From NCBI GenBank assembly GCA_033439255.1, contig CM065891.1:372001-436000 (forward strand): a stretch of DNA of 64,000 nt, in the 5' to 3' direction. The position numbers were made by a program, and so were the translations under genes. Every line of letters begins with the position of its first letter. Positions within the stretch are counted from its first letter, which is position 1. This document shows, one piece after another, positions 1 through 64,000 of this stretch. The notes under the pieces are model-generated. The model saw only the letters and a list, made by a program, of their open reading frames with translations. It was not told the DNA's origin and ran no database searches. This DNA is from Hericium rajendrae (taxonomy: Eukaryota; Basidiomycota; Agaricomycetes; Russulales; Hericiaceae).

Positions 1-223
1 ACGAAGAACGTGCAGGTACACATACATGGTCGAGTTTGGTCAGGTTCAGACCTGCTGCGTTTAGTACGGAAGCGAGTATAACTATCGCAAGGCCGATGAT
101 GAAGGCCACCACCGCATTAGCATGGTGTGCTGGCACGGCATCTGGCACAGCGTCGTCTGGTATTGGTGGAGATTCTGTGTCATTGGATACCTGGCGAGAC
201 AAGACTCGCAGGAAGACATCCAT
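1..223 (-). CDS. NIPA/DUF803-type magnesium transporter-like protein, first exon only (3' part outside window)
   Basis: The reverse strand from an ATG at 223 reads 66 codons without a stop to a GT donor at 25 (GTATGTG), so the coding exon is 26-223 and the next intron leaves the window. A proline/aspartate-rich N-terminus of about 35 residues is followed by one hydrophobic helix (about residues 37-58, with IIGLAIVILASVLNAAG) and then GLNLTKLDH. The helix plus the Leu-Asn/Thr-Lys-Leu-Asp-His ending is the start of the first membrane segment of fungal NIPA-like (DUF803) proteins, a multi-pass family linked to Mg2+ transport in animals. The function in this fungus is inferred from family only. 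It is transcribed away from the TCP11 gene on the right. Confidence is moderate because only one transmembrane segment is visible. Confidence 0.68.
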   Translation of the reverse strand, partial: MDVFLRVLSRQVSNDTESPPIPDDAVPDAVPAHHANAVVAFIIGLAIVILASVLNAAGLNLTKLDHVCVPARSS

Positions 224-945
224 CGGAGCGTAGTTTCGTCAGTGAATTGCTCGAAATCCCGGGTGAAATCTAGAATATGTGAGAGCGTCAAGTCCAAAGC
301 AAAGAGAGGGGGGTTTGTCTAGCAGATTGAAGTAAGATGAGGGGTCATGAAGCTGAGGTGTCTGAGAATCAGATGGAGCGCAAGCACAGGCTGCAGCCGC
401 CGCTTGATGATGTCTCGCTCGAAAGAAAGCGCTGCGGCAACGGAGCACTCCCATATATGGAAATGGCCCGGCACAGGGCTCGGCGAGCAATTCCCCAACA
501 ACTGCCGTTTGCAAGCGACGGCACCGGGCGCGGTCATCGATAAATTGGTGTACAGAATATCTGGTGCAGCATCGAGAGGAAGAGTTCAGCGAGAGTTTTC
601 GCGAGGGGACTCGCTAAAGATCCTAAAGATCGCGACCTAAATACAGCGCTCTGACTTCTGGATCTCTCCCTCGCTTATCATGCATCATGGTCTAGTCCAA
701 GCTGCCCCGCACCCAGCCCTCACTGGATCAGTGATTGACCAGTATTATGAACATTTCACTCGTTTACTCTAATAAATTGAAGAAATTCCACCTTTTTCGT
801 CGTAAGGACCGTGACCAAGGCACGACAAATCGCATTTGGTCAGCAAGACATCATAGCTCTGACAACCTTTCCGTTCCCCGCCATCGTACCGAAGGTAAGG
901 TGCTCTCTACGATCACTTTCTCGTTCAACGGGACGTAGGCTCAGC
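224..945. other. Intergenic region between two divergent genes
   Basis: Shared upstream region of the NIPA-like gene (minus) and the TCP11-like gene (plus). Short overlapping ORFs on both strands (for example 239-514 and 347-640) have no family features and look like chance frames. A possible 5' UTR intron of the TCP11 gene could start at the GTAAGG near 895. Confidence 0.5.
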
Positions 946-2877
946 ATGAGTGATTCATTCAAAGCCGTGATCTCGCGTCTCGAGTCATTATCGCTCGAAC
1001 ACCCCTCAAACGACACGCTCAAAGCTACCCTTGCCCATCTCGCACGCAATGGAGACGAGTTGTCCTGGGACGACGTCCGCCGGCAGATCCAGATCCTAGA
1101 GGATCAGGGTCTGTGGGGAAGCGAAGACAGTGACAAGAGACTTTTGGACGATCTGCAGCGCTCTCTAGAAGCGAGGAAGAGACGGCGATCTCGAGCACCA
1201 AGTACTGCCTCTTCCTCAGCAAAGCGGTCGCGGGACATATCGGTCGTGCGATTGCCTCCATCAGCAGCCCCAAATCCTCTGTTGCGATTCATGCCCCCTG
1301 CGACCCTGCTTCCTATCGAACTTGTGGACCTCCTGGACGAAACTTACTTCATGCACCTCCTCGCCACTGATCCCGCCAAGGTCGTGCCTCCAGGCAAATC
1401 GCTGCTATCCATGATGACCCAGCGCGAAGTGCGCGAACACAAGGAAGGCGAACTTCCTAGCCTGCAAGAAAAGGTCGAGGAGGTCATCCGCCGAGCTTTC
1501 TGGGACGAGGTTCGTGCATTTCTTTTCCTAAACCTATTTTACATTGGCAGCTGACTCTGTCAGGCTCTAGACACCCTCTCTTCAAGCGAACCTTCTGTCC
1601 AGCTACGACGCCTCAAGCTCCTCTTCGACGACCTACACATCGCCCTGAAACCCCTCCTCCCCGAGCACCACATGGTGCTCGCCACCCTATCCGCCCCGCT
1701 CTCACCAACCTCTGCACCGCTACGATCAGCAGTGATGCACCTCCGCGAGGTCCTCCGCGCCCTCAAAGAGCGCTGCGCCCCCGCGCGCGACCCCTACATC
1801 GACGCGATGCTGGCCCGGCTCGACGAGCTTAACCCCTCAACCTCGACCCAGTACCAGGCCAAGGCCATCACCGACACGATCCGCGACGTCCTCAAGCTCG
1901 CAGACACGATGAAAGAGGACCTCTCCCAGTTCGTCCTCGGCACGCTCGGCGAGCAGCAGCTCCGCTCCACGATCCGGACACAGGCGCTCGCGCGCGAACG
2001 CAGCATCGTCATGGATCTGTGGAAGACCGAGGACATCGTCCATGAGAAATGGAACCGGTGGCTCGAGCAGCTCGCGCCCCCCTTCGCCGAGATCCCCGCG
2101 CCGCGCGAGAAGCGCTGGGTCATGCGCCTCATGCAAGCTCTCCACGCACCAACGCCCGTCTTCTGCCCACTCCCCACGAAATCGCTCCCGCAGACCAGCG
2201 ACGCGCCGGAACCAGCCGCAGACGGCCCCCCCCCCACTCCCGCCGCAGACCCCACCAACGCGCTCCCGCCCCCGCTCTTCTTCAGCGCGCCCGCGCTGCT
2301 CTACACCCAGAACTACCTCCAAGCCCTCACCATCGCCGCCGCCCTCCACGCGCTCCTCCCGCGCCCTTCCTCTCCCACCGCCGCCTCCGCGGATTTCATG
2401 CCGCGCATCTGGACGCTCCTCCTCGCGTCGATCACGGACGCGCCGCCGGACGCGGGCGACACGAAGCTCGCGCACCTCGCGGACGAGCTCGTGCGCGCCG
2501 CGGGCACGGCGAGCGGCGACGAGGCGCGGCTGCGCGCGGCGGTCGAGCGCACGCTCAGGCCGGGGGACGCCGTGTTTGAGCTGTTGATGCGGCGGGTCGT
2601 GCTTGCGATTGGGGAGCGGCTTGTAAGGGCGGAGGAAAAGAGAGGGAGGGGGGATGTGCCGGTGCGGATGCAGACGGGGAGGGATGTGGAGCGCGGCGGG
2701 CGGATGCGGTTGGATTTGGGTGGGGTGGTGGAGGATGGGGATGAGAAAGAGGTGCTTGTTGTGAAGGGGTTTGAGGATGCGGTTTTGGTGGAGGGGGTTC
2801 GAGAGGCGGTGCGTAGGATTCGTGGCGTGGTGCGGTGGGTGGAGGAGGGATGGTTTGAGATTGTTAAAGGACCGTGA
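946..2877 (+). CDS. TCP11 (T-complex protein 11) / Sok1-like protein
   Basis: Exons 946-1509 and 1564-2877 (intron 1510-1563, GTTCGT...CTGTCAG, phase 0) encode about 625 residues. I chose the ATG at 946 because the frame upstream of it (open from 811) looks like leader sequence. The N-terminal 110 residues are charged. The central part carries the TCP11 signature region: helices around LDDLHIALKPLLPEH, then the conserved CAPARDPYID block, then a segment rich in Lys/Asp/Leu (VLKLADTMKEDLSQFVLGTL). A proline/alanine-rich insert follows at about residues 400-440, and the C-terminus is rich in Arg, Glu and Val. TCP11 proteins are cytosolic. The yeast member Sok1 is a high-copy suppressor of PKA loss, so a role in growth signalling is possible. 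It ends tail-to-tail with VPS2. The last 500 bases are very GC-rich, producing long shadow frames. Confidence 0.82.
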
Positions 2878-3195
2878 TGCAGTTTGGTGTAGCTATAGAA
2901 CATGGATTATGTGTAGCATCTTTATTGTATTCATATCCATCCACGCCTGCAACGAGAACTAGATTTGAAGCTTGAAAGTCTTCCCCGCGTGCACCAGACC
3001 TGTGCCGCCGACATTGAAATTCTTGTCTACTGAAACATCAATCCTATCATGAGATAAACAACTCGAGCGCGAAAGCAACGGAGTTAGAGTCTGTATTCCA
3101 GCCTACCAGAGCAATGGCATAGTGTACACGAGAACCAATAGAACATTAAGGATGCTAAATGAAGAATGGGGTATGTCACGAAACAGAGGATTATT
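2878..3195. other. Convergent 3' flanks, no gene seen
   Basis: About 318 bases between the stop codons of the TCP11-like gene (plus) and VPS2 (minus). Nothing coding is recognisable. It presumably holds both 3' UTRs. Confidence 0.5.
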
Positions 3196-4161
3196 TCACC
3201 CGCGCCGCAAGGCATCCAAACGTGCCTGTAATGCATCTTCGTCCGACAGGCCGCCTCCGCCTCCGCCGCCCCCAGAAGTGTCTCCGCCACCCTTTCCAAC
3301 ACCGGGGGACGGTCCAGCACCCTCGCCCATTGCCACTGGCTGACGCTCTGTAAGAGACGACTGCGCCGCTATTCCCGTAGGTGCGTCGGTGAGCTGCACG
3401 GCGCCAAATGAGAAATTGCTGCATTAAACAGTAACATTCTGGGACGCACCTTCTGCGAGATATCGACGCCGATTTCGTCCAGGACCTGCTGGAGGATCTG
3501 ATCGCCTTCCGCCTCCTCGTCTTCGAGATCCTCGTCCATGACATCATCGATCGCGTCGCTCATCATCTCCTCCTTCATGTCCATCGACGCGCTCTCCCGC
3601 TCGAACTCGTTCATGATCTTCTGGATCTGCGGCAGATTCAGCCCGCGGTTCATGCTCTTCATCGCCTGCAGCACCCGCGCGTCAGTATCCACGCGTATCA
3701 GGGCAGACAAAGGAAGACGCACCCGCGTGGCGCCGCGCATGGCCTCCGCCATCTGCGTGTTGCTCCGGATCGTCTGGATACGCAGCCCCACCGCCTGCAG
3801 CTGCGTGCGCATCTGGTGGAACTTCTGCACGTACCGCCGCGTGCGCACGAGGTCCTTCGCCGTCACCTTGCACGCGTTCTGGCAGACGCACTGCATGAGC
3901 CGCCGCTTCAAAGGTGAGGGACGCGCGACGCACCATGTGTCCCGCCTTGGCGTTCTTCTTGATGTCCTGGATGAGCTTCTTCTCGCTCATCTCGAGCTTG
4001 GAGCGCTCGCGGTCGAGCTCGCGTTGCGCCTTGGCGAGGGCGCGCTGGTACTGGCGCAGCCGCTCCGCTGGCGTGACGGTGCGCCCGAAGAGCGTTTCCT
4101 GCACAATATCAGAACGGTGTGCTATTGACATAGTAGCGTAGCGACTCACTATTATGTTCAT
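3196..4161 (-). CDS. VPS2: ESCRT-III subunit Vps2/Did4 (CHMP2A family)
   Basis: Five exons on the minus strand: 4161-4150, 4098-3934, 3878-3723, 3665-3450 and 3393-3196, about 248 residues (family usually 220-235). The first exon encodes only four residues. The Snf7 core is clear: FGRTVTPAERLRQYQRAL, the basic AKDLVRTRRYVQKF helix, then RIQTIRSNTQMAEAMRG and LNLPQIQKIMNEFERE, followed by MDMKEEMMSDAIDDVMDED. A Gly-rich linker leads to the C-terminal MIM1 helix (DALQARLDALRRG) that binds the MIT domain of Vps4. The protein acts in multivesicular body sorting and membrane scission. The start of exon 3 is ambiguous: acceptor AG at 3879 gives HM/NACKVTAKD, matching the family without insertion, while AG at 3891 adds four residues. 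The introns use GTGCGT-type donors. It shares a divergent promoter with SSL1. Confidence 0.93.
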
Positions 4162-4355
4162 GGTGAAGTGGGGACGACCTGAAAGGCGAATTGAGCAGAC
4201 TCGGGCTCTAAATCTAAGGGCAGTGTTAGGCGGTTACGTCAGCACCAATATGAGGATTTAGCCACGCCGTCGTGTCGGGTCGCTCTCCCCTTCGACGCTT
4301 GCTTGACGCGCACACTGAGTGCCCCGACTAACATAACCACACTTTACTAGCAGGC
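4162..4355. promoter_or_regulatory. Compact divergent promoter between VPS2 and SSL1
   Basis: Only 194 bases separate the two start codons (4161 minus, 4356 plus), so both 5' UTRs and both core promoters must lie here. No TATA box is obvious. Inferred from gene positions, not from motifs. Confidence 0.6.
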
Positions 4356-5965
4356 ATGAACGCGGGATCCGACTCTGATGTGTCCTTTGACGAAGATGTA
4401 GGACGCCCAAAGATCAAGGGCAAAGGAAAGGCCGTTGTGCAGCAGAGAGGCAAGAGCAAATCAAAAGAGGTCCGTTCGCGCGGTACATGATACAGCTGAC
4501 CTCTCACGACCACTGTAGCAAGCGTACGCCTGGGAGGCGTCGTACGTTCGCTCATGGGACACCGTGCAAGAGGACGAGGCGGGCAGCCTCACGGGCGCCG
4601 TCGACCAGCTCATGGCCCGCGGTCGCAGACGAAGGTACGCGCTTTCAGTGACCTTTACAGCGCGTCGGTCAATGACACTTGCAGCTGAAGATTGCTCGCG
4701 CCCGCGGCCGCCATCCGCCGCACCATCATCCGGCACCTCATTCTCCTGCTCGACCTTTCCTCGTCCATGATGGACCGCGACATGCGCCCGAACCGCTTCG
4801 ATCTGACGCTGGAGTATGCGCGCGAGTTTGTGGTGGAGTGGTTTGATCAGAACCCGCTGGGTCAGGTCGGTGTGGTAGGTATGCGCGGAGGGCTCGGAGA
4901 GAGGATTGCAGAGATGTCGGGTGTGTAGCGCGTGAAGTCGACTAGTCGAGTGCGCTGACCTCATTGGCAGGAAACCCGCAGGACATATTGAAAGCCCTTT
5001 CCGAGCGACATAAGCTTGAACCAACGGGAGAACCTAGTCTGCAAAACGCCATCGAGATGGCTCGCAGTAGCATGAGGTATTTGCAGATTCTGGTCTGCTA
5101 TGCGTGGATGTTGAGATGGTTACAGTCACCTGCCAACACACTCTTCCCGCGAAATTGTCATCATCTTCGGCTCCCTCACAACAGTAGACCCAGGAAACAT
5201 CGACGACACCGTCGAGAACTGCATCAAGGACAAAATCCGCATATCCGTTGTCGCACTCGCCGCCGAAATGAAGATCTGCCGCCTGTTATGCGATAAGACC
5301 GGAGGTATGTTCCTTCATCGTACTCATCAACTCTCTCTTATCATGGAACGCAACAGGCACGTTTGGTGTCGCTATGAACGAAGGACACTTCAAAGACCTC
5401 CTTTTCGAGCTCATCCCTCCGCCCGCCCAGCGCGCCGTCGCCCGCGCAGGCGGCGGCACCGCGAACCCCGCCGCGGACCTCATGATGATGGGCTTCCCGA
5501 CGCGCCTACCGGACACCTCGCCGCCGAGCCTGTGCGTGTGCCACGCAGACCTGCGGAGCGCAGGCTTCCTGTGCCCGCGGTGCCTCGCGAAGGTCTGCGA
5601 CGTGCCGACGGACTGCGACGTCTGCGGCCTCATGATCGTGAGCTCGCCGCACCTGGCGCGGAGCTACCACCACCTGTTCCCCGTCAAACCATATACCGCT
5701 GTGTAAGTCCGTCGAAATTGTGTGCGGAGGCGCATGCTGAGTTGGTTTGTGCAGGTTGGGACTCAGTGATGTGGTGGACTCTGCAAGTAATTGCCATGCG
5801 TGCCAGCTGCCTTTCAAGGAGCCGGTTTCGAGCGCGATGACCGTAGCGGATGGGATGAGTCCCTTTGGCCGGTATCGCTGTCCGGATTGTTTGAACCATT
5901 TCTGTAGCGACTGTGACGTGTTCGTGCACGACGTACTTCATTGCTGTCCGGGCTGTGAAAAATAG
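4356..5965 (+). CDS. SSL1: TFIIH core subunit Ssl1 (p44/GTF2H2 family)
   Basis: Seven exons (4356-4469, 4519-4634, 4691-4920, 4971-5076, 5126-5304, 5357-5702, 5755-5965) give 433 residues, between human p44 (395) and yeast Ssl1 (461). After an acidic and basic leader, a VWA/Ssl1-like domain starts near residue 90 ([18 protein letters not shown], then [12 protein letters not shown] and [18 protein letters not shown]). It continues with [24 protein letters not shown] and [18 protein letters not shown]. From about residue 306 the C-terminus carries the cysteine-rich zinc-binding region: CVCH, CPRC, CDVC, then the RING-like C4 motif CHAC...CPDC...CSDCD...CPGC. In TFIIH this subunit regulates the XPD helicase in transcription initiation and nucleotide excision repair. 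Intron 2 uses the acceptor at 4690, because the nearer CAG at 4684 would give an immediate stop. Confidence 0.95.
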
Positions 5966-6137
5966 GAGAAATTTTATCTACTGTGCAATGGTTCTGCGAT
6001 ACTTCGACGTTTGAACGAAAGAGATTGTGACGAGGCAGTGACAGTGTCAGTGACGGACTACAAGCGTGACAGGACCGAGTGTGAATCCGTTGTGAGAGCG
6101 CGTAAACTCTGCTTTCCTTACAATTATCGTGGCCTCG

Positions 6138-7523
6138 ATGCTGCTGCTACCCCCCACACTCCTTTTCCTCGCTTCGCTCCCCTTCAACGTCTGGGGAGCG
6201 GACACCCCCACCTGCGACCCAAAAAACAACGGACTGACGACCGGCACGCTGCAGTACAGGTCGGACTGCAACGCGACGACATGGTGCGACAACGGCATCT
6301 GCCAACCCAAGGGATGCCGCAAGGACGAGTTTCCGCTTGGATACCCCGCGAACATGGAGCTTCCGGAGAGGTGCAAGGGCGCCCAGTTCTGCCCCGACGA
6401 GGGCTCTTCGTGCCAGGATAAGCTGCCGGTCGGCAGCCCGTGCCAACTGAATCGCGACGGTACGCGCGCTTGGTCCGCAGCGATAGTGATTTGCTGACGG
6501 GGATGCTCTAGATGAATGCTTGGGGCCACCGGACTTCCAGGATTTGAGAGATACAACTGGTTATGGGCTGAACGTGAATGGATCGGTGTGCTTGAACTTC
6601 GTCTGCCAGTATGTCGTTATGCTCGTGTTGCCGTCTTCGTGTATTGACGCAGTCCTTATTTCAGATGGGCCAATGTCACTGTAGGCAATAAATGCATCAC
6701 TGAGAACACCGGATACATCGCATACGCCCCCGGGGGCAACGAATTCGGATTCATCGTGTCTCGGTACGCAGATACTATCATCCTGATGTTGTTTCCGCTA
6801 ACGTGCAAGTTCAGCGATAACTGCAGAATTGGTCTCTACTGCGACACACAGCAGCAAACCTGCATGCAGCAGCAGACCGTCGGGGCGAGCTGCAACGCCG
6901 ACAAAGAGTACGTCCGACGACCACTCATTCCTCTACAATCAAGGGACTAATAGCCCGCCAAGGTGCACCACGCTCAACTGTCTCCCCGGCGGTACGTGCG
7001 GAGCGGTCACCGATGACACCCGCCATCTGGGCAAATGGGTCTACGTCGTCGTCGCCATCGCCATCTTCGGAGGTCAGTCTCACGCAGCCCCAGGCTCTTC
7101 GGCGCTCATATTCCGTAACTAGGCATGACCGCGACCCTGATCCTGTTTTTCTTCCTCCACGGCCGCCAGCGCGACGTCGAGCGCGAAAAGCGCATGCAGT
7201 ACTGGCGCGAACAGGTGCCCCCCCCTTCTTCCTCGATTGAAGCGGGCAGTGCTAATGGAGCCGCACAGAACGCGTTCCGGCAGAACATCATGCAGATGCG
7301 CGAGACGGCGCGCGCGTCGATCTTCTCGGGCTCGAACCGCAACACGGTGTACAGCCGCGACGGCGGCGCGAGCGAGGAGTCGCACGCGCCGATGCTGCAG
7401 AACGCGGCTGCACCCGCGAAGAGCAGCGGCCTGAGGCACTACGTCTCGGATGACGGCATGTACGACGGCGAGAACGAGGACCTTGTCTCGCGCTCGCCGT
7501 ACCTCGACGACAAGAAGTTCTAG
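6138..7523 (+). CDS. Cysteine-rich single-pass membrane protein, function unknown
   Basis: Seven exons (6138-6459, 6512-6608, 6665-6763, 6815-6907, 6963-7072, 7123-7214, 7269-7523), about 355 residues. A signal peptide (MLLLPPTLLFLASLPFNVWG, probable cut after the WGA) precedes an extracellular part of about 210 residues. That part has many evenly spaced cysteines (CDP, CNATTWCDNGICQPKGC, CKGAQFCPDEGSSC, CRIGLYCDTQQQTC, CTTLNC) and several N-glycosylation sites. One transmembrane helix (WVYVVVAIAIFGGMTATLILFFFL) is followed by a basic HGRQRDVEREKR stop-transfer stretch and a cytoplasmic tail of about 100 residues with many Ser, Asp and Arg. The layout is that of a type I surface protein, but I do not recognise a named family. 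The last intron (7215-7268) is 54 nt, has a CTAAT branch site and no stop, so its retention would add 18 residues in frame. The gene lies 172 bases downstream of SSL1 on the same strand. Confidence 0.8.
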
Positions 7524-8168
7524 GCGCTGGGTTGCCATCTCGCATTCGCATCTATGCTGGAAGCTATTGGACGCTGTCTGTTATACCTACTACTGATATT
7601 TGCACCGTTAGTTAGATCTTATACCTTGAGCTTTGTCTGAGGTGCGTTGCATTGCGCTGGGAATCGCAGTGTATGTTGGATACCATGCTGAGTGGGGGAC
7701 CTTCTAAGAAATGCTGATGACTCCGGAGTCAGAAAGTAACAGAAGTAGCGCGGATCGCGCGCTAGACGAAGGCCAGACGCAATGAATCGATAGCGACTGG
7801 GCCACGTTGATATTGTTCGACTTGCAATTGAGTCGACCCGACATCTGAAGTGAATCAAAGGTCGCGTCGCTGGGTTTGGATTGCACGAGCTGTGCGAACA
7901 AGCCATCTTGAACTTCGGCCCATTCAGTAATTGGGCGGGACATTTGCTGGTCTTCATGCGTGATAGGACATTTAGTTGTCACTCCAGGACATCTCCTAAT
8001 AACCTGTGATTGTCCCGCCCTGACATCCGGGGTCAACGCGCAGTGTTCTTGTCCGGATCGGCTTGACGTTCAGTGAATTGGACTTATATCAGCTTAAATT
8101 GTGTCTCGCAGGCCACTCATCCCATCAAAGGGCCATTGCAAGTCAAGACGCTCTCTTTTTCTCAATGT
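7524..8168. other. Intergenic region, no gene seen
   Basis: Downstream flank of the cysteine-rich membrane protein gene. Short minus-strand frames at 7619-8036 lack splice or family features. Confidence 0.4.
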
Positions 8169-8486
8169 ATGTGGCCTGAAAGACATGGCACAAGTTTTCT
8201 TCGACAAACCTCACTCGTTTGCGGATCTACGCCTCCTTCCTCCCATCCCGCCGCATCTGCGACGATATTTACCCCCATCTTCTATGATTCCAAAAATGCC
8301 GCGCCTCAGCAGACGCAGAACTATCTGCTCTGTGCTTTCCTGCTGCTTCCTGTTGTCTTTCTCGCCGGCCTCATCTCTTCTGTGCGCATCTTCGTCCACC
8401 GCTCTGTCGCTGCGAGAGGTCTTACGTACCCAAGTCGATTCCGCTCTTGTCCGTCTCCACCCGCATTTCCGTCGCTGCCAATTTGA
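8169..8486 (+). CDS. Possible small membrane protein (weak)
   Basis: An ATG at 8169 opens 105 codons. The C-terminal half contains a convincing hydrophobic helix (NYLLCAFLLLPVVFLAGLIS) followed by a basic stretch (VRIFVHRSVAARGL), as in a single-pass membrane protein. The N-terminal half is unremarkable, and an equally long frame overlaps it (8101-8517). The stop lies about 100 bases from the convergent F-box gene. No family is recognised. It may be a last exon or a chance ORF. Confidence 0.25.
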   Translation: MWPERHGTSFLRQTSLVCGSTPPSSHPAASATIFTPIFYDSKNAAPQQTQNYLLCAFLLLPVVFLAGLISSVRIFVHRSVAARGLTYPSRFRSCPSPPAFPSLPI

Positions 8487-8590
8487 AGCATCGTGGTCGT
8501 CTATATGCGCACAATAATATCCCAACGAGATTCCTGTTAAATGAATGAGACGAAGAGACGGTTTCGCAGACAGCAATATGTGTACCCTCT

Positions 8591-10345
8591 TCAGCAATGA
8601 GAACTACACTGTTGCGTTTCATCGTCGTATGAAAGCTCCACTCCAAAGTCAGACTGGAATTCATGGGCCCAAGACCTGCTCATGTTACTGCAGTGATCCA
8701 GCTTCAGTCGTCGAATGGGCACCCCTGCCTCCTTGCGTAACTTGAGCACAACACGAATTTGGAGTTGAATCAACGGCACCAGGTGGACTCTCTGCAGGGT
8801 GATCTCTTGCAGTCCGGGAAGAAGGGGAACAGTGGCAGATTCGTTCTGTTTAAGGAGGGCGTCGAAGAAGTCTCCAGCAGTTTTCCGCAGCATAACCCTG
8901 TCGATGCAATTCAGGGCTTCAGTGCTGAGAGCTTGATCCGACTCCATCGCGCTGACGCCCGAAGATGTGCAGCAGATTTCAAGAAGCGTAGGCGTCGAGA
9001 CTGGCCATAGGGCAAGACATCTCTGGACGAAGTTGGCACCAATGATTGGGTCAGAAACTTGCGAAACTGTAAGAGTGTATGATGAGGTTCTGATTCGGAG
9101 CTCATCTCCTGAACTGTCTAAACTGAGATCAATGGACGAGAAGAGCGATGACTCCGAACTGTGATCGCAGTGCGAGATATGATCCTTCAACGCAAGGACA
9201 ATGGCAGAGAGCTGTGCCTCGAGTGCAAATCCGGAGCCTCCAGTGTGACATTTAAGTGTCATGTCTGTTTGAGGGGTTGCGCGGATATGCCTTGAGACAG
9301 CTGCACAATCATAGGCAGTCCCTGTCAGACAAATACAGTCGAGGCGAGGGAGGGAGACAGCTGGTGTGTCATGACGGTCAGAATGGATATCTGAGGACCA
9401 GCTTGAAATCGGAAGGACGTTCTCTAACATAAGAAATGCAAGAGAAGGAGTGGCCGCCAAAAGGTCGAGCAGTTGCGCTAGCGATGGGAGGCATTCACGC
9501 CGCGGAAATGGGGTATTTGGGTCTTCTGATGACCGTAGAAAATCATCCTGTGGGAGGTATATTGTCAACATTGTAAGATTGTGAACTGCGTGACGAAGGC
9601 TTGGAGAGTCCCAGGGAACAATACAATTGGTCAAACTCAGATAGTTCAGCTGGGGTGCATTACCCGCAAAAAACTCCCGAGGCAACCGCGACACTTCAAT
9701 GGGAGGCGGGCTGTCGTCGGCATAGACCACGAATGTCGCTCTTCTCAGCAAGAGCGCAGGTTCGATAAGTGTCGAAAATAAGGAATCGATAGTCTGCGAC
9801 TCTGCTTGTATATGGAGCTCCTTGGTATGAAAAAGATGATCGCGTATGGATTGGATGGAAGTGGGGGTGATGTTCGGACAGTCATCGTTGTTCAGATTAG
9901 CATCATCCATGACCAAAAGCGGAGCAGATTGAGAGCGTAAGAAGAACATCTGTATCCAGTGGGGATTCCGAGTGGAAGCGAACGGAATGCAGCACCAAAG
10001 CGAAGGGGTCTCGATGGCGAGGCGCCGCCACTGACTACAAACGTGAGTAACGCTTTTCCAGCCCAGCGCTATTTCACTCTTAGGAAGATAAAGGCAAAAA
10101 TAGCCTCCATCTAAATCGCTGAAAAGAGGCCTTTCATTATGTTCAAGGAGGGAGAATATATGGCGGAGGACTTCTGAGGGAAGATATGATATTGGTGCGA
10201 GCGCATTGAGCCGTTGTCGATTCAGAATTATAGCCTGAGTGGAGGCGGATTGCAGCTCCGCGAATTCATGCTCTAATCTCCTCCGCTCTTCATTAGCATC
10301 GGCTGAACCACGAGGAGGCCGCAGAGACGTGCGTTGAGAACTCAT
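8591..10345 (-). CDS. F-box-like domain protein, intronless
   Basis: A single exon of 584 residues from the ATG at 10345 (MSSQRTSLRPPRG). The frame is open 17 codons further upstream but without an ATG. Residues 20-50 form a charged helix (ERRRLEHEFAELQ). The F-box-like motif then follows at about residues 50-110: ISYLPSEVLRHIFSLL, then the conserved VTHVCSQWRRLAIETPSLW. The remaining 470 residues are Leu-rich and resemble the degenerate LRR-like tail of Agaricomycete F-box families (repeated L..L.L segments such as LPSLAQLLDLLAATPSLAFLML). Such proteins are expected to link substrates to Skp1-Cullin ubiquitin ligases, but the substrate is unknown. These families are strongly expanded in Agaricomycetes. 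Confidence 0.85.
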   Translation of the reverse strand: MSSQRTSLRPPRGSADANEERRRLEHEFAELQSASTQAIILNRQRLNALAPISYLPSEVLRHIFSLLEHNERPLFSDLDGGYFCLYLPKSEIALGWKSVTHVCSQWRRLAIETPSLWCCIPFASTRNPHWIQMFFLRSQSAPLLVMDDANLNNDDCPNITPTSIQSIRDHLFHTKELHIQAESQTIDSLFSTLIEPALLLRRATFVVYADDSPPPIEVSRLPREFFAGNAPQLNYLSLTNCIVPWDSPSLRHAVHNLTMLTIYLPQDDFLRSSEDPNTPFPRRECLPSLAQLLDLLAATPSLAFLMLENVLPISSWSSDIHSDRHDTPAVSLPRLDCICLTGTAYDCAAVSRHIRATPQTDMTLKCHTGGSGFALEAQLSAIVLALKDHISHCDHSSESSLFSSIDLSLDSSGDELRIRTSSYTLTVSQVSDPIIGANFVQRCLALWPVSTPTLLEICCTSSGVSAMESDQALSTEALNCIDRVMLRKTAGDFFDALLKQNESATVPLLPGLQEITLQRVHLVPLIQLQIRVVLKLRKEAGVPIRRLKLDHCSNMSRSWAHEFQSDFGVELSYDDETQQCSSHC

Positions 10346-10868
10346 GTTCGATATCAGTGGATGACCACCCTGGCTGCAGCCGTGAAGGTCTACCAAGTTT
10401 CAGAATTGAGCAAAGATCCAGTATTTATCCTGACATACATGATCTATGATTCAAATCCGTCCGAGTTGCAAACTGGGTTGCGAAGATGCTAGTCTTCTAG
10501 CCGTGGAGCGTGGTGTCGCACAGCGTCGGCTATAACCACCCGAATACTGTATGAGCATTAGGCAAAAGATACGAAAGGAATTGTCGGAACTCACACGTTT
10601 GGCAAAGGACAGGCTTTTCGCTGGGACAAGATAAGCCACTGAAAAAGCTGGCCACAACCGTCGTCAGTAGACGAAGCAGCCCAGTGAGCACTATGATCAC
10701 CGCGTCCGGCGCCAGTCCGGCGCCTGATCAGATCAGCAGCCGCGTGTCCGCCCTCAGGATTTGCTCAGCGTCTCCCACTTATTCGATTCTGAAATTCCAG
10801 CCAGTTTCACGGCCCATCTAATGCCTTGAGCGCATCCACAAAGACAATAGAGACCGGCACATGCATAG
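10346..10868. other. Intergenic region between the F-box genes
   Basis: Upstream flank of the intronless F-box gene and downstream flank of the first tandem copy. I see no coding or structured element. Confidence 0.4.
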
Positions 10869-12570
10869 ATTAACATAAATATAAAACGACGCCGGTTTAC
10901 CTTGCTTACAAGGTCTCGACCGAACCCAACCACTCCCGCACACCCTCAAGACGTGCATCCGAGCCCTCCCACCTATACCACTCCATGACCTTGGACCCTT
11001 CGTCTCTCTCAATCAAGAAGATATTGCCGTTGTCACCCTCCGGCCCCGCGCTCGCCCGAGCCTGCGCGCTGCCCTCGCTTGCCTCCAATTTCGCGGAAGA
11101 CTCCGTCTTCCTTGGGCCGGGATATAAATCCCGTCTCCTCGTCACGTAAGTCGTCTCGCCGAGCAGGTTGAGCGCAAAATAATCGGCAAGTGGGAGCGAG
11201 CGCAGGCACTCCGTTGCGATGCCGCGGAATGCGGCGAGGAGATCCGTGAAGTCATTTTCTTGGCTTGGCTCGAAGTTGAAATTCACGAATTTGAGGTGCT
11301 GGAGGCGGGCGAGGTGCGCGCATGCAGCGCGGCAGACCTAAAATGAGGAGCCATTCAGGACATTATTGACTGCTCCAACGAGAGAGAACGCACCGCGATG
11401 GTATTATCCCATGTGTCTTGAGGAGAGATGTCGTCGAGATCGGGATACGACAGGGTGATATCCAGGTCCGCGAAGCTCAGTTGCGGGGCAAATCGCGGGA
11501 GGCGAGAAAAGAAGAGCTGTCCGGATAGCCGATTGGACTTGTCCACGTTCTCGTCGTCGAACTTGAGGAGAAGCGAGAGGCTGCGTGCGGAGCCGGCACC
11601 GAGCGCCCCGGCAAACTGCTCGAACTCGCTTTTCGTGTTTATCCACTGGCTCAGTCGGACCATGCAGATGTTGTGGTGTGGTGCGAGTTCCAGCGCGGTG
11701 TCGAGCCGCCCATTTAGACCGATCAGGCTCGGCAGAATCTCAGGCCCGTATTGGGATGGCCCTGCGGAGACATTCGACCAACTGCTATTGATAAATTGGA
11801 CGTTGGGGAAAGCATTGTGCAGGTCTGTCGGCGAGGTTTCCGCGTCGTAGAACGACACCATGCGAGCTGCCTCACATGGGATGTTCCCTTGCTTAAAACC
11901 GATCCGAAGATTCTCATGCATGGAGCCGCCCAGATGGACACTGATTAACGTCTTGGCAGAGGGTGCAGTGACAGCAAATATATCCAAGTCTTTTGTAGGC
12001 TCGTCGAACGTGAGGCTGAGGTCGCGCAAGCCGGTGAAGGGCCTGACGAGCTGCCAGCCCCGGTCGCTGATGGATCCCATTTCAAAAGTTTGCGAAGGCG
12101 GATGTGCGTTGATGGCATCTACCAGGCCGGGCGCCCATTTGAAAAGGTCGTCCGCAAAGACTGGAATCCTTAGCGATGCGAGGTTATTGGTGGCCGCCAC
12201 AAGATCCGCGAGAGGCTGCATCGCGGGGAGAAAATCCGGGTCAGTCTCATTGTCATGGACATATTCGTGCTGGATTTTGAGGCATCTGACGTAGTGTCCG
12301 AGCCGGCTCGACAGGATTAAGTGGGAGAGGCTGATAATGTAGTCGGGAACTTCGGTGTAGAGTTCGACAGTGTGGACAAGGAGGGGTATTGTAACAGCTC
12401 TTCCTGCTTTTGAGGTGCATGCGATGGTCATGAGCGACGATTGGTCGAGATACGATAAGATCATAGCAGCGCAATCTGAGTTCAGAACAGGAATGAAGGA
12501 CGACTACATTTACGTGACCATATGAGTGAGAAGCTAGGAAAGATTAATAGCAGAACGCACCATGATAACT
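10869..12570. repeat. Tandem segmental duplication, copy A
   Basis: Copy A of a roughly 1.7 kb direct duplication. The match with copy B begins about 37 bases below the stop codon (shared ATTAACATAAATA at 10869 and 13236) and continues through the whole gene to just beyond the start codon. Upstream sequences then diverge. Confidence 0.9.
10906..12563 (-). CDS. F-box/LRR-like protein, tandem copy A
   Basis: Minus-strand exons 12563-12561 (the ATG alone), 12503-11394 and 11337-10906 give about 514 residues. The second exon begins with an F-box-like helix (CAAMILSYLDQSSLMTIACTSKAGRA), followed by Leu-rich segments (LRDLSLTFDEPTKDLDIF, ARSLSLLLKFDD). The third exon encodes an unusual Gly/Ala/Glu-rich loop and ends WLGSVETL. 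The one-codon first exon is supported because copy B has the same ATG-GTGCGT junction in front of divergent intron sequence, and both second exons then start Ser-Ser. Introns are 57 and 56 nt. Probably a substrate adaptor of an SCF ubiquitin ligase, inferred from the F-box only. Confidence 0.8.
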
Positions 12571-13235
12571 GATTCCCTGAAGAGATTAAGGAAAGTCGAT
12601 GCCAGCGACACCTGCTTCGTTAGGATTGGAAGCTTGACAGTGATCGCATCGAAGTCAGAGAAAGTCCTATCGCGATTCACAATCCGTCACTTACGGTCTT
12701 CAATGCCTGTGACTGTATCCCACGTTTTTCAGTTCAACGATCGTCAACGTTGATCAGAAGATGCATATATACGGAAAGTGCTGGATCCGTTATAAGTGCT
12801 CTCTTCATGTCTGACATGATCACGAAATGATCTCGATAGAAGCAATGCGGGGCTGTGCGAATGCACCCTGTGTCATTCTAACACAAATCCGCCTTGACGA
12901 AGAGCTATAGATCAGTGTAACTGCAGTGCACGGTTACCCAGAGGACTTAAGAGGCGGTCTGCTGTGGTGGGCGGCGTCGACGAACATCAAGCCCAATTAG
13001 GCAAATACATTATGCGGTTTACGAGGCAGCTCGGTTACCGCTATAATGTAGTCTTCGAGCAAACCTTATACAAAAGACAATTGTTGAGTCGATGTATGTA
13101 TCAGGACTCTAGAAGTGGGGGGAGATGCTATGTAAGTAGAACATTCAAGCTTCAACCCCCCCCCCCCCCGAGAAGGAAGGAAGTGTTCCGCGAGTTAAGC
13201 TCATTCATCAGTATCGACACCGAGCACAGGCATAA
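12571..13235. other. Spacer between tandem copies with a 15-C homopolymer
   Basis: No gene seen. Contains an uninterrupted run of 15 C at 13156-13170. The sequence is not duplicated elsewhere in the window as far as I can see. Confidence 0.5.
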
Positions 13236-14938
13236 ATTAACATAAATACAAAACGACGCCTGTTTACCTTGCTTACAAGGTCTCGACCGACCCCAACCAC
13301 TCCCGCACACCCTCTAGACGTGCATCCGAGCCCTCCCACTTATACCACTCCATGACCCTCGACCCTTCGTCTCTCTCAATCAAGAAGATATCGCCGTTGT
13401 CACCCTTCGGCCCAGCGCTCGCCCGAGCCTGCGCGCTGCCCTCGCTTGCCTCCAATTTCAGGGAAGACTCCGTCTTCCTTGGACCGGGGTACAAATCCCG
13501 CCTCCTCGTCACGAAAGTCGTCTCGCCGAGCAGGTTGAGCGCAAAATAATCGGCAAGCGGGAGCGAGCGCAGACACTCCGTTGCGATGCCGCGGAATGCG
13601 GCGAGGAGATCCGTGAAGCCGTTTTCTTGGCTTGGCTCGAAGTTGAGAATCACGAATTTGAGGTGCTGGAGGCGGGCGAGGTGCACGCATGCAGCACGGC
13701 AGACCTAAAATGAGGAGCCATTCAGGACATTATTGACTGCTCGAACATGAGAGAACACACCGCGATGGTATTATCCCATGTGTCTTGAGGAGAGATGTCG
13801 TCGAGATCGGGATACGACAGGGTGATTTCCAAGTCCGCGAAGCTCAGTTGCGGGGCAAATTGGGGGAGGCGAGAAAAGAAGAGCTCTCCGGATAGCCGAT
13901 TAGGCTTGTCCACGTTCTCGTCGTCGAACGTGAGGAGAAGCGAGAGGCTGCGCATGGAGCCGGCACCGAGCGCCCCGGCAAACTGCTCGAAATCGCTTCT
14001 CGTGTTTATCCACTCGTTCAGGCGGACCATGGAGATGCTGTGGTGTGGTGCGAGTTCCAGCGCGGTGTCAAGCTGCCCATTTAGACCGATCAGGTTCGGC
14101 AGAATCTCGGGCCCATATTCGGTGGTTAGAGACGGCCCTGCGGAGACATTCGACCAACTGCTATTGATAAACTGGACATTGGGGAAAGCGTTGTGCAGGT
14201 CCGTTGGCGTGGTATCTGCATTGTAGAATGACACCATGCGAGCTGCCTCACATGGGATGCTTCCCTGATTGAAGCTGATCCTGAGGTTCTCTTGCGTGGA
14301 GCCGCCCAGGTGGACACTGTTCAGTGTTGTGGCAGAGGGTGCAGTGATAGCGAAGATATCTAGGTCTTTTGTAGGCTCGTCGAATGTGATGCTGAGGTCG
14401 CGCAAGCCGGTGAAGGGCCTGGCTAGCTGCCAGCCTCGGTCGCTAATGGATCCTATCTCAAAAGTCTGTGATGGCGGATGTGCGTTGATGGCATCAACCA
14501 GGCCCGGTGCCCATTTGAAAAGGTCGTCTGCGAAAACTGGGATCCTCAGCGATGCGAGGTTATCGGTGGCCGCCACAAGATCCACGAGAGGCTGCATCGC
14601 GGGGAGGAAAACGGGGTCAGTTTCATCCTCTTGGACATATCCGTGCTGTATTTTGAGGTGTCTGACGTAGTGCCCGAGTTGATTTGACAAGACTGAGTGG
14701 GAGAAGCTGATAATCTGCTCGGGAACCTCGGTGTAGAGCTGGACGGTGTGAACGAGGAGGGGTAATGCAACACCTTTTCCTGTTTTCGAAGTGCATGCAA
14801 TGGTGACGAGAGAGGATTTGTCGAGGTACGATAGGATCGAAGTAACGCAGTCTTCGTTGAGAGCAGGGATAATGGATGACTGACTTTTATATGAGTGAGA
14901 AGCCAGAGATGACCGACGGCGACACGCACCATGATGAC
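13236..14938. repeat. Tandem segmental duplication, copy B
   Basis: Direct copy of 10869-12570 in the same orientation, about 2.37 kb away. The protein of the last exon differs by only a few residues, while the first exon region is more diverged, including a different intron 1. Confidence 0.9.
13273..14932 (-). CDS. F-box/LRR-like protein, tandem copy B
   Basis: Minus-strand exons 14932-14930 (ATG alone), 14879-13761 and 13704-13273 give about 517 residues. Same architecture as copy A: F-box-like helix (CVTSILSYLDKSSLVTIACTS), a leucine-rich middle and the WLGSVETL end. It differs from A by scattered substitutions, a short insertion (SLTTEYGPE where A has SQYGPE) and a 50 nt instead of 57 nt first intron. 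All splice sites are kept and no stop interrupts the frame, so both copies look functional. Recent tandem duplication with ongoing divergence is typical of fungal F-box clusters. Confidence 0.8.
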
Positions 14939-15771
14939 CGACCAGCCAGGAAACTATTAGACGTCTTTTTCCAGTAGCGCAAGGGATTTGAAGCAGTCTG
15001 AAGAGCAGGGTATCGATGTCAGAAGACTCAATCGCGATACGCTATGCGCAACTCACCACCGATGGTCGTCAAAGTTGCAGTTTCGGATGGGGTGCCAGCT
15101 CTTTCAGTTAGCTATCAGTGTTGAAGAGCGAAAGGGTATGATATATGTAGAGTTTTAGGTTTTGAAATGCTTGGTATGATACCTGATAGCCATCATGATG
15201 TGAATGTGATCTGCGCAGAAGCAGTGCGAGGCTGCGCTTATGATCCGTCCATCGACATATTACAGACGCTGTCTGCCTTCCCCATCAGTAGTGTACTGAT
15301 AGACGTCGAGGCCGCGGAACAAAGACGAGGTGGAAAGAATTTCGACGAGATGTCGACGCGCTGTCTAGTAGCTAAGTTTCACGTGCCTAAAACATTTGGT
15401 CACATGCGCGCCTAGATATCTCCTGAACCGCCGCCGAACCGTAAACGTACCCATTCTCCGATCTTCAACTTGCCTTTCGCCTTCAAGTTGCAAAGCAGTA
15501 CCTGTCGACCATCATCGTCAATCTTCCGAGGTCGTCTTGGAAGCGTTTGGACTAGTGTGGTCAATATCTAGCATCCAGCGTAGACCAACTTCTGCTTCCG
15601 TTTGAAGGCCAAGCCCTTACACTTGTCCGAACTGCGTAACAGCTCGTCGGCTCCCCATTGTCGACTTCACACAACGACAGAAGATCTTGATTCTGCATCT
15701 CTAGGCTTGTCGACGTAATTCAACCGGCCCCGCTCCATCCTATAGACACGCTTCACGGCAGCATACCAGCA
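14939..15771. other. Intergenic region upstream of the antiporter gene
   Basis: About 830 bases with only short unsupported frames. It should contain the promoter of the Na+/H+ antiporter gene. No motif stood out. Confidence 0.4.
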
Positions 15772-18256
15772 ATGATGATCGACCACCTTCTGGAAGTCCG
15801 TGTTGCATTTTCAATGTTGTTGCATTCACAAACGCGTCGCTGCAGGTGTCGACACCCAGCTATGCTTATATCATATTGGGAGGTTTCGTCGTAGCAGTAA
15901 GTGCCGCCCATAGCTCATTTCCCTCGTCTTCCTCGCATTGTTAGTGGTGCAGCGAGGTCTATGCGTCGTTTGAGCCATTCTAATACGCCTTACAGTTCAG
16001 CATGGTGTCCTTACTGGTAAAAGAAAAGGTTAGCTCAAAAAGTTCCAGCCGAGCTAGCTGCCGCTCTGACACGTTCGTAGCTCTACATCAACGAAGTCGT
16101 CCTTGGCACTGGCTTTGGCGTTCTCATGGGTCCGCACTGCGCCAACGTATTCAACCCGCGATCATGGACTACCGATACCAACAGGTTGACGCTTGAAGTA
16201 ATGCGCGTCGTGCTTGCCACGGGTCTCTTCGCCATCGGCGTCGAGCTGCCGCAGTCGTACATGGCGAAGCACGCCAAGAGTCTGGTGGTCATGGTCGTGC
16301 CGACCATGGCATTTGGCTGGCTTGTCTCCGCTGGTACTATTCTCTTTATCTTTGGATGCGATTTATTATGAACACATGCCCCCCTCTTCTAGGTTTTGTG
16401 CGTGCGCTGTTCCCTAATCTGTCCTTTATCTCCGGACTTGCTATTGCCGCGTGCCTGACTCCGACCGATCCTATCGTCTGTGCTGCTATCGTGGGTGAGC
16501 ACCGATAGTTTGCGATTTTGAATCGTCTAAAACTTATCGTTCCACACGAGGCGGTCGATTTGCCGTGAAGCACGTACCGCTCAACCTTCGGCGTCTCCTT
16601 GCAGCAGAATCCGCATCCAATGATGGATTGGCCTACCCCTTCTTGAGTATCTCGTTATACCTGACCACCGAGTCCTCGCGACAAGCGGCAATTGGCAAAT
16701 GGTTTCTCATCGGATGGTTGTGTACGCCTCTTCTAGTGCTTAGATATCTGATTCATATTCATTGATACTCCCCAGATCAAGTCATCCTTGGCGTCGTACT
16801 CGGCTCTATCCTTGGTATGCTTAGCTGACACAGTATCTTTGCTCTCCATTGTACTCACGCAAGGCGGTCCACAGGCTACGCTTTCTCACAAGTAATGAAG
16901 TACACACAAAACAAAGGCTTTATCGACCGTCAATCTTATGTGGCCCAATACATCGCCTTGGCTGTCTTCACTATCGGTGTTACTAGTACTCTTGGAAGCG
17001 ACGATCTCCTCGCCACCTTCGCTGCCGGTACATTTGCAGCGCTTCCTCTGATTTATGGTAATTTTCATCCTAACCCATGTTACAGGCAGCGCGATATCCT
17101 GGGACGGGCACTTCAATGTGCAAACTGAAAATGAGATGTTCTCGTCCGTCATAGACCTTGTACTCAACTGCGCATGCTTCATCTATATCGGAGCATGGAT
17201 TCCCTTTGAACAGTTCAATGCCCCCGACCTTGGGATCACGCCATGGAGACTCGTCGTATTGTTTTTAGTGATTGTTTTCTTGCGGCGCATCCCTCCGCTT
17301 CTACTGCTCTACAAATGGATCCCGGAGATTCGCAACTGGAGGGAGGCGATGTTCTCTGGACATTTTGGTACGCTCGTTCGTCTGATCCGCTTTTCATGAT
17401 GCTCACGCTTTCATGTATTCCACAGGTCCTGTGAGTTAGCTTTGAGAACACTTGCAGAGTTTCTAATGCTGATAACAATGCAGATGGGTGTCGGCGCCAT
17501 ATTCATCTCCACCCTCGCGCTTACCCGCCTCGAGACTCCTCAAAACCCGCCTGAAAATCAAGAACAGCTCCTCGCAGCAGTTCTCCAGCCCATCGTCGCC
17601 TTCGTCGTCCTCTGTTCCATTATCATCCGTATGCATCCCACCCCTCCCATTCTCAACACTCCACTGACCGCACACAGACGGCTTATCGATCCCCTTTTTC
17701 TCCTTCGGCCGCAAAGTCGGCTCCCGCACGGTCACGCTCTCGCGCTCGCTCACCGCACGGGGCGCCGACATGCCTGACTGGCTCCTCTGGGCGCGCCGCT
17801 CGTCCGTGGCGCAGACGCCAGATGTTGAGCCTGGCAGCACGGAGGGCGAGGGCATCGTCGTCGCGAAGGACGGCACGACGGATGCGCCTGTCGTGAAGCA
17901 GGACCAGATGATGAGCGTCTCTGTGCAGCCGTTGGGCGAGGCGGGGATGCTGTCCGTAGACGGCGATCAGCGGTGCATGCGGCGTACGTCGGTGCGGATT
18001 GTCAGCACCTCGGTACGTGGTTTGATCATGTGTGGAGGCGCGCCTCATGCTTGATGCCGATGTCTAGGAGGACAGCTACGACTTAGGTGTCAATGGTAAG
18101 GACGGGTCTGCGGGCAGGGCACAAGCCCAGCACTCAGTCCGAGATGTCGACACCGTGCGGAGCGTCGACGAACTCGACGTGACGGACGACCTTCACCCAT
18201 TTGAACCTGAGCACGACCGGCCAGTCAAGACGGTCCGCTTTCCCTCATCCCAATAA
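15772..18256 (+). CDS. NHA1: Plasma-membrane Na+/H+ antiporter (fungal Nha1/Sod2 type, CPA family)
   Basis: Thirteen exons: 15772-15795, 15846-15896, 15996-16028, 16081-16333, 16393-16494, 16551-16721, 16776-16814, 16875-17027, 17086-17367, 17426-17430, 17484-17628, 17678-18012, 18068-18256, about 593 residues. The exchanger domain is unmistakable: YAYIILGGFVV, KLYINEVVLGTGFGVLMGPH, FNPRSW, VVLATGLFAIGVELP, CLTPTDPIVCAAIVGG. The ion-binding AESASNDGLAYPF motif with the Asn-Asp pair follows, then GSDDLLATFAAG and CACFIYIGAWIPF. A 5-nt exon (17426-17430) between phases 1 and 0 is needed to read HFG/P/MGVGA across three exons. The cytoplasmic tail of about 190 residues is hydrophilic and variable, as in this family. 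The protein exports Na+, Li+ or K+ in exchange for protons and supports salt and pH tolerance. It is longer than S. pombe Sod2 (468) and shorter than S. cerevisiae Nha1 (985). Confidence 0.93.
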
Positions 18257-18679
18257 CATACGCTTGCATCCCTGCGGGGGTGCGAGCGTCGCGTCTTCGG
18301 GGTCCTCGCTCGGTGATTACGCTACAATTTCTTTTATTTCTCCCCCAACATCGTCGCTCGCCCGTCTCGTATACTGTCCGATCAGTATCTACAGTAAATA
18401 GTCCTTGTCCTCTGTCATAGCCATATGCCTAGTTTTCGTGACACATTCAGAGAGAGAACGGGGCATTATACATCCGCCTGCAGGTCCGTAGCATGCAAAA
18501 CGACAGCAACAAGACAAACCAATTATCAACAGACACGCGTGGGTATGCATAATGAGAGAAGTCCGCGTCGGATATAATGGACAGTAATGATTGGATGAGC
18601 ATGGTGAGTGTGGGCCCTCTAGGGCAATCAGACCAGGGCGACAAGGAAGTTGCATGTGCAGGGACCCCCTTGGCGTGCA
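18257..18679. other. Convergent 3' flanks
   Basis: About 420 bases between the stop codons of the antiporter gene (plus) and the next minus-strand gene. No gene seen. Confidence 0.4.
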
Positions 18680-19768
18680 TCACTCGAGCGGATTGGTCCG
18701 CCCAGCCTGATCGCAAGTAAGTTACGTCCTCAGCACAAATGTCGAGAAGCACACCCGGTTCGAATGCGTACCTGAACGTCCCCGTCTTCTTTGCAACCGC
18801 ACAGCCAGTCAGTCCACCACCGCACGGGCTTCTCGTCCTCGGCATCGATCTGTCTGTGCGCCTCTCCAGATCTCTTCTTCGGATCAGGCGGCGAGACGGG
18901 CTCTGGCGGGCGGTTCGCATGCGGCGTCTCCGCGCGCGGCGGTGGTGTCCGCGGCCGCGGAAGCCCCAGCGGTTCTGGGGGTGGATGCTTCTGTGACGTC
19001 TGCGGCGAAGCCTCGCTGATAGACCCTGGGAAATGCTCCGCGCGCGGCGTCTCGAGCTCGAAGTCCTCGTCGAGCTGCGTGCGCGCGTGCGGCTCGGGCG
19101 GGACGGCGTTAACGAAGAGCGAGGACGAGGAGCCGCCCGGGTCGCTGAATGGGTTCTCGCCGGGGCCCGGGGTCGGCGTGGGCGAGGGGATGGGCGAGGG
19201 GGAGCCCTCGATGTCTTCGAGCGGGACGGCGTCCTCGGACTCGGACGTCTGCAGCGCATGGTGCGCGCCGACGCCTGCCTTCGGCGCGCGCGAGTTGGGC
19301 CAGAGTAGGCTGGCGCGCCGGGCGACGCCGGCGATGGAGGAGGTGGGGGCGGTGGATGCGGCGGATTCGCGCTGTGCTTTCCGGCGCTGGCGTTCTGCGA
19401 CCTCCCACCGTCGTAGGTTCTTGATATAGCGTATGAATACGAGCAAAATGTAGAGAATGGGATGAACACACCTCCTCTATTCGTCGTGTCTCTGCCTCAC
19501 CGCCATTCACGGGTGGGTATCCCTCCCTGTCCGAATCCACCTCATCGTGCAGCCCACCGTCCGCATACGACGGCTGCAATGAGACATCCCTCATCCTGTC
19601 CTTCCCTTTCCCATTTCCACCTGACGAATACGAGCCCTCCTGAGTCTCCAGTCCCTCTTCGTGGAACTGCGCAAGTCGCGGCGTGCCTAGGTCCTCTTCG
19701 CTTGGCGACGGTGGTAACGATGGCAGCGGGTGCGGGGATATTCGCCCTTCAGGACTTAGTGAACCCAT
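18680..19768 (-). CDS. Low-complexity Pro/Ser/Glu-rich protein with C-terminal TNPLE, function unknown
   Basis: Minus-strand exons 19768-19472, 19419-18772 and 18706-18680 give about 323 residues. The first exon is Ser/Pro/Glu-rich (HPLPSLPPSPSEEDLGTP). The second starts with a charged helix (NLRRWEVAERQRRKAQRES) followed by a long Pro-rich disordered region with PTPTPGPGENPFSDPG. Near the C-terminus is a conserved-looking WWTDWLCGCKEDGD segment, and the last exon adds only AGRTNPLE. Intron 2 is supported because reading through it gives an unlikely cysteine-rich tail, whereas splicing gives an NPFE/NPLE-like end. No catalytic domain is visible. The start could lie further upstream, since the frame is open above 19768. 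Confidence 0.6.
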
Positions 19769-21087
19769 CGTCGACAAAAAAAGAGGGTGCGATGCTCGTC
19801 GTTGCGTACGACGACGGTGTCGAGGATGGCTGTCGGCTGTTCCAAACATCATCCGCCAATGGTAAGGTGGCTGTTCCGGGAAGGTATTGCCTTTTATGGA
19901 TGTTCACGCCACCCATCGGCGACAACTCGACGACTTTGCCAGTTACATTCTCCATCATGACTATACAACCGTGGCCTTTCTGCAGCTCATCTTGTTCTAC
20001 AAGGTCTGTTGATCAGCATGCGAAGCTAAGCATATTGCTAGTTAAACGCTGACACTTTCCTTTAGAGCGAGACTGCTCGTCTCAGGAGATTTACGCTTCA
20101 TCTCCCATCATCTCTGGCCAGGCAGCTCCGCCCAACACCATCAAATGCTTGTCTATGATGGTGGGTGGTCCGGGTGGTTCCGCCTGGTGATTCTGATTGA
20201 ATGATGACCGGTATTCTTAGTGAGGCTTGATGAATGCCCGCGACATTTGACATTGATAGCAACAGTCGTGGGTGTTGAGCTTTGCTTTGATTTCGAACGA
20301 CTCTGCTCACAGGAAGCATCGCCTAGATCAAAATTGTGTTTGCGATAGCCCGGTTGCTCTCAGTGCCTTCCGATGTAGACGCTCGTTGCATGGCCGTGCA
20401 ATGCGACCGCTGCATCGCACTGTACCGCATGCGACAGTTGCGTCTGATCGCACTGTAGCACGCTCGCGCATAATCCAGTTTCTCGCAATATGAAACTGCT
20501 AGGAAGATGCTGCGGAATGCTTCTTAAGAAATGCTTCCGAGAAATGCTTCCTTCGGACCGCTGGTCAGTCCGACTTTCGTCTCAAAGCTTTGCATGAGGA
20601 TAATAACGCTTGCATGTGACAGATGCCCATATGGACATATGTCAGGGATTGCAAGGCATCGCATTCTTTTTATGCTTATCTCTCGGTTGCTATGAACTGA
20701 CCCTCGGAGCCGATATGTGAAGATGTCGTAGTGAGGACGAGACCTCTGTGGATTTGTCACCCTCATTAATTGCTCGGAACCGGAACGGGATCTGTATTCG
20801 ACTTTCACTGTCTACCTGATGACGAAGCTCCAGATTCAAGCTGTTGCTCCACAGTTCCTACTACGACTCTGTACGTTGTCGACTGGCTGTGGATCGTGCT
20901 AAACTCGTCCGTCACGCAGCACGACTTAGTAGAATTTCCCCTTTTCTCGGTTCCACACGAGGTTGAAGGACTGGGTCATTCTGGCCTCCGCAAGGTACGG
21001 ATTCCGGCCATCCACGGTGCTCATCGCGAGATACTGACTATGTTGTGTATACGCAGAGAGGTGACGACGAAGATTAGATTACGTCGG
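19769..21087. other. Gene-free stretch
   Basis: About 1.3 kb with only short, unsupported frames. No RNA gene or repeat recognised. A direct short duplication 'aaatgcttcc' occurs near 20528-20548. Confidence 0.4.
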
Positions 21088-21096
21088 ATCTGATAA
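21088..21096 (+). promoter_or_regulatory. Iron-responsive GATA element (ATCTGATAA)
   Basis: Perfect match to ATCWGATAA, the established binding consensus of the fungal iron-regulatory GATA repressors (Urbs1, SRE, SreA). It lies 512 bases upstream of the ferric reductase ATG. Function inferred from motif plus context. Confidence 0.6.
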
Positions 21097-21128
21097 GATG
21101 AGCCGAACGCCGGACACTCCTCGATCAT

Positions 21129-21137
21129 ATCAGATAA
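21129..21137 (+). promoter_or_regulatory. Iron-responsive GATA element (ATCAGATAA)
   Basis: Second perfect ATCWGATAA match, 33 bases after the first and 471 bases upstream of the ferric reductase start. Confidence 0.6.
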
Positions 21138-21237
21138 TTTTTTGAGCGGGGGCCATGACGCTAGCGTCGGCTGAAACTCTTCTCCGGTCCTGATATATCT
21201 AATCGTGGCGTTACCAGGACTGCGGTGGCGACGATCC

Positions 21238-21248
21238 TTATCTGATAA
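21238..21248. promoter_or_regulatory. Palindromic double GATA element (TTATCTGATAA)
   Basis: This 11-mer contains ATCTGATAA on the plus strand and ATCAGATAA on the minus strand, so a perfect iron-GATA consensus is present on both strands, overlapping. It lies about 360 bases upstream of the ferric reductase ATG. Confidence 0.65.
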
Positions 21249-21607
21249 GAAATTACACTCCTCATCTCCATCTGAATCTCGTTCGGGCTCACCGATACGT
21301 CCTGAAGAAATTCCTGGCTCTCTTCCGGCAGCTTGCCCGCATAAGTAGCCAATCCGACCGACTCTCTCGGCATAACATTGCTCAATTTCTCTCGACCGAG
21401 GCCTGAGATGTGTCGTAAAGGCAGGCACCCGTTTTGGTCTCGACCGACCACTCCAAATATCGTGGGCGCCGTTTCTTTTTCGATTTCTCCAGCGGTTTTG
21501 CGAGGAACGGCTTGATGAACCTCGCAGTATAAATTCAAGTCCACTATGAGCTGGCCTCTTCACCCTCCAACCCCTGCAGCGTTCCTCTCCGTCTGGCCCG
21601 AAGCACG

Positions 21608-24096
21608 ATGAGTTCAGCAGACGTTTTCGCAGCGGCGGTACTAGCCAAGGCAGCCAATCCCGACAGGCAGTTCACTTCATACCGGACGAGGGAATATCCC
21701 AAGCAAGTATGGTACTTCGTTGTTTGCTTCATCTTCCTCGTCAGTGTCTGCAACCTCGTCTCTCGTGTTATCCCCTACCTGCGTAAACGAGCCATCGCGC
21801 GAACAGATGTGGAGGGCGAGCAGGCGTCATGCAGTGGTGCTATCTCATATCGTCGAGTGCCAGTCGCCGTTATCAATGCCTTCCGCATGGTCGCCTTCCG
21901 CTCTGTCATCCCTCTCGGGTTCGGTTTCTCGGTCAACTTGGCAGAGCTCTTCATATCTGCCGCCTATATGGCGATCATATCGGCCTGGAGTTTGGCATAC
22001 AGTGAGTCTCATCTTCTCTTCGGCGACGATTTTTGCTGACCGTCTCTTCAGCTACGGATGTCGCCGGAAACAGATTTGATGCGGGTTATTACGCTAACCG
22101 GGCAGGCGATATCGCTACTGCTCAGTTACCCCTTCTTGTTGCGCTCGCCATGAAGAATAATCCTTTATCATGTACGTCGTATTCGCCCATTCGCTCTGGA
22201 CAGTGTGCTGACATCGCACGCAGTCCTCACTGGCATCAGCTACGAGAAGGTGGATACCTTCTCTTGAATCTGGGTTCGCGATCTCACATTTCATTCCTTA
22301 ACAGTTCAATTTCCTACATCGCATGTTTTCACGCGCCATCTGTGTAATTCTGTGGATTCACACTGGAGGCCGGGTAAGTGCTTAAGCACCATGATTGGCT
22401 TCGAGCACCACTGACCGGTCATACAGATTTCTTTGAAGTGCGCACACCCGTGATCTCGTTATTCACGGTTGCTCATGATCTTTACAGACTCAGAGGTAGG
22501 ACTGCCATTACCGAGCCTGTTCTGCAATGGGGGATCGTCGGAATGGTTGCTCTTACCCTCCTGTGCATCTTCTCTGTCCGACCTCTTCGTCGACTCGAAT
22601 ACGAGTGGTTCCTCATCACGCATTTCCTCTTTGTTCTGTATGTGACATTTTTTCTCATCTGTAATGTTGAGCTTACAAATCTTCAGTGTTTTCTTGATGG
22701 GCTCGGTGATCCATGCCCGTTGTGGTGAGTAAGTACAGGTTTCCCCCGTTGTCACTGTGACTTTGTCTCACTAACATCGCGTGCAGTAAAGAGTACTTTG
22801 TCTGGCCCGCCATTGCTCTCTGGATCGCAGACCGAGTCGTCCGCTTCATCCGCATCATCGTCTTCAACCACTCCTACTTCGGCCTGAAGTCGGGCGTGGG
22901 CACGTTCAATGCGACCACGCACCTCGTCGCCGAGGGCTACGTGCGCCTCACCTTCCGGCGCCCCTCGCACCTGCACTGGTCAGCTGGCCAGAACGCATAC
23001 CTCACCATGCCCAGCGTGTCGGCCCATCCATTCGAGGCGCACCCCTTCACGATCGCGAATGCCGACATCAGCCGCGACGAAGGCGAGGCCAACGAGAATG
23101 GCGACCCGGAGAAGGGGAGCGTTTTGTCGACGGCGTCGATGTCAACGGGAAAGGACATTGTGTTCTTGGTCAATGCGCGGCAGGGCTTTACGAAGCGGCT
23201 GCTGGATATTGCGGCGAAGGATGGGACGCTGCCCGTGTTCCTTGACGGCCCATATGGGACCCCGCCCTCGCTGTGGGGGTATGACAGTGTAGTGCTGATT
23301 GCTGGTAAGTGTTACGGCGTGGTGTATAGATTAGATTCTCACTTTGTTCCGCAAAGGTGGCTCCGGTATCACCTTCACCTGCCCTCTGTTGGTCGACCTT
23401 GTTCAGTGCGTATTCATTTATCTGTCGTTTTGTCGTGTCTAATATTTCCTTTTCAGTCGTGCCCGCCGCGACCCCTCCTCCGTTTGTCGGAAGGTGACAT
23501 TCATCTGGGTAATCCGCCACCTGGGTACGTGTGCGAAAATACCAATTTGACCTTGATTTTACTCATGACCAATCGCAGAGCAAATCAGCTTGGTCCATGG
23601 GGATTTGAGCAAGGCTCTCGAAGACGCCCCTCCCTCGCTCACCGTCGACGCACGCATCTTCGTGACCACTGCTTCAACCAACATGCCGTCGCTCAGGGAC
23701 AGCGCTACAAATTCCATCACCGGCTCGGCGCCCAATTCGCCTCTGGATAAGACGGCAAGCGCAGGCCTAAGCCTTCCGCTGGCGAGAATGGAGGCAGGCC
23801 GGCCCGACATCGGCAAGGTGCTCGACGAAGCGGCTTCGCTGGCGCGGGGAAGCATGTCGGTATGCGGTACGTCTCGAATGCTCTCTGTACGGTCGCTGCA
23901 GATATTGACGTGCCGGCAGTGTGCGGTCCTACGGGCTTGACGGATAACGTGCGGAAGGCGCTGCGCTCTCCATCCGGTCTGGTTAATATCATGAAGGGCG
24001 GTCCCAGTGTCGACCTATTCATCGACCACTTCGATTTCGCCGTACGTTCTATTACTTCGTTGCCTCAACTTGTGGCTAACTTGATTCGTCTAGTGA
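21608..24096 (+). CDS. FRE: Ferric/cupric reductase transmembrane protein (FRE family, FAD- and NAD-binding)
   Basis: Thirteen exons (21608-22001, 22052-22171, 22224-22249, 22305-22373, 22427-22437, 22488-22637, 22687-22728, 22787-23304, 23357-23405, 23457-23524, 23579-23866, 23920-24041, 24094-24096), about 619 residues. Exon 5 has 11 nt, and the last exon is just the TGA after a textbook GCTAAC branch site. Membrane helices carry the haem-binding histidines (LHRMFSRAICVILWIH and THFLFVL...VIHAR). A cytosolic flavoprotein domain follows, with the FAD motif HPFTIAN near residue 356, the NADPH motif GGSGITFTCPLL near 444, and the CGPTGL motif near 580. The enzyme passes electrons from NADPH via FAD and two haems to extracellular Fe3+ or Cu2+, the first step of reductive iron uptake. 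Three iron-GATA motifs lie upstream. It faces a ferroportin-like gene. Confidence 0.93.
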
Positions 24097-24944
24097 TGAA
24101 TATGGTTTACGAAGAATTTTCATGTCATGATCAGAAAGTGTCTTAATGTCCACGAAAGTAGAGTTCTGTTCACTAGGGACTGAGTTGACCCTTGTGAACC
24201 CTTTAAAATGAAACACCCCACTGTTGTACGAAATGCTTTGTAGATCAATTTTCTGGGAAAGACTGTAGTCTAGAATTAGCATTGGGGTTACTTCCCAATC
24301 GTAACTGATGCGACGTCATTCACATGTGAAAGCCTTCTTGCCGGCCGTGACAAGATCTTCAAATTGGGGAGCAAAGTAGGTGCTCATGAGTCAACTTGAA
24401 TAATCTGGTACGGTAGATATTCACTTGCGAGACGGTATTTGACACTGCCAACATCCTCTTGCCATTCTTTGACCATCTGTCCAAGTACCGTAAGTAATTA
24501 TAGCGCAACGGCTCCCTCTTGAGTCTTGTTCACCGCTTCTATCTGCGAGATCTTCCTAATTTGGACCTCGACATAGCACATCACGAGTTAATCGCGAACA
24601 TCGGGCATGATGCCGCATGCCCTGGCGCTTCGTAAGTGAGAAATGTTAGGTGCACGCGTACGCCTGGCGGTGTACGAGAGTGGTCAGGACCTGTGAAGAA
24701 GTTGACAGAAGAAAGATGACCGGCTTCACTTGTGTTTGCAATAAGTAACCTATGCCTCTGCCCGATTTCGACGCATGTCATGAACAAGCCAGCAACGTTG
24801 ACCCGTACGCAATGACGGGCAAATCAGACGTATCGAAAAACAGAATGGAATTAGCATTAGCTGCTCCTTAAACTCTACGAATTTTGTTTTCTGAGACAAA
24901 TCGAACAGCTTTCTAACGTAACTGATATACTGCGATTCGGGAGC
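24097..24944. other. Convergent 3' flanks of the iron gene pair
   Basis: About 850 bases between the stop codons of the ferric reductase and the ferroportin-like gene. No gene seen. Small minus frames at 24076 and 24581 have no support. Confidence 0.4.
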
Positions 24945-26646
24945 TCAACATTTACACCCGGTGACCTTCTCCCAATGCACCAAATGCCCTCTCTGCCTCC
25001 ACATCCACGTGGTATACGCCGCGACCGCCAGCGCCACCACACCACTCCCAGCCGCGCCCAGGTACCTAAACTCCTCAGGCTTGTTCCACACAGCGGTAGC
25101 AACCCATTGCGCGAGCTCGCACGCCGAGACAAACCCCATCTCGACGCCCGAGAACTCCCCACGCCTGTTCGGCGGCACCCTCGTCTGCACCAGCGTCTGC
25201 ACTGCGAGATCGTACGTCCACAGGCCCATGCGCGAGAGTGCCAGAAACGCGAATAGCTGAACGGCCTGCAGCGATGACGGCGCGGACGCGGGGCTGAGTG
25301 AGAAGAAAGCGTGCGTGACTGGGAGCAGGCAGAGAAACTGGATCCAGAGGCCCCACAGGCCCATCCTTTGGACGGCCGCGGACGAGAGCTCTCGGTCCGG
25401 CGTGTCACAATCGGAGCGATGCTGCTGCTGCTGGTGTCGGCTCTCCATGAGCTTGACACCGAAGGGCATGACTGCCGTGGCGGAGACCTCGACGAGTGTG
25501 CTGCATGTGCGGGCGATGGTGATGGTCGAGAGCGCAAAGTTGACGGCGAGGAGGTACGTGATCATTGATGCTGAGAAAGAGAGGACCGAGAAGTAGAGGA
25601 GGGCGAGGGAAAGCGATGGGATGCAGACGTCCTGGCTGAAGAAAAACGCCATGCCGCTTCCCCAGTGACGGAAGTTCTCCCGCAGAGAACCATCGTTCAA
25701 CGAGGCCGTACCCTCTCCCAGCTCCGGAGCTGGCTTAAGCATGCGCAGACGTGTGTTCGCCTTCCAAACCCGGTGAGCAGCGACCCACTCCACAGCAACG
25801 GAAGCTGTATTGGTACCAGCAATCACGACGGCCGTCAGTTTCATACTCCGCAACGCCAGCGTGAGGGCCGACACGAACAAGGGTGCGACCAGTTTACAGA
25901 TCAAGTCGATCCTGCGCATCACGGCATTCAAGACATGCAGTGACGGCGTGGACGTAGCGCTTGCCAGCGTGGGCACCCAGTCGCGTTCCATCACCATCAT
26001 GTTGCCGACGGCGCTCAGACGCTCGCCCACACCAAGCACGATGACGGCTGCCATGATACCGGCAGTCTGCAGGGTGGCGCTCTGTCCTGTATCTTGGAGA
26101 CCACGCGGTATCTCCTGACCATGGCCGACATATCCCTCGCGCGCGATCATGGCCCAACCTCCACACGCGATCACTACGCAAAACCGTTGGAAAAAGATTG
26201 TAGTGCGCAAGGCTTCAAGGCGAGAGGGGTGACTATCGGCCCAGCGTCCCACAGCCGAAGACAGAAACAGCGTCGCAACGGTGGTGACAATGCCTCTTTA
26301 GCCCAGGCCCGTGTCAGAGAACTACGAACCGCGTAGTGAGTAAAGACAAACCTAATCGACGACGCAATCAGCGTGTCTGGATACGCGGACGCCGTGAATA
26401 GTATCTGTCAAGCCGGCTCGTTAGTACCAGGTGCCTACATGCATTGTCACATCATTTGCGTACTGCTGCAAATTCATATCCCCTTGCATTCCAGGTCGAT
26501 AGAAAGTGCGAGAGATAGAGGCCCCATAACTGATTCCGGTTCAGAACCACCGTTTCCGAGTCTTCAGGTTCGGATTCGACGGTCGAAATCAGCGGCGCGG
26601 TTGACTCGATGGGCTCCAATTCCAGAAGTGACTCTTCAGAGGTCAT
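24945..26646 (-). CDS. FPN1: Ferroportin-like iron exporter (SLC40/FPN1 family)
   Basis: Minus-strand exons 26646-26464, 26404-26352 and 26295-24945 encode about 528 residues (human ferroportin 571). After a 40-residue acidic N-terminus, the signature SHFLSTWNARGYEFA lies at the end of exon 1, followed by YPDTLIASS and VGRWADSHPSRLEA, the equivalents of the first helices and loop of ferroportin. Further marks are the ERDWVPTLA and LNAVMRRIDLICKLVAPLFVS segments, matching the conserved Arg-Arg-Ile-Asp-Gln region of SLC40, and SRMGLWTYDLAVQTLVQTRV with RRGEFSGVEMGF near the C-terminus. About 10-12 hydrophobic helices are visible. The family exports Fe2+ (sometimes Co or Ni) from the cytosol or loads it into vacuoles. 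The direction and membrane here are not known. It is convergent with the ferric reductase gene. Confidence 0.88.
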
Positions 26647-28228
26647 GATCTACGGTATGTCAAGTGGATCCCCGGTTCTCTCCGAGGGAGAGACCGGGTT
26701 CTGTCAAGGTCGAAGCTCACGGAGTGGTCACATGACAGATTTATCACGTGCCGTCGTCCTGGTTATGCATCAGAGTCATGCAACAAGGCAGCAATGATAC
26801 AAGAAACGGTGGCGACGACGACAGCGAAGGCGAAGGCAGCGAGGGTTTCTTTACAAGTATTGTCAGAGCGCCAACGTCATGGATGCATACGTAGCTTCAT
26901 TCATTCAATACAACGTCTGACTATGACTGAGACCTGTAGGTTTATCTAGATGAGACGCGCGCTTTGTCGTCCCCATCTGCCTGCTGTCTTCCTGGCTGTA
27001 CATAAGTGAGTTCCCCTATGCTGGCGCACTCTCTTTCTCTCGTACGTCGGTTCCTCGACGTGGCCTTTCTGCATTGAATGCAGATCCTGTGGGCTCCGGT
27101 CATTCCGACAACGCTCACGCTCGCGCGCGCCGGACGGGCGACATCCGTGAGCTCCCAGTAGATCTCCGCACGCGCCTGGGGTGGAAAAGACGTGGTGCGC
27201 TATGACCACCGAGTTGGGTGACGTCCACTTGCGCGTCGCCTTCCGCGGCGCTTGCAGTCAGGCCCTCCTACCGTAACGTTCTTCCTCTCTTTCTCTCAAC
27301 GAATGTCTCGCACGTCTTACGACAGGCTTGTTTAGAACTGATTCCCGATTTCTCGTGATCCTTATATTTTTTTCTCAGATATCTGACCGTATTCTCGCCG
27401 GATGGCCCTTTGTATCAAGTCGGTGCGTCTACACTACTAGCCTTCACCTTTCCAGCATCGGCAGCTGAGTTCGCGATGCATAGAATATGCGTTCAAGGTG
27501 ATCTCTGGCTCAGGCCACACTGCCATCTCTGTTCGGGGAAGGGTACCTCATCCATCCAGGACAAGTTCATTGACGCATCGAGGGTCACCATCTGCACAGT
27601 ATCACGCCCACAATCGGATATGTGGTCGCATTGCCGGAGGCCGTTGAAGAGCGCCCGAGGGTATGACTGGCAGATTTGCTTGATGCGGGCAAGGTGTATG
27701 TGAATGGCGGCGGGATGGATGTGTATGGCGACAGGATAGACGAGGACGGTGGCAGGGTAGAAGTGGCAGAGTGGACGTAGCAGGGTGCGTGGTGGCCGGT
27801 GGCATGTGTCCGGGCCCCGCGCCGATGCGTGACTGTCGCGATCGCATATATCTTGCATGCATAAGTCTTGCAGAATGCGGCTCTGCCTTTGGGTGGCCTA
27901 TGGTACCGGAGACTGTAGGATACGTGATTAGATGATAGCATGTAGCCAAATACAATCACGAATGCCGAGATAGACAGACCGATTGTGTGCTGTCCTCCCA
28001 GTGTCAGAGACCTAGTTCTAGTATTATGACTAACGAAAAAACTGTCCTGCCGACGTTATACGAACAGCTAGCAAACATGCACGAGTCTCATTATTTACTA
28101 CGGCAGAGTAACAAAACAAATGAGCGAGAACGAATAATACCAGGGCACGACTGTGATATAAGTCAATAGATCTATCACTAGAACAACGACACCAAGCCAA
28201 TCTATCAAGAAACCTGCCCTTACCACCT
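26647..28228. other. Gene-poor stretch
   Basis: About 1.6 kb with no supported gene. It should contain the ferroportin promoter: a CACGTG E-box core lies near 26746, next to GTCACATGAC near 26727. At 27690-27780 a short imperfect repeat of GGATG/GGCAGGGT motifs creates repetitive minus-strand frames. Confidence 0.4.
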
Positions 28229-28755
28229 CTACTGCTCGCCGTGCTCAAAGGCGGCGAGCTCCTCCTCGGTCTCTTCCTCAATCGTCTGCAGGCCCCCGGG
28301 CGTCAGCATCACGCCCGGCTGCTGCTCTCCCCCACCTTCTTCGCCGTCTTGAATGACCACAACGGCCGCCTGCCCGAAGTCGCCGTCGTCAACGTGCCAA
28401 TTGTTCCCCACGATGACCCCGTTCTCCACGTTGGCAGCGCTTTGAATGTCTTGCGCGCTCTGAACGTCTGCGGCGTTCTGCACATCGGCCAAGTCGCCCA
28501 TAAGCGGAGTGAATTGCCCCTCATCGACTTCTACCTCGAATCCCTGGACCTCAGCCCTACGCTCATCAGCATCAGTCCACGCGCTCAAGGCAAAGCAACG
28601 TACAGTAGTTCCAGAACGCCCCCAAATTCGGGCACAATCTGCAGCCTCACATCCCAGTCATTCGACTCCGCGTTCTCGTCGTTGAGTTGCACCTTTTTGT
28701 TACGCAAAGGCGATGTAAACCATGCTAGAATGGAGCACAGGGAGAATAGACACAT
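28229..28755 (-). CDS. Small acidic signal-anchored protein, function unknown
   Basis: Minus-strand exons 28755-28604 and 28556-28229 (47 nt intron) encode 159 residues. The first exon begins MCLFSLCSILAWFTSP, a short hydrophobic signal or anchor, followed by NDWDVRLQIVPEFGGVLELL. Splicing restores a continuous acidic protein (EVQGFEVEVDEGQFTPLMGD) with a short degenerate repeat (ADVQNAADVQSAQDIQSAA), a second neutral stretch and a Glu-rich end. The model is supported by the clean phase-2 junction and by the fact that the unspliced frame ends at once. No family is recognised. It could be secreted or membrane-tethered. Confidence 0.5.
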
Positions 28756-30197
28756 GGTTGTGTGGATGAAGGGTGACAGTAGAAGGTATAGAGAAGGCTA
28801 TGGTTGGAGTTGGTACTGCGATAGGGAGTGTGAGCGGGTGTAGAGTTGAAAGCGCCCAAAACGGGCTTTTGCATACGATTAAGGACGTAGGACGAAACGA
28901 TCGTGTATAAACCACCTTGCTCACCCAGCTATTTCAGACCCCTCGCACGATGGTCGTCAGCATTCGTCAACGCGTCTGTATTCCACGCTGCTGTTTCACT
29001 CCAACTACATTGTGTTGCCCTTGGCTGCCGCATTAAGCAGATCTGTTCCGTCACTGCCATTCTCGAGCCTCGACCATCCGCGCGACTTTTTGGCGATGGC
29101 AGAACAAGGTCAGGGAAAGCCGTGACCTCAAAGAAGAGTTCAGGTCGATGTCGACGACATTCCGACGTGAGGCAGTGCTATGTTCGACGTTGGAAGCTGC
29201 AACCTGAGCAGCTCACGCTTGACGCTGATAAACCTTCACCTTCTATGCATGAACAATTTCGTGCATTATGTTTTCCATCGTCGCCGCTGCAGGGCGCCGT
29301 TCTTCTGTTCGTGATTATCGCTCAACCACCCGCATAATGCTGTTTTCATACTGACATAAGCTCACACCCCGGTACACGCAAAGATACCTCGAAGGGAGCT
29401 CCAGACACCACGGAGCACACCACCTGTGCCATTGTCAATCCCTCGATGATGTACATCCGGCGCTCTAGCCAGCTTGCGGCAATATTTGCCGTTGCATGTC
29501 AGAAGCCCTACTTCTCTGTGCATGATTATTCTCAGCGTATCTAGACCAGTGAAGCATATATTGCGACATACCACAGCCCTTAAGCCTATCCTTCTGCTCG
29601 CCGATGCGCAGGTGCACGCATGCAGTTCTGGCCGTGCGAGTGCTCGATCTTGGGCATGAATATCCAGACATCTGGACAAGAGATCAGGACCCTGGTGTCT
29701 GCTCTGTCATCCATGGAAAGACTGTCCATGGAGGCAGAGACTAATTCGATTGGGTTTATGCTGTTAAAAAAAATCTTTGGAGGCGGAGATGATGGAAATG
29801 TGGCGCAAGTCAACCGAGCGTGATACAGATGTTGATTTGATGTGGATGAAATATGCGCAACCACCTAGCATTACATCACTGAGCACGGTGAGCATTTAAG
29901 AGGTACATGACCGTATCTTATGTCTTGAATGAGGCGCGCACGTAGATCGTCAACGAGACAATGTCTACGGCTGTATTGGATGGTGGCATGTCAACAAGAC
30001 AATGCAGCCAGAAAGAAGCTTTGTGGAACATGGGCAATTAGAGATCAGGTGTAGTGAGGGAACAATCAATAAAGATAGACTTGAGATGGTCCAAGTCGTG
30101 AATACTCTGAATAACGTTGAGAAGGACGGGAGGGTCTTCACCGGTTTCGAGTCGATTCGATTGATGGCTTTTTGTGTAAACGTTGTTCTGAGATAAC
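28756..30197. other. Gene-poor stretch
   Basis: About 1.4 kb. Frames at 28903-29337 (plus) and 29586-29864 (minus) have no recognisable domains or splice context. The right end should have held the missing 5' part of the DUF6589 gene but reads as unrelated sequence. Confidence 0.4.
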
Positions 30198-31840
30198 TTG
30201 TACGTAATCATGCTGTTCACCGAGGACCAATTGTCAATCGCGCGGTTGCGGGCAGTCGTGGCAGCTAGAGCGGGGAACCAGGGTGGCGCCGGCTCACTTC
30301 GTTGGGCGCTTTTCGTCCCTGGTCTCTTCCATTACAAGATGGCTGCGACGCACGGCCTATTGCTCGCACATCTCGGTCTACAGAACCACGAAACCAGGGC
30401 CAGCCCCGCATCGCTCCTTGCGCATAATACTGCGCTTCAGCGGAAACCCATCGTCGCCACCTCTTTGCCACCATTTCGAACATGTCGTGATCTTATATTC
30501 GTCTCACTCTATGCGCGTGTCATGCATTGCCTACTCCTTGTCTTCGACAAAGCCTCCTTGGATGCCCTTGGCGAGGAGCTGACCTGGGAACAGCTTCAAC
30601 AACACGCTAAGTCCGTCCATGAGCAATATACTGATGTTTCGCGGGTCGCGAGGTTACGACGAGCACGCGCACGGGATGGTGAGAAGCATGGCGACATGGT
30701 CCTAGAGAATGCCATCCTCTTCATGCGCGACGCTCTGCTTCTGACAGCGTTTTCGAACGCTATCAAGGCCGGCGACTCTGGCCGCATTCTGGTTATCCTA
30801 AAAGTATGGGCTTCCAGTTTTCGAGGTCAAGGTCGTACCAAGTATGCGCACGAAGTTCTGTTCCTCATTCACAACATCCAGCATGTCTGGCCACCTGCAG
30901 TTGTGGTAAGTCATTTGTGTTCTGCTTAGATCATTCACTGATGCCCTAGTACCATAGGGAAATAGTACTCAACAACTGGCTGGTCAACCCTACTGGCAAG
31001 CCGAGTGGGTGGGTTGAGGTGGACCTCATGCAGGAACATCTCAATTTCTGGATCAAGGTTCGTCGTATTCGTTTTACTCACGGTTATCGACGTCACGTTT
31101 CACTATCGAAGTAGATTTTCTACGCAGCGCACGGCTGCGGCGCATCATGGGAATGGCTACATACGATCTCGCCCTGAATTCAACTTCTTCGAGACCTCGC
31201 AACTGAGGTGAACAACTCCCTCGGCGCGAAGCAGGGTAACCGCCACGCATGCCTCGATCTCACCGAAGATGTCGAGGAACTCATGGGGAGCCTTCAACAC
31301 CACAAAGTCTACCATGAAGTCCTTGGTCGTGTCTTTGCACCCAATGACAAACCTGCAGCCGACGTCGTTGCTGAGGGTTTTAACGCGCTTACATGGGGCT
31401 CGAACTCCCCTTTATATCAATTTATTGCGACCTTCCGTAACCTACAGAGCCGACGCCGGATCCGTCCCTTAGTCGGATCACCCACCTCGATGCCTTCATC
31501 TCTCCCACCGGCCGTCTTCTCATCGGGTAAGTACAAAGGTTTACGCTGCTATACAACCTGCTTATTCGGCTTTGATATTAGGGCCTGAGGACGATAGTGC
31601 ACCCCCCCCCCTCCCGAGACTGAAGGCGAAGCCGATTACGCTGATGAAGATGCTGACTTAGAAGAAGATCTCGATGTTGGAGTGAGCACCGAGCTGGACC
31701 TTGTGAACGAGGAAGATGTTGCTTTGGATATGGACACCGACCCACTCATTTTCGAAGAAAACACAGCAGAAGGGGATGACGAAGTCGAATATTACTTTGA
31801 TAGTGATTTTGACGACTTCGAGGATGCTGATATAGACTAA
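30198..31840 (+). pseudogene. DUF6589-domain protein, 5'-truncated and interrupted
   Basis: Exonic blocks 30198-30905, 30950-31057, 31115-31526 and about 31576-31840 read as the C-terminal half of a DUF6589 protein, a family abundant in Agaricomycetes and of unknown function. Recognisable blocks are LFTEDQLSIARLR, ALFVPGLFHYKMAATHG, SLPPFRTCRDLIFVSLYARVMH, AGDSGRILVILKVWA, then LNNWLVNPTGKPSGWVEVDL and MQEHLNFWIK, ending in a long acidic tail (FDDFEDADID). The usual several-hundred-residue N-terminus is missing. A TGA at 31175-31177 falls where the family has a Cys after ISP. The 10-C run at 31602 puts the acidic tail out of frame with the preceding exon. The gene is therefore most likely dead. 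Confidence 0.75.
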
Positions 31841-32185
31841 TATTTTGCTATTGTAGAGCAATGATCGATGAAAAATAGCTAGAGTTGCTGGACATGCGCT
31901 CTCACGTTGGTTTTGCACGACGCGCGAATTCACTAAGTCGAACGAGCACTTTGGCTGGTCTGCCAAAATCGGCCCGTTGTAGCCCAGCCGGTAATGGAAC
32001 AGAGCCTGCGGAGTGTAAATTACCGGCTAGGTCCGAGCCTAACGCCTGGCATCCTCTGCTGACCTCCCTCGACTGCGATCGGCCGTCGCCCTCTCGCTCT
32101 TCAAAGCATTACTGTGACCAATATCTATCAATGTGAGTCAGTTTGAAGTCACTCGCACTCGCCTTCTACATCTTGCGTTCACCCA
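31841..32185. other. Flank of the DUF6589 pseudogene
   Basis: No gene seen. Confidence 0.4.
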
Positions 32186-32810
32186 TTGACATTATATGGA
32201 ATCTTCTGCCTAGGTGAAGGAACTCTGAAACCCGGACGACTCGACAACCCAAAGGACGATGGTCTCACCGCCGTGTTCAAGGTCCCTGGGTCCAGCAAGT
32301 GTATGGCACCGCAGAACGAACATCACCGAGCCCGACGCGCACTATGTGTCCTCGTACGGGCTGCTGCTGCGCTCGTTCCTCAAACCCCCACTCTACGCAT
32401 GCCTGTTCGACCTCGACGACGCGGTGGCCGAGCTCACGCACGACGCGCCACCCTATGCGGGCTTCAACCTCCTGCTCCTCGTGCCCGAGTCCGTACCGCC
32501 GTCATATGCTGTGTGCTTGGTTACGAATGGCGGCGGCGGCGGTGTGGTACGCGCGCAGCCGCTGCGAATGCTCGAGCACACCGGGGTGAGGGGATGTCGG
32601 AAGTTGCGTCGGGGTGGCCCAGAATCGTGTACAGGACGGCCTCACGAGTCAGCGCACACGGTGAGTCCTACGGAATCCTCTATTGACCGTCTGACGCGAC
32701 ATCAGGACATGCCATCGTGTTGCCCACGCTCGCCGTTCAGTGTGACCGCCGCCGATGGCGTCCGATTGCGCAAGGGTCGAGCCTGGTGGCAAGGTAGTGT
32801 CCGGGCCTAA
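32186..32810 (+). pseudogene. Degraded GC-rich coding fragment, family not recognised
   Basis: Around 32186-32300 one frame reads like protein (GIFCLGEGTLKPGRLDNPKD, then TAVFKVPGSSK). From about 32299 a different frame continues in equally protein-like sequence (NITEPDAHYVSSYGLLLRSF, LKPPLYACLFDLDDAVAELT, YAGFNLLLLVPE). No plausible intron joins them: the gap would be about 16 nt. Codon third positions are strongly G/C, unlike the AT-rich flanks. I read this as the relic of an inserted or duplicated host gene. It could instead be two exons with unseen splice sites. Confidence 0.35.
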
Positions 32811-34798
32811 CTCGAGTCTGATAGCTATAGCACTGTGTAGAGTACAATGTAATGGTATATACAATATAGTTGATAAATTGCTTGGATATAACGATAAGAT
32901 CGATGTGGATCGGAATATTACAATCTACCCCGCGTACACGCTGTTGCAGCCGAGTCCTGCATAGTTCGATGTGGATCGACACGGATTTATGATTTGTGTC
33001 AAGTGCAACAGAAGTCGTCGATCTACGTCATGTATAGTGCCATTTTTCGAACCAGGTCGATCCTTAACCGAAGGATCGACTCAAATCGTTGTAAATCGCC
33101 TTGGAACTAGGCGATTTTCACCGGGGGTCATGGACCACGGCTCCTGTAAACAATGAGTCAGATCATCTTACTCATCTTCTTGGTCATTGTCTATCAGTCT
33201 AGGCGCATCTTCATCTTCTCGTTCTCCTCAACTGACGCGCCGGGAAGCCGCCAGGCCCGGCGCTATTCGAGTAGTCTGAGATGCCCGAATAGATAAGTAA
33301 GATAGGCGCTAAGACGCGCGAAGGTGTGAACGGCGCATGCCCAGCCTTGATGAGAGCGCAAATAATCCTGGACGGGTCGATGTACTCTAGGTCATGGTGT
33401 TCATCGATGATAATGCCCTCTCGACTGATATCAATGAGAAGCAAGTGTTCGACGTCAGCCAAGATCCTCATCAGAGCAAATTGAACACTCTCAATCGTAA
33501 GGTGCAGTCACACTTTTTGCACATGATTTCTGAGATTCCAGGGACCACTGGCATCATGTCACGAAAGCACGCTTAGACTCTTTACTCGGTTGGACACGTA
33601 TCTTTATCGGATGTAAGTCTCCGAAAGCCTCTCAGTTTGCTCCGCATTAACCTGGGACCTTGACACTTAGTCACTCCGAGATCGGTGCTATATTCCCGAG
33701 ATATCCCAATCACGCTGTATCACCCTTGGCATCGTGAAAGATAGATCCCGCAAGGTCAATCGCTCAATGATCATGAGTTCTAGTGCATGCTGCACGAAAA
33801 ACTGCAGTGTATCTCTCGTTGTGAATCACCATGAATCATTTACGTTGATGATCATAGTCAGCAGGAGCCTCAAGTATTTAAACAATCAATCACTCTTGTT
33901 CATGCACTGGCATAGATGCCACCTCTAACCCAACGCGTCCTAATAATCTGTGAGTTGCCACATTTCTGCTGATTTCAATGCACTGGCATTCCGAAATCTC
34001 GTGCTCTTCGCGCGCGCGCGTCGCTCAGCATGCAGCGCGCGTGTACCACATGCGTGCGCGCGCGTGTGCGGGCGGTTTATGCATGCCGCAGCGCCCGCAG
34101 CGCATGCGCTCGCTCGCTGCGAGCGTGAACAGCGCATCGCCCGGTCCTCTGATGCGCATGTGCACACGGCGCGCAACTAGTTAATGCTCCACTCATGCTG
34201 AAATGTTTTCAATGCCGATCTCGTCCATCAATTCATATACAAATTCTATGTTCAGCTAATGATCCTAATTTGCCTATAAGATATTCATTGTACAGTATAT
34301 CCCAAATGGAAGAGATATGAGAGCAGACTTTCAGTAGGATTGTTTGTGTTCAATTATGGCAAGGCAACAAACCGGTGAGTTTTTGTTAACCTTCATCTGA
34401 AAATGTAACATGGTCTTAATGATACACAGATGCCAGGGATGGAAGTCTGTCAAGGTCGATACTTGCGTAACTTTATTTTTACCATGTTTGCGTCAAGTGG
34501 TACAAGCTAACATGGACCGCTCTAGGCCTGGAGGTAAGCTTTAATGTGAAGTCCACATTGACATACAGAGCTGACAGGTGGAGAACTTCCATGACGCCAC
34601 TAATGTAATTGTTTCAAACACGACCTGTGATTACTCTCATTGCACCGGTCAAATTAGCTTTACGTTCCCATCATCATACCGAGGTGACGTTACATCCTCC
34701 AACTATTTAATCCATGCTCATGACTAATTGTATTGTATACTCCTACGCTTTTCTCCCTCCATCCCTCCTCTCTTACTGCCCCTCAACCCACAAAACCA
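32811..34798. other. Gene-free stretch with a CG/GC dinucleotide-rich island
   Basis: About 2 kb with no supported gene. At 34008-34160 a GC-rich, alternating CG/GC and CA/TG stretch gives open frames in several phases and is low complexity. Several short blocks at 34355-34560 have GT...AG spacing but do not assemble into a convincing protein. Confidence 0.4.
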
Positions 34799-35194
34799 AT
34801 GAACACTTTTGCGGTAAATTTTTTCCTTTTTCAATTAGTTCTTCAGTGCTAAAAATGAGGATATTGCGAACACATGTTCATTTTTTTTTAGAATGGAGCC
34901 AGAGTCTTCTTCTGGGACGGCAATGGCAAAACCACGTACGGTCGAGTTCTGTCAACATCCATCCAGGCAGACGTGCGCGGCATTCTATGTCTACATATGT
35001 TTACCACGTGTCTGAGTAGCTTCCTTTATAGCATACCCAGATCGTTGCAATACGTCTTGAAGGGACACTAACAATTGTACACCTTCCGTAAGCATCAGTT
35101 ATCAATGTCAGATTGCCGTCAGCTCATTGATCGTTTGTAACTTCTTAGGGCAGACCTCATCAATGCCGATCACGGACATCAACATGATGTTTAG
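34799..35194 (+). CDS. Small four-exon gene, 65-residue protein
   Basis: Exons 34799-34813, 34892-34972, 35032-35087 and 35149-35194, joined by three GT-AG introns of 78, 59 and 61 nt, give an uninterrupted 65-residue protein. The order is MNTFA, then NGARVFFWDGNGKTTYGRVL, then HTQIVAIRLEGTLTIVHLP, then a His/Asp-rich tail (HGHQHDV). The pattern of two short beta-rich halves (VFFWD.NG...YG.V and QIVAI.L.G.LT..LP) resembles small basidiomycete proteins I have seen only as hypotheticals. It suggests a compact beta fold such as a small Tudor/SH3-like barrel, which is inference. No exon is long enough to form a noticeable ORF. All junction phases fit, which is the main support. Confidence 0.55.
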
Positions 35195-35473
35195 TGGAGA
35201 AACGAAGTGCCAAGTGCAGTGCACAGAAGTTTGGAAGGACAATGCTGGTGTGGACGGAGATGCAAAATAGGAAACTGCAAGCGCGGTTAGAGTATGCGAA
35301 GCTTCACTGATAAATGTCTAAATTGATCTTATATGAGGAGCCGAAGATCGCAACGCCCGAGTGATTCTGACTCATTTTAAAATGAGTTCTTCTAGTACAT
35401 TTTGACACCGATTAGATATCTGAATTGATATATTTATGGCGGAGCATAGAATTAAGCGAAAAGCTTTATAGTG

Positions 35474-36241
35474 ATGAAGAGAGCGGGCGTTTACCGTAAC
35501 AAATCCTACAGTCTTTCTCTCATGGACTCGATTGCACCAGACGATATTTCTTCTCCCTTGCCTCTCGACCTCCCGGATATTCCAAACTACTCCACTGCCC
35601 ATCTTCACCTTGAGCCTGACGCATATTATAAATCACTGGCAGAATCTCGCTTCAATCTAGTTCCCCAGGTTCCCCAAGTCCCTGATGCGAATGGAAAGCT
35701 TGGCGACGACTGTATCTCGCCAGGCTTCGTGGAGCTGATTGAAGTCATCCCGAATTCGAAGCCAGAGTGGGTCATGGTCGAGCCAAGCACTGTGTTCTTG
35801 AGTCTGGGAGGTGCTGTATACTGGACCTACAAGGACCGGCAGTACTTTGTCGAGATCCAGGAGGAGACATGGTTTGCAAAGGGGTATGTGAGGTTCATGA
35901 TAGCAGGAATACCAGACAGGAGAGGCCACACATACGAGACATTCCTATGGTGCCCGGTCGTTTGGGCATACATCCGCACATTCCCTCAACCATCGCTCGG
36001 ATTCCTACAATTCGGTGGTGGATATCCGCAGTCAACGGCACCATCTGGATCAGCAAACTCGACGCTAGCAATAGAACGTTTAGAGGGGCTGGGGGAGAGA
36101 AAGGGTAGCTTCCTCACAATGAGTGAAGAAGATTCTGCTGCACCCCCCACCGGCACTAACGGTGCGGGCGACGCGGCTAGAAGCCACAGCCCAGTGAGGT
36201 CCCTCTTAAGGGCCCTCGTGAGTCGTTGGCACAACCTTTAG
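35474..36241 (+). CDS. Hypothetical protein, single exon
   Basis: An intact 255-residue frame from the ATG at 35474 (a second ATG, MDSIAPDD, is 16 codons later). The composition is natural and not repeat-like: PDIPNYSTAHLHLEPDAYYK, then FVELIEVIPNSKPEWVMVEP, YWTYKDRQYFVEIQEETWFA, then PDRRGHTYETFLWCPVVWAY. The last 60 residues are Ser/Gly/Ala-rich and end in a basic amphipathic segment (SLLRALVSRWHNL). No signal peptide, transmembrane helix or known motif. It sits between mobile-element relics and may belong to one. Confidence 0.5.
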   Translation: MKRAGVYRNKSYSLSLMDSIAPDDISSPLPLDLPDIPNYSTAHLHLEPDAYYKSLAESRFNLVPQVPQVPDANGKLGDDCISPGFVELIEVIPNSKPEWVMVEPSTVFLSLGGAVYWTYKDRQYFVEIQEETWFAKGYVRFMIAGIPDRRGHTYETFLWCPVVWAYIRTFPQPSLGFLQFGGGYPQSTAPSGSANSTLAIERLEGLGERKGSFLTMSEEDSAAPPTGTNGAGDAARSHSPVRSLLRALVSRWHNL

Positions 36242-37032
36242 GGTGAGTCAAGGCGATACGTACCTTATAAACACTCGAGGCTGATGTTTATTCATCGATC
36301 ACCAGCTAGGTCTTCAGAGGGTGCTAATTTTCTGAATGCCATGTCAGGATGCGGGGACGCTGATTTAGGCAGTTAGGAAGAGGTATGTCGGTGATCCATG
36401 TGGCCAGTCAACCATGTAGACCAATTGACTGCACATCTCTAGGTTGGCAGCTCGTCAAGCGGCCCGGGAGAGGCGGTGCTGGCACCACAGCTGACTTATG
36501 TGGAGGAGCATTAGTATTTCGCGCGAGTTGCGATGATGACGCCATGTCGTTGAAGCATCGTTCGCCTGTCATTCGTTATTCAGTTTTGCTGGTTCAAATT
36601 TACAACATCTTTAGCCAATGAGTTTGTGCGAATAAGATATAATTCGATTGGACGATGCACCAGAGTAAAGGCGGCGGGACAAGCCAGTCAAGGCAGCACA
36701 TTAAAGGCGAGGTTTGAGAAGTTACATCGTGTTGCTGACCACTTTAAGAAAAAGAAGGCATGTCGTTCTTGATGTGGTGATGTCTGTTTTTGCCTGATGA
36801 CTGATTGTCCCGGGTGATTGACCTGACCTGACTCGATCTCTTTCAACGTCGGCTGAGCGTGAACGTTCGAATCCTGGGCCTGATGACTGAGTCCATCGAG
36901 AGTGAATTCGAATCAATGACCTCCATCTATCGCACCCGGGCATCTCCCACCGTAACGGCATAATTGAGCTATTCCGGACATGCCCGCTAATCAGGTTACC
37001 ATATGGATGATGGAGCTCCGTGGAGCGCAGCG
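36242..37032. other. Left flank of the Helitron region, no gene seen
   Basis: About 800 bases without a supported frame. It may include the 5' end of the Helitron. I could not fix a 5'-TC terminus by eye. Confidence 0.4.
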
Positions 37033-37128
37033 TGAGGAAAGAAGAGAAGACAGAAGTGAGGAAAGAAGAGAAGACGGAGGTGAGGAAAGAAGAGAAGACG
37101 GAGGTGAGGAAAGAAGAGAAGACGGAAA
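37033..37128 (+). repeat. 24-bp minisatellite, four units
   Basis: Four consecutive 24-base units, consensus TGAGGAAAGAAGAGAAGACG + GAGG, at 37033, 37057, 37081 and 37105. Units 2 and 3 are identical, the outer two differ at one to two positions. Purine-only on the plus strand apart from T and C at fixed places. Confidence 0.95.
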
Positions 37129-37300
37129 ATTTCCCTGCCTTCTCATGATGCGTCATTCATATATATAGAGGAATATCCATGGTGGGGTATGCCCCATCGT
37201 GTTGGATGCATTCGCCCTTCGTGCCTGTTCCATCAACTATTCTAGACGTGCCTGCAGCATTATATCACTTACTTTCTGTGTTGGTCGGTTAGTTTTGCGG

Positions 37301-37440
37301 CTGAGAGGCAGATTTCCGGACCGAGAGGCAGATTTTCCGACCGAGAGGCAGATTTTCCGACCGAGAGGCAGATTTTCCGACCGAGAGGCAGATTTTCCGA
37401 CCGAGAGGCAGATTTTCCGATCGAGAGACAGATTTCCAGC
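37301..37440 (+). repeat. 20-bp minisatellite, seven units
   Basis: Seven 20-base units. Units 2-6 (37321-37420) are identical copies of CCGAGAGGCAGATTTTCCGA. The first and last units are degenerate. The array ends 35 bases before the first ATG of the Helitron reading frame, so it lies in its 5' leader. Confidence 0.97.
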
Positions 37441-37475
37441 CGAGCATACCAATTTCACCGTCGTAATGCTTAACC

Positions 37476-40400
37476 ATGTTTCTCATAAAGCAGCCTTGTA
37501 CATATCCTCGTGTGGTAGACAATGATCATCATCCTCCGTCAGATGGTCAGCATGATTGGATGGACTACCTTGAGTACTACTCACCTCTCTATTACCCCGA
37601 GTTACATCCACAAATTTTCGGCGATGGTGCCAAATTATGTACGTGGTTCACTGAGATGGTAAAGGAGGCAAGTCCCGGCGAATGGAATGTATGGGCTGAG
37701 AATCAGCAGTTCATTGTGATTCCGAGACAAAGACAGTGCAGACCTTTTGCAGTTGATTTTGCCGCAGTTTCGGATGCGACGTTTCGACCAGAAAGGATCC
37801 TTGGCGATTTGAAGAAGCCGATCGCGACACATAGTAGTAGGGATGGTAAAAATCCACTTTGGTTCAGGTCCTCGGAGGAGCACTTTGTGAATTCGTTGAT
37901 GGCGCTAAGCTACGAAAAATTGGAACAATGCCTAAAGCGCATTCAGCAAGCACGAAACCAGAAAATGGGGAAGCGTGACTGTTGTGCAATGATTGCTGCT
38001 CATGCGCAACGGTTGATAACAGATTTTTCTGGTACTGACACATATATTTTCCGCACTATGGCCTATATGATGGGAATGAAGGATGCAGAAAGATGTTCAC
38101 GGGACAGTGTTATCTGCTTTTACTTCTGCTTTATGGTTGGACCGGAGATATGTGATAGATTGCGCACATCGGGATGTCATGATCACCCAGAAAAGGGTGT
38201 ATGCAGTGGGACACCAAGTATATTCGATGACGATGTGGGAGAGGCCGTGCAAACAAGGTTGTTGAAGACGGGTCTCGCTATCAACACATTGCGAACGGCT
38301 CTTACCAGGATTGATCCGATGAACGAGCTTTGTAATGCACCGAAAGCCGATGTAGGTTGCCTTGCACAAGCCATTGTAGCCAATTTCAGAGTTAGAATTG
38401 CATGATTGCAGAGTTCACCGATCTCTCACCTGCTTGAGGATGTTCTATGCTGTAATCCACAGTTTATAGATGACGAGATGAGGATTTTCAGCGATGAGGA
38501 TTGCATAGCTGCGATCTTGAAATGCGAATATGGTGATAAAGTTTCAGCCATCATGCTGAACGCGAGAACCAACATTGAGAAGTTACGAGCGAAGGATCGT
38601 GAGCGGCAACGGAGAGCAACTCGCAAAATTGCTGATGCGAGAAATGCCAAGGCCCTTGAAGAGGAGGATCACCTGCGATCAAAGATAGACAACTGGCCTC
38701 AAGTAGTGGATCCAGAAATCGTGTTTCGGCGACTGAACGACTACATGGAGAGGTCAAACTGGAAAGAGCCTCCTACGTGCTGTGTATGTTCTAGAGCAAA
38801 AGTAGGAATGAGGTATTCGTCAATCAAAAGCACGGATAAAGAGTTTCCGAACCAGATCTGGGATCCGCTGGAGGTTCGGGACCCTCAAGTTCGAGTCGCT
38901 ATGTCACTCTGTGGAGATGTGACACGAATGGTGACGGATATGGCCAAAGGTGATGAAAAAGATATTTTGCTCGATAAAAAAGGAGTGAACATCATATCCT
39001 CTGATGACAAGAAAGATGCATGTGAGTATGAGTACCTTATGTGTGCGGACTGCAAAAGAGAGCTCTCACGGGGGAAACTGCCAAAATTCGCTTTAGCCAA
39101 TGGACTGTATCGTGGTCGCTTACCAGACGAATTTGCAGATTTGACGTGGATTGAAGAGATGGTATGCTGCATATATCGTACTACCGCCATGGTGACTCGT
39201 TTGTATAGAGGTAGCAGTGATCGCGATCCGCGCGTAATGTATGGCAGCACATGCGCACATGAAATGAACACTGTTGATACTGCAGAGAAGCTTCCGCTCG
39301 CGCCGGCTGACGTGAACAACATGCTGTCCGTGGTCTTCGTGGGTCCTGGCACGGTAGAGACTGATAGTCTGAGGAACATTTTCTATATTCATAAGCAAAA
39401 AACGATGAATTTCCTGAGATGGTTGAAGCGCAACAATCGGTTATATAAGGACGTGCTGGTCGATGAGGCTGTTTTTGATTTGTATCCTGAAGACGGTGCG
39501 CTACCAGGTGTAGATGGACGAGTGATTTATACAAACATGTCTGCAGAGGAGGCAGACGATGTTTTCAAGCAGGAAACAGCTGGCGTTAGTGAGCATCCAT
39601 CAGAGCTAATGTTTGAGGATAAAAGCGGGGGACCGACCGTTGAGCAGACTCCTCCAGTGTACTTGGAACGCTGTGGGGTAGCGGATCCGGAGAATGTTGA
39701 TGTGTCTGGGCGCACAATGCTAGCGGCAGGTTTGAGAAACTTACTACCAAGAAAGGAATCAGAGGATGTAGGCATGATTATAGCGCGAGGTAGTCGAGCG
39801 ATAAATGAATGGAATAACCCCGATTTGTACCATGGAATGTATCCGACTCTGTATCCCTTCGGCCTTGGTGGCTTTGAAGATACAAGACGAGATGTCAAAA
39901 TCAGCTTTGGAACACAAGCTGAATATTACCTAGATTTATCTGATAGAAGCTTTCGCTATCATTACTCATTTATGTTTGTTGTGCTAAATATCATTCAGCG
40001 TAGAAAAGGCCAATTGCATACAAGCTTCATGGTAAAGAAGTCTCATTTCCGTTCGGTTATGAACGAATTGCGCGGATTGAACAGAACATCAATTGAAGAA
40101 TTTGCGAGTCTGCTCGAGAAGGAACGTACTTTGCCGTCATCATTTAATGCAGAGCAAAAAGTTCTGTGGTCATTGATGAAGGAATTTAATGCAATATCTG
40201 CCAAAGTACCGGGCTCTGAAGCGTCGAAGGTGTCAGTAAGAGCTAATATAAGGAATTATATGGGTGAATTCGGCTTACCTGCACTATTCCTGACGGTGAA
40301 TTTTGCTCCACAACACAGCCCGATTTTTCAGGTCATGTTTGGAGACAAGGTTGTTGATTTATCCCGTCGGTTTCCACAAATCGTCCCAGGCCCGGAACGG

Positions 40401-43400
40401 GCGAAGCGCTTGGCGAAAGATCCCGTGGCAGCTGCTGACTTCTTTGATTTTTGTTTACAGTGCTTATTTGAGGGTCTATTTGGATGGGATATGAAAAAAC
40501 GACGCTCTACGCCAGACGGGGGCATTCTAGGACATCTGAAGGCGTACTTTGGAACTGCAGAATATAGCGAACGTGGGACATTACATGGTCATTTTCTGCT
40601 TTGGCTGCTGGGCGCGTTAAACCCTTCCGACTTGCATGCTCGACTGAAGGTCGATGAGGCATTCCGGATTCGATTCTTTGAGTTCTTTGAAGATATAATC
40701 AAACACGATGTACCCGAGGTAGATTTCTCTACCGCCAAGTTGGCTGAATTTGAGCCAAGAGTTGAGAGACCTCCCACGCCTCCGTGTCCCATCGGTCCGG
40801 GAGAGACACGCCCGGAAGAGGTCATGAATAAATGGGAAACTGTAATGGCAACTGAAGTACGTATGATCGGTGAAAAATTACAGAGACATACTTGTCAAAG
40901 GATCTGCCATAAATATGGAAATGAAGAGCGCTGTCGTTTCTTGTTCCCGCATGAGATCGTCGAGTCATCACGCTTTGATGCCGAGACAAACTCTGTTATC
41001 TTTGTGTGTAAGGATGCGACAATGAATTACTATAATCCATATATCCTGGTGTTTTCCCGGCACAATCATGATATAAAATGCATACTATCGGGAAAAGCAG
41101 CGAAGTCAGCAATGATTTATATCACAGATTACATCACGAAGATGGAGACTAAATTCACCCAAATGTTGTCTATGCTTTGTGGTGCAGTCCTCAAACTACC
41201 GGAAGGGTTGGATGTAACTACAAAGGACGGATCCAAGAAGTTGTTATATAAATGCTTGTCCCAGTTCAGTAAGAAACAAATCATCCAAGCACAACAAGCA
41301 GCACGATACCTACGAAATCGAGGGGATTCTATTGAATCGCATGAGAGGGTGCCTATGCTTTCTGGGTTGGTGTTCGAGTTTGCAAAACGGTGCTATGCGC
41401 AGATAGCCAAGAAAGATCCTGACGTGACCATGAAGGATGCCGATCATGCCTCTGATACAGACAATAGTGATGACGAAGAGGATGATAGCGCAGGCATCCA
41501 GATGAATCCTAAGCAGGGCTCCGATGTCGAAAAAGGCAGAAGAGACAAAGCAGAAGACGAGGATCAGACGGAGGAAGAAGAGCATATCCAAGTTCAACTG
41601 CGAGTGGATCGTGAAGGGAGGCTTATTGATGCCACTCAGATTGATGACTACCTTTATAGAGATGTGCGTCTTGAACATATCAATTTCTGTGATTTCATCA
41701 AATTCTATCAGGTCTCTAAGAAACAACAGCTCAGCAAAGAGGAACGTGCCAAATTAAAGAGATACAAGTTGGAATCCCCTCACCCTTGCGCTGACAGGCA
41801 GGAAATTGTTGAGCGATACGTTGGCGCAGAATCTGCGGGAGACTTCCCTCGCGTTGTGGTCCGTGTAACAGGCATGACTATCCCGCGATCCACAAAAGGA
41901 GAGATACATGCGTTATTCATGTTGGCGCATTTCAAACCTTTCAGTGCCAGATGTCCATTATTTGGGTCTAATGACTACGATATAGACGCACTGATGAAGT
42001 CATACCCTTTCTCCGAGAGAAGCCAACAGATCATGAGGAACTGGGAAGAAATCTACGAATGTGAAGATGAGCGCGATGCAGAACGGATGAAGCGACGTGA
42101 CAAGTTGATGAAGGAAGCTGGGAAGTTGGAGAAAAAAAAGAAGCAACGGGATGAAAACGATGAGAACATACCGGAGATTGGCAAGGCGGCCTCAGGGAAT
42201 GATGAAAATTTTAAGATCCGGATGTAAAGGATATGTTGGACAAATTAACAGACGCGAGATTTCTTGATCCTGCGGTGTTTCTGGATCGTGGAGCAGTTTA
42301 TCGTCCGCCAAAAGTCCCGATTTCCTCCCAAGGATTGTCCGCAGTGGATCCGAGGCAAGCACGTGACTGGGAGAAGGAAATTAAGATCCAAGAAGCTGCG
42401 ATACAGTCCGCAAGGTTGAATCTGCTTGATCCGGGAGCACAAAACATTAGGATGGAACCAGAATCTGTAGGAAGCACTGATGTTAATCAACCAGTGAAGA
42501 TAAGGGATAGAACGCCAGACTTTTCTGGTTATGTACCACCTGTACCACCTACATTGATTAATAACGGGGGACTGGACGTTCCATTAAGTACAGCAGATGA
42601 AGTTATACGGACTGTTGCGGAAAAACATACATTGAATAAAAAGCAGTTTTATGCATTTGAAATTATTGCACGAGCATGGATCAAAGTTCACGAGCGACGC
42701 ATTTCAGGAGAGGCAGTCGATGAAAGCAAAGATAATGATGACATACTTCGATTATTAATGACTGGTCCCGGTGGGACTGGAAAGACTCATTCTGTGATGG
42801 CAGTGAGGGAGGTCATGGAGTATTACGGTAGTGCGCACAGACTTAGGCTAACTGCTATGACGGGCTCCGCGGCTGCTCTGATAGGTGGAACGACTTGCCA
42901 TAAGGGTCTAGGTATCCGTGTTAGACAAAAAGTCAACCAGGAAGGAAAATCACGAACCGGATTGGATGAAAAGTACGAAATCGATCTGCCCCCAAATGCT
43001 CGCGCGGCGTTGAGAGCTAATTGGAAGGATGTAGACATCATGCTAATAGATGAGGTCTCACTCGTTAGTCTGCAGATATTGTCAGACATTGATCATGCTT
43101 TGAGATATGCAAAAGAGAAGCCAAATACCTGGTTCGGAGGCATGATAGTAGTCTTCTCTGGGGACATGATGCAATTCCCACCCGTTTGCGCTACAGCTTT
43201 GTGCCACATCGCGGGGTGCTAGGTCGAAATTGAATGGGAACCAGCTAAAGGTAAGCCTGGGGAGGCTCGCATGGAAGACGGTGAACAAAGTGATTGAATT
43301 TGATGAGCAATTCAGGATGAAGGATGATCCCGCCTATGCGGCTGCGGTAGGCCGCTTGCGTCTTCATGAATGCGTCCAGGCCGACGTAGATCTTTTCAAT

Positions 43401-45431
43401 TCACGAGTTATTCGATCAAGGCGAAAACCGAATGGAATCCTGTTGAGCGGGGAGGAGAATGCAAACGTGGTGACGATTGTTGACACGAACAAAGTCCGAG
43501 AAAAGATCAATTTGCGGAAGGCACAGAGTAACTCTATACCAGATACTGCACCAGAATTGGTATTGTGCGCAGCCCTAGATTTCATCAACGGTAAGCTAGT
43601 GCCGGTGAACGATTCCCGCAATTTTAGAAGGGAAGCGTTAGCTTTACAGACTGCTGCACTCACAAAAGAAGGAGCTCTACCTGGATATATACCATTGTAT
43701 ATCGGAATGCCGGTCATTCTGCGCAGAAAGCATGTATCCGTCGACCTGAAAATTGCCAATGGTTGCCAAGGCACGGTGAGACATATAGAGATGGGAGTCG
43801 ATGAAACTGGCTTCAATTATGCGAAACTGGCGCTGGTTCACTTTCCTGGAAGTAAAGTCAAACTTACAGGTCTAGATCCAGAAGTATGTATAATCACCCC
43901 GGATTCCTGGTCATTCAGCACAACCCTTGAACTTGAGAAGGGAAATCCCAAGCGTTATACGATCAACCGAAAGCAACTCCCTATCCAGCCTGCCTTCGCT
44001 GTTACTGGGCAATCAGCACAAGGGAAGACGTTGCCAAAAGTGATAGCTGACCTATCCAAGGGCGGTGCGGCTGCTTATGTGGCTGCTTCAAGGCCAAGGC
44101 GACGAGAGGACATCTATTTGATACAAGAAGTCCAGCTTCAGCAATTGAATAAACGCATGAGTGCAGATATGATGCTAGAACTAGCCAGATTTCGCGCTTT
44201 GGAACATAATACCTTGAGACGCCACGGATATTGTAAGGGCGATTTCGTTGATGTTCCGGACCCGGAAGAGCGCTACATGAACACTTTATCTCAAGCAGAG
44301 AGGCAACCGAAATTCGAAATCACATGGACGGATGATCAGCCATCGAATAAGAGGAAGCGAAAGCTGGAAGAGGACGATGCCGTATCGTCAGTAAAGACAG
44401 CAAAGCGGCGGAAAGACAAAACACAAACAGGACAGGAAGGCGCTTCCGCGGATGAATACCTCCCCGGATGCCAATGGTCGAGTCAGGACTATTCCTGTGC
44501 ATACGACTCAGTATTTATGAGCATGTATATGATGTACAGATCAGCCAGGTTGCAATGGCAGCGCGGATGGACAGATGGCAACATCATCGCGACACGCCTG
44601 TCACAGTCGTTTAGTACTTTGGTAGGATTGGAGCAGATACGTCCTGTCCAGAGTGATGAATTGAATTGGCATCGGGATCAGCTGCGAGACCTTTTGAGTG
44701 AAATAAATCCTACAAGATATCGTCGAAGGGGTTTTGAATACGCGTCAGCTATGGACGTGATATACGACGCGTGGCGTTCAGATCATAAGGATCTGTGCTT
44801 GGTTCATGTGAATACGGCTGAGAATGTGTTCCCTGATGCTAGATTGTTCCTTGAGATATACGAAGATCCAAGAATGAGTATAGAAAAGCATTCGATTCAA
44901 TGTTGGGTAAACGCTTGCCTTAGCAACTGCTACGCCGCTCCTCCCAGTCTTCCAGAGTATCACACGGAGCAGTGTAACGATATTATCCTGACCTGTCATG
45001 GTTTGACACAGGCACCAGCATGGCTATACTTCGAGTGCGCGTGTCAATTGGGAGGAACTATCGAACCGACGCGTTTCCTGAGCATCCCGGTTTGCGATGA
45101 GAGGAGAACATACATTTTGAGTTCTATTATTTACTTCGGTGGCGCGCATTATACAGCAAGAATCTGTACTGATTCTGCGATTTATGCTTACGATGGTCAG
45201 AGAATGGGAGGCAAATGTGTGAAGCAATTTACTCACGATGCAGAAGAGTATGATGCTGAAATAAGGCATACACTTTTGACACTGGATGGTCGAAACGCTC
45301 AGATTTTCATTTATACACTGACTGAGAACGACCACTCATCTGGACTTCCTGCGGGAATGACGGGACCGGGCAGAGAAATGAGAGACATTCCACATTTGCG
45401 AGCGAGGATGTCTGCTCGAAGTGCCATATAG
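37476..45431 (+). pseudogene. Helitron Rep-Pif1 helicase polyprotein, nearly complete but interrupted
   Basis: Four consecutive open stretches (37476-38405, 38406-42227, 42233-43222, 43230-45431) form one protein of about 2,650 residues. Breaks are an in-frame TGA at 38403 (same frame continues), a frameshift just before the TAA at 42225, and a frameshift near 43200 before the TAG at 43220. Domains in order: DUF6570-like cysteine motifs (CCVCSRAK near 38782, CADCK near 39041); Helitron-like N region (FLTVNFAPQHSPIFQVMFG near 40290); Rep HUH motif ERGTLHGHF near 40575; two-tyrosine motif YITDYITK near 41118; Pif1 Walker A GPGGTGKT near 42765, Walker B MLIDEVS near 43040, and a late helicase motif AYVAASRPRRREDIYL near 44070. 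The last third adds a region with SSQDYSCAYDSVFM near 44470 resembling a cysteine-protease active site. No introns seen. Confidence 0.9.
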
Positions 45432-45700
45432 CCTTTCTTCAGTGGAGTGACATCCTTGATATATATGGCGTATTGTGCTACAGCCACGCAGCCTATGCCC
45501 GAATGTGAACCCAAACCTATACACGTAAGGGGTAACACGACCTCGTGATGATCGCGTTGTTGCATTGAAATATGAAGCAATGACGATTTTTGCTATACGT
45601 GAATAACAAATATGTAGGATAAGATGATACTGGTTCATATACATACAGCTTTGTCGTGATATCAAACATACATCTCCCTCTCGGTGATGCTGATCTGGCA
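45432..45700. other. Tail-to-tail spacer
   Basis: 269 bases between the Helitron polyprotein stop (plus) and the stop of the convergent gene (minus). A small inverted repeat (GCTGAT/ATCAGC) lies near 45688-45704, but no CTRR end follows it at the expected distance. Confidence 0.4.
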
Positions 45701-48321
45701 TCAGCGTGCCAAAGTCGTATGCCGGCGTAACGACTGGGGCTCGACAAGAGGAATGGTTGGCAGACGTCCATTGCGGCTCAGAAACATTCGGCAGTAATAT
45801 GCAATGAGATCCTGCTCCCAAGCGAGGAAGGTGTCACTATTCGTATCATGATGACTCGGCTCCTGTGGGAATACGAAGGTTGACGGCGGCCAGGCTTTCA
45901 TGAGAGAGAACAAGATTTTCATGCTTTCGACACGGTGTCGCCACAACGGCGATGAGAAGGGATCCACCACACCTGATTCTTGAGCGACGTTGCATGGACT
46001 TTCCCAACAGGGGATGTATTCCCCATGCCACATGCTTTTGATACCCTTCTCGCGTTGAAGCGTCGCGGCTGTATCTTGGTACACAGCCGGCAACATGTCC
46101 TGGTCAAATCGCATGAATTCCACTCTGAACCCTATGGCGTGCACCTCCCAAGCGACCTCAGCCCACAGCGTGCGATCACTTTCGGCATCTTGGCGCGTGA
46201 CTTCTTTCGATGCCCATTGCGGAAGCGGGTTTACATCCTCTGCGTAAGGTGCGATGCCAGCGTGAACACCAAAGCGCACATTGATGTCGAGACGATCAAG
46301 ACTTCTTCTGATCTTTCGACGAAGTTCGGCCGTCAGTTTGCCCTCAGCATTGACCCGGAGAGATTTGGCATCGTCGTGATTGGGAGCAAATTGTAATCGC
46401 TCTATGTCCGACAGTGATGACGTCGGTTTCAAGGGAACCGCAGGTAGACGAATGCGGTAATACCGGCCTTCCAACGCAACCCTCCATTGCATGGCCGTCA
46501 TAAGGATGCGCCAGTTTTCGGAAGGTGACATTATTTGAGAGATGCACCACAGGCGAATGCGAAGCCAGTGATGTATTTTTTTGGCAAATGTAGTGCCATG
46601 CGCGGAAAACACGTGTAGAGGAGGGAATGCATAGTGGAATGCATTATGGGAATCAACATCAGCAACTTGAAGCTCCGGATTCTTGGACAAGAAGGCCTTC
46701 CAAGATGGCTGATAATCAGGCGCCCATTCTGGTTTGAGGCGTACATCTGGACCCCTTGATCCGGCAACTGCATCAAGCGCTATTTTCTGTCTCTTTGCAG
46801 GCGGAGCTTCGGGACGGCGTGATGTGATTGACTTATTTGCCTTGCGACACGTAGAATCTTTGCCATGTAATCCAGAGGAAGTGGATGTTGCTATATAAGA
46901 CATTAGCCAGCGCTCAACAAGACAGCGCACGCATTCAGCGTACCAGAACTTCCCAGCACAGACTTGTTTGATTGTCCTTCAGCGTGCTCCTCAGCATCCA
47001 GGACCGGTACCAGTTTGCGAATTGTGGGCTTGCTACTTAAGCTATAACGGCGCAGCTGCTCTCCCAAGCCGCCTGAGGTTTCATCAGCAATGGGCGCTTG
47101 AGCCCAAGTTGGTGTAGGCACAAGGCGATCACCGCGACGAATATTGCGCTCGGAAGAGAATACCATTGAACCTGGAATATAAGGCCTGATTGAAACGACA
47201 CGAGTGGAGGGCGTGAGAGAGATGCAATAGGACGGATGAACCAGACAGGCACTCCCAAGCGATACAGAGATGAACAGGTCCTCACATTCGCTGTGATAGC
47301 ACCGCGGAGAGGTTGGACGCGGTGGCTATTGTCGAGGAGGGTGTACTGACTACGAGGACGCATGACTTTGGTATAGATGATCCATCCGCGCAGTTCGAGG
47401 AGGAGTCGCTGAGCTTCTCGTAGCCACATCATCGTATCAAAGGCCGACATCGGATGTCTGTGCATGATGGATACTGTGTGATTAAGGCGGTTGACTAGGT
47501 CCCACATGAACATTCTGCGGCGTTGACGGAGTTGTTCTTCGTTGTCCGCTCCATCGACCTCCAAACCGTTGAACGGCACTGCCTCATTCAGTTCGTCACT
47601 TGGGCTCCCTCCAAATGCTGCATGAGCAACTTCTTCAGCAATTGTGGTAGTTTCGTCTATAGCCTTCTTCAGCCTCTCTACGAAAGTTGGCCTCAGGCGG
47701 CCAATGGGTGCTTCATTTCCGTGACTTAGAAGCTGTAAGTCCTTCTCGCCAAAATCGCACCAAGGGATGTCAAGATCGGTAAAAGCTGGGATATCCGCAT
47801 GGCTAAAATGCTGGTTACTTAGAGCAAGCAATCTCGGATTTGCTGGCACGGCAAAGGTATGCGGTTCCATGCGGTCGAACATCTGGGGCCACTTGGTGTG
47901 CTCGAAAAACCCGAGCATGCCATCAGCATAGTAGGAAAAGATTTGTTCAGGGGAGTGATGCGGAAGCTCTGGGATCCAAGGCATATTCGGGGATGATATA
48001 CACATGTCTTTGTTGCCGGGCAACAGAGTAATCGAAAGGCAGTCTGTGGCATTCCGCAAAACCTCGCCGGTGGCCAACGGAGCAAATGAACATTTTGTAG
48101 TGATTGCATCGAAAAAAGACATTCTTTATGCACAAATGAGACTGGGTTGACGGGGGAACACCGAATGATATACTCACTGTGGGCATGTGCAAGGGGCTTG
48201 GCCATTGTTGCCACATTTACAACGACGCGTGTCCAAGCTGCTGCAATACAATGCAGTGGTGATTAGCTAGTTTGATGTACAGGACAGAGCGTACTTACCT
48301 TGATAGACGAGTATCTGCCAT
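45701..48321 (-). pseudogene. Large gene of unknown function next to the Helitron, frameshifted
   Basis: Minus-strand exons 48321-48299, 48240-48178, 48123-46944 and 46890-45701 (about 818 codons). The start MADTRLS leads into a cysteine knot-like motif (CKCGNNGQAPCTCP) in exon 2, then MSFFDAITTKCSFAPLATG. Exon 3 is Trp/His-rich with HHSPEQIFSYYADGMLGFFE and MHRHPMSAFDTMMWLREAQR and ends in the other frame as SSERNIRRGDRLVPTPTWAQ. The two frames of exon 3 must switch near the GA-dinucleotide run at 47214-47222. Exon 4 continues PEWAPDYQPSWKAFLSKNPE and WHGEYIPCWE. The intron 46891-46943 has a CTAAT branch site. No known domain is seen. Paralogues of this kind are, to my knowledge, multi-copy in Agaricomycetes, and its position suggests Helitron cargo. 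Confidence 0.6.
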
Positions 48322-49332
48322 GACGACGAAATCGAGAGTGAGTTTCGTTGATATGAAGAGGTGACGTGTACGGAAGGAAAACTGGTGACCAAAATGAAGA
48401 GTCCAGCATTTTCGATCAAAACAGGGCAGCAGAGGAAAGAGAAAAGGACGAGACATACCTCCGTTGGGTGGATGTGGCTCAATGTCGTGGTTATAGACAT
48501 CTGTCAGCAGGGTGACATTGAGAAAGTAACTATCACATACTGACGACCTGCGTAACGCAGTTGCTGCCGTTCGGGAGCAGGATGAAGGACCCACGAGATA
48601 CCAGGATGGAGCAGAGAACGTCAACAAGACGAGACTCTGGTCAGCTTATCAACCCCGTCAACGAGACGGAGTTGCAGGATCCCAGGGCAGAAAAGACACA
48701 GCATAAGGCCAAGGACTTGCTGCGGCAAGAATTCAGATATTTGTAGATCCAGGGCAAGAGGTGACGATGGGAGACGTAGAGTTGTATGGGGACAGAGGCT
48801 GAGGACAACAATGAGAGTTGGAGTCGAGAGGAGAAGCGATGAACGTGGACGGTGGTCGACCCGCCAAGGTGCCGAAAACGCCGCTGGGCGAAGCGCCGGC
48901 AGGTCGCTGAGTCAGTAACATGCGGCCAACAGGTGGCTGGTGAGCCTAAGCAAGTTCACCGCTCAGTTAGTGACAGGTCAAGTCAACAAGTTTAGTTCTT
49001 GCTCTCCCCACCGTCCACCATCCATCCCCGTTATGTCCTACTGCGCGCATGCCATTGTCTTCACTGCGTCGCCTCGTTGACGTGCAGCGTGGAGTGGAAG
49101 ACACCGTCTTGTTGCCGGGTCTATACACGCATTCTCCGGAGCCACAAGTTCCGCAAGGGATCGTTCTCGCTGTATCGTCTGGTTGATGCGCAGCGAGAAG
49201 TGTAAGACACCGTCTTGCTGATGGGTCTATGCACATGTCTGAGATATGTCCACTCCGCTGCGAAATTCTCAGTCATAGACGTTTAATGTTGTCACGTTGA
49301 AGGCTGGAATACATGCAGAAATTCTGTACGCT
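48322..49332. other. Gene-free stretch
   Basis: About 1 kb. Short minus-strand blocks at 48350-48530 have GT-AG flanks and could be 5' UTR exons of the preceding gene, but no protein is supported. Confidence 0.35.
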
Positions 49333-50505
49333 TCATTCCTCACATCTCTGGCCTGGTTCAAGGTCCAACTTCGACAGTTTTGCATTCAAGACATTTCCCA
49401 TGGGCTCGACCTCTTGGAACTTTCGTTTCGGGAATGTGTTCGCGAGGGTGTGCGCCTCTTTCTGTGCATCGCCTCGACGTTTGTCTTCCTCGGCTTTCAT
49501 CTGCGTCACCATCTGCCACAGACCAAAAAGTCAATAACGAGTCAATACCGCGATCGCATGTGGAGAGCGTACATACCCAAGAACCAGTTCTGCTGAGCAT
49601 CGTCACGCTACGGAGAACGGTGACCAACCGTTGTGAATCTCTCCCGCCCTCCCTCCTACCCCCCCGAGGCTGTTGAAGGGCACGGAAAACAATTGTCATT
49701 TTGACCAGTTGGCCGTGACGTAGCTGGGCAGCATCCAACGGGACTACTGGGTCATAGAGTCTCTCATCTTGAGACTCTCTACGATGAAGGCAATCAGCAT
49801 CTGTCTATTTTCTATCATTCAGGGACTCACAACTCGTCGAACAGGCAGGGAATCTGCAAGACTTGCACGACATTGTCTTCGGTATGCTCGAAGCCTTCTC
49901 CACCACGCATATGTGATGTGCTAATGGGAAGGATATCACTGGGCGTAAGGCGGACCTCGGGCGATGAGTTTGGTCTCTTCGGACTAAAGAGCGGGTTCGT
50001 TGCTTCTATGGCAGGAAGTCCATAGGCGTTTTTATTGGTGAGTGGTTGTAGCTCGCCTTGCGGCAGGTACTGATCAAAGAACCTGTGGATGTTCGAGATA
50101 GCCTCTATGGCCCTCTGAAAGGTAGCGCAATCAGGTCCCATAATCTGCGCTCGCTGTACCAGTGCTTGAGGCCGGATGTTTGAGCTAGGGCAATTGTGAG
50201 TTCAAAGACAATCGGCGTAAGGAATCTCCTTACCGCATCATGTTCCACGCTGACGGGAAAATGTAGTGGCTTAGAAGCCCCATCACCTCAAATTCGAATT
50301 CCATCTCTCCATGTCGACTACCCTCCTTGCCAGTGAGATAGTAGAATCCTTGTCCCCGAGCGATGGACAGGCCTTGTCTGACCGACAGGACAGAAGCATA
50401 TGTGGTGAGTTGGTTTGTAGGACGTTCCCGCTTGTGGTCCTCTGATGCTGTGTTTAGCTCGGCGACACATGCGGGAGAAGAGAGAATGCTGAGTAGATCG
50501 GCCAT
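49333..50505 (-). CDS. Hypothetical four-exon gene, function unknown
   Basis: Minus-strand exons 50505-50234, 50184-49831, 49778-49577 and 49512-49333 give 335 residues with all phases matching. The N-terminal block (MADLLSILSSPACVAELN) is followed by YYLTGKEGSRHGEMEFEFEV, then RAIEAISNIHRFFDQYLPQG. A disordered Pro/Ser part precedes the exon 3 motif LYDPVVPLDAAQLRHGQLVK, with MTIVFRALQQPRG. The last exon is a charged helix (MKAEEDKRRGDAQKEAHTLA) with a basic KRKF motif that could serve nuclear import. No enzyme motif is visible. It lies beside the Helitron and may be another element-associated family. The reading frame is intact, so it could be expressed. Confidence 0.6.
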
Positions 50506-51752
50506 CTTCGATATTGCTTGTCCAGGGGCCTTTCAGCGCATATATAAATGGTGGTAATCCGCCGTGCACGGGCCCTTCGTGTGTCTTACTGTTTCTTAGG
50601 CTCGTTCCCCGGACGGACGAAGGTTTTCGGGCCGCTCCGCTTTCAATGACTTCCTCTTCACAGATGTGTCTCGGCTGTCTAGTATGCACTCATCAGGAGG
50701 TGGCAATTATATCCGATAAGGCTTTACATGCTGAATCTGGAATGGCATCGTGGTTTCGATCTCGTCTTCCCCAACGGCTGACATCTAGAAGAGCTTGCAA
50801 ATTTGTCTTGCAAATCTTATTGCTTCTTGCATTCGAGCGCAGTATTAGGACGCGTCGGTAATGTTTCGTCCGTCAAAAAGAATCCACCAATCGCCATCCG
50901 TCTAGACAGAGCTTCGGAGGGATGCTGGATATGCTTTGGTTACATCACCTGTGGTGCGTCGTTTGCGTTCTTCGCCGATTCGAGCCTGACGGGGTCGCCT
51001 AGGGATATTGGAGAACATTTATCAAGGGCCGCTTTGGAAATCTGACGGGCATCGGGACCCGTTACCACGCCCCGTTTCTTGCTCGGAGGTATGCGGTCTT
51101 TAGATTTGTCACGGGTTCACCGCACGACCGATGTAGACTCATTATTTTGCACATTTGCACGCGCACGGACGAGCGACACTTGTGCGGTGGTGCTTCTTAG
51201 GAGTTTATTCAAGGTCCAACAGTGGCTTCTTCCGTTGACCGTGGCAAAACCCGTCGCTAAACTTCTTCTCTTGTTAGGCGTCCTTAGTGGCGTTATATAT
51301 CATCATGATTAGGTGCACGCTCCACGTCGTCAAGATCCAGGGCGGGAGAGTCGCATATAGTTCGGAGTGCAATGGATCTCATGAGTAAGAGGACATGGGT
51401 ATTCTTGAGTTCTTTGGTTCCTGAATTTTTGTTGATTTTGCATGTGTGATTTCGCACGGTCTTGGCACTGAAGGCCCGCAGACCATAGGGTATCCTTGGA
51501 GGTTGCCTCCTTCATCAACGAGAGGGCCCGCTACACCTGCCGTAAGGATTCACTCACGCGGCATAAAAGGCAATCTCGCACGATGTGATGCCCGCATCGC
51601 TCTCACTTAACTCCCAAGTTTTCAAGTGGTGCGCCTTGTTTATTTCTGTGGGTGTCGCGATGTGCTCACGTTGCAGCCGTAGATTTTTCGTCCTGTCGCT
51701 GGCTAATATTTACAAAATTCGTTAGACCTAATTGCAACCATTCGTATTCACG
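50506..51752. other. Gene-free stretch
   Basis: About 1.2 kb with only short frames and no recognisable family. Upstream flank of two divergent genes. Confidence 0.4.
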
Positions 51753-52738
51753 ATGGGTACGTTGTGTTTGGTGTGTTCATGAGATGGTCCTCTGATGCTA
51801 TTTGAAGACATCACTATGGCGTACGCGCAGAACGACAGACCGTCGCTTAACTTCGATTTATGGATGCAAGTATGCCGCTATGTAGGCTTTATGGACGTGA
51901 TCGCTGTCAGCCAACTTGGACGGTGGTTTCGCTCTCTCGCTGAAGCCTACTTCGTCTCAGCATACCATATGGAGCTCCTCAAGTATGTGAAGAACCCGAA
52001 AGAATTTCGCGGGATTCTCCGTTCTCATCATGCCGTCATCTATGGAGTCTTCGCGGTCGACTTCGTCATCCGTCTCGTCAATCCCTTGAATCCCCCTACC
52101 CTCTATATTTCCATTCCCCCAACTCTCTTGAGGCCTTTTTCTGTCTTTTTCTGTGGGAGGGATATGCGACTATGGTGACGAAGAGGATTCCGAGCCAGTT
52201 TGGTTACAGGGCCAATCCTTCCGTATTTGACAAGATCGCCATGCGCAACTCTCAAGGATGTACCGTCGTGCTGGTTTGGGGTTGCCTGCCGTCGACACTG
52301 GCGCCGGTCGCTCATCAACCGTCTACCGCCCCGATGACTTACATGACTGCTGACGGTATCTGCATTCCTTATCCTTTGGCAACGACGCGCTACCATTGCC
52401 TGGAAAATATGGCCGAATGTCGTGATGATGGAAGTGACAGGATGCCTTACAGAGCTAGGAGCTTCATGTATGCGACGTTTGGGTCTTGTCGTGTGTACAT
52501 GCCGAGCACGACGAAGGCGGACAGTTGCAGTGGCAACGCATACTGTCCGAACACGCTGCGATCATTCGGAGATTGCATGTGTCTCCAGTTCATATTCAGC
52601 CCGGAGCATGCAACGTCAATGGTTACGCAGCACATCATGCCGTGTTGGCGTTGGGGCGGCGTCGAGTGTCGCGGGAGTTGCGGAAAGAAGACCGTCACCG
52701 AAGTTTCTCTGGTTCGCCGCCAGCTGGATGCTTGGTAA
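51753..52738 (+). pseudogene. F-box-like family gene with a homopolymer frameshift
   Basis: Exon 1 is only ATGG (51753-51756). After a 51 nt intron, exon 2 starts at 51808. The first frame reads MDITMAYAQNDRPSLNFDLW and MDVIAVSQLGRWFRSLAEAY, an F-box-like or related Leu-rich start, then AVIYGVFAVDFVIRLVNPLN. At the CCCCC run near 52106 the sensible reading moves to another frame (LWEGYATMVTKRIPSQFGYR), which then stays open to 52738 with many cysteines near the end (CPNTLRSFGDCMC). Both halves resemble one Agaricomycete multi-copy family, so a one-base indel is the simplest reading. Sequencing error is the alternative. Confidence 0.5.
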
Positions 52739-53085
52739 GCGTCTCCGCAGTTCCTGAATGGAGAGATCGTGGATGTTCAATTCGTTCTTCAGATTTTTTC
52801 TTTCAAATGTCGGATCTGAGGTCTTCTCCGTCCAGAATCTGTCGACCTCAATCAACTAGAATGAACAAGGTTGTCTTCCCTTCTTATTACATAAATTTGT
52901 TCAGACAGCGTTCTTTCCGTTCTTTTCAACCCTTCACTTACCCTTTCATACGTCCGTCAGTCTGGAAACTCCCGTCCGCAATTCTTCGTCACCGCAGTTC
53001 TTCGTTACCGCGTCTTTCTTACTTTTTTTATTTATTTACGTATCTTTTATAAAAAATCAAAGGTCTGGTTACCTTGGATGCTGGA
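52739..53085. other. Intergenic, pyrimidine-rich
   Basis: Mostly T/C-rich sequence between two plus-strand genes, especially 52895-53050. No gene seen. Confidence 0.4.
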
Positions 53086-53093
53086 TATATAAG
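53086..53093 (+). promoter_or_regulatory. TATA box (TATATAAG)
   Basis: A perfect TATA element 82 bases upstream of the ATG at 53175, consistent with transcription starting about 30 bases downstream of it. Confidence 0.6.
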
Positions 53094-53174
53094 AGTCAGC
53101 TGTCTTTCACGCAGCTCAGAGCAAGAACACAAAGCACCCTTGCCAATACCCTCGCGCTGCCATCGTTACGCAAG

Positions 53175-53738
53175 ATGTCTATAAGGGTAGGCAAATCACT
53201 TTTTTCTGTCAGAAGTTACATTGAACATGCGTTTGGCAGACTCGTTCAATCCGTGCTTACCGCATTGGAGACGACATGGGAGAGGACAATCCGCTCGGCC
53301 GCTACATCAGTGTACCGACGTTGCATCAGGGTGTCAGTCGTGGTCTCAGTCTACCACGTGTCACTGCAGTCTTCGAGACACGCGCCCACATCGTAATGGA
53401 ATACTGGGAGTATAGCGTTGACTTCGCCGACCCGACGGAGAGCAGGGAGAGATTTGCGGTCTACTATACACGCGATATCCGTGCATATCCCCGCTACAAC
53501 CGAGCCGTCCACCACAGAACACAAGGACTGCGTTGGTTCGGGGAGTTCTTAGTCTTCAAGTGTTCAGCAGCCCCCGGCCGTAGGCTTGTGAACATGCGAA
53601 CCGGCGACGATGAACTCGCGTGGCAGATCGTTCTCCAGTAAGTGTATAAAGCTATGATTTTGGTTAACCGGGTCTAACATGCTTGTGTGCGAGTCTAGAA
53701 TCATGAGGGAGGAGATGGGGCTCGGGCTGCCGTTGTAA
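53175..53738 (+). CDS. Hypothetical 149-residue protein
   Basis: Exons 53175-53186 (12 nt), 53240-53637 and 53699-53738, all with GT-AG introns (53 and 61 nt). After MSIR the protein reads TRSIRAYRIGDDMGEDNPLG, then YISVPTLHQG, VTAVFETRAHIVMEYWEYSV, YYTRDIRAYPRYNRAVHHRT, and ends IMREEMGLGLPL. It has no signal peptide, transmembrane segment or known motif. A good TATA box stands upstream. The three-exon splice with exact phases and the natural composition support a real gene. Function unknown. Confidence 0.6.
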
Positions 53739-54282
53739 TCACGATCCTATACTTTTGTCCGTACGATCAGTGTTATGCGTGAGAGCGTTGGAGAACATTC
53801 TGATATATGTGCGAGGAAGCTGGATCGAGATATGCGCTTACTACGGGCGAAGGAATCGAGGATGCTATTGGGGCCGCTTGGGATTGGAGACGCGAGGGGC
53901 TCCGCAAATTCGCTTGGAAGGCCGCGTCGCGTAAATTGGCGAAAGAACGGGAGGAAGGAAGAAGTCGATGCTGAGTTTGGCCGTGCCTGCTCCGTCTAAA
54001 GCATCCGTCTCGCTGGAGAGCTAATTCTATATTGCAGAAGAGCATGACGTTTATTGCCAAGGGCTATATTTTATGGAAATCAAATCGCCTATAGTCGAAG
54101 TTCGACGATGCCGTGCCGTCATCACTAAGTCAATGAATGGTTGAGGCATCACCTGATCCTGGGGCAAGCATGGTCCATAAAAGGCTGGATGGACTGGATG
54201 GATGGAATCGTGAGTGGTCCAGTATATCTCTACTCGTCATTATCGTCGCCCTATCGCCCTTCATTTCATTGCAGGCGGTAAC
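53739..54282. other. Intergenic
   Basis: About 540 bases, no supported frame. Confidence 0.4.
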
Positions 54283-56871
54283 ATGGTTTCAACCCGGTCA
54301 AAGCGACCAGCATCTCCTCCATTGCCACTTCCGACCAGGAAAAGAGCCCGGAAGAAGTACGTCCTTCATTTGACTCTGTCTACTTGTGTTAATCTTCCCG
54401 CTACGATCGTCACGCAGGATCCAGAATGTCCCGACGCTGGCCAGTACTGGCACGGCAGAGGATGATTCACGGTCGGGAGTGAAGGAAGAAGACGATGAGT
54501 TGTGTCTGATGTACCCGGAGGAGGACGAGCTGTGAGTTTTGCCGGTGCGGTGTTCCATGCTGGTGGCTAAGTACTATGGTATTCTTAGGCTAGGGGACGA
54601 TATTCACCCTCCTGTACAAACGGGGTCTGCAGCGGATGATATCGAATCGTCCATGGTGCGGGAAAATGGGGTGTCCGGTATGTAAAGCTGATCCTTGTTA
54701 TGGAAATGCACGCGATGCTGAGTTTATCTTCTCCTAAGGTCAAGCAGATGAGGCTTTGGGAACGGCCGTATCCGTCATTTCTCGTGCCTCATCCCCTTCT
54801 CATTTGTGCGAGTCAGACGCTATGCCCCCATCTACTGCCCTGCCGGATATGCTCGACCAGAGCTCCTCCACGGTTTCGTCTAGGCCCATCCCACCGGCGA
54901 ACTCTACGCCTATGCCGACTCGTGGTATCGATGATACTGTCTCCGCCCAGGCGAACCGTATGTCCCCGGGAACACAGAAATGGTTGGAGACCATCCTGGA
55001 CAAGCGACCGGATATGGCGAACGAGGATCTTAGAGAGGATGGAACGAAGAGTGATACGACCGGGGAGACCACAGGCCAAGCGAACTCACCTAGGCCCACC
55101 CCACCTTTGAACTCGACGTCTACGCCGACTCGCCCGCACGAACATTCTGGCCCCAGTGAGACATATCTTATCGCGAACGATGATACGACTGGCGCGACTA
55201 CAGGCCAAACATGTCCACCCAGGCCCATCCCACCTGCGAACTCTACGCTTATGCCGACTCATGGTATCGATGATACTGTCTCCGCCCAGGCGAACCGTAT
55301 GTCCCTGGGAACACAGAAATGGCTGGAGACTATCCTGGATAAGCAACCAGATAAGGCGAACGAGGGTCTTAGAGAGGGTGGAACGAAGAGCGATACGACC
55401 GGCGAGACCACAGGCCAAGTGAACCCACCTAGGACCACCCCACCTTTGAACTCGACGTCTACGCCGACCCGCCCGCACGAACATTCTGGCCCCAGCGAGA
55501 CGTATCCTATCTCTCCGGGAACAGCGGAGTGGTTTGCAGCTGCCTTGGACAATCCAGCAGATCTGACGGATGAGGATATCGGAGGGGATCCGACGAATAC
55601 CGGCGCGACCACAAACCAACCGAACGCGAGACAAGTGATAAATGCTCCGCGTATTGGATCGCCAGTGCCAGGAGAGTTTAACTGGGTTCGTCATTCTCAC
55701 ACTGCATTGAGCCGGTGGCGTGTTTGGATAGCGGCTCCATACCCCTGCATGTAAGCTCTCTGTTGCACTGTCTTCGTTTATTCGTGCTCACCAATTCGAA
55801 TTAGTCGGCGGTGCATGGCGGAGATTCTGCCGTTACCGTGAGTATCCACTGTTTTTGCTTTACGGTCCTGAGTTTTGACGTGATGTGGACACAGTGAAGC
55901 ATTAGCTTATACCGAGGCGTTCGACCAGCAGATCTTAATCCCAGTGTCTTGCGTGGAAGTCTCGTTCACTCATGAAGCGATTCGAATGTGGGTCTCCAAC
56001 TGACAGAAACGATGATACCACCAGTGCTAATGAGCCATTGACAGTCGCCTGGACAAGGTCTGCGCGACATACGGCAATGGTATCTATAATCTCGGCCTCA
56101 TTCAGCCCGAAGACTTCGGAAGGAATAGACGCTATATTACGATGAAAGAGAACACTCAAATCCCCGCTCAGTTTTTCCTTCCGGGGATCGTGAGTGGTCC
56201 CTCAATGCTCTTCACACAGAGTGATCACGGTCGCCAAGTGAACGTCGCTCCCTTCAACACGCTTTGGCCCCGGGCAGCGGCAGCTGTGGCGAAGATATTT
56301 AAGCTTCGGGAGGTCCGTCTCAAGACATACCACAATGGTGTGACATTTGGGACGAAAAAGCGACTGCCAGGTAGGTCGTTTTGATAACCCCGCGACGTAG
56401 TTGTTCGTCACTGATATGCATGAAAGACGGGAATGGCAATTCAGTTGCGACGAACTCAAACGCCATGAACGGCGCATTAGAATATAATCAACCTGGTAAG
56501 TGAAATACTGTCCGTACAGAGCAAGCGCGTTCTCTGAGATCGTTACCCCCGCAGTCCCAGTCTATGACGGAAAACAAAGGTTCTCATTAAACGCCGTGAA
56601 GCAGCTGCCAATCATTGAGCAGGAGCTGCGCCCAGGGACTGCAGTAGCCGTGGTTTTCACGGTCAACTCGTGGAGCCCTAAAGGTTCGAAATTCGAACCG
56701 CAGCTGCCTTTTCACCAGCCAGATTCTGGGCAGATGATTTCGTTCAATGTCGTGAACGTGGTAGTGCTGGCAGACCCTGATGAGAAGGCGGAACCAAGCT
56801 CGTACGTGGAGAGGGACTCATGGGGGATAATGCAAAAACCTTCGATGCCACAGGAAGACATCTTCTTCTGA
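54283..56871 (+). CDS. Nine-exon hypothetical protein with an internal tandem repeat
   Basis: Exons 54283-54356, 54418-54531, 54589-54677, 54739-55750, 55805-55837, 55895-55987, 56045-56370, 56427-56495 and 56555-56871 give 708 residues, every junction in phase. The N-terminus is basic (TRSKRPASPPLPLPTRKRAR), a likely nuclear signal. Exon 2 is acidic. Exon 4 is a Thr/Pro/Ser-rich, probably disordered region with a 113-residue repeat (see 54882). The C-terminal 270 residues look folded: YGNGIYNLGLIQPEDFGRNR, QIPAQFFLPGIVSG, LWPRAAAAVAKIFKLREVRL, then VPVYDGKQRFSL and TAVAVVFTVNSWSPKGSKFE. Similar C-terminal modules occur, as far as I recall, in multi-copy Agaricomycete hypotheticals. The intact nine-exon structure argues for a working gene. 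Confidence 0.7.
54882..55502 (+). repeat. 339-bp direct tandem repeat inside a coding exon
   Basis: The segment starting AGGCCCATCCCACC at 54882 recurs at 55221, exactly 339 bases (113 codons) later. The second copy runs to about 55502 (encoding up to GPSETY). Each unit is itself made of two related halves (RPIPPANST and RPTPPLNST blocks), so two rounds of duplication are likely. The period is a multiple of three and preserves the frame. Confidence 0.9.
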
Positions 56872-57730
56872 GCATAGCGCTGGACGTTCTTGTACTAGAT
56901 AACATCAGATAAATGTGTAAGTGGTACATAGCTCTATAAAGTCTACATAGATCTCCTAGCTCCATAGCACTGCCCTTTTCTCTATAGCTAGCATAGCTAA
57001 AGAGAGGTGCTATGTAGTGCTATGAAGCTGAAGGGCAATGCTATGAAGTGCTATGATAGCTATGATAGCTGAGTATGCAGCTATCATAGTCTACATGACT
57101 ATAAGAGCTGTAAGTGTCTATTAAAGCTATAAGACTTATATTACTTATATATTCTATATTCAATATATAGACCTAACATATCTATTGAAGCAATAGAATC
57201 TATTGAAATTATAAATCTTAATCAAATTTATATAGCAAAATCTCAATAGAATGATTGCACAAATATAAACTTTATTTAATGCATCAATTATATTCATATT
57301 ATTATACTACTACAAACAAAGACACTACTACTAATCACAAAGAAATAAAACATTACACTTACTACTAATAGATAACTAGACTTACAAAGATTACAAAAAA
57401 GCAAAAATATAACCTACAAAGTAAAAGATCAGTTAGGAACAAGACAACAGTAACAACACATAGAAACATACCAAAAATATTCAAAAAGAGATGAATATAA
57501 CCTAAGACATAAACAACATTAGCATAAAACAGCAGATCATCAAGATGAATGACTCACCGAAGGTTGAGGAAGAAGATGCAAGATGCTGAGGAAAGTCGGG
57601 AGAAGGTAGTGGTTGGAAAGAAAGAGAGAACGCGCGTCGTGCGAGGGTTATATAGGTGAGCGCGGGTTTCCCCGGCGGAGCCCCAAATGTGGCTGCCGGA
57701 GCCCGGCCCGGGCATCGCGTCAGAGGCTAA
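56872..57730. other. AT-rich gene-free tract with CATAG/CTATG clusters
   Basis: From about 56930 to 57130 the pentamer CATAG or its complement CTATG occurs about ten times in 200 bases, followed by 400 bases of AT-rich sequence without frames. The segment from 57640 to 57720 turns abruptly GC-rich. Confidence 0.5.
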
Positions 57731-58100
57731 GTGCCAGAGTTCAGTAACGTTGCCTTGCTGTCCAGTAGCTTACAATACTTTATTTGGAGATGTAGCTCAT
57801 TCAATCGAATTATATTAGTAGATGCTCTGTGCTGTCGTTTTTCCGGAATTATTGAGATTTTATTTGATTTACTAAGCTCGAAAACATTGGAACTCGCGTG
57901 GCTGAAGCACCGAAGGCGTGTCGCTCGACTTGTTGCTTTCACTCGACATTTTCCCCTTCGTATCTCGTCATGTCTCCTTGCCCCCTTTCCGTTTCTACGT
58001 CCTCACCTACTCTGTATTCGAAGCCGGAAGGGTATTGCGGGAGTTAGAGGGGCCCAAGGTACGTATAAAAAGCTTTTATCTTCATTGTATCTACTAATCT

Positions 58101-58131
58101 CGAGTCTCGCTCGATTATCGAGCGAGACTCG
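58101..58131. repeat. 31-bp palindrome
   Basis: CGAGTCTCGCTCGAT is followed after one base by its exact reverse complement. Arms of 15 bp, directly followed by a T run. Confidence 0.9.
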
Positions 58132-58424
58132 TTTTTACTTGTTCTTCGACACTCTTCGCCACCCTCCATGCCCTTCAACACCCCGCCTCGTCTCTCGCGC
58201 ACTTTCTGCGCCTGTTCGTTCCCCACTCCGCGCGCCTGTTTCCCCGCTTCTCGCCCCGTCGACAACCCACGCCCGCGCCGCCGACACACGTCACCCCCGT
58301 CCGGCGCACACAGCTGCGACAACACGCGGGGCTTCCACCAGCTCGCGCACGGCCCCAACCACGCGCGGGCACTCTCAGAACCCACGGGCGCGGCCTCAAG
58401 AGCCTGCTCACCCAGCAAAGCAGA

Positions 58425-58460
58425 CGTCGAGTCTCGTTGCCGTGGCAACGAGACTCGACG
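58425..58460. repeat. 36-bp palindrome sharing the CGAGTCTCG core
   Basis: A 17-base arm (CGTCGAGTCTCGTTGCC) is followed after two bases by its exact reverse complement. The outer arm contains the same CGAGTCTCG / CGAGACTCG core as the palindrome at 58101. A single copy of the core also occurs near 59756. Confidence 0.9.
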
Positions 58461-58812
58461 AGCGTCGTGTGGCCTCATACTGCGCCGCCAGCCACACGCC
58501 CGTCTGCCCGCAAGCTCGATCCCGCACGAAACGCCAGCACACGGTCCCGCGCGCCAGCGCCAGCGCCTGGACCCATGCGCGCAGGCCCCATGAACATCGC
58601 GCAAGCCTACGCCGTCCCTGAACGGCAGTGCCAGCGCGCCGACACGACGCGCACGTTGCGCAAGGTCCCATCCCGCCCCGCACGGACTCAACGACCCACG
58701 CATGGCCATGGCCGTATCCCGCGCGCGAGCCAAAGCAGCCGCGCGACCCGCGCGCATCACGCACGTCGCGTAGCCCTCGCGCACGTTCTGCACTCCTCGA
58801 GCACAGCCCGCG

Positions 58813-58880
58813 CCCTTCGCGCATGCCCCGCACCTCTCGCCCTTCGCGCATGCCCCGCACCTCTCGCCCTTCGCGCACGT
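58813..58880 (+). repeat. 27-bp tandem repeat, about 2.5 units
   Basis: The unit CCCTTCGCGCATGCCCCGCA + CCTCTCG occurs at 58813 and 58840 and in part from 58867, within the GC-rich tract. Confidence 0.75.
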
Positions 58881-60451
58881 CCCGCGCACGTCGCGCCCGA
58901 CCTGCACCTCTCGCCTTTCGCGCACGTCCTGCGCCCGTCACGCCCGACTTGCATCCTCACGCACGGCCTCAGCCCCCTGCGTACGCCCTCCACGCCTTGT
59001 TCGTAGCTCAGGTCTCTTGCGCGTGGCCTGCACGCATTGCATACGACTCGCAGGCGTCGCGCACGACCCCCAAACATCGCGCATAACTCCGCGCACCTGT
59101 TTATGACCCGAACATGTCGCGCGTGGCTCCGCCGTCTCATGCACGGCCCATGTGCCTTGTGCACGACCTACTGCCGGGCCACTTCGTATGTAATATATTG
59201 TAGTGGTTCGATCTTTTGTAACTACATTATTGTTGTAATACATTACAATGCTCGAAATTGTAGATCTATAGCAACTGCAGATATTATAGCAGCCTGAAGG
59301 TCCATATCAACCTTATGAAGCTCTGCATTGAACATAGTATCTATAGCATACATAGAGGGACACTAAAAATACATAAGTTACATAGCAGACATAGTTCTGC
59401 CCTATTACTATGTAGTGCTATATACCCATCACCCATAACTATGGTGACTATCATAGCTACCATAGTCCTGTATAGCTGTGTGGCCCAACTACATAGCAGC
59501 CATAGCACTATGAAATCAGGCATAGCATTGGCTGGTAGCTATGTAGATTTCACATTTTTGAGATGAAAATTATATGCGGATTTGAGCGAACGAACATTGT
59601 GTTTCGATGAAAAAGGACTTGTAAGTCGTCATGACATCAACACTGATGATGATGATGACGACGTTTCTAGTATATCCGCCTCTGAAACTTTCGCTGGACT
59701 TTCATCTGGCGACTCGGGCAAGTGATTTTCTCCACAAAATCTTGTGATATCTTCCGAGTCTCGTCAGTACTAGCAACGAACGAATCCATGTCCATGCCTG
59801 AAGACGCTGGTTTTGGTTATGTTACGAGGATGGGAATCCATCGATACGTATATATCAACTTGACGGCGTAATTTCTCACTTCCGGATCATACAGTAGCCG
59901 GGAAAAAATTACACGGGGACCGAAGTGTACACGATACTGGCGTTGGACGTTATTTAGGGGTATGCCGCAACTGATTGGATTAGAAGCACTTCGCGAGAAG
60001 AATCGGCGGTACCACTAAGTATAACACTAGCCATTGCAGATCGCTGTCGATTCCAGTGGGCAGCAATTGTAATAACGTTAGCGACGGGAGTTCGCCGCAT
60101 GCATCTCTTCAGAAGAAGAAGCATTAATAAATGAGCATCAGCGCAAGCGATGGACCTCATTTTCAGGCGAAGGGGGAGGGGGAGCTCCATGCCAGGATAT
60201 GTGGCCTCAAAATTTTTTCATTGGCTCCTACTCCTCCGTCTACTATCGCAAAATCCCATGGCGCTGTAGCCAATATAGCAAAATGGAGCTGAGAAGACAT
60301 GCGGCCGGGATCAACTTCTGAAGCGTAAGTCTCCGTCATCTAGGAGGGCGCATGCGGTTTCGATAGTTCATGCGGGCGTGGAGATGTGATCAGCGGCAGA
60401 TTCAAGGATGGGATCCATACCACGGAGCGGCATTTCCCATGACGTGAATAC

Positions 60452-60460
60452 TATATAAAG
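60452..60460 (+). promoter_or_regulatory. TATA box (TATATAAAG)
   Basis: Lies 36 bases upstream of the RING-protein ATG at 60496, so the 5' UTR must be very short. Confidence 0.6.
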
Positions 60461-60495
60461 GGCCCACACTGGAGAGCCACTGCTACATCTACACC

Positions 60496-61400
60496 ATGTC
60501 GGAACTGCCAGTGGACGCGGTGAGTATTCTTTTTGTTTCTGACGGAGGTCAATATTGATCGATCGCTCTGTGGGCGATGCTTGAACAGGCGCAGCTGCTG
60601 CAAACTCACGATCCCGACCTCGCGATCATGATCCAGGAGGGTGCTACTCCTGATGACCCGACCAATAATGCTCCTCCCGACTCGACCAATGATGCTCTTC
60701 CCGACTTGGTCATTGATGCTCGTAACATCGTTATGCCCCAGTTCAAGTATCATGGAGACGGTCGGGTTGAGTTCCAACCTAACGAATTCCAGATTTGGAA
60801 CCACTGGATCCACGACGTACGCATACACCTTTCATTCATATTCTTGTTATCGTCGTATTCAGAGGCATCATCTGGATGCGCTATTTCAGGAACTCTGCAA
60901 GCAAGATCAAGCATCTAATTCTCTCACCATTGAGCTTGAGAAGACGAAGGTGCGCTTTCAAGAGTGCAAAAGGGTACGCTGGGTCCTTTGTTGTAATGAT
61001 ACATGGACTGAACTGTATCTCCGCTCTTCCATCAGGTTCTGCGATCATTCGACGAACATATTCTGTGCGCAATCTGCAAGGAGATTGTCACTATGCCTTG
61101 GCTGTAAGTAACTCATTTTCTTGCTGGGGATTCATTGGTTTTAAGGATGTCGTACTCTTATCTAGCTTGGCATGTGGTGATCATGCGTGCGAAGATTGCC
61201 TGTTCCGCAACCTACCAACTCGCGGGTCGTGGAAATGTGTGAAGTGTGGAAGCAAGGTCTCGAGCGTACCGATCTTTTCGTACGCGTTCCGCCACCTAGT
61301 TTTCAAGATAAGGAGATCAACGACACCTTTACCGTCAGCCACACAAAGGAGGCCGAGTGGTTTATGGAACCCGACCAGGACATGTGGGACGAGTACCTGA
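60496..61400 (+). CDS. RING-finger protein with coiled coil (putative E3 ubiquitin ligase)
   Basis: Exons 60496-60519, 60589-60816, 60863-60973, 61036-61103 and 61166-61400 give 221 residues. Residues 9-85 are acidic with a short repeat (DDPTNNAPPDSTNDALPD). Exon 3 encodes a coiled-coil-like helix (HLDALFQELCKQDQASNSLT, IELEKTKVRFQECKR). Exons 4-5 carry a C3HC4-type RING: CAICKEIVTMPWLLACGDHA, then CEDC and CVKCG. RING proteins usually recruit E2 enzymes. The substrate is unknown. The annotated frame ends at a TGA at 61398, with a basic tail (LVFKIRRSTTPLPSATQRRP). A more natural acidic tail (DMWDEYLNDPLPPCDFEESE) lies in the next frame up to 61462, so a one-base slip near the TTTT at 61299 or an unseen splice is possible. 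Confidence 0.75.
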
Positions 61401-61462
61401 ATGACCCATTGCCGCCGTGTGACTTCGAGGAGTCGGAGGTCGGTTCTTGGCGTGGTGCGTAG

Positions 61463-62039
61463 GCATCCGATCCGAGGCGGTTGTCCCGTAGCAATGGTTG
61501 GCCCCAATCGCAATGTGGAATAATAGCCTGTTTTCGTTTTCTTGTATTTCGCATCGAGTACCTTCTTCATGAACTGAATGTGACCTCTTGAAGTGATGCT
61601 GGCTTACACGAAGTCGGGCTACTTGCTGTTATTTCTTCACGTTCACCGTCCATCTAAGTACTGCACTACAAATACAAAGCAAGGGCTCATACTAAGGGTC
61701 ATGCGTGTACTCACGCATCACCCAAACCTCTGCCGGCTTCTTATTGAAGACATGGCCAAGCCGCTGAGAGTATGTGTGTGGATCAAGAGAGGAGCAGTGA
61801 GAGCGAAGGTAGCTGAACATGGTTGCAGTGAAGGTGCTATGTTGCCCTTCCAATATTGCTGTCACTTCTGGCTTCTGTGAGTAAATTCTCTGAATCTCAG
61901 ATTGGGCGTCAATGATAGGGTTTTAAGTTCAGAACATGCTTTGAGCGCCACCAGGCGGAGATTCACATTAAGCGAGAGTTGATAAAAGGGGGGCAACAAG
62001 GGAGAGAGCATCTATCATCACTTCTACTAAACTCTCCCA
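61463..62039. other. Intergenic
   Basis: No supported gene. A TATA-like GATAAAAGG stands near 61982, about 55 bases before the next ATG. Confidence 0.4.
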
Positions 62040-62483
62040 ATGTTCTGTCTCCTAGGATCACATCCAAAGAACCGGTCCCACTCTCGTTTTCCTTCTATTA
62101 ATCTTTCTTTAACTCCCAAATTTCCGGAGCGATCTGATGAATCATACGCAATGTTAGCAGGACCCATCGTCAAGCGGAGGAAGGAGGGGAAGGACAGCAA
62201 GTCCACAGTGAATATGTACCTGGACATCGCATTGCAGCCACATGAGCTTGCTTATGGACAGGGGATAGCATGGGTCGTCAAGTGGCCTGCAGCAGAGCGC
62301 ATCTACGAGGGCCTTCATATCACATGGATGTTCTGTGGGACAACCTATTATGGGTATGTGAAGGAGGAAACAGGCGAGGATTCGGGTTATACTCGTTTCA
62401 AGATGATCGTGGGTGTAACAAAGACACTTTTCGCACTACTTCACACCTGGGATGAACAGGATCCACGTTACCCAACGGGGTAG
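62040..62483 (+). CDS. Hypothetical 147-residue protein
   Basis: A single-exon frame from the ATG at 62040. A second ATG at 62151 (MLAGPIVKRRKEGKDSK) may be the true start because sequence before it is less protein-like. The body reads STVNMYLDIALQPHELAYGQ, IAWVVKWPAAERIYEG, TTYYGYVKEETGEDSGYTRF, natural-looking and without repeats. No family, signal peptide or membrane helix is recognised. The TATA-like element upstream supports transcription. Confidence 0.4.
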   Translation: MFCLLGSHPKNRSHSRFPSINLSLTPKFPERSDESYAMLAGPIVKRRKEGKDSKSTVNMYLDIALQPHELAYGQGIAWVVKWPAAERIYEGLHITWMFCGTTYYGYVKEETGEDSGYTRFKMIVGVTKTLFALLHTWDEQDPRYPTG

Positions 62484-62534
62484 GGATGGATTGCACGTTA
62501 CAGGTATGGATGTAGTTGTTGAAAAGGTAAAGAG

Positions 62535-62559
62535 ACAGCGCCGGCCCTGCCGGCGCTGT
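62535..62559. repeat. Strong inverted repeat (11-bp stem, 3-base loop)
   Basis: ACAGCGCCGGC CCT GCCGGCGCTGT: a perfect stem followed by two further hairpins within 120 bases (62605-62628 and 62657-62676). Confidence 0.85.
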
Positions 62560-62604
62560 GGACCCGTAGCGTACAAACACACGCAAACGTCTCTGCTGAC
62601 ACAT

Positions 62605-62628
62605 AGTCCGGGACCTCCCTCCCGGACT
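62605..62628. repeat. Inverted repeat (9-bp stem, 6-base loop)
   Basis: AGTCCGGGA CCTCCC TCCCGGACT, a perfect stem. CCTACTAAG follows nine bases later. Confidence 0.85.
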
Positions 62629-62813
62629 CCCTTGATCCTACTAAGTCGTGACCTCTCGCGCACGCCTCCTTGCGCGCGTAGTAAGGCGCCGCCTTACACC
62701 CTCCCCCACTGGACCGAATCTACGGTCCACGAATATTGATGCCGCCTCTATACACCGCCGGGGTGAATGTGTGATTGAGGCACCACGCGCACTTGAGGCG
62801 ACCAACTATGTGA

Positions 62814-64000
62814 TTAATCGTAGTCGATGAGTTCGTCCTGAGACCCGTCGGGTGTAGGTGCAGTGACGGGGTTATCCTCCAGTCCTTCAGGACTGAATGA
62901 TTCCCCGCCTCCGTTCGGAGGGATCCCGTCGTTTTGCGACGGGGCGGGTGCAGGAGGATGCGGTTGGTCGAGGGGCGTGACTGCCCGACTGGTGGGTGCA
63001 ACGATGGAGGTGGCATGAGGGGTTGGTGCAGTGGTTGTGGGTATGGCGGGCGTCGTGGCGAGCGCTGGGGGTGATGCGGGCCGCGCGAGAATAGTGCGCG
63101 CGGTGGGTTCCGTCTCCCAATCGCGAGTGTCGTCTCGGGCGCGCAGGGAGGCGAGGTTCCTGCGGATATGGCAGATGTCTTCCAGGATGGACACCATCCA
63201 TGGGGTGATGCCATTGCGCCGCAGGTGCGCCACGATCTGCGGCATGGAGAAGTCTTCCATGTCGCCCTCGTATGGTATAACCACCGACGGAGTGTTGGTG
63301 GCGGGCTGTGCGCTGCTATCTGAGAGGCGGCGGAACCAGCCCGAAATGGAGAACAGTTCCGTGATCCGGTCCGTCCATCGTCGTCGCCACTCGGTGCTCG
63401 CTTCTTGCGACGCGGTTGGGCCGCTGTTCGTGACGAACATCCACGTTTCGACGTTCCGGCGGTTGAAGAACCCGTGGGTCCCTTCAACTCCGGTTGGTGC
63501 GAATTGTGGGTTGGCCGTCCAATGCGCCGCGATTTCCTCGAATGACATATCATTGTGTGTCACTAGGAAATCGGAGTTACGGGGGAGTTCGGACAGCGGG
63601 ACTGAAGCGTCCCCTCCCCCCGAGGAACCAGGCCCACTCGTTCGCAATGGGTGCTGGGCGGCGACTGCCGCCGCGGTCGCATCCGTCATCATGACGTCGG
63701 CCGTGGGGGAGGCCCGCGGACGCGTGCGGCGGGTGTCGCTGACGCTGCCTGCCGCTTTCCGCTTAACTGGGGGCTGGCTACCCAGTGGCGTCATGACGGG
63801 GGGCGGCAGGCCTTCACGTTCCGCACGACGGACGTTGCCCTCGTGCGCCCACAGACGGATGATGTGGCGTTGAACGAGGGTGCGGGATGCGGGAGAGACG
63901 GCACTTGCCTCGGACACCAGACGGCGGATACGGGTGAGCGCCGACGGGCTGCGGCGAGAGGCTTCAACGAGGGCGAGAACCTCGGCCTCGTTGTGGACCT
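62814..64000 (-). CDS. Hypothetical protein, 5' end outside window (possible element-associated family)
   Basis: Minus-strand frame open from the window edge (first complete codon GTC at 63998) to the stop at 62814, at least 394 residues. The edge-proximal part is helical (VHNEAEVLALVEASRRSPSA, TRIRRLVSEASAVS) and runs through the Met at 63917, so that Met is not the start. A disordered Ala/Pro stretch leads to a folded-looking middle (FLVTHNDMSFEEIAAHWTAN, FFNRRNVETWMF, RWTDRITELFSISGWFRRLS) and then a long Pro/Thr/Ala-rich C-terminus ending SQDELIDYD. No enzyme motif is visible. Similar proteins are, to my recollection, repeated in Agaricomycete genomes near transposons. The composition is uniformly GC-rich, unlike the AT-rich sequence to the left. 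Confidence 0.6.
   Translation of the reverse strand, partial: VHNEAEVLALVEASRRSPSALTRIRRLVSEASAVSPASRTLVQRHIIRLWAHEGNVRRAEREGLPPPVMTPLGSQPPVKRKAAGSVSDTRRTRPRASPTADVMMTDATAAAVAAQHPLRTSGPGSSGGGDASVPLSELPRNSDFLVTHNDMSFEEIAAHWTANPQFAPTGVEGTHGFFNRRNVETWMFVTNSGPTASQEASTEWRRRWTDRITELFSISGWFRRLSDSSAQPATNTPSVVIPYEGDMEDFSMPQIVAHLRRNGITPWMVSILEDICHIRRNLASLRARDDTRDWETEPTARTILARPASPPALATTPAIPTTTAPTPHATSIVAPTSRAVTPLDQPHPPAPAPSQNDGIPPNGGGESFSPEGLEDNPVTAPTPDGSQDELIDYD

Follow-up and report, generated by a model that had tools for sequence, protein, structure and literature searches.

The 161-bp cluster of ATCWGATAA sites upstream of a ferric reductase gene (FRE) in Hericium rajendrae is likely to be the iron-responsive operator of this gene, at which an Urbs1/SRE-type GATA factor would repress FRE when iron is plentiful. 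The cluster lies in a 64,000-nucleotide stretch of DNA, here referred to as the window, and positions below are those of the window unless a contig, a locus or a start codon is given as reference. An iron-GATA reading had been proposed for these sites in an initial annotation of the same DNA; our analysis supports that interpretation, which fits the sequence evidence described below.

The FRE promoter contains three iron-GATA sites

An exact-motif scan of the window identified four ATCWGATAA matches that correspond to three sites, one of them palindromic, within 21088-21248. Site 1 (21088..21096, + strand) reads ATCTGATAA and is part of ATCTGATAAGAT. Element 2 (21119..21142, + strand) reads CCTCGATCATATCAGATAATTTTT and contains ATCAGATAA at 21129-21137. 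Site 3 is the palindrome CTTATCTGATAAG (21237..21249) with the consensus on each strand; its two matches are at 21238 (- strand) and 21240 (+ strand), i.e. TTATCTGATAA at 21238-21248. The positions and sequences given in the initial annotation are correct to the base, as seen both in the motif scan and on reading of the letters, and its claim of a 161-bp span located 360-520 bp 5' of the FRE start is borne out with the ATG at 21608. Over its first 900 bp, the FRE promoter has four HGATAR cores, each of them in the full ATCWGATAA context. Outside the cluster, the window has two further ATCWGATAA matches, at 39936 (- strand) and 56904 (+ strand).

A TATA box, TATAAAT (21528..21534, + strand), is present 80 bp before the FRE ATG, and 88 bp before the ATG in the FRE paralogue on contig C13. 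By eye, a 21-codon frame begins at an ATG further upstream (21546-21611, + strand), and its stop codon overlaps the FRE start (ATGA); given the TATA box at 21528, this frame may precede the transcription start. Sites 2 and 3 form an imperfect inverted repeat (21125-21137 and 21238-21250; 13 nt, 92%, 100 nt apart), the sole one reported in the FRE promoter. A repeat search revealed no direct repeats in 20600-21607, and a single, short tandem repeat (20527-20551) in 19800-21700. The HapX-type site CSAAT-N12-RWT had no match on the + strand in 1 kb of either the window FRE promoter or that of the C13 paralogue.

The cluster is not expected by chance

In dinucleotide shuffles of the window, 0.96 ATCWGATAA matches are expected (sd 0.95) versus the six observed, and 0/100 shuffles reached six. 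We also searched the genome (46.77 Mb, 19 contigs) using the reversed motif pattern as a control. ATCWGATAA is present 1000 times on both strands versus 326 for the control (three-fold, with palindromes counted twice), ATCWGATAAG 222 versus 55 times, TTATCWGATAA at 51 versus 11 places, and the palindrome CTTATCWGATAAG at 12 versus 0 places, with site 3 of the window being one of the 12. At the genome density, a group of three independent sites spanning 161 bp has a Poisson P of ~7e-9, and ~0.005 such clusters are expected in the whole genome, a figure that assumes an even placement of sites, which does not strictly hold. Specifically, the repeat-rich region L058 (C11:1964001-1972000) carries 10 ATCWGATAA matches over its 8 kb, and one palindrome accounts for two of them; a promoter role of these matches is not apparent and they inflate motif counts independently of promoters. 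Because of these repeat matches, and because only ~30 of the 1000 matches were tied to named genes, the motif alone is no proof. The cluster in the FRE promoter is real and non-random.

The gene downstream of the cluster is a predicted ferric reductase

In our splice model, FRE (21608..24096, + strand) has 13 exons separated by 12 GT-AG introns of 49-58 nt and encodes a protein of 619 aa, and the end of its stop codon is at 24096, the gene end proposed initially. With matches to PF01794 (E 3.6e-27), PF08030 (3.6e-21) and PF08022 (7.8e-10), the protein unites Ferric_reduct, NAD_binding_6 and FAD_binding_8 domains, as ferric reductases do. Among solved structures, its best relatives comprise a putative ferric reductase as well as NOX/DUOX proteins. 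Ferric reductases have two heme-binding His pairs with ~13 residues between the partners. By eye, FRE has the pairs FLHR...WIHTGG and ITHFLF...VIHARC with 13 residues between each pair. An 11-nt micro-exon (22427-22437) between two GT-AG introns preserves the reading frame; one-intron solutions at 22374-22487 were rejected because they required poor splice sites. For 22633-22786, seven splice solutions are open, and the one chosen has GTATGT and GTAAGT donors and resembles the paralogue. Based on this model, the FRE gene is intact. Its exon structure and the gene set also suggest a basidiomycete.

The element arrangement is partly shared with a paralogue promoter

The nearest FRE paralogue is the one on C13, which is 43-49% identical to the window FRE in three long aligned pieces. 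In the upstream 1 kb of the two genes, similarity is confined to short islands. The element 2 island CGATCATATCAGATARTTTTT (-479 in the window, -577 on C13) has 22/24 bases in common, the paralogue core being ATCAGATAG, and none of 500 shuffles reached its 35.6 bits. The ATCTGATAAGAT island (-520 and -616; 12 bp identical) and the palindrome island CCTTATCWGATAAG (-370 and -348) score 22-24 bits and are each alone at chance level: 31/500 shuffles reached 23.8 bits, and a match off any GATA site (13/14 bases, -543 versus -877) scores equal to the palindrome island. The order of the elements is the same, and the first two are spaced by 41 and 39 bp in the window and C13 promoters, respectively. 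Since the two weak islands have chance scores, a kept module is argued by identity, order and spacing rather than by scores, and on this basis the three-element arrangement appears to be partly conserved in the paralogue promoter. The initial annotation had missed this repeated arrangement, as well as the status of the ferroportin gene described below. As for HGATAR cores, the C13 promoter has one at -466 outside the full context and one at -574 within ATCAGATAG. Exact copies of CGATCATATCWGATAR are present at three places in the genome, i.e. at the window FRE, at the C13 FRE and at C5:2350559 (L068), and for this third copy of element 2 no gene could be named in the 1 kb read.

Iron-GATA sites recur at other iron-uptake genes

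The initial annotation had called for a genome-wide count of the motif and a test at iron genes. Carried out in part, this check came out in its favor, with sites at FTR1/FET3, at 4/8 FREs, at an SRE-type gene and at a heme oxygenase gene. The motif is therefore shared by the window FRE and further iron-uptake genes. FTR1 (- strand) and FET3 (+ strand; a multicopper oxidase, named by position and domain) are divergent, and the ~900 bp between their start codons hold three sites (1512, 1885 and 1949 of locus L057); one palindrome is inside FTR1. At ~5-6 kb from the start codons of FTR1 and FET3, C9:986596-986674 (L067) holds a further single site and a palindrome, and no gene was named there.

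A search with the Ferric_reduct profile gave 12 pieces that were counted as 10 genes, eight taken as FREs and two as NADPH oxidases (NOX), and upstream reach across these genes was uneven (~0.8 to 2.7 kb). A palindromic site is present upstream of four of the eight FREs (the window FRE on C14, C13, C6:549937 and C6:1152631). The C13 gene has this site at -348 and a single site at -616, the FRE at C6:551k has it ~955 bp before the likely ATG together with a single site ~253 bp before it, and the FRE at C6:1150k has it at -1036. No site was seen in the 0.8-2.5 kb read upstream of the other four FREs, of which C11 carries three and C7 one. The two NADPH oxidases, which belong to the same Pfam family and have NADPH oxidase (gp91phox) as their best solved relative, likewise gave none in the stretch read (0/2). 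For 4/10 genes to have a palindromic site within 2 kb, P is ~5e-9. As a background, the seven other GATA-factor loci have two sites in 70 kb versus 1.5 expected.

For the 12 places with the palindrome CTTATCWGATAAG (L009-L020), we read 1.5 kb on each side and scanned chosen open frames by Pfam. Within these limits, a plainly iron-related gene is beside 3/12, two being FREs and one the heme oxygenase gene, which adjoins the palindrome of L013. The palindromes of L009, L015 and L016 (at position 1501 of each locus) are beside genes for a mitochondrial carrier, a CIA30 (complex I assembly) protein and a Pyr_redox_2 protein, and these neighbors, in part mitochondrial, may also belong to the regulon. 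The palindrome of L017 is in a repeat region, L010 has a Pfam match to TGT on the far side only, and the frames scanned within 1.5 kb on each side of L011, L012, L014 and L018 gave no Pfam match. For the siderophore branch, a PF13434 search of the genome did not find an ornithine N5-monooxygenase; the only match (C13:2020975) falls in a protein that is FMO-like (PF00743, E 9e-28), and it was left out of the iron gene count. The genome has TRI12-like transporters at C3:3.746-3.752 Mb. NCBIfam gave nothing for the six proteins scanned.

The genome encodes a candidate SRE-type GATA factor

The genome has at least eight GATA-finger loci. In L050 (C4), two fingers, each of the form C-X2-C-X17-C-X2-C, have CPGDGRCNGTGGTQACSGC (C-X5-C-X8-C-X2-C) between them and, judged by this pair of GATA fingers with a Cys-rich motif in the middle, L050 is predicted to encode an Urbs1/SRE-type factor. 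SreA and its relatives are described as being defined by two fingers and the interposed Cys-rich region (PMC2610380), and a report on SreC describes the four-Cys segment as required for iron and DNA binding (PMC10938068). Three iron-GATA sites (6777, 7212 and 7815 of the locus) are 1.2-2.2 kb upstream of the first finger and one more is at 4286 on the far side of the gene; the upstream sites are compatible with self-control.

A ferroportin gene is tail to tail with FRE

A ferroportin gene (24945..26646, - strand) is convergent with FRE at a distance of ~850 bp. The model (528 aa, three exons; Pfam FPN1 E 9e-67) is one of four open splice models and was picked by length and fit; the best solved relatives of the protein are SLC40A1 structures, and a PF06963 search of the genome found no other such gene. 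The motif scan of the window gave no ATCWGATAA near it. At what we take to be the position of Asp39 in human FPN, the protein appears to have Ala (STWNARGYEF). If this protein is an iron exporter or store loader, it should be wanted at high iron, opposite to FRE. No report of a fungal ferroportin beside a ferric reductase was found in the titles and abstract openings searched, and this tail-to-tail neighbor is less expected than the iron-GATA sites. On the other side of FRE, a divergent open frame with its ATG at 19852 is ~1.2 kb away from the cluster, which is located between the two; this frame has no Pfam domain.

A model for iron control of FRE

Based on the evidence reported here, we suggest the following model, for which we infer binding, the sign of control, iron sensing and membrane location from known relatives. 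When iron is plentiful, the GATA factor would hold iron via the Cys-rich region between its two zinc fingers, and the iron-loaded factor would occupy the three ATCWGATAA sites, with the two fingers being suited to the palindrome. Bound in this way, it would repress FRE along with FTR1/FET3 and further reductase genes; a heme oxygenase gene and probably the gene of the factor itself would be repressed as well. Upon iron shortage, the factor would release the DNA and FRE would be made. FRE would then reduce Fe3+ at the cell surface for uptake by the Fet3/Ftr1 ferroxidase-permease.

Sre, Urbs1 and Fep1 are repressors, and the system described here is very probably an ordinary iron-controlled switch, i.e. 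known iron-GATA control with new members. It resembles the Aspergillus fumigatus SreA regulon, in which ATCWGATAA is 5.4-fold over-represented upstream of SreA-regulated genes and enriched in front of iron-uptake genes, a putative ferric reductase is among the repressed genes, and the factor likewise has two GATA fingers with a Cys-rich region between them; the same report fits the motif to sites of U. maydis sid1 and S. pombe str1 and fio1-fip1 (PMC2610380). However, the SreA regulon is described as having many siderophore-gene targets (PMC2610380), while the sites seen here are at reductive uptake genes. Similarly, Ustilago maydis Urbs1/sid1 offers distal GATA sites in a basidiomycete promoter with iron repression via a GATA factor, but there the target described is siderophore synthesis (PMC2610380, PMC10938068), while here it is a ferric reductase with three elements. 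Cryptococcus neoformans Cir1 is likewise a basidiomycete iron GATA regulator of reductive uptake; it is described as being without one finger and as activating CFT1/CFO1, unlike the L050 factor, which has both fingers (PMC2991262).

The iron-GATA regulon is known mainly from moulds, yeasts and smuts; Canessa et al. in 2012 reportedly described PIR1, an iron-linked GATA factor of the white-rot fungus Phanerochaete chrysosporium. With a motif set that was checked within the genome, the present analysis extends the regulon to the genes for reductive uptake in H. rajendrae. The FRE promoter is compact and testable; whether control is positive or negative is a real question in basidiomycetes.

Indeed, because Cir1 activates CFT1 and CFO1 in a basidiomycete, the sign in H. 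rajendrae could be opposite. That the same factor mainly activates FRE through the cluster, or that the cluster also serves the putative divergent gene, is in our assessment unlikely. Cir1 is reported to have both positive and negative roles, including positive regulation of CFT1 and CFO1, but it is also reported to lack one of the fingers (PMC2991262), both of which the factor here has; moreover, in the mushroom Auricularia cornea, iron treatment of the mycelium is reported to lower a ferric reductase as well as a multicopper ferroxidase and an iron permease (PMC13041173). The position of the cluster between FRE and the frame starting at 19852 would allow shared control; against this, that frame has no Pfam domain, and the elements of the C13 paralogue are at a similar distance from their own ATG (-616, -577 and -348).

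AreA/Nit2- and white-collar-type GATA factors accept HGATAR, and every core in the cluster is also such a site. With at least eight GATA-finger loci in the genome, one of these other factors, of the AreA/Nit2 nitrogen type or the light/white-collar type, might be the main user of the cluster and confer a nitrogen or light response. We regard this as very unlikely: AreA-type factors do not need the full ATCWGATAA context, in which all four cores in the first 900 bp are found, and the extended sites mark FTR1/FET3, FREs, the heme oxygenase gene and the SRE-type gene. Least probable of all, to the point of being nearly negligible, is a chance cluster or a repeat-derived motif. Region L058 illustrates that repeats can carry many sites, and sites 1 and 3 alone match the paralogue promoter no better than shuffles; however, the number of such clusters expected genome-wide is far below one (~0.005), element 2 beats all 500 shuffles in the same comparison, and the repeat searches around the cluster found no direct repeat and a single short tandem repeat.

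Thus, we favor repression by the Urbs1/SRE-type factor. A more elaborate proposal would be that the three elements (ATCTGATAAGAT, 39-41 bp on CGATCATATCAGATARTTTTT, and the palindrome) form a fixed-order operator that is read by a multimeric iron-GATA complex or with a partner protein and is conserved across duplicated reductases and, in addition, that FRE and the sole ferroportin gene found are a tail-to-tail reductase/exporter pair under opposite iron control. Taken jointly, these parts are speculative and rather unlikely all to hold.

Other features of the window

A tRNA search of the 64 kb found none. The + strand carries a Helitron-type transposon at 38406-45431, the long open frames of which encode DUF6570, Helitron_like_N and a PIF1-like helicase; the Pfam scan covered 38406-42224 and 42215-43219. 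On the - strand, two closely similar tandem open frames (11355-12503 and 13722-15041) are F-box-like by eye, and their similarity suggests a recent duplication.
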